A stretch of DNA of 64,000 nt from NCBI RefSeq assembly GCF_009389715.1, contig NC_052409.1, positions 4,701,775 to 4,765,774 of the forward strand. Reading direction: 5' to 3'. Positions 1 through 64,000 of this stretch are shown here, piece by piece. The notes under the pieces were generated by a model. The model did not search any database. It was given only the letters and a program-made list of their open reading frames with translations, and was not told the DNA's origin. Position 1 is the first letter of the stretch. The number at the start of each line of letters is the position of its first letter. Position numbers and translations under genes: made by a program. Source of the DNA: Phoenix dactylifera (taxonomy: Eukaryota; Streptophyta; Magnoliopsida; Arecales; Arecaceae).

Positions 1-719
1 TTAATGTCAAGCTTGCAAAACCATGCTTATTATTTAAATTGTGTTAACCCAAGCCATGCCCTTTATTGCCTTAAATAAATAAAGTAGATATTTCTAAATC
101 CGTCAAAACATAATTATAAATGCTTTCACCTTTATTGTTCCCATCATTATTTGAAATTTTGAATGGTTGCAGCTCTTTCATGAAGCTTTCATCATGAGGA
201 CCATGAAAAATTCCAAAGACAAGCAGCTCCTATTTGGATTCAAGGCATCCATAATTAAATATGCTCTTAATCTTTGTCTCTTCGTAACATAATATGGTAT
301 TCATCCCAAAGAATCTATTCTTTTTTCATCATTTTGATGGGATTCTGGTTATCTGAATTTATGCAGAAATCTTGGTTAGAAAATGGCACCCAACTCAAAG
401 CCAACATGAAATATATCTTGCAGGGCCCTCAGCCAACCCAGTCCAAGCCAGATCAGTCGAGAGGAGACAAGCCGAGTACCGGTGACCGCATCCAAGAGAC
501 CGAGACTTACTCCCTATCCCATGTCCCCCCGCCCGGCTTTTATTCTCTGGAATCTGCACTGATTCCTCCCAACCATGATTGCAGCCCGATCCTGTACCGC
601 AGGGATTCGATCAAATACCATACTAGCCGTCGGTTCAACCCACAGAGGCGGCACTGCGAGAGCGAGGACCCTCGCTGGTCGCCGGGATCGGGTTCGCCGC
701 CGTGGGTGCGGCGGCAGGG
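1..719. other. Upstream region and 5' leader of the zinc-finger gene
   Basis: No supported gene. The first ~420 bases are AT-rich; from ~420 on the DNA becomes GC-rich towards the ATG at 720, as expected for a promoter and 5' leader. Open frames here (274-897, 575-877) overlap the real first exon in other frames and show no family resemblance. The left boundary of the transcript cannot be fixed from sequence alone. Confidence 0.5.
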
Positions 720-3700
720 ATGGGGGAAGGAGGAGGGCGGGAAGGGGACTGGGAGTGCGGGGGGTGCCGGAACCGCAACTACGCGTTCCGGTCCCTGTGC
801 AACCGATGCAAGCAGCCCCGCCTTTTGGTGGACCTCAAGACGCCTGCCGACTCCAAGTGGCTTCCCCGCATCGGTGACTGGATCTGCACCGGTTTGATCA
901 CCTCCCACCTCCTCTCGATTCCTGTTCCTGTCTTTCTATTGATTGCTCTATAGTTTTCTCCAAGTTGCTTTGGATTCGGAGAGCGCTTTAGTTGTTTCGT
1001 AAGTAGGATCGAAGTGTATCTTGCTTTTTAATGGAGTTTAACCTTAACTTTCTTTTTTTGATTATTTTTGGGATTGGGAAGTGTTAGGAAAGACCCCTTC
1101 ACTGGATGAAAACTTTCCTATCTTTGTGTGAGTAGAATGAGAATACCACAATAATTAATCAATGTAAGAACCACCAAAAAAAAAAAAACAAACCACAAGA
1201 AAGAGACAAGAATTTTTAGGTGGAAAACCCTCCAATATGAGGGGAAAAAACCACCGGACCTAAGTCCACCACAAACCTCCACTATCAACAATAATGGGCT
1301 TACAAAGTATCTTCTCTAGGCTAAGCTAGAGGATCACATACATCAAGGATCTCTTCCTTGGATCACAAACAAAGAGTTTATATGAAAAAGAGTTTAGGCT
1401 CCAATAATAAAATGAGAACAATCTCACCGAGTGTAGGTTTGCACAAGGTTCTTCTTCCTCTTGAAATGCCTTGAATAAGATCTTCACCTCCTCCTTGAGA
1501 TGGATTCCACAAGCACTTCTCCCAAGACGGCTACCTTCTTTTGTTTTCTTCTCATCCACCCTCTAATAGAATAATTAACCCTAACCCCTCTTTTCCCTCT
1601 TTTTGTTTCCTTTTTTTTTCTTTTTTTTTTATTTAAATTGCTGGGTCCCACCTCACATAAGGTGGGACTCGGCCAACAATTCTCCCCCTCCCATCTTATG
1701 TGAGAGGCTCCACCAAGCTTGCCTTAAGCATACAAATATCATGCTTCTTCTTAAGCAAAATTTTAGTCATCATATCCGACCCATTCTCATCGGTATGGAT
1801 TTTCTCTAGATGCAAAAGCTTTTCTTCCAACACATCCCGAATCCAATGATACCTCACATCAATGTGCTTCGACCTTGAATGAAAGCTGGGATTCTTGCTA
1901 AGATGAATGGCACTCTGATTATCACAAAAGAGAGTATACTTGTCTTGTTTCAAGCCCAATTCTTGGAGGAATCTTTTCATCCACAACATTTCCTTACATG
2001 CCTCTGTCACCGCAATATATTCGGCCTCTGTAGTGGACAAAGCAACACATTTCTGCAATTTGGACTGCCATGAAACAGCTCCCCCTGCAAAAGTCATCAT
2101 GTATCCCGATGTAGACTTTCGAGTATCAATATCACCAGCCATATCTGCATCTGTGAATCCTTCTAGCATAGTTTTTCCATTTCCAAAGCATAAGCAAGCT
2201 TTGGAAGTACCTCTAAGGTATCTAAGTATCCATTTGACTGCAGCCCAATGTTCTTTGCCAGGATTCGAGAGAAATCTGCTCACAACACCAACTGCATATG
2301 CTATGTCTGGTCTTGTACACACCATGGCATACATCAAACTTCCTACTGCTGAAGCATAGGGTACCTTTTGCATCTCCTCTTTCTCCCTTTCATTTGTAGG
2401 ACATTGCTTGTTTGTGAGTTTGAAATGATTTGCAAGTGGAGAGGAAATCGGTTTAGCCTTTTCCATATTAAACCGCTCGAGCATCCTTTCAATATACTTT
2501 TCTTGTGATAGCCAAAGCTTCTTGATCTTTCTATCACGAGAAATTCTCATGCCAAGCATTTGCTTTACGGGCCCCATATCTTTCATGGCAAACGACTTGC
2601 TTAAGTCTTTCTTCAACCTATCAATTTTGTTAGTATCACGGCCAATAATCAACATATCATCTACATAAAGCAATAGAATGATAAAATCACCATCACTAAA
2701 CCTTTGCACATAGACGCAATGATCGGATTTTGTCCTCTTGTAGTCGTGGCCCATCATGAAAGAATCGAACTTTTTATACCATTGCCTTGGTGCTTGTTTA
2801 AGCCCATATAAGCTTTTCTTCAACTTGCAAACAAGATGTTCTTTGCCCTTAGTTTTAAACCCCTCAGGTTGCTCCATATAAATTTCTTCCTCAAGGTCTC
2901 CATGCAAGAAGGCTGTCTTCACATCAAGTTGTTCAATCTCAAGGTCCATACTAGCTGCCAAACCCAATATAATCCGAAGAGATGACATTTTCACAACCGG
3001 AGCAAAAATTTCATTAAAATCTATACCTTTCTTCTGACCAAAGCCCTTCACAACTAATCTTGCTTTGTACTTAGGTTTTAAGCCGCTCTCATCCTCCTTT
3101 AATCTGTATACCCATTTGTTCTTGAGTAGTCTCTTACCCTTAGGAAGCTTTACCAAATCAAAAGTATGATTTTCATATAAGGATTTTATTTCTTCTTGCA
3201 TAGCTTGAAACCATTTATCCTTGTCCTTATGATTCTGCACTTCTTGGATGCATTCTGGCTCCCCCTCATCTGTAAGAAAAATATACTCTGAAGCAGGATA
3301 TCTAGATGATGCTCTGTGCTGTCTAGTAGACCTTCTGACCTCTGGTTCTGTCATTTCAGACTGACTTGATAGTTCACCATATTCTGAAGCTTCACTGTGA
3401 CCATTATCACCTGTAGAACCCTCACTAGCACCTGTATCACTATGCTCACTGTCATCCTGCACATCTCCCCTATCATCATCATGGACCATAGGTGGAGGAA
3501 CTGGATCAAGATTAATTGGAGAACTGTTCAAATACTTCGGCTTCTCTTGCTTTCCAAAGTCTTCAATAAACTGATCTTCAAAGAAGACAACATCTCTACT
3601 CCTGATCACCTTTTTGTCTTTTGGATCCCACAACCTGTATCCAAATTCTTCATGGCCATAACCTAAGAAAATACATTCTTTAGACTTTCCATCAAGCTTA

Positions 3701-6700
3701 GACCTTTCATCTTTTGGAATGTGAACAAATGTCTTGCATCCAAACACCTTCAAATGACTGTAGGATACATCTTTTCCTGTCCAAACTCTTTCTGGCACAT
3801 CACCATCCAAAGGAGCCGATGGAGAAAGGTTGATCAAATCCACTGCAGTCCTCATAGCTTCACCCCAAAATGGTTTTGGCAACTTTGCATGAGAGAGCAT
3901 ACATCTGATTCTCTCTACAATTGTTCTATTCATTCTCTCTGCAACTCCATTTTCTTGCGGTGTTTTAGGAACTGTCTTTTGGAGCTTAATGCCATAGTCT
4001 TTGCAATATTTTTCAAATGGCCCTCTGTACTCACCTCCATTATCTGCCCTGATGCACTTTAGCTTCTTGCCTGTCTCTCTTTCAACCATGACATGAAAGT
4101 GTTTAAATATATCCAAGACTTGATCCTTGGATTTCAAAGCAAAAGCCCATACCTTTCTAGAATGATCATCAATAAAGGTAACAAAATAAAATGCACCACC
4201 AAGAGTTCTACTATCCATCATGCATACATCACTATGTATCAAATCTAGAATGTTAATTTTTCTAGATATAGGTGTTCTATGAAATGCAACTCTATGTTGT
4301 TTTCCGGCTAAACAATCAACACAAGTTTTCAAAGACACACCTTTGGTATTTGGTAGCAACTCCTTCTTGGCTAGAATTTGAAGTCCTTTCTCACTCATGT
4401 GCCCAAGCCTTTTGTGCCAAAGCTTTGTAGAGAAATCATCATCAATTGTATTCACCTCTCCTTTCTTTAGCTTTGCTTGCATCATGTAGAGAGTATTATT
4501 TTTCTTTCCTCTTGCTATCAACAAAGAGCCTTTTGTGAGCTTCCATTTTCCTTCACCAAAATGATTGCTATAACCTTCATCATCAAGCTTGCCGGTGGAG
4601 ATTAAATTGAGGCGGATATCTGGAACATGTCTAACATCTTTGAGTAGCAACTTGCACCCTGTATTGGTCTCTAAACATACACTCCCCATGCCAACAATTT
4701 TGGATAAACCATCATTTCCCATCCTAACACAACCAAAATCACCAGAAGTATAGGATGTGAAGAAACCACCATGTGGAGTGATATGAAAAGAAGCACCAGA
4801 ATCAATCACCCAGTTACTATCTTCATATGCAAGGTTGACACAACCATCACTAACAACAATGACATCTGCATCAGCTGCAACTGCTGTAACATCCTTTTTC
4901 TCTGTCTTTGCTTCACCTTTTTCTGTGTTCTGCTCTCTTTTCAATGCTCTGCACTCTCTTTTCATGTGTCCTAGTTTGCCACAATGATAGCATTTTATGC
5001 CTTTCCTTGACTTTGACCTGCCCCTGGATTTATCTCTATTGTAAGGATACTTGCTTTTGCTTCTACCTCTTCTTTCTGTCACAAGAGCCTCAGCTTCAGG
5101 AGATATTCCCTGTTCTTTTCTTCTAACCTCTTCATTTAGCATGCTATCCTTTACCATATCCAAAGTGACCTTGCCGTCAGGTGCAGAATTGCTTAGAGAC
5201 ACCACAAGAGTCTCCCAACTGTCTGGCAAAGAACTAAGAAGTAACAAAACCTGCAACTCCTCATCTAGGACAAGCTTCATAGTAGTCAACTGATTCACCA
5301 AGCCTTGGAAGTCATTCAAGTGTTCTGTCACACTTTTTCCATCTTTATACTTCAAGTTGACAAGCCTCCTAATCAAAGAGGCTTTATTCTGTGCAGTCTT
5401 TCTCTCATACATGGCCTCTAATTTCTTCCACAAAGAGAAGGCATTGGTTTCTTGAGCAACATGATGAAACACAGTCTGATCAACCCATTGTCTAATTTGT
5501 GCAACTGTCTTTCTATTCATTATCTCCCATTCCTTGTCAGTCTTCTCTTTTGGCCTAGCCTCATCTCCATGGATAGGTTCATACAAATCCTTACAATAAA
5601 GGATATCCTCCATCCTAGGTTTCCAAATGGCATAGTTGGAAGATGTCAATTTAATCATGCCTCCTATAGAATCCTCCATTCGAGTCACACAAGAATTTTA
5701 TCAAACACCTTGTAGGCACAAAACCTTGCTCTGATACCACTTGTTAGGAAAGACCCCTTCACTAGATGAAAACTTTCCTATCTTTGTGTGAGTAGAATGA
5801 GAATACCACAATAATTAATCAATGTAAGAACCACCAAAAAAAAAAAAACAAACCACAAGAAAGAGACAAGAATTTTTAGGTGGAAAACCCTCCAATATGA
5901 GGGGAAAAAACCACCGGACCTAAGTCCACCACAAACCTCCACTATCAACAATAATGGGCTTACAAAGTATCTTCTCTAGGCTAAGCTAGAGGATCACATA
6001 CATCAAGGATCTCTTCCTTGGATCACAAACAAAGAGTTTATATGAAAAAGAGTTTAGGCTCCAATAATAAAATGAGAACAATCTCACCGAGTGTAGGTTT
6101 GCACAAGGTTCTTCTTCCTCTTGAAATGCCTTGAATAAGATCTTCACCTCCTCCTTGAGATGGATTCCACAAGCACTTCTCCCAAGACGGCTACCTTCTT
6201 TTGTTTTCTTCTCATCCACCCTCTAATAGAATAATTAACCCTAACCCCTCTTTTCCCTCTTTTTGTGGTGACAGCTGTGGGATTCGGAGAGCGCTTTTTA
6301 GTTGTTTCGTAAGTAGGATCGAAGTGTATCTTGCTTTTTAATGGAGTTTAACCTTAACTTTCTTTTTTTGATTATTTTTGGGATTGGGAAGTGGTCTTAA
6401 TTAGGTAAGGTGGGGAAAATGATTGGTTAGTTGAGGAGCTTCCAAGAATTGAGTTCCTTCAATTTGAAACTGGAGTGTGAAAGGTGGGTGGGAATGAGAT
6501 TTGAGTTAGAAAAGATGTGGAAAGGGACATTTTGTATTGGTAATGGTTTTGTTCTTGCTGGGAACCAGATGTAGTACTGGTGCGCTAGTTCTTCTACTAA
6601 GGATGCTAGTATGTGTACCATCAATTCTATTAAGCCATCTGCTACTCCTATAGAGACCTCGAATTCTACTACATAACCAAGGTCACTGACTGTATAGGTG

Positions 6701-9700
6701 TTTCTTCTTCTTCTTCTTCTTCTATATTAACTGTTTTTCTTGGAACTGTGTTTTATTGATTTGTCAAAGGAGGATTAGTGGGAGTATTATTTGTGTAACT
6801 CAATATCATGGCTTTTAAGGGTCCCGTGTTGGTGCTGTGTTTGCTTGATGCTGGCATGTTACGTGCTGTTCCATGCTAGTGTTTGGCATGCATTGGTGTG
6901 TAACCGTGCCATGTATCGCTGCAAGCCTGTCATGGTACATGCCGAGTAGCACGATTGGCACTTTAATCCTTGCAATAAGAGCACTCTTACTTTTGGGAGG
7001 TGCGGTTTTCTTGTTTCTCCCTCTTTGAGTAAGAACTAAATTGAGCAGGTGTCTTGATTAAAGAAAAAGGACAATGTTGGATGCCAAGCAACTCAGGACT
7101 CAAAAGTATTCCAAATTATATAATAGTGTAGATATATTGAGAGGCTCTATAGTGGGATATAGCAAATTTTATTGTGGCTGCCAATGAGATCATTGTCTCA
7201 AGCTCTTGAATTGACCTTCACAATCCGACAATGGCTAACCACATTAGCACCTATACAAATTATCTGAAGCTGTTTGTGTTTTGCTGACTTTAATTATTTT
7301 CTTTCGACCTCACCTGCTTTCATACTCCTGTAACTTTTATTTGGTTTATACCATATACTTGCTTAAGTTGGACTATATGAGTAGAAGAAATCTACGAATG
7401 TCTGAACATTGTTTCTCTTGGTTAATAAATTTACAAAATGGGAAGGTGACTGATGTTGTGCAACTTAAATTCCTCCAGTGTTTGAATAAGTTAAAAATTG
7501 ATTGATGTTCCTGTTTATCTTACTTTTCTGTTAGAACAACAGGGTAACTCTGATGGGTTGCAGACCAATGATGCAAAAATCATTTTCCTCGGCACATGTC
7601 TCAAAACCCCTGTTTGGACCAAATATTATTGTGCTTTGCTATTAAATAAATATAATATATGGTAGTTTTCTCAGACTAGAAATTTCTTTCTAATTGTCCT
7701 TTGCTATTCATCTGAAATTTATTATTCTGAAGAAATTAATGGTTACGTGATAGACAAGGGTTTCCATATGTAGCAATGGCACTCATGAAAATTCTGTTTC
7801 TTCAAACATGACCATGGCTTCTTTATCTTATTGGAATTAATTTTTGTCTAGTTTATAAAGGTTGTCCTATCACCACTGGACTGATGGAAATAGTTTGAAA
7901 CCATGTGACCCCATTGACAAAAAAAGGATGTAAAAAAAAACATGGTGTAACAATTCATGGTAAATACTGCATGTGTTGGTCTTAACTTCCGGATTTCTTG
8001 ATCGAAGGAGCAGTGAGTGACATGGTTGTTGTTCTGCTATCCATTAAGGGCAATTTTCTTAGAATTAAATTTTTTAGCATCGGATTACTAATTTTTTTCA
8101 TAGTTTGTGAATATGGAAAACTGAAGTACGATTTTACTGCATTCTGTGGATAACTTTTTGTTTTTTTACTGGTTATATGTTCTTTTTACATCTGCAGATC
8201 GTTCTTGATTGATGGATGATGTTTTATTCTGAATTTGGTTGTATAGTTTTGTTGTTGACAAGTCTATCGGCAATTGAGATATTGGAATTAACCCAACTTA
8301 TTAATCCCAAAATACTCCAAACTGTATTCTTGTTTACAAGTCTATTTAACTTGAATCTGAGATAAGGAATTTGCTATATGCTGCATGATGGTTACTGCAT
8401 ATCTGCTTGTTTCATATGTGCCTTCATCTTGTATGGCTGATTGGTATTATTATGTTTATTGGTTGTGCTGTTCTTGCTGTCTGTACCACTGGTTGAGTCT
8501 GGGTTTGGGTTTGTCTGCCAAATGGATTCAATAGGTTGCAGTAACAACAATTATGCGTCCAGAGAAAAGTGTAAGAAGTGCGGCCAGTCAAAGGAGGAAG
8601 GGGCATTGCCAGCAATTGCAATGCCTGGAGTAACTCTGCCAACTTATGCACAATATTTTGCCATGATTCATGGGCCACCTGGATCAAAGATGAATTTTGG
8701 GATAACAAGCAATCCTGCTATTCATCCACTTCCACCAAGTTCTGATTGGTCATACAGGGAACCTGATAGATATAGGCTTCAGTCTGCTTCCAGCTGGTCC
8801 TTAAGTGGTAATAGTGGAAGTGAATACTCAGATGCAAGTAACAGAAATCAGCTTCCTGTGGTCCCAAATGGATGGCGCAGTGGTGATTGGATATGCAACT
8901 GTGGCTTTCATAACTACTCATCCCGTACACAGGTAACTTTTTTTCCACTCAGTGGGCATATTTATATCAACAGCTTGCCCCTATTAATTGCTGCAACCTT
9001 ACATGGCCTCAGATACATATTATATTTATTTTTTAAAAATTAATAATGGTCCAAGTGTTATACACTCATCATTTTGGAGGAGATCTAAATGTTCTATGAA
9101 TTAATAATCACGTACTTTTTTTTTCATAGAAGGATTTAGTGAATTCAACTGAATAGTTCTCATAAAGTCTAGTCATTTTGTCCTAATAAAGCATTAACAC
9201 ATATATCTATTGACAAGTGTCCATCAATCATCTATTCATGTTGCTGCTTTTGAGAGACAAATTCATTCCTTAGTAGATAATGCAACCAATTAAGATTCAG
9301 GTTCCAGGCTCCAAATCCTGTGGGTGTTACTGAGTAATTTAAGATTTTGCTGCACATGCACATATACATCGTGGTGTATTTGACTTGTCTATTATTACAT
9401 ACTGTGCAATCTATTAGCACTTAAAATTTGCTGCTTCTCAAAGGTGCTAGCCACAGAGTAACATGCATGGGATGTATTAGTCAAAGAATCATACATGGAG
9501 TTCCTAGTGAAAGTGAAACTAGCATACTTTTCTTGGCAGTCTTATACTTGAAAAAGATTGCACTTCATGGAAATGCTAATCTGTGGATATTCTCCTACCT
9601 CATCACTTGATGATACTATTATTAAAGTATAACTAAGTATATAGTTGTTATTTTCTCTCCTTTTCTGTTAAAATGATATGAAAATTCTCATTGCTTTTGT

Positions 9701-12700
9701 TGTAAATCATATGTTCACAATCATAATCATGCAACATGATAAATACTTGCACAGGCATGAAAATGTTGTACTCCTCTCTTTGGTTACTGAAGTTCATCTT
9801 TCCCTCTTCTTTTTGAAATGAATGCCTCTGAGTCAATAACTTTAAAGTCAACTTTGATGGAGATTTGGATCTCAGTAAATGATGAGCTAGAGCAGGAATT
9901 CTCATCAGAGATGTCAGTTGTTTTGTCTAGGGTCTACCACTGATGGTGGAAACTTTCAATATGGCCGAACTTGAAAGAGTATGGATAGGATTACCTCAGT
10001 AGTGAATTTACGGATTGCAGAGTCATGCTAGTAGGGGGTTCATTAGTGGTGATTAACTTTATCTGTAAGGAAGGATTGTTGATTATCTGCAGCCTTCTGG
10101 TTGAGGACAAGGATTCTTAGTGGGGGAAGGTGTTATACATAGGGTTATTCATGTGCATGGAGAAGAAAATAGACCTGCTGATTGGTTGGTTAAGAGCACC
10201 TCTGGCTTTGGAGAATCCTTTTTTGTGGAAGGAATTGGTTTTTCTCCTTCGGTCATCTTGAGCTGGCGAGAATAATAATGCAAACTGCCTTATGTACAGT
10301 GATGTAATTGTCTCTATCTTAAAACCCCCCCCCCCCCCCCCCCCCCTTTCCCCAAACACACAAAAATAGGAGGAAAGATATCGAACTCGCTAGCTACCAT
10401 ATCTGATTATTGACAATTTCTCATGTTTAAAACATGGAGCTTTGTTTTGTTGGACCGAAAGTGAAAATAAAATCATTAGCTTAACACATCCATAACACAT
10501 GTGCCTGCACACGTATGTATCTATGCATGTATGTGATTATAGGTATTTGTATACCCTCAGATACACTTTTTTGTTAGATGTTATGAACAAAAAGAGTTTT
10601 TCTTATTACATCATAAACACAAGATGAAAATATTTTTTTATTTCCTTCAGCATTCAGCACATTTGGAAAATCTATACAATTTCTTTAACACCATGAGCTT
10701 TTAATTTCTGCAAATTACATTCTGGAGCTTGATTTCTTCTTTCTCCTGCAGTGTAAGAAATGAATTTCTACAAATTACATTCTGGAGCTTGATTTCTTCT
10801 TTCTCCTGCAGTGTAAGAAATGCAGTGCACCTGTATTGTCTGGTGTTACTTCTTCGGCACTGAATTCAGCAGTTTCAGATACATTTCCGGGTAATGCATA
10901 TTCTTCTTCATTGATTTTGAAATCAAATGATGTGCATCTCAATGTGGGCTCGTTGATGATTCTTTTATCACTTTCATCATATTATTATGTATGCCCTTTC
11001 TTCAGAGGCACACTATCTGATTGGTTGGATAAACATAATGCATTCTGTTAAGAATGTTCTGTTTCACATTTCTTCTTTGTGATCCTTATCATTTCTCTCT
11101 TTGTGCCACATTTTTTTCACATGTATCTGCTCGAACTTAGATTGGAAAAGATGGGGTTTTCATACTCACAAAGAAGGTAAAGAACTTTCCGAAAAGCAAG
11201 CGGAAACCTGATGATTTCCAGTTTGTGGCACACTTTCTTTATGTGTGAGACACTAATAGTTTCTAGATCACTGTCAATATTAATGTGAGCATTTTCTTTC
11301 CGGAGCTTTTGTCCGGCTGTTGTTATCATCTTTATAGTTATTTCCATTGCATTCATTCTTTGTCCTTTTTCGTGTGCTGATTTAGTCTGGTAACACCAGA
11401 TGCAAGACAGATACATGAACCTGTTATGATGCATTGTACTACATAGGTAGACGTGCGCAGATATCTTATGGCAAAAAGGATATCTACTGATTTTCTTCAT
11501 TAGAGCAGACTACGATACTTAACTAATAATAAATCATGTTGCTTGATATGGATTCTCGTTCCCCATGCGAATGGTTGCAAATTACCTCTCAAAGTTACAG
11601 ATTTATGTAAATGGTTTCCTATGAGTGGATTCTAGTCTATGTGATGAATGTCATCCTTAAAATTGTTATTAGCTGTAAGGGCTCTATTATTTTAATGCAT
11701 GTCTATTGTCACAGTCCTAGTATATTGTTATAATCAAAACTGTTAATCCAGCTTTGAGAACAAAACGATTGGCATCAGAAGAGCTTGTTACTGACTGGAA
11801 TAATAAAAGGCTGAATGCAGGAGATATACATAGTCATTTTCTGGTAAGCCTATTATTTAGCAAGATAGTTATTGCTGTTGTACCTTGGATGAAATTTTAT
11901 ACTTTCATTTTCTTTTTTTGGAAATACAAGACAAGTGGACAGCAGCAGTCATATCAAGGTTTCGAGCAACCAGGAGGATCCAGTTATGATCAATCACTTG
12001 GAATGTATGCTAAATATTCCTGTGGGAAATTGTTGCCAACACCAACAATGCAAGTAAATACGCAGTCTGCACAGCAGAGAGCAGTGCCTACACTTCTAGG
12101 AAAAGGGTGACAGTGACTTCCTTTCCACAGTCACTTATGCTGATATTCTGTTTTCTGTTAAGTTGCTATGATATTCTCCTTGATTATCTGACATGTATTA
12201 TGTTGCCAAGCAAACACTTGAGGGGACCATTGATTTAGTCCTATCCATTTTTTGATCCTTTTGATGATCTTTATATTTGTTACTTGCATAGTTTTAAGGT
12301 TTATCTATTATCCACTGGTTTGCAAAGAAGTATTAACTGATATGATGCTCTCGGTAGATATAACTTTTCTTATTGGTCAATGAGGGTTTTTGGGAACAAC
12401 AAGTCAAACTTTTGATTTCTCTTTTGCAGTAATTTCATAACATTCTTCTAAAAATTATTTTTTAATTTTGACACAGTAATTGGGAAAATGCCAGTGATAT
12501 TTACATTTTCTTATGGGATAACGTTTCTTTCACTTATATGTTTTCGGTCATCTTATTTGTTCATTTGCAAATGATCATTTTACTTTGACAGCAAGATATT
12601 ATGAAATTACATTGACTTGAAGAATATGGATATTGCAGTTACTAGAATCTTACTGGAGTCATATTCCGAATTTGGTCATTTTTGTTGGAAATGCACTAGC

Positions 12701-14609
12701 CATTTTGGAAAATTTCATGGAGTGTGTACATAATATTGTTCTTCATGTTTGTCCCAGTTGAGGTTTTTATTCCTCAGTCTATAAAAACCAAATTTGTTAC
12801 TTCATTTTAAGCTCATTTTACAGGCTTAGTTGATAACCATGAGCTTGTAGTGCTGTGTTAGGTGATGCATGAATGAGATGCTGAATTTCATTAGAAACAA
12901 CTTTTAGATTTTACTACTTTACATGTCTTGATTTGTGGTGTGTGTCTATGGAATTGGTTAAGACTAAGCATGCTAATTAATTCTTGCTTCATTTTTAAAT
13001 TTTCTTGTATCATTTATTAAGTTGGTTCTTCTTACCAGCGCAAAACAATGGCGTGAAGGGGACTGGATGTGCAGTAACTGCAACAATCACAATTTTGCAT
13101 CTCGTTCTTATTGCAATAGGTACTATTCTGTTTTGTGAACGCTTTATAAGATTATCGATGAGCATGGTTTAAATCTGCAAGCATTTTTGTTCATTTGTGA
13201 ACAACATGATAATTATCTAGTTTACTTTAGCAAAAAGTGTTGCAGTGAAACAATAAGAGATACCATGATCAGTACTGATGGATTACTTGGTTTAATGAAC
13301 TGATCTGTCTTGCAGTTAATATTATTCATAAAGCTCTGGCTCTTTGCTGTTCTTTAATTTGAAACATCTACATTATGGATAACTGTAAGCAAAAATCTTA
13401 TCTGTCTATGTACAGGGACTACTTTGATATGTTAGGATCTGTCAGCTAATCTTTTTTTAAGCTTACACATATTCTCACAGCAAAGCCTATGTTTACATAT
13501 TATTTTTAAAATTGAACAGCTAAAGTAAATCCCGCCGAAGTGTAGAAAAAACCAGTTGGACATGATGGTAATGAACTAATGAACTACAATACTGATTTCA
13601 GTAAAATAATGTATGTAAAAGACAAATTACAAGTTGACAATTAACTAATTTCAGCAGTCATGGCCATTCTTGATGAAGAACAGAACATCACTGAGAGTAT
13701 CTCAGATTGGATTCTCAGAGGTAGAGCAAGTGAAATTCCTGAGGAATAACAATCTGTGGTTAATGGTCAATAATTAATATTTTTGTTATGCATTAAGATG
13801 TTTTAGATTTCACATTTTTACAATGTACCACCCTGTAGACTCACTGACTTCAGCAATCATCACATTTCCATGGATGGTAATTATGTAATTTGTCCATATA
13901 TAAGGTTTGTTCAGCTCATTTGTTGGATACTCGTTTCATTGTTTTGATTTTTAACCTATTAGTTGTCATCTAGTGTTCAAAAGCAACAACTTCACACGCA
14001 TCATCCTCACCAAAATTCTCATTACAGTTTAGATAGTTCAAGTATGTCCAGCTATCCACCACATGCATTGCATGTGCCTGGCAATAGCATGTATGATGTG
14101 AGATATCTAAATTAGCATCAAATATGCAACAGAAAATTCCATAATATATCCACCAAAAAGCAGTACATCTGTGATGCAATCATTGGTCCATGGAGTTTCT
14201 TGTTAGAGTGTTCTTTATTGTAAAATTTTTAGATAGTTCTTCGGGCACGAATTATGAAATCAATAATTTTATCAGTATTCCTGTTTCTGTTTATTTGTCA
14301 TGTAGCATCCACAATGAAGCAATGCTTGTGGGTGTAATTCATAGTTTTTAAGATTTTAAGACATCTTTTCAGTCTCCAATTGCCTTGTTTCACTCTCTGA
14401 AACTCGGATATTATCAATTTGATGTTGACTGCTAATTGATCCTGATTGCTTTCAGTTGCCCTTTGGTTTTATTGTGCTGATTCAATTTTCTTTTCGGGCC
14501 CAATTATTCTAATATCATTCAATTGGTGGATCGGCGATTCTGAATATTTTCTTCATGCAGATGTAAAGTTCAGAAAGAAGTTGCTTTGCACTCTGGAAGC
14601 GTTGGGTAG
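720..14609 (+). CDS. RanBP2-type zinc finger protein (four fingers), 7 exons
   Basis: Exons: 720-891, 8535-8932, 10812-10890, 11752-11843, 11931-12106, 13039-13119, 14561-14609. All introns are GT-AG and the joined frame is 1047 nt (348 residues). Four RanBP2-type fingers follow the W-x-C-x2-C-x3-N-x6-C-x2-C pattern: C13/C16/C27/C30, C56/C59/C70/C73, C178/C180/C191/C194 and C317/C320/C331/C334. Finger 3 has only one residue between its first two cysteines. Between fingers 3 and 4 lies a Q/S/G-rich linker without a recognisable domain. Fingers of this type bind single-stranded RNA in the ZRANB2 family, so an RNA-binding nuclear role is likely but inferred. ATG 720 was chosen because finger 1 follows at once and its context (GGGATGG) is good. 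An AATAAA at 14738-14743 is a possible poly(A) signal. Intron 1 is 7.6 kb because a copia element sits in it. The exon model is firm; exact function is not. Confidence 0.87.
972..1081. repeat. Left copy of 110-bp direct repeat flanking the copia element
   Basis: Bases 972-1081 recur at 6280-6391 with almost no change; the right copy has two extra T in a T run. The pair brackets the copia insertion in intron 1 of the zinc-finger gene and is far longer than the ~5-bp target duplication that copia integration makes. Confidence 0.9.
1082..1678 (-). repeat. 3' LTR of copia element (complete)
   Basis: 597 bp beginning TGTTAGG and ending CCAACA on the plus strand, with short inverted ends (TGTT / AACA). 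It is followed on the plus strand by a pyrimidine tract that is the complement of the polypurine tract. A 77-codon frame (1326-1559, minus) inside it recurs unchanged in the other LTR; I see no family resemblance in it. Confidence 0.93.
1696..5688 (-). CDS. Copia gag-pol polyprotein, uninterrupted 1330 residues
   Basis: A single open frame encodes the whole polyprotein. In order: gag region (~15-195); CCHC zinc knuckle (CYHCGKLGHMKREC, 233-246); aspartic protease with DSGAS at ~296-300; GAG-pre-integrase HHCC region (HKRLGH ~425-430, C456/C459); integrase core with Asp487, Asp549 and the ENGVAER block at ~579-585; reverse transcriptase with DVKTAFLHG at ~922 and YVDD at 1008-1011; RNase H with ALSTTEAEYIA at ~1216. 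All catalytic motifs I checked are present and no stop or frameshift interrupts the frame, so the copy may be autonomous apart from its damaged 5' LTR. The start Met lies ~50 bases inside the primer-binding site. Confidence 0.96.
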   Translation of the reverse strand: MTRMEDSIGGMIKLTSSNYAIWKPRMEDILYCKDLYEPIHGDEARPKEKTDKEWEIMNRKTVAQIRQWVDQTVFHHVAQETNAFSLWKKLEAMYERKTAQNKASLIRRLVNLKYKDGKSVTEHLNDFQGLVNQLTTMKLVLDEELQVLLLLSSLPDSWETLVVSLSNSAPDGKVTLDMVKDSMLNEEVRRKEQGISPEAEALVTERRGRSKSKYPYNRDKSRGRSKSRKGIKCYHCGKLGHMKRECRALKREQNTEKGEAKTEKKDVTAVAADADVIVVSDGCVNLAYEDSNWVIDSGASFHITPHGGFFTSYTSGDFGCVRMGNDGLSKIVGMGSVCLETNTGCKLLLKDVRHVPDIRLNLISTGKLDDEGYSNHFGEGKWKLTKGSLLIARGKKNNTLYMMQAKLKKGEVNTIDDDFSTKLWHKRLGHMSEKGLQILAKKELLPNTKGVSLKTCVDCLAGKQHRVAFHRTPISRKINILDLIHSDVCMMDSRTLGGAFYFVTFIDDHSRKVWAFALKSKDQVLDIFKHFHVMVERETGKKLKCIRADNGGEYRGPFEKYCKDYGIKLQKTVPKTPQENGVAERMNRTIVERIRCMLSHAKLPKPFWGEAMRTAVDLINLSPSAPLDGDVPERVWTGKDVSYSHLKVFGCKTFVHIPKDERSKLDGKSKECIFLGYGHEEFGYRLWDPKDKKVIRSRDVVFFEDQFIEDFGKQEKPKYLNSSPINLDPVPPPMVHDDDRGDVQDDSEHSDTGASEGSTGDNGHSEASEYGELSSQSEMTEPEVRRSTRQHRASSRYPASEYIFLTDEGEPECIQEVQNHKDKDKWFQAMQEEIKSLYENHTFDLVKLPKGKRLLKNKWVYRLKEDESGLKPKYKARLVVKGFGQKKGIDFNEIFAPVVKMSSLRIILGLAASMDLEIEQLDVKTAFLHGDLEEEIYMEQPEGFKTKGKEHLVCKLKKSLYGLKQAPRQWYKKFDSFMMGHDYKRTKSDHCVYVQRFSDGDFIILLLYVDDMLIIGRDTNKIDRLKKDLSKSFAMKDMGPVKQMLGMRISRDRKIKKLWLSQEKYIERMLERFNMEKAKPISSPLANHFKLTNKQCPTNEREKEEMQKVPYASAVGSLMYAMVCTRPDIAYAVGVVSRFLSNPGKEHWAAVKWILRYLRGTSKACLCFGNGKTMLEGFTDADMAGDIDTRKSTSGYMMTFAGGAVSWQSKLQKCVALSTTEAEYIAVTEACKEMLWMKRFLQELGLKQDKYTLFCDNQSAIHLSKNPSFHSRSKHIDVRYHWIRDVLEEKLLHLEKIHTDENGSDMMTKILLKKKHDICMLKASLVEPLT
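5728..5739 (-). other. Primer-binding site of copia element (initiator tRNA-Met type)
   Basis: On the minus strand TGGTATCAGAGC lies two bases inside the 5' LTR end. It is complementary to the 3' end of plant initiator tRNA-Met, the usual primer of this group, and fixes the minus-strand orientation of the element. Confidence 0.92.
5742..6266 (-). repeat. 5' LTR of copia element, outer end truncated
   Basis: Aligns with 1082-1606 at a constant offset of 4660 bases. After 6266 the identity stops: the last ~72 bp present in the other LTR (1607-1678) are missing. They are replaced by a short unmatched stretch (6267-6279) and then the 110-bp direct repeat. Because this is the promoter-side outer end on the minus strand, the loss may affect U3 function. 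Confidence 0.9.
6280..6391. repeat. Right copy of 110-bp direct repeat flanking the copia element
   Basis: Matches 972-1081. The sequence after it (from 6392) is the natural continuation of intron 1, so this copy probably marks the original right flank. Confidence 0.9.
6392..8534. other. Remainder of intron 1, zinc-finger gene
   Basis: AT-rich intron sequence without convincing coding potential. It has a short TTC run at ~6706-6723. The acceptor AG at 8533-8534 precedes exon 2, which completes finger 2. Confidence 0.7.
9930..10350 (+). pseudogene. LINE RNase H tail fragment in intron 2
   Basis: From 10132 one frame reads HVHGEENRPADWLVK and runs to a stop at 10273-10275. This is the typical C-terminal part of the RNase H domain of plant L1-type LINEs (R-x-A-D-W motif). 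Upstream is decayed. A run of 22 C at 10325-10346 follows in place of a clear poly(A). It is a dead remnant inside intron 2 of the zinc-finger gene. Confidence 0.55.
10704..10822 (+). repeat. 60-bp tandem duplication spanning the exon 3 splice acceptor
   Basis: Two nearly identical 60-bp units (about 10704-10762 and 10764-10822). Each contains the polypyrimidine tract, the CAG acceptor and the next bases TGTAAGAAATG. The upstream acceptor (AG at 10750-10751) would read Cys-Lys-Lys-stop. The downstream one (10810-10811) continues the zinc-finger frame, so only the second is productive. Confidence 0.93.
12107..14560. other. Introns 5 and 6 of the zinc-finger gene
   Basis: Intron 5 (12107-13038) and intron 6 (13120-14560) are AT-rich and hold only the 81-bp exon 6. 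I see no repeat or coding signal in them that I can name. Confidence 0.6.
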
Positions 14610-16800
14610 CGTAGCTCCTTTATTCCCAGACATGGCTGATTGGTCTTAGAACCTAATTGAAGGTTGGTCTTAGAACCTACCAACCTACTTGATGGGAAGA
14701 AAACCATCAGACTAGAAGTGGGTTTTTTCTAGTGCTGAATAAACATTCACCGGTGTGCTTAGTTTTGTTTATATTCTTATAGTACAGATTCATTGGTAAT
14801 GTGCCTTCTCTTGGCTGATTTCAAACAAATATGTGCTCATAAGATGTTAATATTTGAGTTCTTAACTGAAGATGTAACATGGATGTAATTTTGAAGATTA
14901 TGCCGCGTATCTGTTAGTTTTACAAAGTATATGCAACTGGCCCTAACCAAAATGTTTTAGGTCAAGCTTCATCTGCAGGCCCTTCGATGTATGGACGCCC
15001 TGGATGTTGGAAAATGTGTTAACCATGCATCTAATTGTTTGTGGTGAAACTCATTCTAAGTTGGTCTTTCTTCTTATACTTCCTAACAAGTAGATTCTGA
15101 GTTGTTCTTTCTCTTAAACAGGAGAATGGTCTACAATGCTGCTCAGATCCTCCAGAGACCATGATGTAAGGAGGATCATGGCATTTGGGCATGACATTCA
15201 TGGCTCTTTCATGAATGCTTCCACCCCCTTTCTTATATATCAACTCTTAGTTTCATATTTTTAACTCTTCATCGAACTAACATCTTCTTGCAGCTATATT
15301 TGTTTATCATGCTATATTGTACTATTTATTTATTATAAATTTTAGCATTTACAGTGCTCTCATTCCATCTAGAGGAGTTTATACGCTGATGAACATGGAA
15401 TAAATCTTATAATATAAATCTATACATATAGTTTAATTTTTGGTAATAATGTGAATCTTTTTTACTTGATATATGACCTTAGTAAGGTGGGGCTTCTAAA
15501 TGTCTTGGATTAAACTTGAACTGATAAACCCAGCCAGTGGAAATTTACTTCAACTCTAGATAGAAATGTTGAATGCAAATTAAACCGAGTAGAACCTAAA
15601 CTCGAGGCAGCTACATCCAAAATTTTCCAGTGAATTAAATGGATTGAGCTCTCATCCAATCTTGCAAAGCTCTCATACAAAAGTGGCAGCAAAAATTAAA
15701 GAGAGAAATGTTACTGTTTTATAAATATCTAATTCAGTATATTGCAATGTAACCTTTTTGTATAGTTTCAAGTTGTTGAGGGCCTATTCGGAAATTGTCT
15801 CTGTAGCTCCGGCTTCCTCCCTGCCCTCCTACGCTCTTTTTTTCCCACTGATTGGCCATGAAAACTTTCAAAACAGACACTAAACTGAATAAAATCGTGG
15901 GGTCTTTCTCTATAGATTTTTATACAAGACTTAGGTATTAGATAACCTATATATAATTGGCCTATAAAAGTAATGTGGATCAATAGGCGATTCTCCTTGC
16001 AGCAGTGAATGGTGAAAAATTTATTGAAATCCATATTATGAAACCACCTGTATGATTTAATTATGTGGTGCTTTTTTACCTTAACGAACATGTTAAGAGA
16101 ATCATAAATCAAATATATTATGCAAGAAAAAAAATAATTCGGTAGCATAGAAATATTCTACATGTCCTTTCTAGTAATTATGGGTCGGTAAATAGAAAAA
16201 ATTCAAGTAAGCCATGTAACTTTTTTTATTTTTTTTTTTCAATTGTGATTTTGATAGTCTCAAGAACTTCTCCATGAAAAATGCTAAAAGCCACTCATTT
16301 AATCACTTGTCAGATTATCAATTTGATGTGATAATCGATAATTACCAAATCAATATTAGAGCCTCATCTCACATCACCCAACCCTATTTTATGACACTAA
16401 TCCCTAACTTCAACATCAGCGTAGTGACATGGGTGATCAGCCGAATGGTGACCGGAGGGATGATGAGTAGTAGTATTAATGAGAATACTTTACTAACATC
16501 AAAATTCTTTATTATATTATTTAATAAGAAATATTTTGAATTTTTAATAATATATATGAATTATTTACGGTGTTAGCATATCAAAAAGCTAATGAGAGCA
16601 ATTTGTTAGCTGCACTTGCACAACAACTGGGTAACAATTTTATTATATATTGTTCATGTAGTTGGCATTGCTGACGAGGTATCAATAAGCGATGTTGTCC
16701 ATATACATATATCTTTATATAGTAAATATCTAAAATAATATTTTTTTGAAAAATATTATATTTAATATTTTGTTGTATATAAATAATATTTTATTTAGAA
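14610..16800. other. 3' flank of zinc-finger gene and intergenic DNA
   Basis: The first ~150 bases are probably 3' UTR (AATAAA at 14738-14743). Beyond that, AT-rich sequence with only short chance frames, such as 15768-16148 minus; no coding or repeat assignment can be supported. Confidence 0.5.
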
Positions 16801-17354
16801 TAATTATGCTCTTAGTCCTCCGAGTTTTACAAGTATTTTTAAAGTCTTTATAGTTTAAAAATCTCTAATTAGGCAACTTAATATAGTTCTTCCCGCCAAT
16901 TTTCGGCACTACAAAGTTGCATGTGATGCACATATAATATTTTTTTTCTTGCCCGCATCAATATCTAACATATGGGTAAAGATGGAGGATAATGATTGAC
17001 TGAAAATTTTTATTTTGATGATATGATACATGGGTGATGATGCGGCACCCAACATATGTGATAGTGAAATTTTCAATTCAAAAGTAACCAATTGCCAGGT
17101 GCCATATCATCATTTATATGCCACATCATCAAAATAAAAATTTTCAGATATTATATCATTTCGTCATCCATATATTGGTGTCAGTACGGAAAAGAATATC
17201 ATGTGCAACATTTCGCGGCTGAAAATTGGCCAGAATCAGCCAGTAAAACCACACCAAATCACACTTAAAGATCGAATGATCTAATTAAAAAAATTTAAAC
17301 TATAAAAATTATTTAAAAATGCTTGCGAAGATGGCAGGACCAAAAGCATAATTT
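16801..17354. mobile_element. Non-autonomous element with long imperfect terminal inverted repeats
   Basis: The two ends are mirror images over more than 100 bases. ATTATGCTCTTAGTCCT at the left pairs with the complement of AGGACCAAAAGCATAAT at the right, and the arms continue through matching Tatagttt-aa-rich blocks to an inner pair around 16997 and 17130. The ~550-bp size, lack of coding capacity and long arms suit a fold-back or MITE-type DNA transposon relic. A clean target duplication was not found. It ends ~100 bases before the presumed promoter and leader of the coiled-coil gene. Confidence 0.65.
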
Positions 17355-18576
17355 ACGTTTTACTTAATACTCCAGTCTCATGTTTATAATTCATTATTCG
17401 GCCCAAGTATCCTTTCCCCTTATCCATCTACGTAAGAAGGTCATTTCCATCTTTAGATCTCATCCCCGGATCAGCCCACCAACCCAAAGCACAGGATAAA
17501 AGACGGGGTAAGAAGCCGGCAACGGCGGACCGATGCCTCCGTAGGTACCAATTTTCGGATCTCGGCGCCTGGATTTGATTCTTGTTCTCCTCCGAATCGA
17601 TCGTTTTCCGCTTCATGTTGGAAATCGTCGCAAAACTAGGGCTAGGGTTTTATGAGTTCAATGGTTTCTCCGTAACGAAACAGTTTATAGTTCTTTCCGA
17701 TTCTTAAAACAGGGTAATGTGGAGCTATTGACTGATTAGGGCTTATAGGTTTTTATCGGACGTTAGGAGTTCCCAAGATGTCATCTTTAATCGTTCTTAA
17801 TTGATTATATTTGGAGCTTTGTTTTCTTTGCTATTGCTGATTCATATTCTCTTTGGCTGTATGGTTTTCATGTTTAGTTATGTGTTTTAAATTCTCTCAT
17901 TGAAGTACGAATGTTGAGTAGAAGGTCCCAATGCCCCTTGATTTATTTATTTTTTCCTGATATTTTATTTTTTAATGAGCTGGCACCAAAGCTTTCTCCT
18001 TTCCATCCATATACTGCTTAGGTCCTGTCTATTGATATATCTTTAATTCTTCATACAAGCATGTACATTAACGTTCAGGTTAGAGTGTGTATCTAAATTG
18101 TTACTTGATCAGTAGGAGTGAAACTAGTGACTTTTTGAAACTTTGGATGTGATTCAACGGTTTTTGCTTGTGTTTTAGTAGGAATTACTGACATATTTAT
18201 TACTCCAAATTCTCTAGTTACCCTGATTCACAAAACAGCTGAAGATATGTATGGGCTTCTTCACTTGAGTGTTTCTTCTTTCTTTTACATGCCAAGGAAA
18301 GCTTTTGACCTGTCCATTAGGCTGCTATGTCTACAAGACTCTGTACATGTGACTCTATTACTTGGTTTTACAAGCCTAGATGTTTGGTGCTTTTTTTTTC
18401 CTGTTAAAGTCAATGAAGATCACGGTTACTTATTAAGTAGGTGTTAGTAAATGTAATTAATAGAATATACATTTAGCGATTCCTTGCTCTCTTTTATTAT
18501 TTTATTATCTTAATAGATCATTTTCTCTTGTTCAGACAATAACAGGTCTCGCCATGCCACAACATAGTGAGAGGTT
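17355..18576 (+). promoter_or_regulatory. Promoter, non-coding first exon and 5' UTR intron of the coiled-coil gene (inferred)
   Basis: A GC-richer patch at ~17450-17640 ending in GCTAGGGTTTT looks like a plant 5' leader. A donor-like GGTAATG follows at ~17713, and a clear acceptor (TTGTTCAG, AG at 18534-18535) precedes the coding exon. This suggests a ~0.8-kb intron in the 5' UTR. The exact transcription start is unknown. Confidence 0.45.
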
Positions 18577-18610
18577 ATGGAGAATCAAGTTGAGGATAGT
18601 GGGTTGTTGA
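18554..18610 (+). promoter_or_regulatory. Upstream ORF overlapping the main start codon
   Basis: ATG at 18554, 23 bases before the main ATG and in another frame, opens an 18-codon frame that stops at TGA 18608-18610, inside the main coding sequence. If it lies on the mature mRNA, ribosomes starting here would bypass the main start. Its context is weaker (GCCATGC) than that of the main ATG (GTTATGG). Confidence 0.5.
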
Positions 18611-20109
18611 CCCTGAAAAGTCCATGTAATGAGACAGACATCACTTGGAGGCAGGTGTTGGAGTGGCAACAATCTCAAGTTGAAACATTAGAAGAAAAAC
18701 TTTTGGAGGTTAAGGCTAATACCCAATATTCTGAGGATGCAGCGAAAAGTGAGTTAGAATTTCTTTGGTGCAGAGTCAAAACTACTGAAAAATTGATAGC
18801 CAACTTGAAATCAGAGGCTAGAATTATGGCTGATCCTCATTTAACCTATACTTCATTTGGGATTAAATATCAAGAGGGGGTCGGGTTTATTGATAAGTGT
18901 GGCATACCATTAGCTGGTTGGTCTAAGGATGTTGATCTTTCTTCTTTTGAAAGCTCAGATGAGGAGACACAACTGGCAGGTAGCATTAACATTGGATCCA
19001 TTGATGCTAATGATGGAGCATATATTAGTGATATCTTGAAGTCAGTTCATATTGTAACAAATGTAATGGAATCTCTTGTTAAGAGGGTTATAATGGCAGA
19101 AACTGAAGCTGCTAGTGAAAAAGAAAAAGTGAAGTTTGGTTTGGAAGAAATTGAAAAGAAAACGCTCCAAATCGAGACCATGTCGGCAAAGGTTGAAGAG
19201 ATGGAGAAGTTTGCAGTGGGTACAAATAGTATTTTGAATGAAATGTGGCAGAAGGTTGAAGATATGGTACAAGAAACATCCAGGCAAAGACAACGAGCTG
19301 CAGAAAGTGAACAGGAGCTTTGTCATGTGAAGCGGGATTTCGAGTCACTAAGATCCTATGTTAGCAGTCTTATCAGTGTCAGAGAAACCCTTCTTTTGTC
19401 AGAGAAGCAATTTCAAACAATCGAGAAGCATTTCGACCGGTACTTTTGTTGTATATTACTTGATCCAGAGTTTTTTTAAAACATTTAGAAACATAAGAGT
19501 TACCTGTTAGCTGGAACGCAGCACAACAGAACCCACCTAACAATTTAAAATTGATCCATCTTGGTTAATTACAAAAATGTGCTCGACAACCAAAATTCTG
19601 AATTTAGATGTATCATGCATGAACATGAAACTTTTGAATACAAGAGCTTAGAAGGTATCTGTCCTATAATGCATGGATATCCATCCTCGCTACCTAATTA
19701 TTATGCGAAATTAATATTACTTCTATACAATTACTCTAATTTGCAGAACTTTTATTTTCTTAATTGTGTGTCACTTAGCTCCTAATCATTCATAGCTAAT
19801 AAATAAATGACAACAGAGCATATGCTAACTACATTTGTCTGTATTTATTTTTTATTTGTAAAAGAATCTATTAATGTGGAAGTTGGCATGCACAGGATAA
19901 TTTTATGACAGACTCAAATTGTTGCATGGAACAGGCTAATTGCCAAGACCACTCATCTGGAGAACGAGAAGATGCAGAAAGAAGCTGAAGTTCAGAAGCT
20001 CATGGAGGAGAATGTTAGTCTAAGAGCCCAGTTGGACAAGAAGGAAACACAACTGCTGGCCATAAATGAACAGTGCAAGTTCATGGCATTGAACAATTCT
20101 AGCATCTAG
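18577..20109 (+). CDS. Plant coiled-coil protein of unknown function, 2 coding exons
   Basis: Exons 18577-19439 and 19935-20109 join in phase (CG|G) into 1038 nt, 345 residues. The N-terminal ~85 residues are rich in Glu/Lys/Leu heptads. A conserved-looking block follows with GVGFIDKCGIPLAGWS at ~108-123. A second, longer coiled coil runs from ~150 to the end (IEKKTLQIETMSAKVEEME, then KDFES-like and MEENVSLRAQLDKKE segments). There is no signal peptide and no membrane segment; the protein ends NNSSI without a C-terminal anchor. That argues against the WIT and KASH-type WIP nuclear-envelope coiled-coil families, which I considered. I recognise the wording as a conserved plant family but cannot assign a function. 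The 3' UTR may be spliced (donor-like GGTAAAG at ~20156, AATAAA at 20812). Confidence 0.85.
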
Positions 20110-23100
20110 TTCATCATTTAGTATCCATCTTGCGACCCCAAGGCTTCCTTATGATGGTAAAGTTCCTTCAATCATACTGGGTATTACTTTTTTGCTTTGC
20201 AAACTAAGATTCTTCCAGTATTGCATTTTCCATATAAGAGGCTGGCAGTTAGTGGACCTGCATCTATTACTTGAAACAAGAATTATTGAAACTCACACTA
20301 GTAGTAGGTGCGCCATGACATATTAGGTCATTAGTTATCAAAAGTAACACTTTAATTCATTCATAGAGTTGAAATCTCATGATATAGAAGTATATTCCTG
20401 TCATCATCCTTTATTTATGTCCTCATCTATTCAGGTATGCTTAAAGGAAGAGTGCAACATGGGGGAAGCAAGACAATATTTTTGAAGGATACATGTGCAT
20501 GCTTGTATCTGTGATTTGCCTTTGCTTTCCAATTGGATATCAGATGGCCACTGAGTGGTTCTTAAACTTCTAATTCTAAACCTTTGAAATAACATGAAAC
20601 CTGCTGTCATTTGTTGGGAAAAAAAAAGCCCTATCTGAATTGTACAGTCTTTTATTTACTCTGGGTTATGTGACATGTCTATATTATACCCAAAAAGAAA
20701 AAAACCTAATCTTCTGTTAGTTATTTCAATGTGTCATTGTTGAATTCCATGTTGGCAGATTCTGTGCATCAGATGGTATGAGAACAGTGGAACCTTAATC
20801 TAAAAGTTTACAATAAAAGGTGTCCTGTAAATTGTGTGGTTTTCCTTTTAAACTATGCTTTGTATGAAACATGATCACTCATTTATCTGGTCACCTATCC
20901 AATTGTTGCATTTTATATGGAAGGAACCAACTAAGATTCATTAGCTTATCTCTGAAAATACTTAAAAGAAAAATGCCTATATGTGCTGTTTCTATAATTC
21001 TCCTTCTATGTTATTTTTACCTTTCCAATTTTAGTTGCCTTGTTAGCTGGCACTATTGCTTTCAGGATTTACTAATGACAAAGCATCTGCATTATGACTG
21101 GACCAGACATGGGTTTAGGTTGCTGGGCATTTTATTTTGGCAATGAGATGAAAATTAGAGAAAATGCCAACTGGCCAGATGGTAAAGTCTCTTGGTTGTG
21201 TGCAACCAAACCTGCCTTCACTAAGGGTGGTTTATTTTAGGGGTTTTGAGGGAGGGATAAAGGGGGTTTGAATAGGCCAGGCCCAGTTTTAGGCTGGGGT
21301 TGAAAGCTTTTGCTTGAGCCCAGTCTTACATGAAGCTGGCCAGAGAATATTAGTCTGAACCTGGTCCTGGCCTAGGCTCTAGGGGGGTCCAGTTTATCTT
21401 TTACCAATATTAAGAGCCTAGGCCAAGATATGATCAGCAGGCCCTAGCTGGAACTAATTCAAGCCAACGCATATGGAGCCTAGGTTAGGCACTGGGAAAA
21501 AAAGCTGAGCCTGTGCCCGAATTTCTACAGGCCATAGCCTCTGGGCCTAATTTGCACATTGACAATTGTAGAAGGCTAAGCCTGTTGTTGAGTCCATAAA
21601 ATTAAAAAGAAAAAATGAAACAACTTAGTCCAATTTATTATCATCTTGCTTTTTTTGGTTTCAGTTAGTTTGTAGGGTTTTGCAGTTTCAGTTTTTGTAG
21701 TTGCTTCAGTTTTATATGCTTTTATGTTCTTATTTTCTGTTTTTTTTGGTCATTTAAATTTTCATGTTTTAGGCAATGGTTGGTTGTTTCTCAGTTCTTG
21801 CACATATGTAAGTGTCATTTTGGTAGTTTCGGTCGATAATTATTCATTTACAATATATTTGGTACTGCTTTCTAATGTGAGAGGCCAGCAACCTGGAGGT
21901 TGCATTTGATATGGAACATATGGGTTTATGTAGGCAATCTCGTCAAAACTAGTTTCACCATATTTGGTAAGAGATGTGATATTATTATTAGAATTGTCTG
22001 CTGTTACTGCTGTTACCCCATTTTCTCGGAACTTTTATATAATCAAGACTGAAAGGGGAGGTCATGGAGAAGACAGGAGAAGCACCATAAAAAGTTTGAG
22101 CTAAATGGTTCCATGGAAAGTGAACATTAATGAATATGCTTGAAGATGCTTCATATGCTGCATTGTGCTTTATGTGGTATTCCTTTTATGTTGTGCTGAT
22201 CATGCTAGTCTTTATCCATCTTTATCCATCCCAACCAAAAAAAAAAAGAAAATTTCTCACTTGAAGTGGATGTGGAATTATCTGAACACAATAAACATGT
22301 TTCTGCATCCATGTGTATGGGCTGTCAGTTTAGGTTTCAATTATACATGCTTGAGTTATAATCTTAATTATACCTGTTAATATTGTATTCCTGTTGTACT
22401 TGTTAATGTCAGAATAGTAACATATGCATATCTGTATCTTTATTCTACCACAAACATTATGATCCTACTGTGACTGCAGGAAAGTGAACTTGTTTTGGAG
22501 GAAAAAAGGTGGCCATAACCTGCCTCAGTTACCAAGAGCAAGGAAATAGTCCCCTGATCCTGAAGAGCAGAGTGAGGAGAGAGAACAAAAACTGTCGGTA
22601 ATCTGGATTGCATTTGGTGCTTGAAAGAGCAAGCAAGTGCAACATATATTAAGGATTAGGGTGCAAAGGACCATTTGAGAAGCAAGATGCTCTATTTCTC
22701 AACATATTTTCATCCAATTAATCTGTGACATGATTCAATACATGCACCATTTAGCTAGAGGTCTTGGACCTTATGCCTCTTGTGTGTTCTGGAGTGCTTG
22801 GATGTAGATGCATGTAAAAAGAAGCCAAATCATGGCTTGTATGTGGTCGGCATGATTATTGCAAGAATTCCAAGTTTCTTTCTGTTCTTTTGTGTGTCCA
22901 CTAAGAGGATGGTTCTCAAATTGTGTTACAGGGTACCGTCGGCACAGTTTCCTGAGGGGCTAAAACAGGCCCCCTTTTTGCCACATAATAGAATAGCAAG
23001 ATGGTGAGATTGAGACACAGCATTGCATGGAATGTTTGCGGAGATGTAATACATGCAGGAGGACGCCTGAAAGTGCTTTTCACTGCTAATGAACCATTGA

Positions 23101-24667
23101 GGCACTTGGTGGATTGCATTAACCAAGCATGAAATGAAGGCGTTGCTTTAACCTGAATCCGGATGTTAGTTGTCTCCCTCCTTCCACATAGTCCTGATGG
23201 TACCCTGGGATGGATAAGGTCTATGTGCATGTTCATGAGTGTGACCTCTGAATGGTCCTTATCCTCTTCTTTGCTGGCCCTCCAAAGTGATAGACAATGT
23301 TTGGACACCTGATGTTTATCTTGAGAGGGAAAGACAATGCCATGGACTAGGTATAAGCTGTAGAAAGCAAGGTCATTGTCATAAATAAAGCCTCCATTGC
23401 CCAAGATGTCACGGCAACTGAAAGTTACTGAATGGCAATTCCCCAATTCACTGGTCCATTATGGATTCATTACCTCATCTGGGGTGCTCATCTTTCCTAG
23501 GCTAAGCTTGTGGCAGACTATTGCCATTGCTCTATGTAAGAGTGTATCTTGGAAATATAGTGAAGTATGCATGGGATGGTGATGATAAAGAGGGCTTTTC
23601 ACAAGGCAAACAGAGAGGTGGTCCAGATTTTTTCCCCAGTGGATCATGGTTTTGAGGGGAAGATGATCATAGTGTAGTTATCCTGGTGCCTATACCAGTT
23701 TTGTGAAAGCAGTCTGTTCCTACTGACCATCTTAGTTTGGTGTGGGAGGAGTATGCTGCTGGGAGTGCTTCACTAACATCTCATAGGATGAAGTCATGTG
23801 ATTGATCTCCAACTTTTCTATTGATCCCCAGTCTGGCAGCCCTGTGTGCTGCTAGCTCAAAATAGATGGACTTTTTTTTTGTTTAATGGAAGATTTAGCA
23901 TAGGTCAGTGTTTGAAAGAGACCCAGTAAGTATCATATCATTTGCTGGCTTAGCAAGCACACCCAAATGGGGTTCATGTGTAGGTTTTGGATTGGATTGT
24001 ATGGCTTCAAAGCTATCAGGACTCTAGTGACTCAAGCTTAGAGAGAGGCATCTATCTTGCAGATTGGTGGATCATCCATGCCAAAATGTGTGAATCAGAT
24101 TGGTCATGAAATTGTGACTTCATAGTTACCTAGCAGGTCAGTTTAAAATGCCTTTGCATGGTAAATCAAGTCTATTGCCTTTTGTGAGCTCATACATAAG
24201 AAAGAGAGATTGATTGCAAGATGTGCTCGAAGGAGCTCAGTTTTTCATTTCTTAAAACCTCGAAGTCTGGCTTTATCAAAAATTAAAACAAAAAAAAAAG
24301 TAGATAGACAATTATGATCCCTTGAAGTGGTTAACGATTTCCTTTTATTGTTAATATTGTTGGATGAATACATGCCCAATTTTTGGGAGGTGCAAGTCTG
24401 TGAGTTTTTAATTTTTCGAACCATGAAGCATCAATATGATTGGGAGTTTGGGTTTAATCTTAGAATTAAAACATATATATCTAAAAGCATAATATATATA
24501 TAAAAGGTGGTACAAAGGATGGTATAGTGTAATTCATTAATCATTACTAAGAAAGGAGCCACATAGCTTGCTATTAAAGTGTCTTGGTGGTTACACTAAG
24601 GTTATACTAGAGGGAAAAAATATGGAACAAAGATTACATCATAGATGGCTCTACGTGTGTAAGGTGA
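20110..24667. other. Intergenic DNA between convergent coiled-coil and LOG genes
   Basis: Probable 3' UTR sequence at the left edge, then AT-rich DNA. 21230-21560 is enriched in GGCC/AGGCCC-type words and looks like a decayed dispersed repeat. The frame 22916-23446 (minus, 176 codons) has no resemblance to any family I know and is likely chance. No other gene is supported. Confidence 0.5.
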
Positions 24668-27600
24668 TTAGTGGGCAACGTCTGAGCTTATAGGTGCAGC
24701 CCCCTCATGCTTTGGCACATATTCCTGCGAGCAAAATCAAGACAAAAAAAAAATGAAGTCGCAAATAATATTAGATTAAATTTCCACTTGCTTAAATCCA
24801 ACCCTAAATTTAACATTGCCCAACAGGTCATAAAATTCAACAATGCCCACCTACAATAATTCTATACTCTGACAAAATTCATAAACCTGATCTTGAACAG
24901 AGTAGGATTCCCAGTGCTTGAGCCATAGTCTTAGCTTGTTAAGCAACAAAGGTGACCAACAATGGCATGGTGATATAATAGGACTGACAGAGACTCTCTT
25001 GTGGTAATGTTTCACAGTTACTTGCATGAGTATTTTGATCATTCTCAGGCTATATTTTTGGGGACTATCTACTAAGTTGAAACCATTTATGCAGGATATC
25101 TGATTAAGACTTCCTTGCTTGTATTAGGCCCACACAATATGTGAGTTGGTCTCATGATTTATCAGATTGAGCCCACACAAAGAGGTTGTCTGCGGGCACA
25201 CTTACTGTGTGTTGGGGTTTCCTTTGCACAGCTGCATTTTTTTTTATAGAAATACTTTATTAACACAGAAATTTCACATAACAATGGACTTGTGACCTTT
25301 CTATCCCTCCTCAATAGGGCAGCCTGGGTTACCCCCTACCCAGGAATATTCAGAGCTTGGTGGCCGGCTGCAGATCGTTCCAGGTGGCCCATGTATATCG
25401 GAAGGTAAACTTGGCAGCAGACTAGGACGTTGCCTCTTTTGCTGCTCACCACTCAGAAGAGGTTTTATGGATAGGGACTGACTTCGCTCTCCCACCCTTA
25501 TGTACTCTTATTTATTTAGATTCTGATAGTAGAACTCATCTATTACCGTAGTACCAAAAAAAAAAAAGAAAAAAAGAAGGGCCTGCAGGGTGCTGGACAA
25601 AAAGTTGTTACTCTGCTCTTTCATTTATTTATTTTTCATCATATACATTAAATATGCGATATTATATTTTTCCTTTTATTTAATTGAAATATCAACTTGC
25701 AGACATTGCACTCCATGTTGGGGAAGTGTAAGATTCTGACTATATTGCTTTAAAAAAAAAAAATTGTGTTCTATCGATCATTGGCTACATGGGAACTAAG
25801 TAAAAAATTGCATCATAAACTAAAATGGATGATTATTTAACTAAAACACCCTTCTGCTCAACCACACTAGCTGGTTTTGAGTCATGTATTGCGACCATAA
25901 GTTATTCCACATCACACGATTCAAACTGCTGAGTGGATTAATTTATAGTCAATGCCTTTGTTCTTTTCCTTTCTACATGAAAAGTTAACCAGCAATTAAT
26001 GAACATTATGTTAGGAAAATAGATCAGTAATTACTTCTTGCATGCAATTATCAACAGATAAACCAAAGTGCTTGTTAGAGAGAGAAGATAGAGAGAGCAT
26101 TTTCAGACCTCGAGTTTGGACAATAATTCATGGGCAGTTTGTGCAGAGATGATAATATGACGAGCGGCGGCAGCGATGAATCCTTCATCAACAGCTTTAT
26201 CAATGAAAGACAGTAGGGAGTTGTAGTACCCATCGACATTCAACAAACCAACCTGGTATAAATTATAAATTTTAGGTCAAGAAGTGAAGATGATCTTATA
26301 TCTCCATTCCATTGTTCTTTTAGCTACATTCCATGTGAAGGACTTGGAGATGGTTAAAACAAGTTAAAGGTTTAATCATGGTGTATATGTTACGTGGCAT
26401 ACCGGCTTGTCATGGATCCCCAGCTGAGCCCAAGTGATCACCTCAAGGAGTTCTTCTAAGGTTCCGTACCCACCTATAGTCCCAATCCACACAAAGAAAT
26501 ATTTGTTATATTATACATGAATGCCGTAGGGTAATCTTGAATGTTTGCATACTTTTTAAGCACAAGCAATATGATAGTCTTGTCTTCTTCTTTTCTTTTT
26601 TTTTTGGTTGGGGTGGGGGTGGGGATGAATCTATGTCAGTAGAGAACAAAAGTGGGGGCACCACATAACATTTGGAAGAAATAATGCTAAAATTATTTGG
26701 ATGAAAGACACATGGAGTTGCCATTCTTTGAGCCTAAAACATTCTTAAAGTGCGGTGCAACTGCAAGGACCACTACAAAAGAAAGAATATTTTCCGACGC
26801 TTTTTGCTCATGTATTATGTAACATTGAACAATATAAACTTACCTCCCTTTCAAAGCCATTAATTATTAATTAGTGCCGCCGTACTTAATCTGAAGAGAG
26901 TTACCTACGGTCACTAATATTGGCATAAAAATGATAGGAATGGACAAATAACACATAAATCGAAAGCTATGTGGATCCTCGGACATATATGAAATGGAAG
27001 AATGATGTACCAACTTTTTTTTATGGACGTAACTATAATTAACATTACTTGAGGTAAGATCAGTTGTCATGCCGAGTCACGCTGAGCTGGTTTTGATAGG
27101 GACCGAGCAAAGAACATTTTTGCAACTGTTCATTTCAATAATGCTATGGGGCTCCTGTTGATGTGGTAATATGACATGCTACTCAAGCATGCACCATGTT
27201 AGTGCGAAGAACTATGACCATGTTAATGTATGGAATTTTGGTATTCCATGCATGGTACCATAATTAAATACATTTTGCACTAGTTGGAGCAACTTTGATT
27301 ACATAAGCCTGCTCAGTTTTAATTAATGTAGGAGTCCCTAACTGTGAGTTGGATCGCACATCTAATGTACCAAAGAAGCCCCAATAAAGGAGCAGATCAC
27401 AAGGAGATTATTGCACAGGTAATGAGCGAACTTTTGTTTTAGACACCTAAAATTGTCACACATTATGATGGCAAACTAGGATGCATGCATGGGGCTTGGT
27501 ACGCATACCAGGGAGTGCAATGAAAGCATCAGCTTGCCGTGCCATCTCGGCCTTCCTTTGGTGCATGCCGGAGACGGCTCTCACCTCTCCTACTGTGTCT

Positions 27601-28347
27601 CCTGTTATCTGATTTTATTTTATTTTTTTTTCACCAGAATCCTTCCATTGTCAACCTCTAGCCATTGGTTTTAATAAGGACATTATATATGACTCTACTT
27701 TTGCATCCAAGAAAAAAAATAAGTAAAAGAGAGACAAAAATATTTACCATACCTCTCTTCGCATTAGCGTCCTGGGAATTACCCTGCATTATAACATCGA
27801 AAAGAAATAGTTTTCAAAGATTTAGTTTAGATAAACAGATAGATGAAAGACAGACCCTATGACATGGCGGCCACCATCATGGACGGCATGTGAGACAAGA
27901 CCCATGAGACCAACACTTCCTCCACCGTAGACCAAATCTATGCTCCTCTCCACCTGATACCATTTGTAAACAGGAGAACAATTCACACACAAGCTACTTA
28001 GAAACTGAAAGGCAGCTTCAACTCATATGAAGACTTTGTCTTGAAAAAACCAACTCCAATATCCCTTCGACCATAGAAGAGAAGATATATATATATATAT
28101 ATATGGTGGAAGGGAGAGGGAGAGATGGATGTGGATCCTTTGGTGCATGCATAAGGTCAACAAAAAGAGAGAGGAAAGGAATGAGAGGGGAAGTGATGAC
28201 CAATTCGTTGCCAAGCTGAATGGCTGCGAGCTGGTAGCTGGTCTTCTTCCCGGGGCTACTCCCACAGAAGACGCACACTCGTCTGAACCGCGAGGGTGAT
28301 CTCTTTGAGCTTATCGTGATCACCTGGGCTTGTCTTTGGGCATCCAT
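24668..28347 (-). CDS. LOG: Cytokinin riboside 5'-monophosphate phosphoribohydrolase, LOG family, 7 exons
   Basis: Exons (minus): 28347-28201, 27953-27856, 27783-27753, 27608-27509, 26473-26403, 26252-26109, 24724-24668; 648 nt, 215 residues. LOG enzymes release active cytokinin bases from riboside 5'-monophosphates in one step in the cytosol. Diagnostic blocks: [12 protein letters not shown] (24-35), [10 protein letters not shown] (58-67), [10 protein letters not shown] (108-117) and PGGYGTLEE (125-133). Arg110 and Glu133 probably correspond to the catalytic Arg/Glu pair of the family. The short last exon (EYVPKHEG..., 18 residues) is 1.4 kb away. Without it the frame would end KLEV at an in-frame stop just past the exon 6 donor. 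The resulting length suits the family. The first donor reads GTCATC, a weak but valid GT site. Intron 1 carries an (AT)n run at 28085-28104. No link to neighbouring genes is evident. Confidence 0.94.
25306..25576 (+). pseudogene. LINE RNase H 3' tail with poly(A), antisense in LOG intron 6
   Basis: One plus-strand frame reads [15 protein letters not shown], stop, [15 protein letters not shown], matching the end of a plant LINE RNase H domain; the usual Trp after A-D is mutated to a stop. It is followed by an A-rich tail at ~25556-25576. It is a 5'-truncated dead insertion, oriented opposite to the LOG gene that contains it. Confidence 0.75.
28085..28104. repeat. (AT)n microsatellite in LOG intron 1
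   Basis: About ten AT dinucleotides within intron 1, roughly 100 bases downstream of the exon 1 donor on the minus strand. Confidence 0.9.
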
Positions 28348-28539
28348 ATCTGGTCTACTCTATACTAGAGGAAACAAGGCTATGGTCTATGGATCCTAAC
28401 AACTTCTAAGGTAAGAGAACTTTTCCTGTTCTTGCAGGTTTCCATTGCGAGGTGGGAGAGGAGGGCTTTATAAATCCGTTGAGCAGCCTAGAGAAATAGG
28501 GTTTATTTCTTCTTTTTTTTCTTTGTCTAGGACCAGCAG

Positions 28540-28700
28540 TGTATCCACCGTTGGATCATCACCAACAGATCTCAAAGCACTCCAAACTCAATATTCATCT
28601 GCCTGCACAGATCTACAAGCAATCAGTGGATGATCCAACAGCAGATTCATATTAAAGAAGGTGAATCTTTCTTTCGTGCCGAACATACACCCTCAACCCC
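28540..28700. repeat. Dispersed MITE-like repeat, copy A
   Basis: It shares an aligned block (CAGATCTCAAAGC.CTCCAAA, later GATGATCCAA) with 47335-47455 on the same strand. Internally, GTTGGATCATC (28550-28560) and GATGATCCAAC (28629-28639) form an inverted pair. The right end (CGTGCCGAACATACACC) resembles the inverted ends of the element at 29543-29750. It sits in the upstream region of the LOG gene. Confidence 0.5.
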
Positions 28701-29542
28701 TTGAGTAACATCTCGAGAGGAAAGTGGCTGTCTTTTTTTTTTTTTTTTTCGGCTACCATCACTTATTGCAACCCTAGTTTAGTTTGGAAGTATGAAAATT
28801 TTCAAAGGCAGCATGCAATAGAAATATAGGATACACGACGATAGGTAGCTTTCTACCAGGTGCCTCTACCCTCTTAAAGTCTAGGTAAGATGGAGATTTG
28901 TCGATCGGTGCTTGTTTCTCATTATTGGATAGATAACTTTGGTATATATCATTTATTTTATTTTCAAGGAGATTCTCGAGAAATATGTCAACAGATACAA
29001 GTTGGAGAACCAAGAAAAATGAATAAGCGGGCCCCCACTCATCGAACTTTTTATCCAAACATGAACCTCAAATTATGGAGCACATTCTTTGGCTTTGGTT
29101 CCTAAAGCCTCCCTTCATTCTAGCTAATTGTGATTCTCTTCCACTCAAAAGATGTTTCTATTTGGAGTTTTAGTAGCCATAGTCAAACCAAAAGTCATGC
29201 ATCCAACCTATCACTTTGTCACTTTTTGGTTAGTTGCTGATTTTATAATGATTCTCTAGCTAATTAAATACTCTACATCATGAGAGAGTTCGAAGAAGAG
29301 TCAGGTTGAGGAGGGTTAGTGGTGCCCTACCTTCGTATGACGACGGTCATGTGTCAAAGAGAAGTGCATGCGACATGTCCTTGGCATGAAGTAATCAATA
29401 TGGTTTAAGAACCTTGTATCAATAATCAAGTCTACCTTGCATTATAAATCAAACCATGGGCAGTCGGTTCTCATCGTAGAATTTGCGGCGCGCGGGGGAG
29501 GGTATGATGTGGATGTGCTAGTCATATCTTGCACATCTTAGG

Positions 29543-29750
29543 TGTATATCTTTCGTGCGAAAGAAGGATTCACCTTTTCTTTTCACTTCTTTGCATGAAT
29601 CAAGCATAGGATTATGCAATGGTCAACATTTCGAGATCTATGCAAATAGATGAATGAAAGAGTTCAGAGTGCATAGAGATTCACGCAGGATGCGATCCAA
29701 TGGTCAATATCACGAAAGAAAATCAATTATTCTTTCGCACAAAACATACA
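29543..29750. mobile_element. MITE-like element with GTGCGAAAGAA inverted ends
   Basis: The left end TGTATATCTTTCGTGCGAAAG pairs with the complement of the right end (CTTTCGCACAAAACATACA) as an imperfect ~28-bp terminal inverted repeat around a ~210-bp non-coding body. Related end sequence occurs at ~28670-28695 and ~47305-47325. It lies ~1.2 kb upstream of the LOG start. Confidence 0.5.
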
Positions 29751-30415
29751 ACGTTGAAAATACAGTCCGAACCCATCTTGCTCTTTAGCTTACAAACAGT
29801 CAATAGAAAAGAAAAAAAAAGAGGATATACCAAGAAATATGTCGGAATGCACCTCGACATATGGTCAAAGTTTTCTAGATGACTGAAATCTTAAACTATA
29901 CAGGTAAATGAAGTTACAACTTACGAGGGAAACTTGTCTAAGATTCCAGGAGGAAAATAAACTTTAGTGTAAAATATTGTATATGATCATATCATTAGGC
30001 AAAATAGGTTCATCAAACTATTGATAGTTATATTACTCAAAAATAGAGAAGTTAATGAACGCATAACAGAGTGTGGCCTCATATCCCAAAATAAAATTGA
30101 CGTGGCTTTGCATGCCAAGGCGGTGGCGGAAGCAATTTTAGTGAGACATAGCCATGCACACATGCACGTCCCCACACGTACGTGCAAAGCCGAAAATGGA
30201 GCGGTGGGTAGGCAAAAGGTGGCGAGGAAGTTTCGTCATTCGTGGCCACTGAATCGCCTTTGAAGTCGGCAACCGACCCGACCCAACCCAATAATAAAAT
30301 TCCCTTCACAGATATTAAGAATTATACCGTAAACTATGAAGACACCGATTTTGACTTTTGAGGTGATGATGCGACAATTTAAAAATTGGATGTGATGCTT
30401 GAAATTTGGGCACCC

Positions 30416-30429
30416 GGGGGGGGGGGGGG
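30416..30429. repeat. Poly-G tract
   Basis: A run of 14 G in otherwise AT-rich intergenic DNA; length in such runs is unreliable in assemblies. Confidence 0.9.
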
Positions 30430-30899
30430 ACAGCATCCAATTTATTATGTCCGGGCTCAATCCATGCACCGACTGCATTGGGCTGGCATCCACTAATTTT
30501 TCCCTCAGATGGCTCTTAGTAGAGGGGATAAGTTTGAGAGAAACATCCCTTGTGTTATAGAAAGGATAGGCTATTCGTTGCAATAAATCTTCTTTTGGTG
30601 TTTGATTGAAGGAATAAGTGGAGAGTATAAACAAATATATTTTGATTTTTGCAGTTACCCAGACTTTATCATAAGAATAAAATTGTCCTTCCATCTCTTT
30701 ACATGTTTGAAGAGTGGATGTATAGGAGCGAAATAGTAATTGAAGGGGATAAGCTTCATCTATTCGTGAGATAGCTCTATTGTACTAAAATAATGGAATA
30801 GAATTTTCTCTCTCTTTCTCTTGGGTTTTTTCGCACTTATCCAAATAAGGCTATTGTTGAGGCGGTTTGAGGTTCTTGGACGTTTGGAGAGCGCGGAAT

Positions 30900-31578
30900 A
30901 TCACCGAGATTTGTTGCGGAATATGCTCGAGTGCAGGCGGCGGAGATCAGCCCCACCCCTTCTTCAGATGGACCTTTGATAGCTCGGGATACCTGTGGTT
31001 TCCTCTCTGCTCAGGCAGCCCCTCAGATGGTGTTCTTTACCTGGAAGCCCTCACCTTCGAGCTTCCTCAAGGTCAATTTTGATGGGTCAATACTCGATGG
31101 AGGTGCGCGGGGAGGTGCGGGCTTTGTTATACGAGACCCGCAGTCCAGGGTAGTGGCAGCGGGCGGCTGCCAGTTGTTCGACATGTCGGTTTTCGGGGCG
31201 GAGTTGCAGGCGGCCTGGGCAGATCTTTGATATGCACGGCTGGTGCTGCAGGCTAGTTTAGTTATCTTGGAGGGCGATTCGGTCATGGTGATCAGGTGGA
31301 TTCAGGGGGTCCGAGAAGCAAGAGCACGGATCACCCCTGATCCGAAATATAGGGGTGATGACGAGGGATGGGGTGGCCTTTCAGGCCAAGCATGTATTTA
31401 GAGAAGCCAACGGAGCAGCGACTGGGTGGCTGCCTATGTACTCACCGCTCAAAATACACCCTATGGTCAGGAGAGGGGGAGTTGCCCCGGACACTCCACG
31501 AGCTTGTGTTTTTTGATTTTATTGCGTGTATTCATACACGCATTATATGAAGAACCCGCCAAAGCAAAAAAAAAAAAT
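30900..31578 (+). pseudogene. LINE RNase H domain relic with poly(A) tail
   Basis: A frame from ~30931 reads KVNFDGSILDGGARGGAGF then VIRDPQ and AELQAAWADL, the start of a plant LINE RNase H domain. A stop at ~31228-31230 interrupts it, after which the same frame resumes with LVILEGDSVMVIRWIQG. Further decay follows, then a REANGAATGW-like block and an A-rich tail at ~31566-31577. It is 5' truncated and inactive. Confidence 0.75.
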
Positions 31579-31581
31579 GCG

Positions 31582-32363
31582 GCAACGTTTGGATAGGGAA
31601 TAAGTGGGAGGATAGCAACCTTTTTCCTGTAGAGCAGCATAAGATAACAGCATGATGCATGGAGTAGATTGATGCCACAACTCTCACTCTCTCATTCTTC
31701 CTCTTTTCTCAGGCTACACTAAATTAAGGAAACACCAAAGGTATTTTTAAATATAGCAACATATGGGTGGGATGTGTGATTCCTACTCAAATTCAAAAAC
31801 TAATATCCACTAAAAGATAAGACTTGATAACTACTAAAGGATAAGAATAACTATTCTAAAAGAAATAACTAAGTAAAATAAAACTAGAAATAGAATCTTA
31901 AAGTCATTAAAACTAATGACCAACTAAACTAGAATCTTAATAAGATTAGGACTTGGAAATGAATCTCAACACCTGATCCTACCTAATGGATTTTAGAGCT
32001 GACTATGTAGGGTTATTCCATACTTTTATTGCCTCAGGGGATATTCCTCCCACTTGAGTCATTAAGTCAATTTTATAGGGAGGAGTTGGATAGGCTTTCT
32101 CCGTCCTATGGAATAGCCAATTATCATATTATCCCTCCACTTTTCTTGTCCATGCTTCAATATGTAAAAAAATAGGATGAGAATTTTATCCTTATGATAG
32201 AGTCCACATCATCAAAAATCCAATACATACTAAAAACGCTCTACTCCGTCCTCTTCGTCCCTTTCACTTGTTTCTCCATCGAAAAACGCTCTATCCCTTT
32301 AGTTTTACTATGTCCTAATAACGTTTGCTTATTCCCTCAAAATCTATTCTGCAACCAAACATA
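31582..32363. mobile_element. Possible decayed DNA transposon (weak inverted ends)
   Basis: The left end contains GTTTGGATAGGGAATAAG. The complement of the right end contains GTTTGGTTGC and GAGGGAATAAG, a loose inverted match as in GTTTGG-ended MITEs. It begins directly after the LINE poly(A) tail. No coding content. The assignment is tentative. Confidence 0.3.
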
Positions 32364-33224
32364 GCAAATAGCTAACCAACCCCAATTTTTGAGCTCAGCA
32401 AATCATTGATCGACATGATTGTTAGCATGGCCCTTTTTTTTATCTTGGAGCTTATTATATTGGACAATGGTAAAAAAAATTTTTGAGAAACTAAAATGGT
32501 AAGGTTCATCAAAATTCGTATCGAATCTATTGTGAAGGCATGACTCAAATCTAGGCCATTGATACCCAGCTTCCATTGGCATGCCAACCGAACAAGTTGG
32601 CACCCTTGATGATGATAAAAATATAGGCTAGCCAAAGAACTGAAAATTCCAACTTATTCTTAAAGAGTAATACTAATTTGAGTCCAAGGGTACATGCCAT
32701 AATGCATTTGCAATTTAGTATGGTCCAATGACCATAGTACGCAGTCTGACAAGTATAACATGTTAGATCCTCATCAATACAAAAGCACCATATCACAAGG
32801 TCATATGATGGAGTCCAATCAATTCTACTAGAAATTGTGAGCATGCTCTTGATTGGCTGGCTGATCCGAACTCTCTCTCGGCTTCTTTCTCTGTCAATCA
32901 TATATATGAGACTACTATTATTACTACTATTACTATTAGTTGGTAGGTGCATACCTTTTTTTTTATTTTTTTTGCTACAGTGGAATACCAACATGGAACT
33001 CATGTGGACTAATGTCATATTGTAGATCATGCGCAAGATGAGAGCTATAGATAAGAGTGAGAGAAACCCATAGCCATACCATGGGACCCTCTCATTTATC
33101 ATCCCTTGACTCCACTAGTATTTGTTTCTCGTTCCCTAACCCTTGTGGTTGTGATGGGCTTAGGTTTATAATTTCCTCTCTGACAAGGTGCCATTCGTAG
33201 GCTGTTTCACCATTTGGACCACCT

Positions 33225-33260
<36 letters not shown>

Positions 33261-36200
33261 GGTTAGCGAGCTTTTTATCTTCCATTGCTGTCTTATTTCT
33301 TCAGTTGTGCCCATGGAGTTGGGATGGATGGCTGGTGGAGCCATGTCAAACAGTTGCTTGAGAACTCCATTTCCTTCGACTTGTACTCCATAGGTTGCTT
33401 GGCCACGATGCCCATCCATTTGGAAGCATAGTGGTCGGTATCCTATTATTGTACGACTTCATTCTTTTGGGGAGTAGGTGGAGTTAATATGTCACCATGA
33501 TGGTAAAATGGCAAGGAGTAAAAGCTTTTCCAGTGTACGAAAATCCAAAGGTCTGCAAGAATAAAGAGAAGGCAGTAAATGACCTCGTGCATGAACCTAT
33601 CAAGAGAATCAATGAATAGTGCCCATTAATTATTAGTTATAGTTGGATCAGAAAGATATACGCTCATGGACTGTTGAGACAGTGGGAACAGAAGCATGGG
33701 GCAAAGTTGGCACGAGCCATGGGACTGTTTGATGGTGTCAGGAGCCTTGAGATACATAGAACTTAGAAGAACCAGTAATCTAGACGTATTAGGTTCCTTA
33801 CTAGGTCACCAGTGCATTGGATCGCATAATGACCACTAGATGGATTGGAAGAAAGAGGATGAAATACTTTGAGAGCCGATGCTAAAACTATTTTATTAAT
33901 AAAATTTGCAGCAAAACCAGCTTACTTCAAACACCAGAAATGGGGTGAGGATCAGATCTACACACTGTCATCAAAATCTGCATGACGTACAATCGCATTC
34001 ATGGAATGATTCGGAAGAACCATTACACTGGTGAAAAAACCTACACAAGCCGGCCGAGAGTAAGATAAGGCACTTCAAAAATCATGATGCAGATCCATGT
34101 AAATAGGTAAATAACCAAGGGTATCCGTCCATATCTCTCACCGATCGAGCACGTTGGAGGCATAGGAAGATGCCTTCATCCAGAATCTCTCACAGAAAAA
34201 CATAAGCAAGCATCATCCATCCTAAGCCCTCACAAAATATACATCCAGCTCATGTGAGCATTGAAGGCTGCCATCCTCCATCCAATAATCCAAAATGTAG
34301 ATCCATCAATAGAAGAACAAAGATTACTGATCATCATATGTAGGATTGTATCTTGGTCCAGGAACCTGTGTGAGAGAGTCCTCCCTCCTATGGTACACTC
34401 AGGGATTATCATATGTAGCTTTTGTACTCTTTAATAAACATCATATGCAGCCTCATGTCTCTTTTTTTCAGTATAGAAGTAGTCTGATGTCTCTATTCAC
34501 CAATTAACATAGAGACACATGACAAATAAACATACAGAAACAAATAAGATTACTTTTCTGAGGCTTGTTTCAGCTTTGAACATAGGGCTAAGCATTCCCA
34601 GAAATCAAGCACTTCTATGAGTTGGCTTGGAACTTGTCTCCTAAATTAGAGGTTTTGTCTTGTAATCAAAGGAATCTTAAAATTACCTTTATAATGCAGG
34701 TGGTGCAATGGGCATAGGTGCAATGACCCTGAAGATTTTATATGTTCTTTCTGAATGAGTTGTTCATCACTCTATGATAACATTCAAGCACTGGCATGCT
34801 GTTTGCTGAAATTGTGCATGAAGCATATAATTCAACAGTAGTGAAAACTGGAAGGTAGATTGTTTCTTGTTCTTGCTTTACAAATCTTTTTTTCCAGTAG
34901 AATTCAAAACTATGCATAACAACTGCAATTTTATCAAATGTGCCTGGACATTTTATTGCATAGCAATTGGCCAACTGCTCATTCCAATGAAAGCTTAAAC
35001 ATATAAATTAAGGACGGGCAAGTGGAGGCCCTTGAGTAATCTGTATTTTAAGGGCCTATTTGCTGGCAGAATTTTACACGAGGACTGAGGACAGTGTTTA
35101 GCTTTCAGGGATCATTTGTCATCCCAGGGATAGCACTTCATATTATGTATCAGCAGGCTTGATGGAAACGAGTTCGGCGATAATGTTGCTATCAAATCAC
35201 TACCAAGCCAATATGAAATGCATTTGACCAGACAAACAAGAATGTGGCATTGCATGGTTGTTACCCATTCTGCTTAATGAGTTCAAATGTATGATCCACA
35301 TCCTCCTTGGTGCGCAATAGAATTTGGCCTTCATTAAAACATTAACTCCATCTCGGATAACACCCTCTCCACTAAAGATCAAAACCATTCGCCAAAACCT
35401 ATTAACCATAACTTCACCAAATGTCCCGGTAATGCATGCATCACTCAAGACCAAACGTAGGTTGAACTAAAAGATGTCATGGATTATATTAGTAACTATA
35501 GAACAAATTACTCATCTTTTAGGCAAGACCGTAGATGAATAATCCGGGTAATGACCATTTCGGAGTGACACAAGATCCAAAGCTCATCAGCAATATAAAA
35601 CAACCAAGCAGCTACGGTGAAAGAGCACCCTGATGGACGATGTGTATGCCATCATGAATCAGTACAATCCTTTACGCATAACTATGTGAAACCCCTTGCC
35701 TCACAAAGACACTGATTTATCCACATAATATGGCCTCCAAGTTTCGTGCAGCCCCACCAATCTTTCAAAAAATCCACCTGGGACATGAAAAGTAGGTATT
35801 ACAAATGGCACTGCAGAAAAGAGCCTTTTGTTTCAAACTTGTTCATTATATGACAAAAGCCAACTATGAAATTGCAAAAGCAGCATGATTTATATTTTTA
35901 TTTCATGGTAAAATGCTGCTCGAGTAGTCTGGTCCACTCAAGTTGAATGAGACATGATAGAAGTATGCCTACAGTAAATATATATATATATATAAAGAAT
36001 ATTTTCACATTGACATGATATTACACTGCAAAATAATTTTCTAAATTAACACAAACTATTCTCATGCCACTGCTTAAGGATGCAAATGCTGGAAATAACT
36101 TGCATAACAGAATCAGTTATACCATATAAAGCAAAGATCCAGTCACGAGTAGCATTAATAGTTCTATGCCCGTAGTGGACTACAGAAGTGTGTATGACAA

Positions 36201-36375
36201 ACCTGATGTAAATGTTAAAATCAGCTGAATGATCAGTATACTTGCGTATCATGATTACTACCCAAGGGCACCTGAAGATGATATCTTATTTCAGACAGCC
36301 ACAACATTGGGAAGCTATGCTTGCAGAAGACTTGCTCTCCTCCTTTGCAACCATGTTGTGCTAAAAGTTCATATA
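32364..36375. other. Intergenic DNA downstream of the seipin gene
   Basis: AT-rich, with a (TC)n microsatellite at 33229-33259. Only short frames are present and none resembles a known protein. The right part (from ~36375 leftwards) is presumably the seipin 3' UTR. Nothing else is supported. Confidence 0.5.
33229..33259. repeat. (CT)n microsatellite
   Basis: About 15 consecutive CT dinucleotides in intergenic DNA. Confidence 0.95.
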
Positions 36376-39300
36376 TTACATCCTGTTTTGAGAACCACGG
36401 ACCGGCCTTGACCTTGGAACTATAATAGGTCTACAACAGACAAGAAAAATCAGCAACTCCATGATGAATAATCCTGTACTGATCCAGATATACACGGTCC
36501 TCCTCCAGTTCCATATCAACCGCTTAAAAAGAGGAAGTTCTGACTCAAGTTTTAAAGATGCAGCATAAATCTCAGGGATACCAGCACCAGGCCTGTACTC
36601 TGCCCTTTGTTCAAGAATGACCCTTATGCATACAGTAGGTTCACTTCCTTCTGTAAAGCCTGTCATTTTTACTCTGAGAATCTGCAATTCTGAAGAATAG
36701 CCTGCTAGTAGAGAACCACTTTTGAGAAAAGTCTCTATTAAGTGAATATGAGAGCTCTTGAACCGTAGCATGCATGGCTGGCTTGAACCAGCCATGACTT
36801 TGCCATCTGCTGAGAGAAACTCTGCCCTGACCTTACCTTAGCAAAACCACACATCAGTGGTCAAAGAGCATTAACATAATAACAAACATGACAAAAGTGG
36901 AAAAAAAAAACTAGTGAGACATAAAACAAGATGTTTCTAACTATTTGCAAGTCTGAGCTGCCAGTACTGATATTTTGCATCTAAACCATTTGTACTAATT
37001 AATAGTCACGATCAATCAGCAAGCAGTAAATCATAAATAAAAATCACAGGGGAAAACACTATGAAATATAGGAGGCACAATATGAGGAAGCAAAAGCATT
37101 AGTTACACTACTGATTATCCCTTTCCTCATTGATATTGTATCAGCCAAGCGAATACTCCGCTTGGTAAAAAAAAATTGAAACCCAGAACATAACACAGGA
37201 TGACGTAAGGCAACATCTGTCCAAGCCAATGAAAAACAAGCTGCATTTATTTCTTAGAGGCTCATTATAATATTTTAATTCTCATGGAGAGATACTATGC
37301 CAATTCATTTGTAAGGACTTACGTATGAATGTCGAGTCACACAATGGTTATATGCTAGGAAGATCTTGAATACTTATACAGGTCCAAGGAGCCCAAATAA
37401 CAACTTTTGGCAAGCTATTTTTAGATGAAATCCTGAGTCATTACAAATGGTAACAGAGCAGATCCGGCCCACGGCCTATGTGTGACTAGTGGATACTACA
37501 ACATGAGTCATTTTAGAGTTGACCACCGGCAAATTTTAGTATTTTTTACTGGATTTGGACTCTTAGTTTGGCAAGAATGCTAGGGCTTAAACATGAAAAA
37601 TATGCGAGGACCCATGCATGTGTGTATTTAATTCTATATCAGTTGTGGGTTGGAAAGATCTTGAATACTTACATAGGGCCAACGAACCTAAATAATAATT
37701 TCTAGCTAGCTATTTTTGGTAATGCCCATGGTCGTTATATCAGCCACTACAATTCTAAATTAAGATTAAAGTAAAGGTTTGCCTCATTTTAAATTACCAC
37801 CTCGTTTTAAATTGCAATCCTCTTTTAAATATCTCCATCGCATTCATGTTTAGGTTGCCATTTTTCATAAGATTTTGCTCACCGTATTTCCCCATTGTTT
37901 TGTGCAGTTCAAATTTTGACATAGCATCGATCAGCATAAAGTGTCTTGTGATGTGACAATGGTGAAGACATGGAGATAGAGTAAATGCAAGTTGCATGGC
38001 TAAAAAAGGAAATTATCAAGACTTGTAGACAAGGTGCACAAAGGAGAAAGTTCAATATAATATACGCCAACCTCTGTAGCATCGCTCCACGACTACCACA
38101 TCAGATGATGATAGAAAGAGACTGGTTGATCAAAATAATTCAGAACTTAATCTGGGTTTAAGCCTTAAGGTTGATGTACCTCTAAAATGGTACAATAAGG
38201 GTTAGAGTATATATCGTAATTTTCACTGCTTAATCTGAAATCACAACTAGCTGTCTCGAGATATTCCAAATTTTTCTTCGCCCAATCTTGAGGGAATCAA
38301 ACATAAACATACTACAATCTCTCAATGAGTGCCTTTCCACCAAAACTACCAATCAATAATTATCTAGGTACATCTGTAATAACCATAAAAAAAATTAGCA
38401 ATAAAGTAACTCTCATCAGTTTAATAAAAACATTTGCAATGGCACCATTGCTGGTGCAACTCTTAGTCGCTTAGCAACAGAGCCTTCTATAGCACTGCCA
38501 GACCTTGAATTAGTTGCACATTTTCCTCTTGTTTAAACACTGTTGAAGACAGTTTCTGATGCATAATAAAGTTCATCCAGAGGACTAACTGGTAATTTTA
38601 GTCTTGTTTTCATATGTAACATGGATATCATCTACTGAAGTGCTTATTCGACTGCTGATGACAAAGAGCAGGTTGCACTTGTCGGTATTGACCTTTCGTT
38701 GTGATTCTTGACATTGGACCACAGCTTCTGCACAATGGTTTGCATTTCTAAGAAATAAAGAATCTTAATGAATGGGGATTCTTGTAATACACTTTGAGTA
38801 ATTCATCTAAGATCACTACTATTGGCTAAAGAGATTGTTACAAGGACTGTCACATTTGTCAATAATTAATGATAAATAAGAGCAAGAGGTACTTCTATGT
38901 TGCCTCCTCTACTTTTATTTCTGCCCTTTTTTTCATGGCAGCCAGAAGGTGAAACAGTGGTTACAAACACCTCATTCCATATCAACTCTTCTAAGTTCTG
39001 AGGGTATTATGTCCTCTTCTGTTTGATTATTTGTTCCCTTAAGTTTACTACTCATGGTAAGATAAATCTTCTCATAGTTCTCTAATAAGATACCTCCTGT
39101 GAAAAATATTGATTGATAAATTTATAAACTAAATGTATTTATGTACATATATACATACATATGTATATAAGAGCATTTTCATTGATAGAATAGATGAGAA
39201 GCATGGCAATCTTGGTAAAAGAGAATTTATATGTTGGACAGCAAAGTGACAGGGGAAACTGATTGAGCTTTGTTGCCAGTGTATTCATTGGTCAATCCTT

Positions 39301-41434
39301 GAGCCAATGATTATCAAGAACGAGGAGCAACAATAGGGGGCGTTTGGTAACCCCAACAGGATCACCACGGTGATCTAAGATCCCCGGTGATCCGAATGAT
39401 GGGGTGATTTGATCCTCCGTGATCTAAGATCAATATGTTTGGTAAGTCATGGTCCAGTGATTAAAAATTTTCGGGTATCCATGAGTAACTTGTTTGGTAT
39501 GGTATGGAGATTCAAGATCACCGACCACATAATACCACAAATACCTATGATATATCTTAGATGAATTTTTTATGTGTTTTTAGTTCTCATGAATAAAAAA
39601 TGTAAGTTAATATGCTAATTCCTATAATAGCTCCATAATTCTGTCACATATTCTACTTTTAATAGTCCTTATCATATATTTATTAATCATATAAAATATA
39701 TTATAATAAAATATAAATATATTTATCAATATATTAATTAATAATATATTCTATAAAATATATTTATTACTCCTATAAATTATTAATCTTATAAAAATAT
39801 GTTATTTTTCATTATATAATTAATATTTTTATTTAACATTGATATAATATTGATGGTATATTAATATATCAATTTTTCTGCTAAATTGAGGGGGTATTTC
39901 TGTCTTTAATTTTCAACCCAGGATCACTGCCCTGAGGTGATCTTGGATTTTCGACCTCAAGGATGGGTATCCCATCACCGAGTTGGGCGGTGATTTGAGG
40001 AGTGGAGGTGATTTAGGATCACCGCCACGTAGAATCACCGTGGTGCAACCAAACACGGTGATCTCATCACCTCCATCCACATCACTCTTGATCCTGGGAG
40101 GATCATCCCATACCAAACGCCCACTAAGTGCATGTTTCTCTTCCGTCCTTTATTCTTTCAATGGTTTCCCTCCCATTAATATACCTCTTCGCTCTTTGAT
40201 TTCTAAGCACTTAAAATCCATCCCGGTACAATGTCTAAAGTACGCCGTATTTGCAAATCTCTAGAATATCCAAAAATATACTAATAAGAATATAAGATCA
40301 TTATTTCAACACCAATTTGAATCATATAGAATAAAGGGAACTAACAATTAGACAAAGAAAGAGGCAGATAACAGAGTAACATACCTGGAACATGCCAAGT
40401 TTCCGATTGTAGTCGGATTCTGGCAAAGTCAATGAGATGATCAGCCGCAGCTTGTGATTTGGCGGCACCAACCGCCAACCCCCAGATTTCCAAGCTCCAG
40501 TCTTTCCACCAGAACCCAAGCCACCATTACAAGACCCTATCGGCACGAAAGCATCCGGAGTCGGCTTCGTGTAATCAAAATTCAATTCCTCCATCATCTG
40601 GAGCGGCTCCTCGACAACTCTGCCCATGAACAGGCTCCCACCTAAGAATGATGCCATCAAGAGCCCAGACAGGACCAGACAGACATAGAACGACCAGAAG
40701 CACCCCCAAGCCAACCTCGCCACCAACTTCCCCGCCCCTTGCTGGCTCCCAAGACTCTCGGACACCAAGGGGCTAACTTTCTCCACTAAATCCTTCCATA
40801 CCCTCAAAACCCTCTCTTTTATCGCATCTCTCGCCCGTCTTAGGGTGCCGAAAGGATTGGTCAGAAGCAAGAAAGAGCAATGCATCAACCAAATAGGAAA
40901 CGTGATGGACCTAGTCAGCAAACCGAGTTGAAAAAAAACAGCTTTGATCACAAAACCGGCAAGGGACACCAGGATGCCCTGCGGCTGAGATCCGGCATCG
41001 ACCGGCGGCGGTTCTCCGACACGAGCACGGCTCGCGGCTGGCGATCCGACCGAAATTTCCGGACGCTGGTCTCTTGCCGTGCTAATTTGATCCGAAGGAA
41101 GAGTGGATCTCGAATCATCCGGCTTCTCCCAAGCCTCTTGGTCTTTTAACGCGAGGAGAATCTTGCTCCGGCTTTCTCTGATGCTGGTGATGCCCGAGAG
41201 GGAATCGGATCCGGAGGAGTCCTTGGGGCCTGAGGCGGCGATCCGCCGGGATGGCGGCCGCCGGCGGCGGGGGGCGGCGGGGGAGTGGGGGGTGATCTCG
41301 TCGCCGGGGCGGTTGGAGATGGATTCGAGAGAGGGGGCGGGAGGAGGGTCGAGTGTTTCTTCGGGCGGGAAGGCGTCGAGGGCGTCGAAGAAGGTATAGC
41401 TCGTTGAGTCGCCGTCGAGCTCCGTCTCGTCCAT
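36376..41434 (-). CDS. SEIPIN: Seipin (plant SEIPIN2/3-type, long N-terminus), 2 exons
   Basis: Exons (minus): 41434-40385 (350 codons) and 36831-36376 (151 codons plus stop), joined in phase after MFQ; 501 residues. Seipins sit in the ER membrane at lipid-droplet contacts and organise droplet formation. The N-terminal ~150 residues are polar, Pro/Ser/Arg-rich and probably disordered, typical of plant SEIPIN2/3 and absent from SEIPIN1. A hydrophobic stretch follows at ~153-192. Transmembrane helix 1 is ~245-272. The lumenal seipin domain (~273-460) includes LGMFQVRAEFLSADGK, CMLRFKS and EQRAEYRPGAGIPEIY. Transmembrane helix 2 is ~463-483, with a short basic tail. The single 3.55-kb intron carries two transposon relics. 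The ATG lies in a GC-rich exon, and the gene is divergent from the ERD2-like gene 7.8 kb away. Which SEIPIN paralogue it is cannot be settled without alignment. Confidence 0.95.
37340..37725 (+). mobile_element. Decayed TRIM-like LTR element in the seipin intron
   Basis: Two related ~65-bp blocks (37360-37428 and 37653-37720; both with AGATCTTGAATACTTA and CTATTTTT) lie ~292 bases apart as LTR remnants. After the first, ATTACA is followed by two bases and then TGGTAACAGAGC (37448-37459), one change from the initiator-Met primer-binding site. The next ~140 bases (CGGCCCACGGCCTATG...) are the internal part. The second LTR begins near TGTGTATTTAATTC, where related plant TRIM LTRs carry a TTAGTCCCACATCGG promoter motif, here mutated. 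The element is degraded and non-coding. Confidence 0.6.
39338..40122. mobile_element. Non-autonomous DNA transposon with perfect 12-bp TIRs and GGTGATC subterminal repeats
   Basis: GGGCGTTTGGTA at 39338-39349 is perfectly inverted at 40111-40122. The outer ~130 bases at each end are crowded with GGTGATC/GATCACC words in both orientations, the usual arrangement of transposase-binding subterminal repeats. The middle is AT-rich and non-coding. The GTTTGG-type ends recall PIF/Harbinger-like MITEs, but no clean target duplication was found, so the superfamily is open. It lies in the seipin intron. Confidence 0.75.
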
Positions 41435-42730
41435 GAGAGGAGAAGTCGAAGAAGGGAGGAGGGAAGATAGAAGGAATAAGGAGGTGGGAATAGGGCGCGG
41501 CAGTTCATCGGACCAGGAGAGAGTCGGAATAAACTGGCGACTCGCGGGATGCGGGATTTGGGAACGGGAATAACGGGGTTAAGCTGACGCCTCGGACGGG
41601 ACGTTTCGTTTTTTTTTTTTACCAAAAAAAGAATTATTTTATTTTTAATAAAAATAAAAATTTATGTAAATAAATGATAAATATTAGAAGAAGTGCTTGA
41701 GCTTTTAATTTTTTAGTTAACAGCTACATAGAGAACTAAAAATACGCAAATGGAATATAGGATAAGAAGAGGAATTGTGAGGATATCTACCGAATAAAAA
41801 AAAATAGGTCGAAAAACATAGACGATCAACATGCCTTTCATAACGTACACGTGTCTTTTTCTTTTATTTTTTTAAAAAATTAAATATATTTAACAAATAA
41901 GAAATGCTGAGGGAAGGGCTTGAATCTTTGATATTATGGCTAACAATCAAGTACTCAAATTATATTAAGAGATTTTGTGTTATATAGTAAAATAGATTTG
42001 CTAGGGATTTGCTAGAGCCTAAGTTAGAACTTGGCCTGTCTAGAGTCCCTTCAAAATTAGAAGTGGAAAAGAAATATAGTTAGATTGGACCATTTAATGA
42101 TTTGATGCATAAAAATAATAGGATCTCCATAGCATGAGGATAAATACGCAACTGCATATCAGCCTAATTAGTCATTGCATGGAAGACAAGCAGATTACAA
42201 TTTGATGCCATATCATGCAATGATTAGTATATGGAAACTTTTGAAGCTTATGAGCCAAGACTCATACTAACTTGTGTTTATTAAGATCATAAAAAATACA
42301 AAAACCTCACAGGCTCCACATGGATATTGGATTTTCGAGTCAAGTGCGGATTAAAGATAAACTAATTGAAATATTTTGAGTTCTTATATGAATTTAGTAA
42401 TACCCTCTTGTACTCAACAATTGCTTGGTATATACAACATAAATCATATTATTTTTTTCTTATTTGTCTTGTTTGTAAAATATATTAAAATCTCAAACTT
42501 GACTCCCACCACTATTGTCCTTTCCTTTTTTTTATTTTTTTGATAACACAAAGAGCAAAACAGTAAATATCACCATAAAAAAACCAAAGCAAGACAAAAT
42601 CCATGAGCATCAACTGGAGCTAAATGGCAGGCCTCGCGAGCATAATGGTATGCCCAAAAAAACATGACTAAGGTTACAAGAGTATGAGCCATTCTACCAG
42701 CCACCTAATTCCATTCATGATGTATATGAG
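41435..42730. other. Upstream region of the seipin gene
   Basis: 41435-41600 is GC-rich 5' leader and proximal promoter; beyond it the DNA is AT-rich without coding signal. The last five bases (ATGAG, 42726-42730) are the left target duplication of the following LTR element. Confidence 0.55.
42726..42730. repeat. Left target-site duplication (ATGAG)
   Basis: ATGAG directly before the first LTR; the same five bases directly follow the last LTR at 45176-45180. Confidence 0.85.
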
Positions 42731-42756
42731 TGTTGTGGGATGGGGTTCCCAGTTTA

Positions 42757-42798
42757 GTCCCACATCGGCTAATCAGCGGAAAGGTCTGTGCCTTATAA
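42757..42798 (+). promoter_or_regulatory. snRNA-type promoter pair in LTR 1 (USE and TATA-like box)
   Basis: GTCCCACATCG (42757-42767) matches the plant snRNA upstream sequence element RTCCCACATCG. TTATAA follows at 42793-42798, with centres ~33-34 bases apart, the spacing known for Pol II-type plant snRNA genes. The same pair recurs in the other two LTRs. Confidence 0.7.
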
Positions 42799-42824
42799 TG
42801 AGGAGGCCTAAAACCTTTCCTCAC

Positions 42825-43510
42825 GAGGCGCCCCTACGGGGGACAAAACCGTGAGGGACGCCTAAGCCCCCTGTACGAGCTCCGCGCCTGCAGGTGGGTG
42901 CGCACCCCGTGCGAGCTCCGCGCCCACGGGGCCCAAAGCGGACAATACCATATCGCTCTGCCGAGCTGAGCTGCTCCAGCACTCTCTCGTTCAGACGAGG
43001 CGCCCCTACGGGGGACAAAACCGTGAGGGACGCCTAAGCCCCTGTACGAGCTCCGCGCCTGCAGGTGGGTGCGCACCCCGTGCGAGCTCCGCGCCCACGG
43101 GGCCCAAAGCGGACAATACCATATCGCTCTGCCGAGCTGAGCTGCTCCAGCACTCTCTCGTTCAGACGAGGCGCCCCTACGGGGGACAAAACCGTGAGGG
43201 ACGCCTAAGCCCCTGTACGAGCTCCGCGCCTGCAGGTGGGTGCGCACCCCGTGCGAGCTCCGCGCCCACGGGGCCCAAAGCGGACAATACCATATCGCTC
43301 TGCCGAGCTGAGCTGCTCCAGCACTCTCTCGTTCAGACGAGGCGCCCCTACGGGGGACAAAACTGTGAGGGACGCCTAAGCCCCCTGTACGAGCTCCGCG
43401 CCTGCAGGTGGGTGCGCACCCCATGCGAGCTCCGCGCCCACGGGGCCCAAAGCGGACAATACCATATCGCTCTGCCGAGCTGAGCTGCTCCAGCACTCTC
43501 TCGTTCAGAC
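42825..43510 (+). repeat. Four tandem ~171-bp repeats inside LTR 1
   Basis: Units start at 42825, 42997, 43168 and 43339 (172, 171, 171 and 172 bp) and differ by a few bases. Each runs from GAGGCGCCCCTACGGGGG to CTCTCGTTCAGAC. A fifth, diverged start (GAGGCGCCTTTTATAGG) begins at 43511. Open minus-strand frames across them simply mirror the repeat period. Confidence 0.95.
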
Positions 43511-43822
43511 GAGGCGCCTTTTATAGGACAAAACCGTGAGGGTAGGGGGCAACCTCCGCGGACCCCCGCGCCGTCAGGGCTCGGGACTGTCATTGGGACT
43601 GTCATTGGGCTCCGGCCCTGGGCGACCTCCCGCAGACCCGAAGCGGCAATCCCAGAGCGGACAATACCTCGGGAGGGACGCAGATGCTTTCCTTGCTCGG
43701 CCGGTGTGTGGGCTGGTGTCGGGGTTCCGACCCCACATCAGATGGCGCTAGAGGAAGGGCCCCGGCCACGCACAGACCTTCCCGCTGGGGGGGCTGTGTT
43801 GTGGGATGGGGTTCCCAGTTTA

Positions 43823-43864
43823 GTCCCACATCGGCTAATCAGCGGAAAGGTCTGTGCCTTATAA
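43823..43864 (+). promoter_or_regulatory. snRNA-type promoter pair in LTR 2
   Basis: GTCCCACATCG at 43823-43833 and TTATAA at 43859-43864, with the same spacing as in LTR 1. Confidence 0.7.
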
Positions 43865-43890
43865 TGAGGAGGCCTAAAACCTTTCCTCAC

Positions 43891-44405
43891 GAGGCGCCCC
43901 TACGGGGGACAAAACCGTGAGGGACGCCTAAGCCCCCTGTACGAGCTCCGCGCCTGCAGGTGGGTGCGCACCCCGTGCGAGCTCCGCGCCCACGGGGCCC
44001 AAAGCGGACAATACCATATCGCTCTGCCGAGCTGAGCTGCTCCAGCACTCTCTCGTTCAGACGAGGCGCCCCTACGGGGGACAAAACCGTGAGGGACGCC
44101 TAAGCCCCTGTACGAGCTCCGCGCCTGCAGGTGGGTGCGCACCCCGTGCGAGCTCCGCGCCCACGGGGCCCAAAGCGGACAATACCATATCGCTTTGCCG
44201 AGCTGAGCTGCTCCAGCACTCTCTCGTTCAGACGAGGCGCCCCTACGGGGGACAAAACTGTGAGGGACGCCTAAGCCCCCTGTACGAGCTCCGCGCCTGC
44301 AGGTGGGTGCGCACCCCGTGCGAGCTCCGCGCCCACGGGGCCCAAAGCGGACAATACCATATCGCTCTGCCGAGCTGAGCTGCTCCAGCACTCTCTCGTT
44401 CAGAC
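43891..44405 (+). repeat. Three tandem ~171-bp repeats inside LTR 2
   Basis: Same unit as in LTR 1 but three copies; the LTR is 171 bp shorter than LTR 1 as a result. Confidence 0.93.
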
Positions 44406-44717
44406 GAGGCGCCTTTTATAGGACAAAACCGTGAGGGTAGGGGGCAACCTCCGCGGACCCCCGCGCCGTCAGGGCTCGGGACTGTCATTGGGACTGTCAT
44501 TGGGCTCCGGCCCTGGGCGACCTCCCGCAGACCCGAAGCGGCAATCCCAGAGCGGACAATACCTCGGGAGGGACGCAGATGCTTTCCCTGCTCGGCCGGT
44601 GTGTGGGCTGGTGTCGGGGTTCCGACCCCACATCAGATGGCGCTAGAGGAAGGGCCCCGGCCACGCACAGACCTTCCCGCTGGGGGGGCTGTGTTGTGGG
44701 ATGGGGTTCCCAGTTTA

Positions 44718-44759
44718 GTCCCACATCGGCTAATCAGCGGAAAGGTCTGTGCCTTATAA
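44718..44759 (+). promoter_or_regulatory. snRNA-type promoter pair in LTR 3
   Basis: GTCCCACATCG at 44718-44728 and TTATAA at 44754-44759, with the same spacing as in the other LTRs. Confidence 0.7.
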
Positions 44760-44785
44760 TGAGGAGGCCTAAAACCTTTCCTCAC

Positions 44786-44957
44786 GAGGCGCCCCAACGG
44801 GGGACAAAACCGTGAGGGACGCCTAAGCCCCCTGTACGAGCTCCGCGCCTGCAGGTGGGTGCGCACCCCGTGCGAGCTCCGCGCCCACGGGGCCCAAAGC
44901 GGACAATACCATATCGCTCTGCCGAGCTGAGCTGCTCCAGCACTCTCTCGTTCAGAC
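44786..44957 (+). repeat. Single copy of the ~171-bp unit in LTR 3
   Basis: Only one unit is present before the diverged GAGGCGCCTTTTATAGG segment. LTR 3 also lacks one of two 12-bp copies (GGGACTGTCATT) seen in LTRs 1 and 2. Together these account for its 484-bp length. Confidence 0.93.
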
Positions 44958-45175
44958 GAGGCGCCTTTTATAGGACAAAACCGTGAGGGTAGGGGGCAAC
45001 CTCCGCGGACCCCCGCGCCGTCAGGGCTCGGGACTGTCATTGGGCTCCGGCCCTGGGCGACCTCCCGCAGACCCGAAGCGGCAATCCCAGAGCGGACAAT
45101 ACCTCGGGAGGGACGCAGATGCTTTCCCTGCTCGGCCGGTGTGTGGGCTGGTGTCGGGGTTCCGACCCCACATCA

Positions 45176-45180
45176 ATGAG
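45176..45180. repeat. Right target-site duplication (ATGAG)
   Basis: ATGAG directly after the CA end of LTR 3, matching 42726-42730. Confidence 0.85.
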
Positions 45181-47300
45181 CAATCTTAAAGCGTAATGCA
45201 GACATAAGATCACAAATGTCAGGAAGATAAGGATGGTTCTGTGTTGATTTAACACTGCCAACTTGGTAATGTATCTTTTGGAGTTTATTTGTCATGGAGT
45301 CTTTTAAAGTGTATTTATTGTAATCAATGGAGTTTAGAGTTTCTCTTAGAAACTTGTATTGTATATGGAGGGTTATAATCTTTCCTTTGGTGCTTGAAGA
45401 GTTGGTATCCAAAAGTGACTTAATTGCTCCACTTAGTAGAAGGTGTTGTTTGGTTTTTGCTCCACTTAGTAGGTGTTGTTTTGTTTTTTGCTCTTCACAT
45501 TATCCTTGACTTTGTCTCTTTTAGTCTTCGTTCCTGCATGTAGCTAAGTGTGTTATAGTGGGGAGAATTGTGGGCCTTAAACTCTTTGTTGTTCAAGTCA
45601 TCATTTTCTCTCAATCCAATGGGCCACCATACTAGTCTCCTTGAATTAACACTTCAGTTGGCCAGAGTCAATTCATTTAAAATCATACACATGTTGGGTT
45701 GCCATTAACTTGACCCACTACTGCCATCCTTGGCCCTTTTTGTTACCTTTCATTTTCAAGGTTCCACTATAATCCCCATCTCTCTTTCTTTTAACCTTGT
45801 TCCATTTATCATTTCATATATGGACTTGTTTATTGGATTTTAAAAATAAAAAAAATATTTTTGTTTCCAAAGTAGTGATTCAAAATTTAATTATTTTATA
45901 TTTTTTGAATCGACTTTTGGATTTATTTTCAGAGATGCATCTCTTCGGTGTCAAAACAAGGAGAGATCTTTTGGTAAGAACACATCAAAAGACATATCTT
46001 TTCACTAATAGTAAAGTGCAGGAGATACATCCTTTAGTTAAAGAGATGCAGTGTATCCAAAAGATGCATCTATTGCCATCCTTTATTTTGAGACACCTAT
46101 TCATTTTCATCCCATGACATTGATAAATAGGGTACGGGTCATTTGATCCGATGCAAGTCAAGATCTCAAAGTGAGAAAATAAGACTGAATTATCAATCTT
46201 GGTGAGATTTGAGAGATGTAAGTGAATTAAGGGTGTACACTTATTGGGCTTACAATATAATTGGGTGTGTGTGAAGAGATCGCACAAAATATTTTCCTAT
46301 AAAGATTCTCATGAAATTTTCTAATATTGTCAGAAAGGTTCATTAAGGATCATATTTGGATGCATATTAGGAGAAAGGGTGATTTGTTGTATCTTGGGAG
46401 TTGAGCCGTATATACTTGGGCATGAGCAAATTTTGTTATAAAAAAAACACCTTCATAATGTACCTTGAGTCATGTTCTTTTTTCTCATATCTTATGTTAT
46501 TTTATTTCTTTTTTTTTTGTTTGTTTGTTGGGATTGCTCTAGGAATTTTAGATTATTTGAAATATTATTATCAATAGTTGAATATTTAGACCCAAGCTTG
46601 ATGAATACCTAGCTTCGTCCTTGCTGCTAAATAGGTAAGATTTGAGTTAAATTTAGAATCAGGCCTTGCGGGTTTGCTCCATTGAAATGGTCATAATGTT
46701 CGATACATTTAGTTTGTGACTAAAATCGGAATCGGAATCGGAATTGGATTTGAATGCTAGGTAAGAGTCCGGATTTGATTTTAAGAGATTAGGGCATTAC
46801 CATTTTCTTTTAGAATTGAAATAAAAATAAAACCCCTCTCGACCAAACAAGGAGAATAATAGCTACTCATTCTTATTTTCATTTCAGAGCCAAACTCCCT
46901 CCAACCAAATATGCCTTTAGACATGAACCTTTCCATAAGTCTACTTCTAGATTGCAACGGTTGGCAAAACAAAAATTGCAGCCTTCCCTCGAACATTCAT
47001 TTTTTATTGATGGATTATACTGGCATAGTTATATATATATGGTCCAAATGCAGCTTGACCATGTTAAATGGGTGAGTAGGTAAGTGACCCATAATCCAAA
47101 CTTAGAAATGGTTCAATCCAAATTTTTGGCTTTGGAACACAGTCATACAAGGATCCTAAAAACTATCATTACATCACAACTAACTTAGTGCTAAAATGGC
47201 CATCATTTTAGAGAATTTCTTTTTTCCGATTGATCAAACCATGCTTATACAACATAAGTTTATGCGTCACTAGTGCAACCTAGTTCAAGGGACCGGATCA
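45181..47300. other. Intergenic DNA
   Basis: AT-rich sequence with short chance frames only; a brief GGAATC-type triplicate at ~46725-46750. No gene, RNA or element that I can support. Confidence 0.5.
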
Positions 47301-47304
47301 TATC

Positions 47305-47470
47305 TTTTGTGCGAAAGAATGATTAACCTTCCTTTGCACCAAACCACCATCGGATTGCCCATTGAACAGATCTCAAAGCGCTCCAAAGCTCATCATTCAT
47401 CTATTGGCATAGATCTCAAAAGCAAGCAGCTGATGATCCAATAGTGGTTTTGCCCCAAAGATGATACGCC
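47305..47470. repeat. Dispersed MITE-like repeat, copy B
   Basis: ATATCTTTTGTGCGAAAGAA at its left resembles the ends of the element at 29543-29750. The body (ACAGATCTCAAAGCGCTCC ... GATGATCCAA) is clearly homologous to 28540-28700 on the same strand. Confidence 0.5.
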
Positions 47471-47511
47471 CTTACCACTTGAGACAAGAGATGGGGGTTA
47501 GATTCCGCCTA

Positions 47512-48000
47512 ATAATTTTTTTTTTAAGTACAACGGCTACTCAGTACTCACCCTACTCTAGTGTAGGAGTAGCCAACAGAATCAAGGCCTACAATCTGGC
47601 TCAGAGGCGAGGGTGCCTTGGTGTGGCCACAAGACTCCTTCAGAGTGCTGCACCGCATAGGAAGCAACCCAATCTGCAACCCTGTTCGCCTTTCGATACA
47701 CATGCACAACCTGGAACGCGCTGCAGTCTCTCAACATTAACCGGATGTCAGAAAGCAGAGGACTCGCATCCCCTCTCCATCCCTCCTCCCGTATCCAATC
47801 AATCACTGTGGCGGAATCTCCTTCTAGGATGATGTGCTCAACCCTCAGCCTCTGTTTCGCGTAGGAGATACCCTCCTAAGCTGCCCTGAGCTCTGCCCCT
47901 GTAGCTGAAAGCCCATCAATCCATCTCCCACCTGCAACAATCAGCTGTGAGTCATGACGGATCACTAGGGGTGCAAATGGGTCGGGTCGGGGTCCTGAGT
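47512..48000 (-). pseudogene. LINE RNase H domain relic, minus strand
   Basis: Read on the minus strand: VIRHDSQLIVAGGRWIDGLS and GAELRAA, a stop, then ILEGDSATVIDWI and VVHVYRKANRVADWVASY. These are the successive RNase H blocks of a plant L1-type LINE. A T run at 47518-47525 on the plus strand fits the poly(A) end. Truncated at its 5' side and interrupted; inactive. Here the A-D-W motif is intact. Confidence 0.8.
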
Positions 48001-48830
48001 GACCTCGACCCAATCCGATTTTTTGTTCGGATCCTAATTTTGGACCCAGACTCGATTTGGTTGAAGATCGGGTCGGATCCGATTCGGGGTCGGGTCGGGT
48101 TCGGGTCGGATCCGGTTCGGATCCAAATCGGGTCCAATTTTTTGTGCTTTGGGACAAAGATTTGGGCAAATCTAATTTGGTCATATTATAATTATGAGGT
48201 GCTGGGTGACCCATGCCTCAAAAGACTTGCTAAGCCATGGGTGACTTTGAGTCAGAATAGATGACCCATGACTAACTAAGTCGATCTTCAAGCCAAATGT
48301 CCTATTTTTTATCTATACGACTGATTGGACGGAACTTGGTGTCTCCCATCTCCCCTCTCACGAGGACAAAAAAAATCCCACCTTCTTCCAAAATCCAATT
48401 CCATTGCAGAAAACTGGCACATGACCCATATTCAGTTCAGTGTTCTCTCACTTTCGCCCTTCAAAAGTTAAAAGAAACAAAAACCCAAAAACAGAAGAAA
48501 AAAAAAAAAAAAAGCCAGCTACCGAGACACCAGAGGTATCAACAGTGTAGTAGATCGAGAGAGAATCCTGACGGGCCGAGTGTTCCCCCCACTTCTTTTT
48601 TTTTTTTCTCTCTCTCTCTCTCTCTCTCTCTTTCTTCGGATCCATTTGGGTCGGATCGGATCCGTTCGGTAAATCCAGATCCAACCCAAAAAATGATTCG
48701 GGTTTAATTTTAGGATCCGACTTGGACCCGCATGTCCTAAAATTCAGATGGGTCGGATCTACGCGGGTCCGGTCACCGACCGGATCACATTCGAGACTCA
48801 TTTTGGACCCGACCTAGTTGCAGTCATCCG
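47965..48830. repeat. Degenerate GGGTCGG/GGATCC-rich repeats in two arms
   Basis: 47965-48140 and 48640-48830 are built from variants of GGGTCGGATCCGG in mixed orientation. Between them lie an A run and a (TC)n run (48608-48632). The left edge (AGGGGTGCAAATGGGTCGGG) looks like the end of a plant hAT-type non-autonomous element, but no convincing matching right end was found. Frames across it are compositional artefacts. Confidence 0.5.
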
Positions 48831-48899
48831 AGACTCATTTTGGACTCTGCTATGCAGTATCTTGTGGTGCAAGAAGTAGGCTTTCCTGCTTTGCAACCC

Positions 48900-49207
48900 C
48901 AGCTTGGCCCAGTCTGTTAGTGGGCCGTCGACGGATCACCTTCCACATCTAACGCCATCCGTGTCATCATCGTTATCAAAACCCACCACAAATATTAAAT
49001 ACCACAGACCCCCCTCGTGACCATCTCCTGGAGTTCTCCGAAAGCCCTCGTATTTCTTTCTCTCTCTCTTTCTGGATCTTTGGAAAAAAAAAGAAGTCTT
49101 TTTTCTGTTTCGCCGTTCCCATTGTTCTCCCTTCGTTCTCGGCTACTCGGATCGAGAGAGAAGGCACCGATAGCGAGCGATCGAGCGATTGGATCGAAGG
49201 AGCGACG
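48900..49207 (+). promoter_or_regulatory. Proximal promoter and 5' leader of the ERD2-like gene
   Basis: A CT-rich leader (TTTCTCTCTCTCTTTCTGG region) and a GC-richer patch lead into ATG 49208. TATTAAATA at ~48992-49000 is a candidate TATA element. The transcription start is not determined. Confidence 0.4.
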
Positions 49208-52200
49208 ATGAGAGGATCGAGACGGACGATGAACGTGGTGGTGGGATGGGTGAAGCGGCAGCCGCCCAAGGTGAAGGCGTTCCTGAGCGTGGTGGCAGGC
49301 ATGGCGGCCTTGGTCTTCCTCAGATTCGTCGTTCACGACCACGACAACCTCTTCGTCGCCGCCGAGGCCGTCCACGCGCTCGGCATCTCAGTTCTAATCT
49401 ATAAGCTTACCAAGGAGAGGACCTGCGCCGGTCCGTTAGCCCCTCTCTCTAGTTTTAAGTCATCCGGTCTTTTATCGATGAAATTGGCGGTTTCTCTTCT
49501 AATTGTGGTTGCAAAGATTATCAATTTTTGTGGTTATTTGTTTGATTTGTTATTTCTGATGAAGCCGTGGAAGGTCGCAATAGTGATGTTTAGAATAGCT
49601 TGAAGATGCCCTAATCTTGATGGATCATAATGCAAGAATTACTAAAGAATATTAAAAAAAAGGTTTTCCCTTTTATTTGATAATTAGGGTTTTCAACATG
49701 TAGATATCTAGGAACTACTGGTACTATTGATGGTGGCAGTGATTTTTTAGGTCAGTACGAGTCTAATCATTTCTTTTTCATGAGGATTTTTGCTCGGTAC
49801 CTAGATTGGGATCTTGGCATAAAGAAAATTTTGGGAACAGAATATATGATTCTTTTCTCTGATTAGCGCCATAGGATCACCAAATTGGATGATTGCGAGC
49901 TTCGTTGAGATCTGTCCTTTTCAAGAAAAGGAAGTGCGAGGCTAGCCTTGTGGCAGCAATCCATGGATCAAGGGCAGTGAATCCTGTCCGTTACAAAAAA
50001 ACGAGTGGAAGCTAAAGAGTTGGTTGAAAGTTGTGATGACTCATGGTGACGTGAACAGAAAGGGTTGAAGTGGGTTTAACAAATTTTCTTGAAGTTTGGG
50101 TGGCATGGAATATTGGAATGTGACATGTAAGAACCCAGTTGCCGTTTACTGAGTTAGGTTGGGATGGCTGAGTACAAGTACCTTAAGGATATAATCGTTT
50201 TGAGCAATCATGAGGGCTACCTTGGAGTGGCAATTGTGGGCATATAAATTAATAAGTGCAGGTGGAAGTAAACAAGAGATGTTACGAATCCATTGTGTGC
50301 AGCATGTTGTTATGTTGGTAATTGTAGCTTTTGATTACTCATTTTTTTATCTAAAATTTTTGAAAAATTATCTTGCTCTAATGGTTCAAGGTCAAGTATT
50401 ATGTATGGAAGGTACACTTGCAGTTTTTAGCATAATGCTTGATATGCTTGATAGACTGTAGTGATGCCATTGTTCCATCAATATTGCCCATAGTTCAACA
50501 GTAAAACACAAAGTTGTGAGAGATCCACAGAGACTTAGGTTGACTCAGGAGATGCTATACACCTTTCTTATCTGACTTTGATGAAGATCAACAACTATTT
50601 AACTCCAGGAGTGTTTGTGCAGATAGAAAAGTTATAAGCTAGGTAATGTTCATTTTAGTTCATAGCGGAAGTTAAGATTGAGCTACTCACTTCTTCCTGG
50701 AAAAGATGACTCTGTAACTTCATTTTTGGGGTTTGTGCATGTTCAAGCAGTTAATAAATGCTATTATTTATCATTGAGATCAGACTTTTGATGAAATTAA
50801 TGATATTACATAGTTTCATAGCTGAATCTTATTGTCATTGCTGACAGGAAGTTCTTCGAATTTGATAGGTTGTCAAATTTTGTTTATTTGGATTCTTAAT
50901 TGTCTACTGAGTTACTGATTGTGTTGCAACTGCTCCGATTTCCATGGATTTATCTTTCTTAATCCATAATTTTCAAATGCTGCAGGACTTTCACTCAAAT
51001 CTCAGGATTTAACAGCTTTATTTTTAGCTGTTAGACTGTACTGCAGTGTTGTTATGGAGTATGACATACACACACTACTGGATTCTGCTACACTTCTGAC
51101 TACCCTGTGGGTTATCTATATGATTCGATTTAAACTGAAGTCAAGTTACATGGAGGATAAGGACAACTTTGCAATATACTATGTGGTAAGACATCTCTCG
51201 TCTTCTCCAACCTTCCATATTTAGAAGTTAATGTTCACTCTCTCGTTGAACTACCATACACTGGAACCTCTAACTAAGGCCTTCTGCAATGTGCTCATTA
51301 TGTCTCACTGGGCGAATGATTGATAAAACTTGCTACAATTATTTATTTTAACATGTAGGCTGAAACTTGCAGTGAATTGTATAATACTTATGTTAATAAT
51401 ATCTGAAATAAAATAAGCAGCATTCAATGTTTAGTTGGTGGATATGAAGACAAGGTGAGTGTTACTGAACCAATCAAGTGCCCAAATTGGTGATCATGCT
51501 ACGTTAACATGTTACATTGCATTTTTTCGGAAACAAAAGAATCTGCACAAGGCATAAGATTACTATTTCTGCATGGTTGTTCTTAAGTCGGAGTCCGGAA
51601 ATTGAAAAAGGAGTTCTTGTTGCTGCATAGGACTAGAAGTGTATCTTTCTCGTCACTAGTCCTTGAGGATATGGAATTTGTGTGATACAAAGTACTACTT
51701 TTTCTTGACATGATGTATATCAGTTGAACTGATGTCTTGTGCAGAATATTGGAGGTGTCTTGTTCCTTGTGCGAGCAAACCACTTATAATATGGTCTGGT
51801 AGATCATTAAGGTCTGGTGATAGCAACTGTTCTTTAAAGAATGGGTCCTCAAGATGACGTTGGACTTCACACAATGCAAAATGCTCTCCTGTGAGCTATG
51901 AAAAGCACTGGTAGCTCATAATAATTTCATATTTTCTTTGTATTGGTTTGCGCTGCTCTAGTTGTTGATGGAGGGTTGTTGCTGATGTAGTAGTTGATGA
52001 GCCTCAATCTAGAAACCTAGCACTGAATTGATGTTCTGCTTTTGCCATGCAATGCTTCGTTTCCGCTGGCACTGATACACTGCCATCGGAGTGATGCTGA
52101 TCCGTGGGTTCTTTCCTCTAGGATAGTTTATACTCTAATCAGGGGTCTTAGTTGTCTCAACAGTGTCTTCCCACAAAAAAAAGATTGAGTGGAGTGAGGG

Positions 52201-55200
52201 CTATTGGGTGTAGTACCGGAATCAAAGCTAAGAACTACTACTAGACGACGAATTGTGGGAGAACTAACTTGGGAGATTGTTGGAAAGGAAAAGAGCATGA
52301 TCACGTATCTTTCTCCTAAAACCCCTGGGGAACTAGAAGACTAGGATGGCTATGCTATGCTATGCTTATGCGAAATTTAAAATAACTTGGAATCAAACTA
52401 AGAGCAGAAAGAAAAGGAAAAGAAAAGAGAAGCAAAAAGAAGACTTCCCTGAATTGATATGCCCTCGGATGGACCATCTCGCAGGGCCTTCAGACCCTTT
52501 GCATTCTTTGGAACCGCAAAAGGTTCAAATTTTGGCCACCTTATGCAGGTATTTTTTCAGTTCTCTTCTGCAAGATATGCTTGAGCTTTGCTACCGAGCC
52601 ACTGGCGAGAGAAACTGAGTGATACTTTCTGTTTTTGGCTTCTAGAGATAGAGGTGCCCTAGCAAGCCCTAGCTTTTGTGAGAGCAATGTGAGACTAAAG
52701 AAAATCGCTAGATCTTGCTAAAAAAACAATGAAAAGTGAATAAAGTCATGAGGGACTTGGACTTTAGTTGCTTAAATGCGAGTTTTTATTTAGACGGCAA
52801 AACAATCATTGTTAGAAGGCATCTGATGGCAATGTATACACCGTCGGAAAGCGTTTGATGGTGAGACTTCTGTCGGACACCGTCGGATGACCGTGGTCTT
52901 ACCATCTGGCAGAGCCAGTCACCTGACTTGTCAGACGGGCTGAAATGTCAGATGGCTACATAACTGATGTTCTATTACTTCGGTGATTCGCTTGTCATTC
53001 AAAGATTTTGGACATTAGGTATCCTGCCACAGGAAACCTCTTGCTATAATCTGGTCCTTTGGCTGAAAATATGAGAATGCAGTATAAATGGTATGCAAAA
53101 TGCAATCATGATCAAGCCATTTTGGCAAGCCATCCTAAGGTGTAGTTAATTAGGGTACTTGGATAGTCTGTAGGGTGCCAAAAGTCAGATGTCTACATCT
53201 TTGCCATTGATAGGGGAGCTGAGAAAGTGCAACTTGATTGGGTTTTGAAGCAATTGGGTTTCAAGAAAGTGCAACTTGTAACAAATGAGGTTTGCAGCAG
53301 CATTAAGAAGCAATTGGGTTTTGAAGACTGATGATTGTGGCTTGCCTGAATGTAAAGGAAGCTCCTCTAATGACCAAAAGAGACGTTGAAGTTCAGGAGT
53401 TACATTTGTCGGACTTAGAAATGCCCTTAAGAGAGCAATAGTCATTGGCATCAGAAAAAAATATTCCCAATTACGATGTCCGATACCGGTTCCCGGCAGC
53501 ACGTGCCAGTATGGCTTGTGCCGAGCCTACACCGACGAGCGAGGGTACGGTACCGTGGGAAAGAGAAAAAGAGAAAGAGAGAGAAGGGGAGAGAGGGAGG
53601 GAAGCGGGGGCCGGCGGAGGGTGAGGCTGCGGCCGGTTCTCCTGTTTCGAACGAAACAGGGATCCGACCGCGACCTCGCCTGCCATGGCCTCCGCCGCCC
53701 CCCCTGCGGCCTCCGCCGGCCCTCCCGACCTCTCCCTCTCCCTCTCCCTCCCTTCCCCACTCGCTCTCTCTTTCCTTCTCCTTCTCCGGCTTCGGCAACG
53801 GGTCTTGTTTCCACTGTGGAACCGTACCGGTGAAGCCACCATTACGGCTCAGATCGGCCGAAACCGTCCGGTTCGAGACGGTTCCGTCGACCTTGGCCTG
53901 AACTTTTACCAGCGACGGTATTTGCTTAAGAATTTACACTAGAGATTAAAATTAAGCATGGTTGTATAGAAGATAAACAAGATGAATGGTCAGTCTTTTT
54001 CTTTTTTCGTGATTTATGGATTAGGGATATCTAGTCACAATTATCATACATCATATTGTCTACAATTTTATGAGATAGTAGTTATCTGTAGCTTTTGCAC
54101 ACTTGTCTCGTAGTGCTTCTGACTGGTGTCAATTATTTTGTTTTAGTAATGTTTCTCAGGCAGCTAAGTGGCTCCAGAAGGCATTGTTTCTGTTTTTGCG
54201 GCTTCTGCTATATTCTGCAATGTCTTTCCCAGTTTAGCTGCTTATCTTAGATCAATCATAAGTTTAAAACAGAGTTAAAGCTGGAATTTATCATATCTAT
54301 ATATATATATATATATAGTCTTGTTTGTGAAGTGCTAATAAAGTATTTTTGTCTGTCTGAACTAAAAGTTATGAAAAACCTTCTCAAACTCACTTTTGTT
54401 ACTGCATGAAACTTTTTACAGTGTGTGTGGCTGATCTGTGTGTACGATATGAATAATTTGCTTCAAGTGGCAGATTGGTTTAAGTATTTTAAGTTTATTA
54501 TAAATTTAGAACATATCTATTTATCGCTATTTGTTGATCAAAAACAAATGAAAAAAAGATATCTTAAGCATATATTTGCATGCTAATAATTGGCACAGTA
54601 TGCTGTACTTTGCCAAATCATGCTTGTGACAGGCATCGCATTTAACACTTAAATCTTTAATGATTTTGTTATAAAATACATCTTAATTGGAAGTTGGCAT
54701 CTGAAATTGGATGGTCATTTTACAATTTAAGATAGGTATCAGGTTCTTTTTTTTCTTTATTTTTCTTTTCTTTTTATTTTTTTTTGGAGGGGGAGCTGTG
54801 GGGTTGAGGTGGACTGAAGATTTTGAATCAACTGGTTGTTTGCTTTAGACTTTCCTGCAAACTGAAGAATGTACTGCAAACTTTTTCCTGCGTTTGTGGC
54901 ACTGTTGATTAAGAGACCTCATTAGCAAGTTTTTACAAAGAAGAAAACACAAGAAATATTTTATTTTATTGATTCTCAGTCCAATTACATAGCTTAACCA
55001 AGGGTACACACTTAATGCACATCAACTAGAGGCCATATTTATGTGAAGAAGGAATATGACTGAAATTAGATGGGCTGGAGGCAAGTTGAACATGAATGTT
55101 TCCTTGCTTGGATAGAGTCAAGGGAGACGTGTGGGCCACGCTCTCACTGTCTCTTTCTGTTATTGCAAGAATTGTTTTTTGCCATGGAATGTGCTAATAA

Positions 55201-58200
55201 TTGGTTTAAGTCTTGTAGACCTGGTCTTCATTTGGCTTGTTGTCTCTGTGGAAATGCGGTCCATTAGGCATTAGTGGTAGTTAATGCAGGGATGGGCAAT
55301 GGAAGGAATGCATCGTTTGCAGCAGTGGTAAGATTATTATATTATGATGGTTGGCTAGTGTCAAGCGAATTCATGAGGCCTTTAGCATTTCTTGATTGGG
55401 TTAGGGACTCTCTTAGGTTTACATTTTCATTGGGACATGGTAGACTTGGATGAAGAGAGCAATATGCATATTATTGCTGTCTGGTAAGCAATTTGAAGAA
55501 TGCTGACAGCTAGTCTTCGAGGACAAAAGCAGATCTAGTGAATTTTTAGTTTCTTTCCATGCAGGAGGAGCGGGTTTTCATTATTCTGTTTGAAGTAGGT
55601 CGGCTCTTTGGAGGCTTGATATATTTCTGGTTTAGTGACAAATTTGTTTGTTTGCTAGTTTTTTTAGGTGTTGCTGATATTTCTTGCATGACTGTTTTTC
55701 TATTTTTCATTTATTAATAATCATTATTGATTGGGGATGGAAAAAATAGAAGCATTAACTTATCAATGTCATATTCATGCTGTATCAACTTTGCCTCTAT
55801 GTGATAGCAATGCCACCTAAGATCATTATGCTCCTGCATGACATATTTAACCTTGTTACTACTGAGGATTCATGTATCGTCAGTATGGCCTATACCGACT
55901 GGTTCATTTCACTCATGCTAACCGTCTATTGACCCACATTGACCTGTATCAATGTAGAATGGACGCCGAACAGTGTCTTGGTGTGGGACCATACCATCGT
56001 GTGTGCCATACTGTGGTTTTTCAAACCTCGGTTATTATTCTGTTAGCTGTTGTTTTCTCTGTTATTTGATATATCAAGAGACTCTATCATAATGGGTCTT
56101 GTAATATGAATGATTAACCATTTATTTGTCTTGTTGAAATTTAATGTGTTTAAGCATGATGACTTGGCCTTCGCCAGCACCTTCAAGGTTGCTGTCCTTA
56201 GTAGTTAGTGCTATCGAGAGGCCGTCCAGGCATGATGTGACAATTATTTTTCATTAGAGCAACATTTTCCTCTACCCACTTGCCCTTCCAAAATCTGGGT
56301 GGGTTACCTTCATCAGAACTGGAGCATGGCCTTTTTAAATTGAAGTGACCTATCTGCTTATTTCGCGACCTTGGATTTCTAATGTACTTGAAAAAGATAA
56401 AGAGGGACCCTCAACCCACTGTGCTCTGGTTTTTCTGCTTCAATTATTTTTTTCCTTTTTCAACACATAAGTTCTCTCTGCAGCAATCAAGCTCTACTGG
56501 TCTAACTTTTCTGTTCAAGAGAAGCACCAGCCAACTTAGGACTGCGCGTTTCAATCCTTTTTTCCCCCTTTTTGCTTCAGGCAGTCTGGACTGATACAGA
56601 CTGAAGTCATTAAAAGTTTATGTAAAATTTATAACTGATAACTAGTTTTATTTGTTACAGATGTATTTCCCCTCTCTTTTATTTCTGATGAGTTCAAGTG
56701 GTTTTGTGGAAATCTCTCTCATGTGTCTGGCAATTGTTCAACTTATACTGACTTAATTGTTCAAAAGATGGGAAAGCATAAATGCACAAGGAGAGATGGT
56801 TCATCTTATAATATATTTCAGACCTTGGTTGTAACTAGATAGTGAATGGAAAAAAAATATCTCAAGTTCTGATGAAATGCAACATATGCAGCACAGATTC
56901 AACTTAGAGAGAGCAGGCACCACTTATATCTACCATAGGGAGTTCTCTCTAAAATTTATGCAATATTATTATTTTTGACATTACTGACATCAAAACTACC
57001 ATCTCTTGGTTTGTGTGAGAAAAAAGAGAATTGGCAGGCTGTATATGCTTGAGGATACTTGTATATTTTTTTGACATAAATTATAGGACTGCAAAGTTCA
57101 AACTATATCCACTTATGAGGGAAATACGATCCTGAAAATCTGGAAGTTGTTTTCTTTTCAATTTCCATTCTCCAGTATGAGGTTAAGGTAATTTAGTTTG
57201 TAATTTGTTCGTCAATCATTGGATTAATGTTGTATACTTGGATAAAGGGCCAATGATGGCACTATATAAGTTCTGCAAGCATTATAGTTTCAGCCTCCAA
57301 GATGTTATTCTGAATTGTTTATTTCATTTTATTTACTGACTTAATTATTTCTTGGTCATATTTATAAGCTTCTAGTTGTACTGAGTTGTACTTCTCTTCA
57401 TATGGATGTAGGCGGTGCCTTGTGCTGTACTAGCCCTTTTAATTCATCCTTCGACATCACATAATATTGTGAACAGGATTTTCTGGGCCTTTTGTGTTTA
57501 TTTGGAAGCTGTCTCTGTGTTACCCCAATTACATTTGATGCAAAACACAAAGGTAAATGCTGAAAAATGGTAGCCCTTGTTGTTTTAGGAAATGATTTTT
57601 TTCTCAGAATATCTTCATTTATGTTTGGCAGATTGTTGAACCTTTCACGGCTCACTATGTATTTGCATTAGGAGTTGCCAGATTTTTGAGTTGTGCACAC
57701 TGGGTCCTTCAGGTTTGATTCAGCAAGTTACCATTTTTTGAAATATCTCTTACTATTCTGAGATGTGTTTCTATTTAGATTTAATTGGTCCTACATTATT
57801 CATTATGTTTGAACATGCATGTTTTGGTATGGTGTTCTTTAAAGCAAACTCCTAAACAAATTTCAATGAATACTACAATTTTGCTTAATAAAAACTTAAA
57901 ATCTTGTATATTAGGTAAACCTTATAAGTTTAAAGATCACACTTTCATATTGTGGTTTCTGGCATGAGAAAGTTAAGCATCAAGATTGACAAACTAGATT
58001 TCTAATGAAGACTAAATCGTTTGTGTAATTAGCGATGCTGCTTAATTGTGATTTGTATCATTGCATACTTGGTGTCAATATGATGCCAGTGTTGATTGTT
58101 CTTTTGATTGTACATATTGTATGGTTATATATGCACAGTACGGCAACCACAGGCATGTTCGCTTATCATCATATATATGTTAGTATGTATATTTTGGTCT

Positions 58201-60721
58201 CATTCCATAACTTTGTTCAAATTCATATGTTATTGAAGTCTTTGCTGCCATTTAGGGCCATTGTGCAGCTATGGGAGATTTTGATGGAGGGCCTGTTCAT
58301 ATGTTACAGCATTATAATTTTGAGTTATTGGCATATTATGATCATCATGACACATTTTGTTGTATAGTAGCTAAGTATTTTGACCTGGTTGCTGGCCCGT
58401 GCCTGGAATGGAAGATTATTGTGCTAAGGTTTATCCCTTGGTACTCTGTTCTTAGTTTTCCGTGGGACATGTAGGCTTTTGATCTTCCATTTTTCCTCAG
58501 CATCACTTCTGTACTGCATTTTGGAATGGTTTAGAATTGGAGCTATATGTTTCTTATGGCCCTAGAAGTTTCTTGCTTCTTTTTTGGCTTTATCAGGTAT
58601 TTAATGCGCATTTCTTATTTGTCTGTTTTACATATGATCTTAATTGTCTCTCTCCTAACTTCCCATCTTTCATTAAGGTTTATTGCCTTGGCCGCTGTCC
58701 TTGTGATTATCTATGGTCCACGTTTTGTGGATTTTTTTTTTTTAATTCAAAATTTTGACCACTTCTAGCTTCTTGTTTGTGAATATAGTCCTCTGGTGCG
58801 GTTGTTTGGTTCTTTGCATTGTTGCTCATCCTGCTTACCTGTCATACTTTTGCATTTTGACTTATGTAGTCACTCAAAATCATCTCCTTTATGGAGTTCT
58901 CTGTTGCTGCTTATGTCTGCATCTTGTTATTGGAGATGACGAGTTGTATGATAGTTGAGGCGCAATATTGAGCAGCAGAAGGCAGATTGCTTGTTTGCAA
59001 CCTAAGACCAGCTTTTTTCTACATGCACGTCAGTGCATGTACTGTTTTTGATGGAAATCAGTGCATGCACTTTTTGCTTCTGTAGCTACCATCTTCATCC
59101 TTCACATTCTGAGTGCTCAAATATGCTTTTTGACCCAATTAAACTAATCTGACATTCTAAGGCACACTAAAAATGTGTGCTTATTTGTACAAAAGTTCTT
59201 CATTTTTTCTGCTTATTAAATCAGGGATAATATCTTTTGTTTCAATTTATATATATAATATTTCTGGTGTTTAGTAAATGTATGTAAGGTGTTTTAAATT
59301 TATGGATTGCTCGTACTTAGATATAACCTTTTCTTTCTCAACATCGAATGGATCTTTTATGCAAAATGTTGAAGTTATAAAATTATTTTAAAACCTAGAA
59401 AATGAAAAAAAAGAGAGAAGAATTCAAGAAATACTAGAGAACTAATATAAGTTAATATATATGAGGCACCATTTTTTAGTTGAATTGTTTGGTGACAATT
59501 TAACAATGAGGATTGTCGTCGTGAGAGACTTGGAACATTGCTTTACTCAGAGGCCCAGATGTGCCCCTATGTAATTGATGTGGCCGCTCATGATCAGCAC
59601 GCAGGGTTGAACACACCCTTCATCCTGTGTGCTGCCAGCTTGCCAATCATACACTGAGTGCGCACAGAGGGGCACACATGGGCATATTATTTTCCCAAGG
59701 CATATTATGGTTGGTGTGTCTTTTTACTAGCTTAACTTCTAAGATATCGACTCCAGTTAGCATTATAGGAGCGGCAATTAAATTACTGCAAACAATGTAA
59801 AAGAATGATTACGAAAGTAAAGATTAATAACATCCGAAGTATTAATTTAACTCTTGTTTTTACAAACCCATACTAGGATTGACTATTAAATTATTTAAAA
59901 TTAGCATCTCTAACTTGTTTATACAGCAAATATAAATGTTCTTGTTGAAATTAAACTGATTCTCTATTTTCTTTATTTCTATAAAATAAAGAGAACACAG
60001 TTTCTACTGTGGGTTCGTTCTTAGTTATTTAATCCTTGAGTTTAGGGACTTCATGGAATGTAAGAAGTGCTTGCTTGTGTACATGTTGAAACATAAGATT
60101 TCCTCATTTTTGTATTTTTTATGTAAAAACTGCAATGTTACATCTGAGATTAAATCCTCCTTAATAGTTGTTCTTTTTTTTTTAGTTCTTTCTTAATAGT
60201 TTGCTCAGAAAGGGAAAAAAATTATTAGGAAATAAAGAATTCCTTTTTTGGGGTGGTGGGTTGCGGTGGGGGGACTGTTGATTTGCTTTTTTACTTTCAT
60301 TTCAATCAAATATCCAGCAGAAAAATGATTTTGAATTAAAGTTAAGCTCTTAATTTCATTTGAGAAAAAAGGAATTTGTAATATTTATTGACTCTAAATT
60401 TATTTTTATGCTCCTCATTGTGTTCTTAGAATAATTTCTTATTAAAGCAAACAAATGTTGTGTTTTAGGTTGTGGATACTGGTGGACGCCTGCTGACAGC
60501 TTTAGGCTATGGGTTGTGGCCCTCCATGGTTCTTCTCTCAGAAATTGTTCAAACCTTCATCCTTGCAGACTTCTGCTACTATTACATCAAAAGGTAACTG
60601 CCAAATTTCGGTCATGAGGTGCCTTAAGGTACTAGTTGAATTCCAAAATCTCATATATCTTTTCTTTTACAGTCTTGTCGGCGGGCAATTGGTGCTACGT
60701 CTTCCTTCTGGGGTGGTATAA
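49208..60721 (+). CDS. ERD2-like (KDEL receptor family) membrane protein, 6 exons
   Basis: Exons 49208-49430, 50986-51185, 57412-57552, 57632-57712, 60469-60593 and 60673-60721 join without frame break into 819 nt, 272 residues. All introns are GT-AG. ERD2 proteins are seven-helix Golgi/ER receptors that return K/HDEL proteins to the ER. The plant ERD2-like branch has an extra N-terminal stretch, seen here (basic residues 1-22, hydrophobic ~23-40). Family signatures: LSLKSQDLTALFLAVRLY (76-93) and YLEAVSVLPQLHLM (~171-184). The C-terminal part (GLWPSMVLLSEIVQTFILAD, then CYYYIKS) holds the last helix. The final residues lack a classic lysine retrieval tail. The ERD2-like members are less studied than true ERD2, so ligand binding is not assured. 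Intron 2 is 6.2 kb and intron 4 is 2.8 kb. Confidence 0.95.
51186..57411. other. Intron 2 of the ERD2-like gene
   Basis: Mostly AT-rich, with an (AT)n run at 54297-54317 and the GC-rich fold-back at 53470-53900. The stretch 55868-56035 carries TATCG/ACCGACT-type words reminiscent of the same GTACCG-rich family. 55060-55340 has a faint RNase H-like wording that I could not confirm. No gene is supported inside. Confidence 0.5.
53470..53900. mobile_element. GC-rich fold-back (inverted-repeat) insertion in the ERD2-like intron
   Basis: A purine-rich left arm (~53560-53640) mirrors a pyrimidine-rich right arm (~53690-53790), both containing the CCGCCGGCC/GGCCGGCGG pair. At the centre, 53641-53660 is a perfect hairpin: CCTGTTTCG, loop AA, CGAAACAGG. 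Outer parts carry GGTACGGTACCG on the left and GGAACCGTACCGG on the right. The GC content contrasts sharply with the surrounding intron. Long frames here on both strands are products of this composition. Confidence 0.6.
57713..60468. other. Intron 4 of the ERD2-like gene
   Basis: AT-rich intron with short chance frames; no element or gene that I can support. Confidence 0.6.
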
Positions 60722-62224
60722 ATTTAAATATTCTGTACAACGTGTCAGTTATTGTACCCTGAAGTAACTTAATATGAAATCTGGATATGTGCATTTTCTG
60801 TCGCCTTATCCCTTCGAAACCTATGGCCTTTGTGAGTTCTCACGAGTGATATATCCAAGTTGTCAACGCCTGCAAAGTGGATGGAAGTTAAATTTTATGT
60901 AGATATCCCGGTTGGGAATGCATTGGTGTTCTGCTGCCTGCCTGTACTTAAGAGAAGCCCAACCTTTTATGAATCTTTTATCTTAACCCTGGGAAAAACA
61001 TCTCAGCTCTTTAAAACTCCCTGGCATTCCTGCAAGCATAAACCTCATGGATATTTTTTCCTTTCATATCAGCTTGTGGAGAATTTGCCATTATTTATTG
61101 TTTTTTTCAAATCATGCCAATGCATTGAGATCCCTTGGGCTAATATGTCGTTCGGGAAATTGTTTGATGTTGATCTTGCGGTTCTCTCGTCTTCCTCGCA
61201 GGAGCAGAGGATGTTGTTGGAGGAGGTTTATGGACAAAAGATTGAAATATGTCTGCGAGAGTGCCAAATTTTGTACCATGTTGAGGATATATGGTTGGCT
61301 GATTAATTTACTGCACACATGGATCTAAAGTAACTCTTATCCTTGGCATCGTTAGATTTTGTGCTTGCACTAGTGTTGGTTGACAGAATCAACTGTGCTA
61401 TTGCAACGCAGACTCCTTGTCTGAGATAATTCTCGTCTCCACAATTTGTTCCATGTTTCATGTTTCGGAGCTCTTGCCTTCGTTCAGGGAGAGATCCAAG
61501 TATGCAAGTGCGGGGGAGGATCCTGCCAATGGATGATCACAACAATCCATGCATCCTCTCATGTTCTTTGCTGTGTTCAACACCACTGAATTTGAAATAT
61601 AATGGTGGAGAGGCATCTTCATGGTTGGTCGAGGGGGTTTTGAGCCAAGAGCATCCTTGTTCCGTATGGGCTTCGGCGGTTGGTGGCTAGGCTCCGCCCT
61701 CTCCAACAGCTTCGCCGGTGGCCGAGACGGTGAGAGAGACCTTGGCGTGGCCTAGTTTTGGTCAATGCTCAATAGAGAGAGAGAAAAGGAAAAGCTTTTT
61801 CCCATGCAAAAATGGATCTTGTCATCCATGGCAGAACTCAAAAGAGCATAACCAACACAAAATTAGTGTTGCAATGCGTTGATGCCCAAACCTTGCCCAA
61901 TCATGCTATGATGATTTGGAGGTATGGATGGCACATGGCACAAATCAACTTGCTTGGTACATGGTGGTGGAAGACAAAACACCAACTGCTACGGTGTGTC
62001 ATAGGTCTACACACAAAGAGAAGAGAAGGCCCATTGGGTGGCTCTAGTCGGACCTTTTTAGATGCTTAAGTCAGGCAATACTTTAGAACAATAGCATAAA
62101 ATAGCAATAAAATAGAAAGCATCATGGTAGAGTGATCTTCCTGAACCGTTAGGCTTTGAGTGTCTGCCCTAGAGTACTTGGCTCGGGGTGCTCTACATGG
62201 AAGTTCGGCATTGGAGTATGACCT
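60722..62224. other. 3' flank of the ERD2-like gene
   Basis: Probable 3' UTR at the left. The frame 60860-61306 (148 codons) has no recognisable homology, and its two overlapping partners suggest chance. No gene is supported. Confidence 0.45.
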
Positions 62225-62505
62225 GGGAGCTCGGCATAGCTCTGGTCGAAGGTCATGGGTTCTAATCTCCAAGGACTTGTGTCATGATCACCAAAGATGC
62301 GCGGACTGGGAGTATAGATTGGGAGCTCGGCATGACTCTGGTCGGATGTCGTGGGTCTTGAACTCTAGGGACTTATGTCTTGATCGCTAAGGATGCACGG
62401 ACTAGAAGCAAACTGAGAGCTTAGCATGGCTCTGGTCGGATGTTGCATGTCTCAATTTTAGGGACTCGCGTCCTGATCACCAAGGATACATGGATTGGAC
62501 GACCT
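62225..62505 (+). repeat. Three-unit ~95-bp tandem repeat
   Basis: Units start at 62225, 62321 and 62415 (96, 94 and ~91 bp). Each begins G(G/A)GAGCT(C/T)(G/A)GCAT, contains CTCTGGTCG(A/G), and ends near GG(A/C)(C/T)TGG. They diverge by roughly a fifth by eye. Short frames over them repeat the period and are not genes. A weaker fourth unit may precede at ~62160. Confidence 0.85.
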
Positions 62506-63910
62506 CTAAGAACTAACATTCCGGTCTACAAGAACTTGTTGCCATGAGAGCTTGAAAGCCTCTTATAAAAAATTTCTTGTGCTTAGAAGCCCCTGGCTGC
62601 TACTTTTCTTTTCTCTCTCATCTGCTCCTCTCTTTAGCTTTGTTTATAAAGAAGAGGGAGCGCGGATCCATCATTGCGTTATCATTCTCGCTTATATGTG
62701 GACTCCGCCAAGGGTTCAAAAAAAAATTGAAATCTAATTTTTTTCAAAATGCTCGCTACTTGTCGGCCTGTGATGGACGGATCAGATTTAGGCCACATTA
62801 TAATGGAACATCGAATAGCCGATGGGGAACAGAGTATGGAGCTATTTTTTTCCCTCGTGAGAATGTAAAATAAGTATATTGCTTTTGTTTATTTCATTAT
62901 AAAGCATTAGATGCTATCTTTCTATCATTCTCTTCTTGGACATTTCCAGAGTAGTCTCTCTCGGTTGCGGCATTAGCGCCTTCCTCCGTGCTGCTGCTCG
63001 TGCCATTGGCCCGGATGTTGGATCTTGAAGGGGCCGAACAAAAGCATGGCCCCTCTTGGCCGGTGAGCGCAGGACGCAGAGTGGGGTCACAGATGGCGGC
63101 CAAAGAAACCGCACAAGTTGAGGTTGGAATGTCACATCCCGTAAATTTTGCCCGAGCATGTGCAAAAATCAAATCGTCCTCCGCTGCCGCACCTCAAAAG
63201 CCCAGACCCCACCAACCCCAGGGAGCCCAAGAGACGTAATGCTATTAATTGTGGGCTTATTGGGACTCGCATGGTTGGCAAAAAAAATAAATCAACAAAA
63301 AAATAAAAAACAAATTTTATTTGATTAAAATTTTGAATGAAAAAAAAAAAAGATGAAAAAGTTGTATTTTCATAAATATAAGATTTTTATATTTTATAAA
63401 AAAAATTATAGAGGACATGAAAAGTTACTTTACCATCGGTTGTGAATTAAATTTTTTTTTTCAAAAATATTTTTAAGTTATTAAAATTTATGGGCAAATA
63501 GGTATTCATGCAACTTTTTTTAGAAAAGCAGATGATGAAATAAAAAGCATCAACTTTTTTTTTTTTTTTTTGAGCATACTTGGATCGAGCATCAACTTGA
63601 CACAAAAAGCAGGTGATCCATATTCAAATAAGAACCAAAAGATGAGCAAATGTTGTGGTTAAGCTTGGGAGAACCTCTTGAGTTTTTGGCCTCAAGTGAA
63701 GTTTGTTGGGGACTCGAATTATCTAAGAGGGTATGTCAATCTTTCTTTGCAAATGTTACCACTTATTCTGAGTATACTATGCTATAATACCTTAAGCGCC
63801 ACTCGGCTCTAAAGATGAAGGTAGCAAGCACAACATTTTACCATTCACAATTGGTTACAATCTGACAAGAATTTGTATTGATTCCTGATTTTAATTTAAA
63901 TAATTATACT

Positions 63911-63946
<36 letters not shown>

Positions 63947-64000
63947 TTTGTAAAAGAAAGTATAATTAAAAATGCATATCAAACCAGAGCAGCCAAGGTA
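62506..64000. other. Right-end intergenic DNA
   Basis: 62890-63240 is GC-richer with overlapping frames on both strands but no family resemblance. 63250-63600 is very A/T-rich. A (TC)n(TG)n microsatellite lies at 63911-63947. No gene is supported. Confidence 0.5.
63911..63947. repeat. Compound (TC)n(TG)n microsatellite
   Basis: About nine TC units pass directly into about nine TG units. Confidence 0.9.

Follow-up and report, generated by a model that had tools for sequence, protein, structure and literature searches.

A tandemly arrayed TRIM with three LTRs of unequal length in the genome of the date palm

Organization of the locus

The window analysed here is a 64,000-nucleotide stretch (4,701,775–4,765,774) of contig NC_052409.1 of the date palm, Phoenix dactylifera. 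It contains a Seipin-2-like gene on the minus strand (36376–41578), whose open frame at 40322–41578 (418 amino acids) is 100% identical to a Phoenix dactylifera protein over 84% of its length. A short element with three long terminal repeats (LTRs), the subject of this study, is located approximately 1.1 kb beyond the upstream end of this frame. The window also includes a Copia-type element on the minus strand (972–6393), which has 525-bp LTRs (1082–1606 and 5742–6266) that are 99.8% alike and a frame of 1333 amino acids (1696–5697). Instead of a 5-bp duplication, the Copia-type element is flanked by a duplicated target of about 112 bp (972–1083 and 6280–6393) together with about 13 bp of filler. 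ARAGORN places a tRNA-Pro at 48050–48135; the call is within tandem repeats of 11, 22, and 33 bp and is probably false.

The modules of the three-LTR element follow each other on the plus strand in the order ATGAG-LTR1-INT1-LTR2-INT2-LTR3-ATGAG, with a single target-site duplication on the outside (left copy 42726–42730, right copy 45176–45180). LTR1 (42731–43740), LTR2 (43797–44635), and LTR3 (44692–45175) are 1010, 839, and 484 bp long, and all three start with TGTTGTGGG and end with CCCCACATCA. The two internal segments, INT1 (43741–43796) and INT2 (44636–44691), are identical and have 56 bp each. The whole locus measures 2445 bp, of which LTR1-INT-LTR2 spans 1905 bp and LTR2-INT-LTR3 1379 bp. 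The initial annotation had described three LTRs and two 56-bp internal segments within one pair of ATGAG repeats, and its boundaries are exact.

The unequal lengths of the LTRs, which the initial annotation had not recorded, are explained by tandem arrays of 171/172-bp units, likewise absent from it. LTR1 carries four units (42823–43518), LTR2 three (43889–44413), and LTR3 a single 172-bp unit with repeated edges (44784–44965). The array is preceded by a 94-bp head that is identical in the three LTRs and followed by a tail of near-constant length (230 bp in LTR1 and LTR2, 218 bp in LTR3). A 12-bp repeat is doubled in LTR1 and LTR2, and one of its copies is missing from LTR3. The unit and the tail have an exact 17-bp block in common (local score 34, the best of 1000 shuffles reaching 28.5) and resemble each other more loosely besides; judged from this similarity, the two may go back to an old duplication.

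The internal segment is made up chiefly of a primer site and a tract of G, as had been proposed. A primer binding site, TGGCGCTAGAGGAAGGG (43743–43759, and again at 44638–44654), begins at the third base after the LTR and comprises 17 bases, 15 of which match the complement of the 3' end of the palm's own tRNA-Asn plus CCA. Both tRNA loci tested were identified by ARAGORN as tRNA-Asn(gtt). The tract GGGGGGG (43787–43793 and 44682–44688) is presumed to be the polypurine tract. A primer site beside the 5' LTR and a G7 tract, with this putative role, before the next LTR characterize the element as an LTR retrotransposon.

Terminal-repeat retrotransposons in miniature (TRIMs) have been delimited as elements shorter than 1500 bp that occur in two or more complete copies whose target duplications differ and that encode no retrotransposon protein (PMC4717578). 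In agreement with the last of these properties (PMC4717578), no retrotransposon protein was detected in the seven open frames of the element (Pfam, E up to 0.1), and nothing scored above the curated cut-off. We infer that reverse transcriptase and integrase are supplied in trans by an autonomous element. The genome contains 32 two-LTR copies of the family with unshifted duplications, three of which represent one duplicated insertion. Ordinary two-LTR copies without arrays are approximately 680–730 bp long, compared with 2445 bp for the window locus. The TRIM label given initially therefore holds at the level of the family, with its genome copies and single 5-bp duplications. The window locus itself, with at least three LTRs and at least two internal segments inside one target duplication, has the composition of a tandemly arrayed TRIM (TA-TRIM).

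Other classes of small elements were considered. Retrozymes are defined by a hammerhead ribozyme in the LTR; there is no Rfam match in the element, and hence no hammerhead ribozyme was detected. The 5S rRNA sequence of Cassandra is not found, as Rfam gives no match at E up to 5 in 42700–45200. Likewise, there is no Rfam match at the gathering threshold or at E up to 5 that would indicate an origin of the LTR from a small RNA. For Helenus and Ajax, TRIMp3 elements with LTRs derived from tRNA or 5S rRNA (PMC10886601), there is neither an ARAGORN call nor an Rfam match in the element; a worn tRNA-like stretch could escape such searches.

The family in the date palm genome

No other copy of the family is present within the 64-kb window at E up to 1. 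In the date palm assembly of 773,078,369 bases, by contrast, the junction of the LTR end with the primer site occurs 418 times with up to three mismatches (195 + 223) and the LTR-start pattern 172 + 200 times, against none for the reversed junction and none for the control of the start pattern. Because the modules recur in order three times at the locus and the junction is found 418 times genome-wide versus zero in the reversed control, a chance arrangement is excluded. The genome search for relatives suggested by the initial annotation thus yielded a large family, including multi-LTR loci with single 5-bp target duplications. An empty site was sought in the assembly as well, and the left flank of the element is present only once.

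Among the matches listed, 100 exact junctions define 81 loci, 11 of which have two or more junctions. A locus counted as tandem if at least two exact junctions lay no more than 1.5 kb apart on the same strand. Neighbours that have diverged escape this count, which therefore underestimates the tandems. Given these 11 of 81 loci, the rarity of a third LTR that the initial annotation implied is not supported, and three-LTR TRIMs are a common published class.

The basic copy of the family has the form LTR-56 bp-LTR, with LTRs of approximately 312–337 bp. The ordinary LTR has no unit array; the array is absent from 107 of the 141 complete LTRs. When 62 fetched loci were split into head, unit, tail, and internal modules, they gave 80 runs, of which 31 are open or partial, eight are complete without a target duplication, one is a solo LTR with a target duplication only after a shift, and the remaining 40 are complete and have a 5-bp duplication that needed no shift. 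The last group is made up of 32 two-LTR copies (L2I1) and eight runs with three or more LTRs: four L3I2, including the window element, and one each of L5I3, L6I5, L7I5, and L7I6, every one with one 5-bp duplication. The proportion of eight in 40 is not a rate, since the loci were selected because they resemble the window element or contain an exact junction, and two were selected for being tandem.

The reading frame P0049, encoded by a 2135-bp contig of a relative, runs internal-LTR-internal-LTR; as read from this protein, the tandem order is therefore found in that relative too.

The two LTRs of one insertion are expected to be identical at integration. Unequal LTR lengths are nevertheless observed in 19 of the 32 two-LTR copies (three of the 19 being one duplicated insertion), and in nine of these the difference is 11–14 bp (for example, in L100, L104, and L115).

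Several loci have unusual arrangements. Inverted, palindromic copies occur at L075, L080, L085, and L076–L079, and the two arms of L075, L077, and L080 are 95–99% alike. TRIM pairs in inverted orientation have been shown previously as well (PMC4717578). In the 52-kb contig C1674, a palindromic copy is repeated three times, every 18 kb or so (L076, L077, and L078), and another is located in contig C1873 (L079). The stretches of about 4.5 kb are 98–99% alike and have no Rfam match. In the three-LTR array L081, the remaining 3' portion of the middle LTR is missing, and the loss stops exactly at the internal segment. In the seven-LTR array L114, only 7 bp of one internal segment are left, which brings two LTRs almost into contact.

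Origin of the third LTR

That there is only one target duplication points to a single integration. The element in the window is best explained, with a probability of roughly 0.8, as a TA-TRIM of the type L3I2 that integrated once by means of enzymes supplied in trans, was tandem at or soon after integration, and changed its unit numbers later. According to this scheme, a non-autonomous element of the date palm family would have integrated with the reverse transcriptase and integrase of an autonomous element. The tandem state would have been reached either by the formation of a multimeric cDNA through strand transfer between RNAs, to which we give an even chance, or by unequal exchange between sister copies, with a chance just short of even. 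The unit numbers of four, three, and one would then have been produced by slippage or unequal exchange. Unequal exchange and strand switching are the two routes that the initial annotation had named; both are discussed in the literature, and the present data do not discriminate between them for this locus.

The timing of the events can be approached through substitutions that are private to one LTR. There are two in LTR1, one in LTR2, and one in LTR3, with the differences of LTR3 counted module by module, because the 54–56 substitutions reported by the aligner are an artefact of misplaced units. The private site of LTR3 is at about position 105, in the first unit, whereas those of LTR1 are at about 693 and 963, in the last unit and the tail. 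One late crossover would leave the sites private to LTR1 on the left and those private to LTR3 on the right. The reverse is observed, so the changes probably occurred after the tandem state had been established. The four private substitutions in the window thus suggest, weakly, that its array arose at or soon after integration.

In the six-LTR array L094, each of the 12 variable sites is private to a single LTR. The divergence of its LTRs is approximately 1.2% (1.54% for the outer pair), compared with a median of 1.08% for the LTR pairs of two-LTR copies (n = 32). Private sites together with a divergence similar to that of two-LTR pairs favour arrays that have been present from about the time of insertion.

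The principal alternative, to which we assign somewhat less than even odds, is late unequal exchange between the LTRs of sister or allelic two-LTR copies, which would leave the outer duplication intact and make the middle LTR a hybrid. Recombination or unequal crossing-over has been proposed for the arrays of Wukong and Cassandra (PMC4528315, PMC7215508). In the window, LTR1 and LTR2 agree with each other, and differ from LTR3, in the order of unit types and in the doubled 12-bp repeat. However, P0049 reads as carrying a doubled 12-bp repeat, and the LTRs of single insertions often differ by 11–14 bp; the single copy in LTR3 is therefore probably a later loss. The middle LTR of the window has a private substitution of its own, and the private sites of the outer LTRs are in the reverse of the order expected from a single late crossover, both of which argue against late exchange at this locus.

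Over six arrays of the family (L066, L090, L094, L095, L106, and L134), 13 inner LTRs have 14 private substitutions and 12 outer LTRs have 24 (binomial p 0.07). The inner LTRs of L106 and L090 have none, L090 being counted on the head and tail only. This tally leaves out L114, which has many shared sites, L081, L089, and L093, which have no clear target duplication, the fused L133, and the partial L103 and L113. The smaller number of private changes in inner LTRs leans towards later exchange. In L095, variants are shared with a period of three units (third and sixth LTRs, fourth and seventh LTRs, second and fifth internal segments), a mark of block duplication by exchange. Seven of the 19 variable sites of L114 are common to several LTRs, mostly neighbours. 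A 13-column repeat copy in both outer LTRs of L095 that is absent from the five inner ones is consistent with strand transfer between RNAs that were not alike; the length of LTRs is, however, labile. Arrays formed at the time of insertion and later exchange probably both act in the family, and for the window array an early origin is more likely than a late one.

An assembly artefact, in which a two-LTR copy was expanded by mis-assembly, is very improbable: the exact unit numbers in arrays of 171-bp units are easily misassembled, but the three LTRs in the window can be told apart by private substitutions and by the number of their units. Tandem copies, each set inside a target duplication of its own, are present at many loci, and they are also found, as read from the protein P0049, in the contig of the relative. 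Least probable of all is recombination between two independent neighbouring insertions with deletion of the intervening DNA, the usual older account of complexes with a shared LTR (PMC1950507), since independent insertions would leave unlike flanks, whereas ATGAG is present on both sides.

Promoter-like motifs in the LTR head

The head of each LTR includes GTCCCACATCG, an exact match to the consensus of the upstream sequence element (USE) of plant snRNA genes (PMC9845283), which is followed after 25 nucleotides by TTATAA. The USE is at 42757–42767 in LTR1, 43823–43833 in LTR2, and 44718–44728 in LTR3, and the corresponding TTATAA at 42793–42798, 43859–43864, and 44754–44759. A USE with a TATA-like hexamer 20–30 nucleotides further on was found in none of 200,000 Markov shuffles of LTR3. 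The distance between USE and TATA in U6 genes is 24–25 nucleotides. In snRNA genes transcribed by polymerase III, the USE is one helical turn closer to the TATA than in those transcribed by polymerase II, and the TATA is positioned at –28 to –30 (PMC9845283). A TATA at –30 predicts a start at 42823, which is the left edge of the LTR1 array. The plus strand of the element has only three runs of at least four T, one per LTR, each at the right edge of the array (43519–43522, directly 3' of the LTR1 array, 44414–44417, and 44966–44969).

These motifs might be taken to mean that U3 contains a polymerase III promoter of the U6 type, external to the gene, from which the LTR is transcribed, with the 171-bp array as a repeated R region and TTTT as the terminator. 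The exact USE with its 25-nucleotide gap, the failure of the shuffles to reproduce it, and the predicted start and sole TTTT at opposite edges of the array speak for such a promoter, as does the conservation of the USE: 141 of 152 heads have it intact, and divergence is greater in the portion of the head that follows the TATA. However, head positions 11–26 are conserved as strongly as the USE. TTATAA is found at a gap of 25 or 26 nucleotides in just 76 of the 152 heads, and 64 have TTAAAT. In addition, 87 of 99 measured LTRs without arrays have TTTT 40 nucleotides downstream of the initial T of the TATA position, at about +10, where it would be expected to terminate polymerase III immediately. 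On balance, a polymerase III promoter is improbable. If it were real, transcription of this TRIM would start from a type 3 promoter, and the 171-bp array, variable in unit number, would serve as its R region.

No TRIM with a promoter of this type was found in the available text of the TRIMp3 proposal (PMC10886601), the only source in the literature searched that uses TRIMp3, in the sense of LTRs derived from tRNA or 5S rRNA. No paper in that literature links an LTR retrotransposon with TCCCACATCG, and no LTR with a USE is named in its titles and the beginnings of its abstracts, though this does not prove that none exists. In viral contigs, 65 stretches match a loose USE/TATA pattern; none of them has a gap of 24 or 25 nucleotides, and none aligns with LTR1 or LTR3 at E 1e-3. 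A 26-mer of the LTR has no match in the viral contigs.

Comparison with known systems

TA-TRIMs are common, with 129 subfamilies reported in 35 of 43 genomes, and the L3I2 type accounts for 63 of 93 tandem arrays in maize (PMC4717578). The date palm was included in that survey with nine TRIM subfamilies, among which the family described here may be (PMC4717578). The L3I2 elements of Gao et al. (2016) have three LTRs, two internal segments, and one pair of 5-bp duplications, as in the window; the window LTRs differ from them in carrying 171-bp arrays and in their unequal lengths (PMC4717578). The maize TRIM Wukong, similar to the date palm family, forms tandem copies with three to seven LTRs and has an internal domain of 72 bp (PMC4528315). 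Its LTRs are 230 bp long, and no array inside them is mentioned in the available description, whereas those in the window hold 171-bp arrays (PMC4528315).

Cassandra also forms tandem arrays of short LTR elements without coding domains, for which both recombination and template switching have been discussed (PMC7215508). By contrast with the window element, which has no Rfam match, the LTRs of Cassandra contain 5S rRNA sequence (PMC7215508). In rice and other plants, LTR retrotransposons in tandem share with the window element the order LTR-internal-LTR-internal-LTR within one target duplication, which has been ascribed to a single insertion (PMC11899658). Unlike the window element, in which none were found, the 28 rice tandems selected in that work code for retrotransposon domains (PMC11899658). 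Template-switch complexes of the Triticeae resemble the window element in having a third, shared LTR and flanking 5-bp duplications (PMC1950507). However, they are large and protein-coding, and their outer LTRs are highly alike, whereas the outer LTRs in the window are those that differ most in length (PMC1950507).

Whether tandem arrays are inserted ready-made or grow later has been stated as an open question (PMC11899658). The date palm family is young and abundant and has arrays of three to seven LTRs with single target duplications, so that private mutations and the haplotypes of populations allow the order of events to be reconstructed. Measured against the published systems, the window locus is a tandem TRIM of known structure and, taken alone, an ordinary one.
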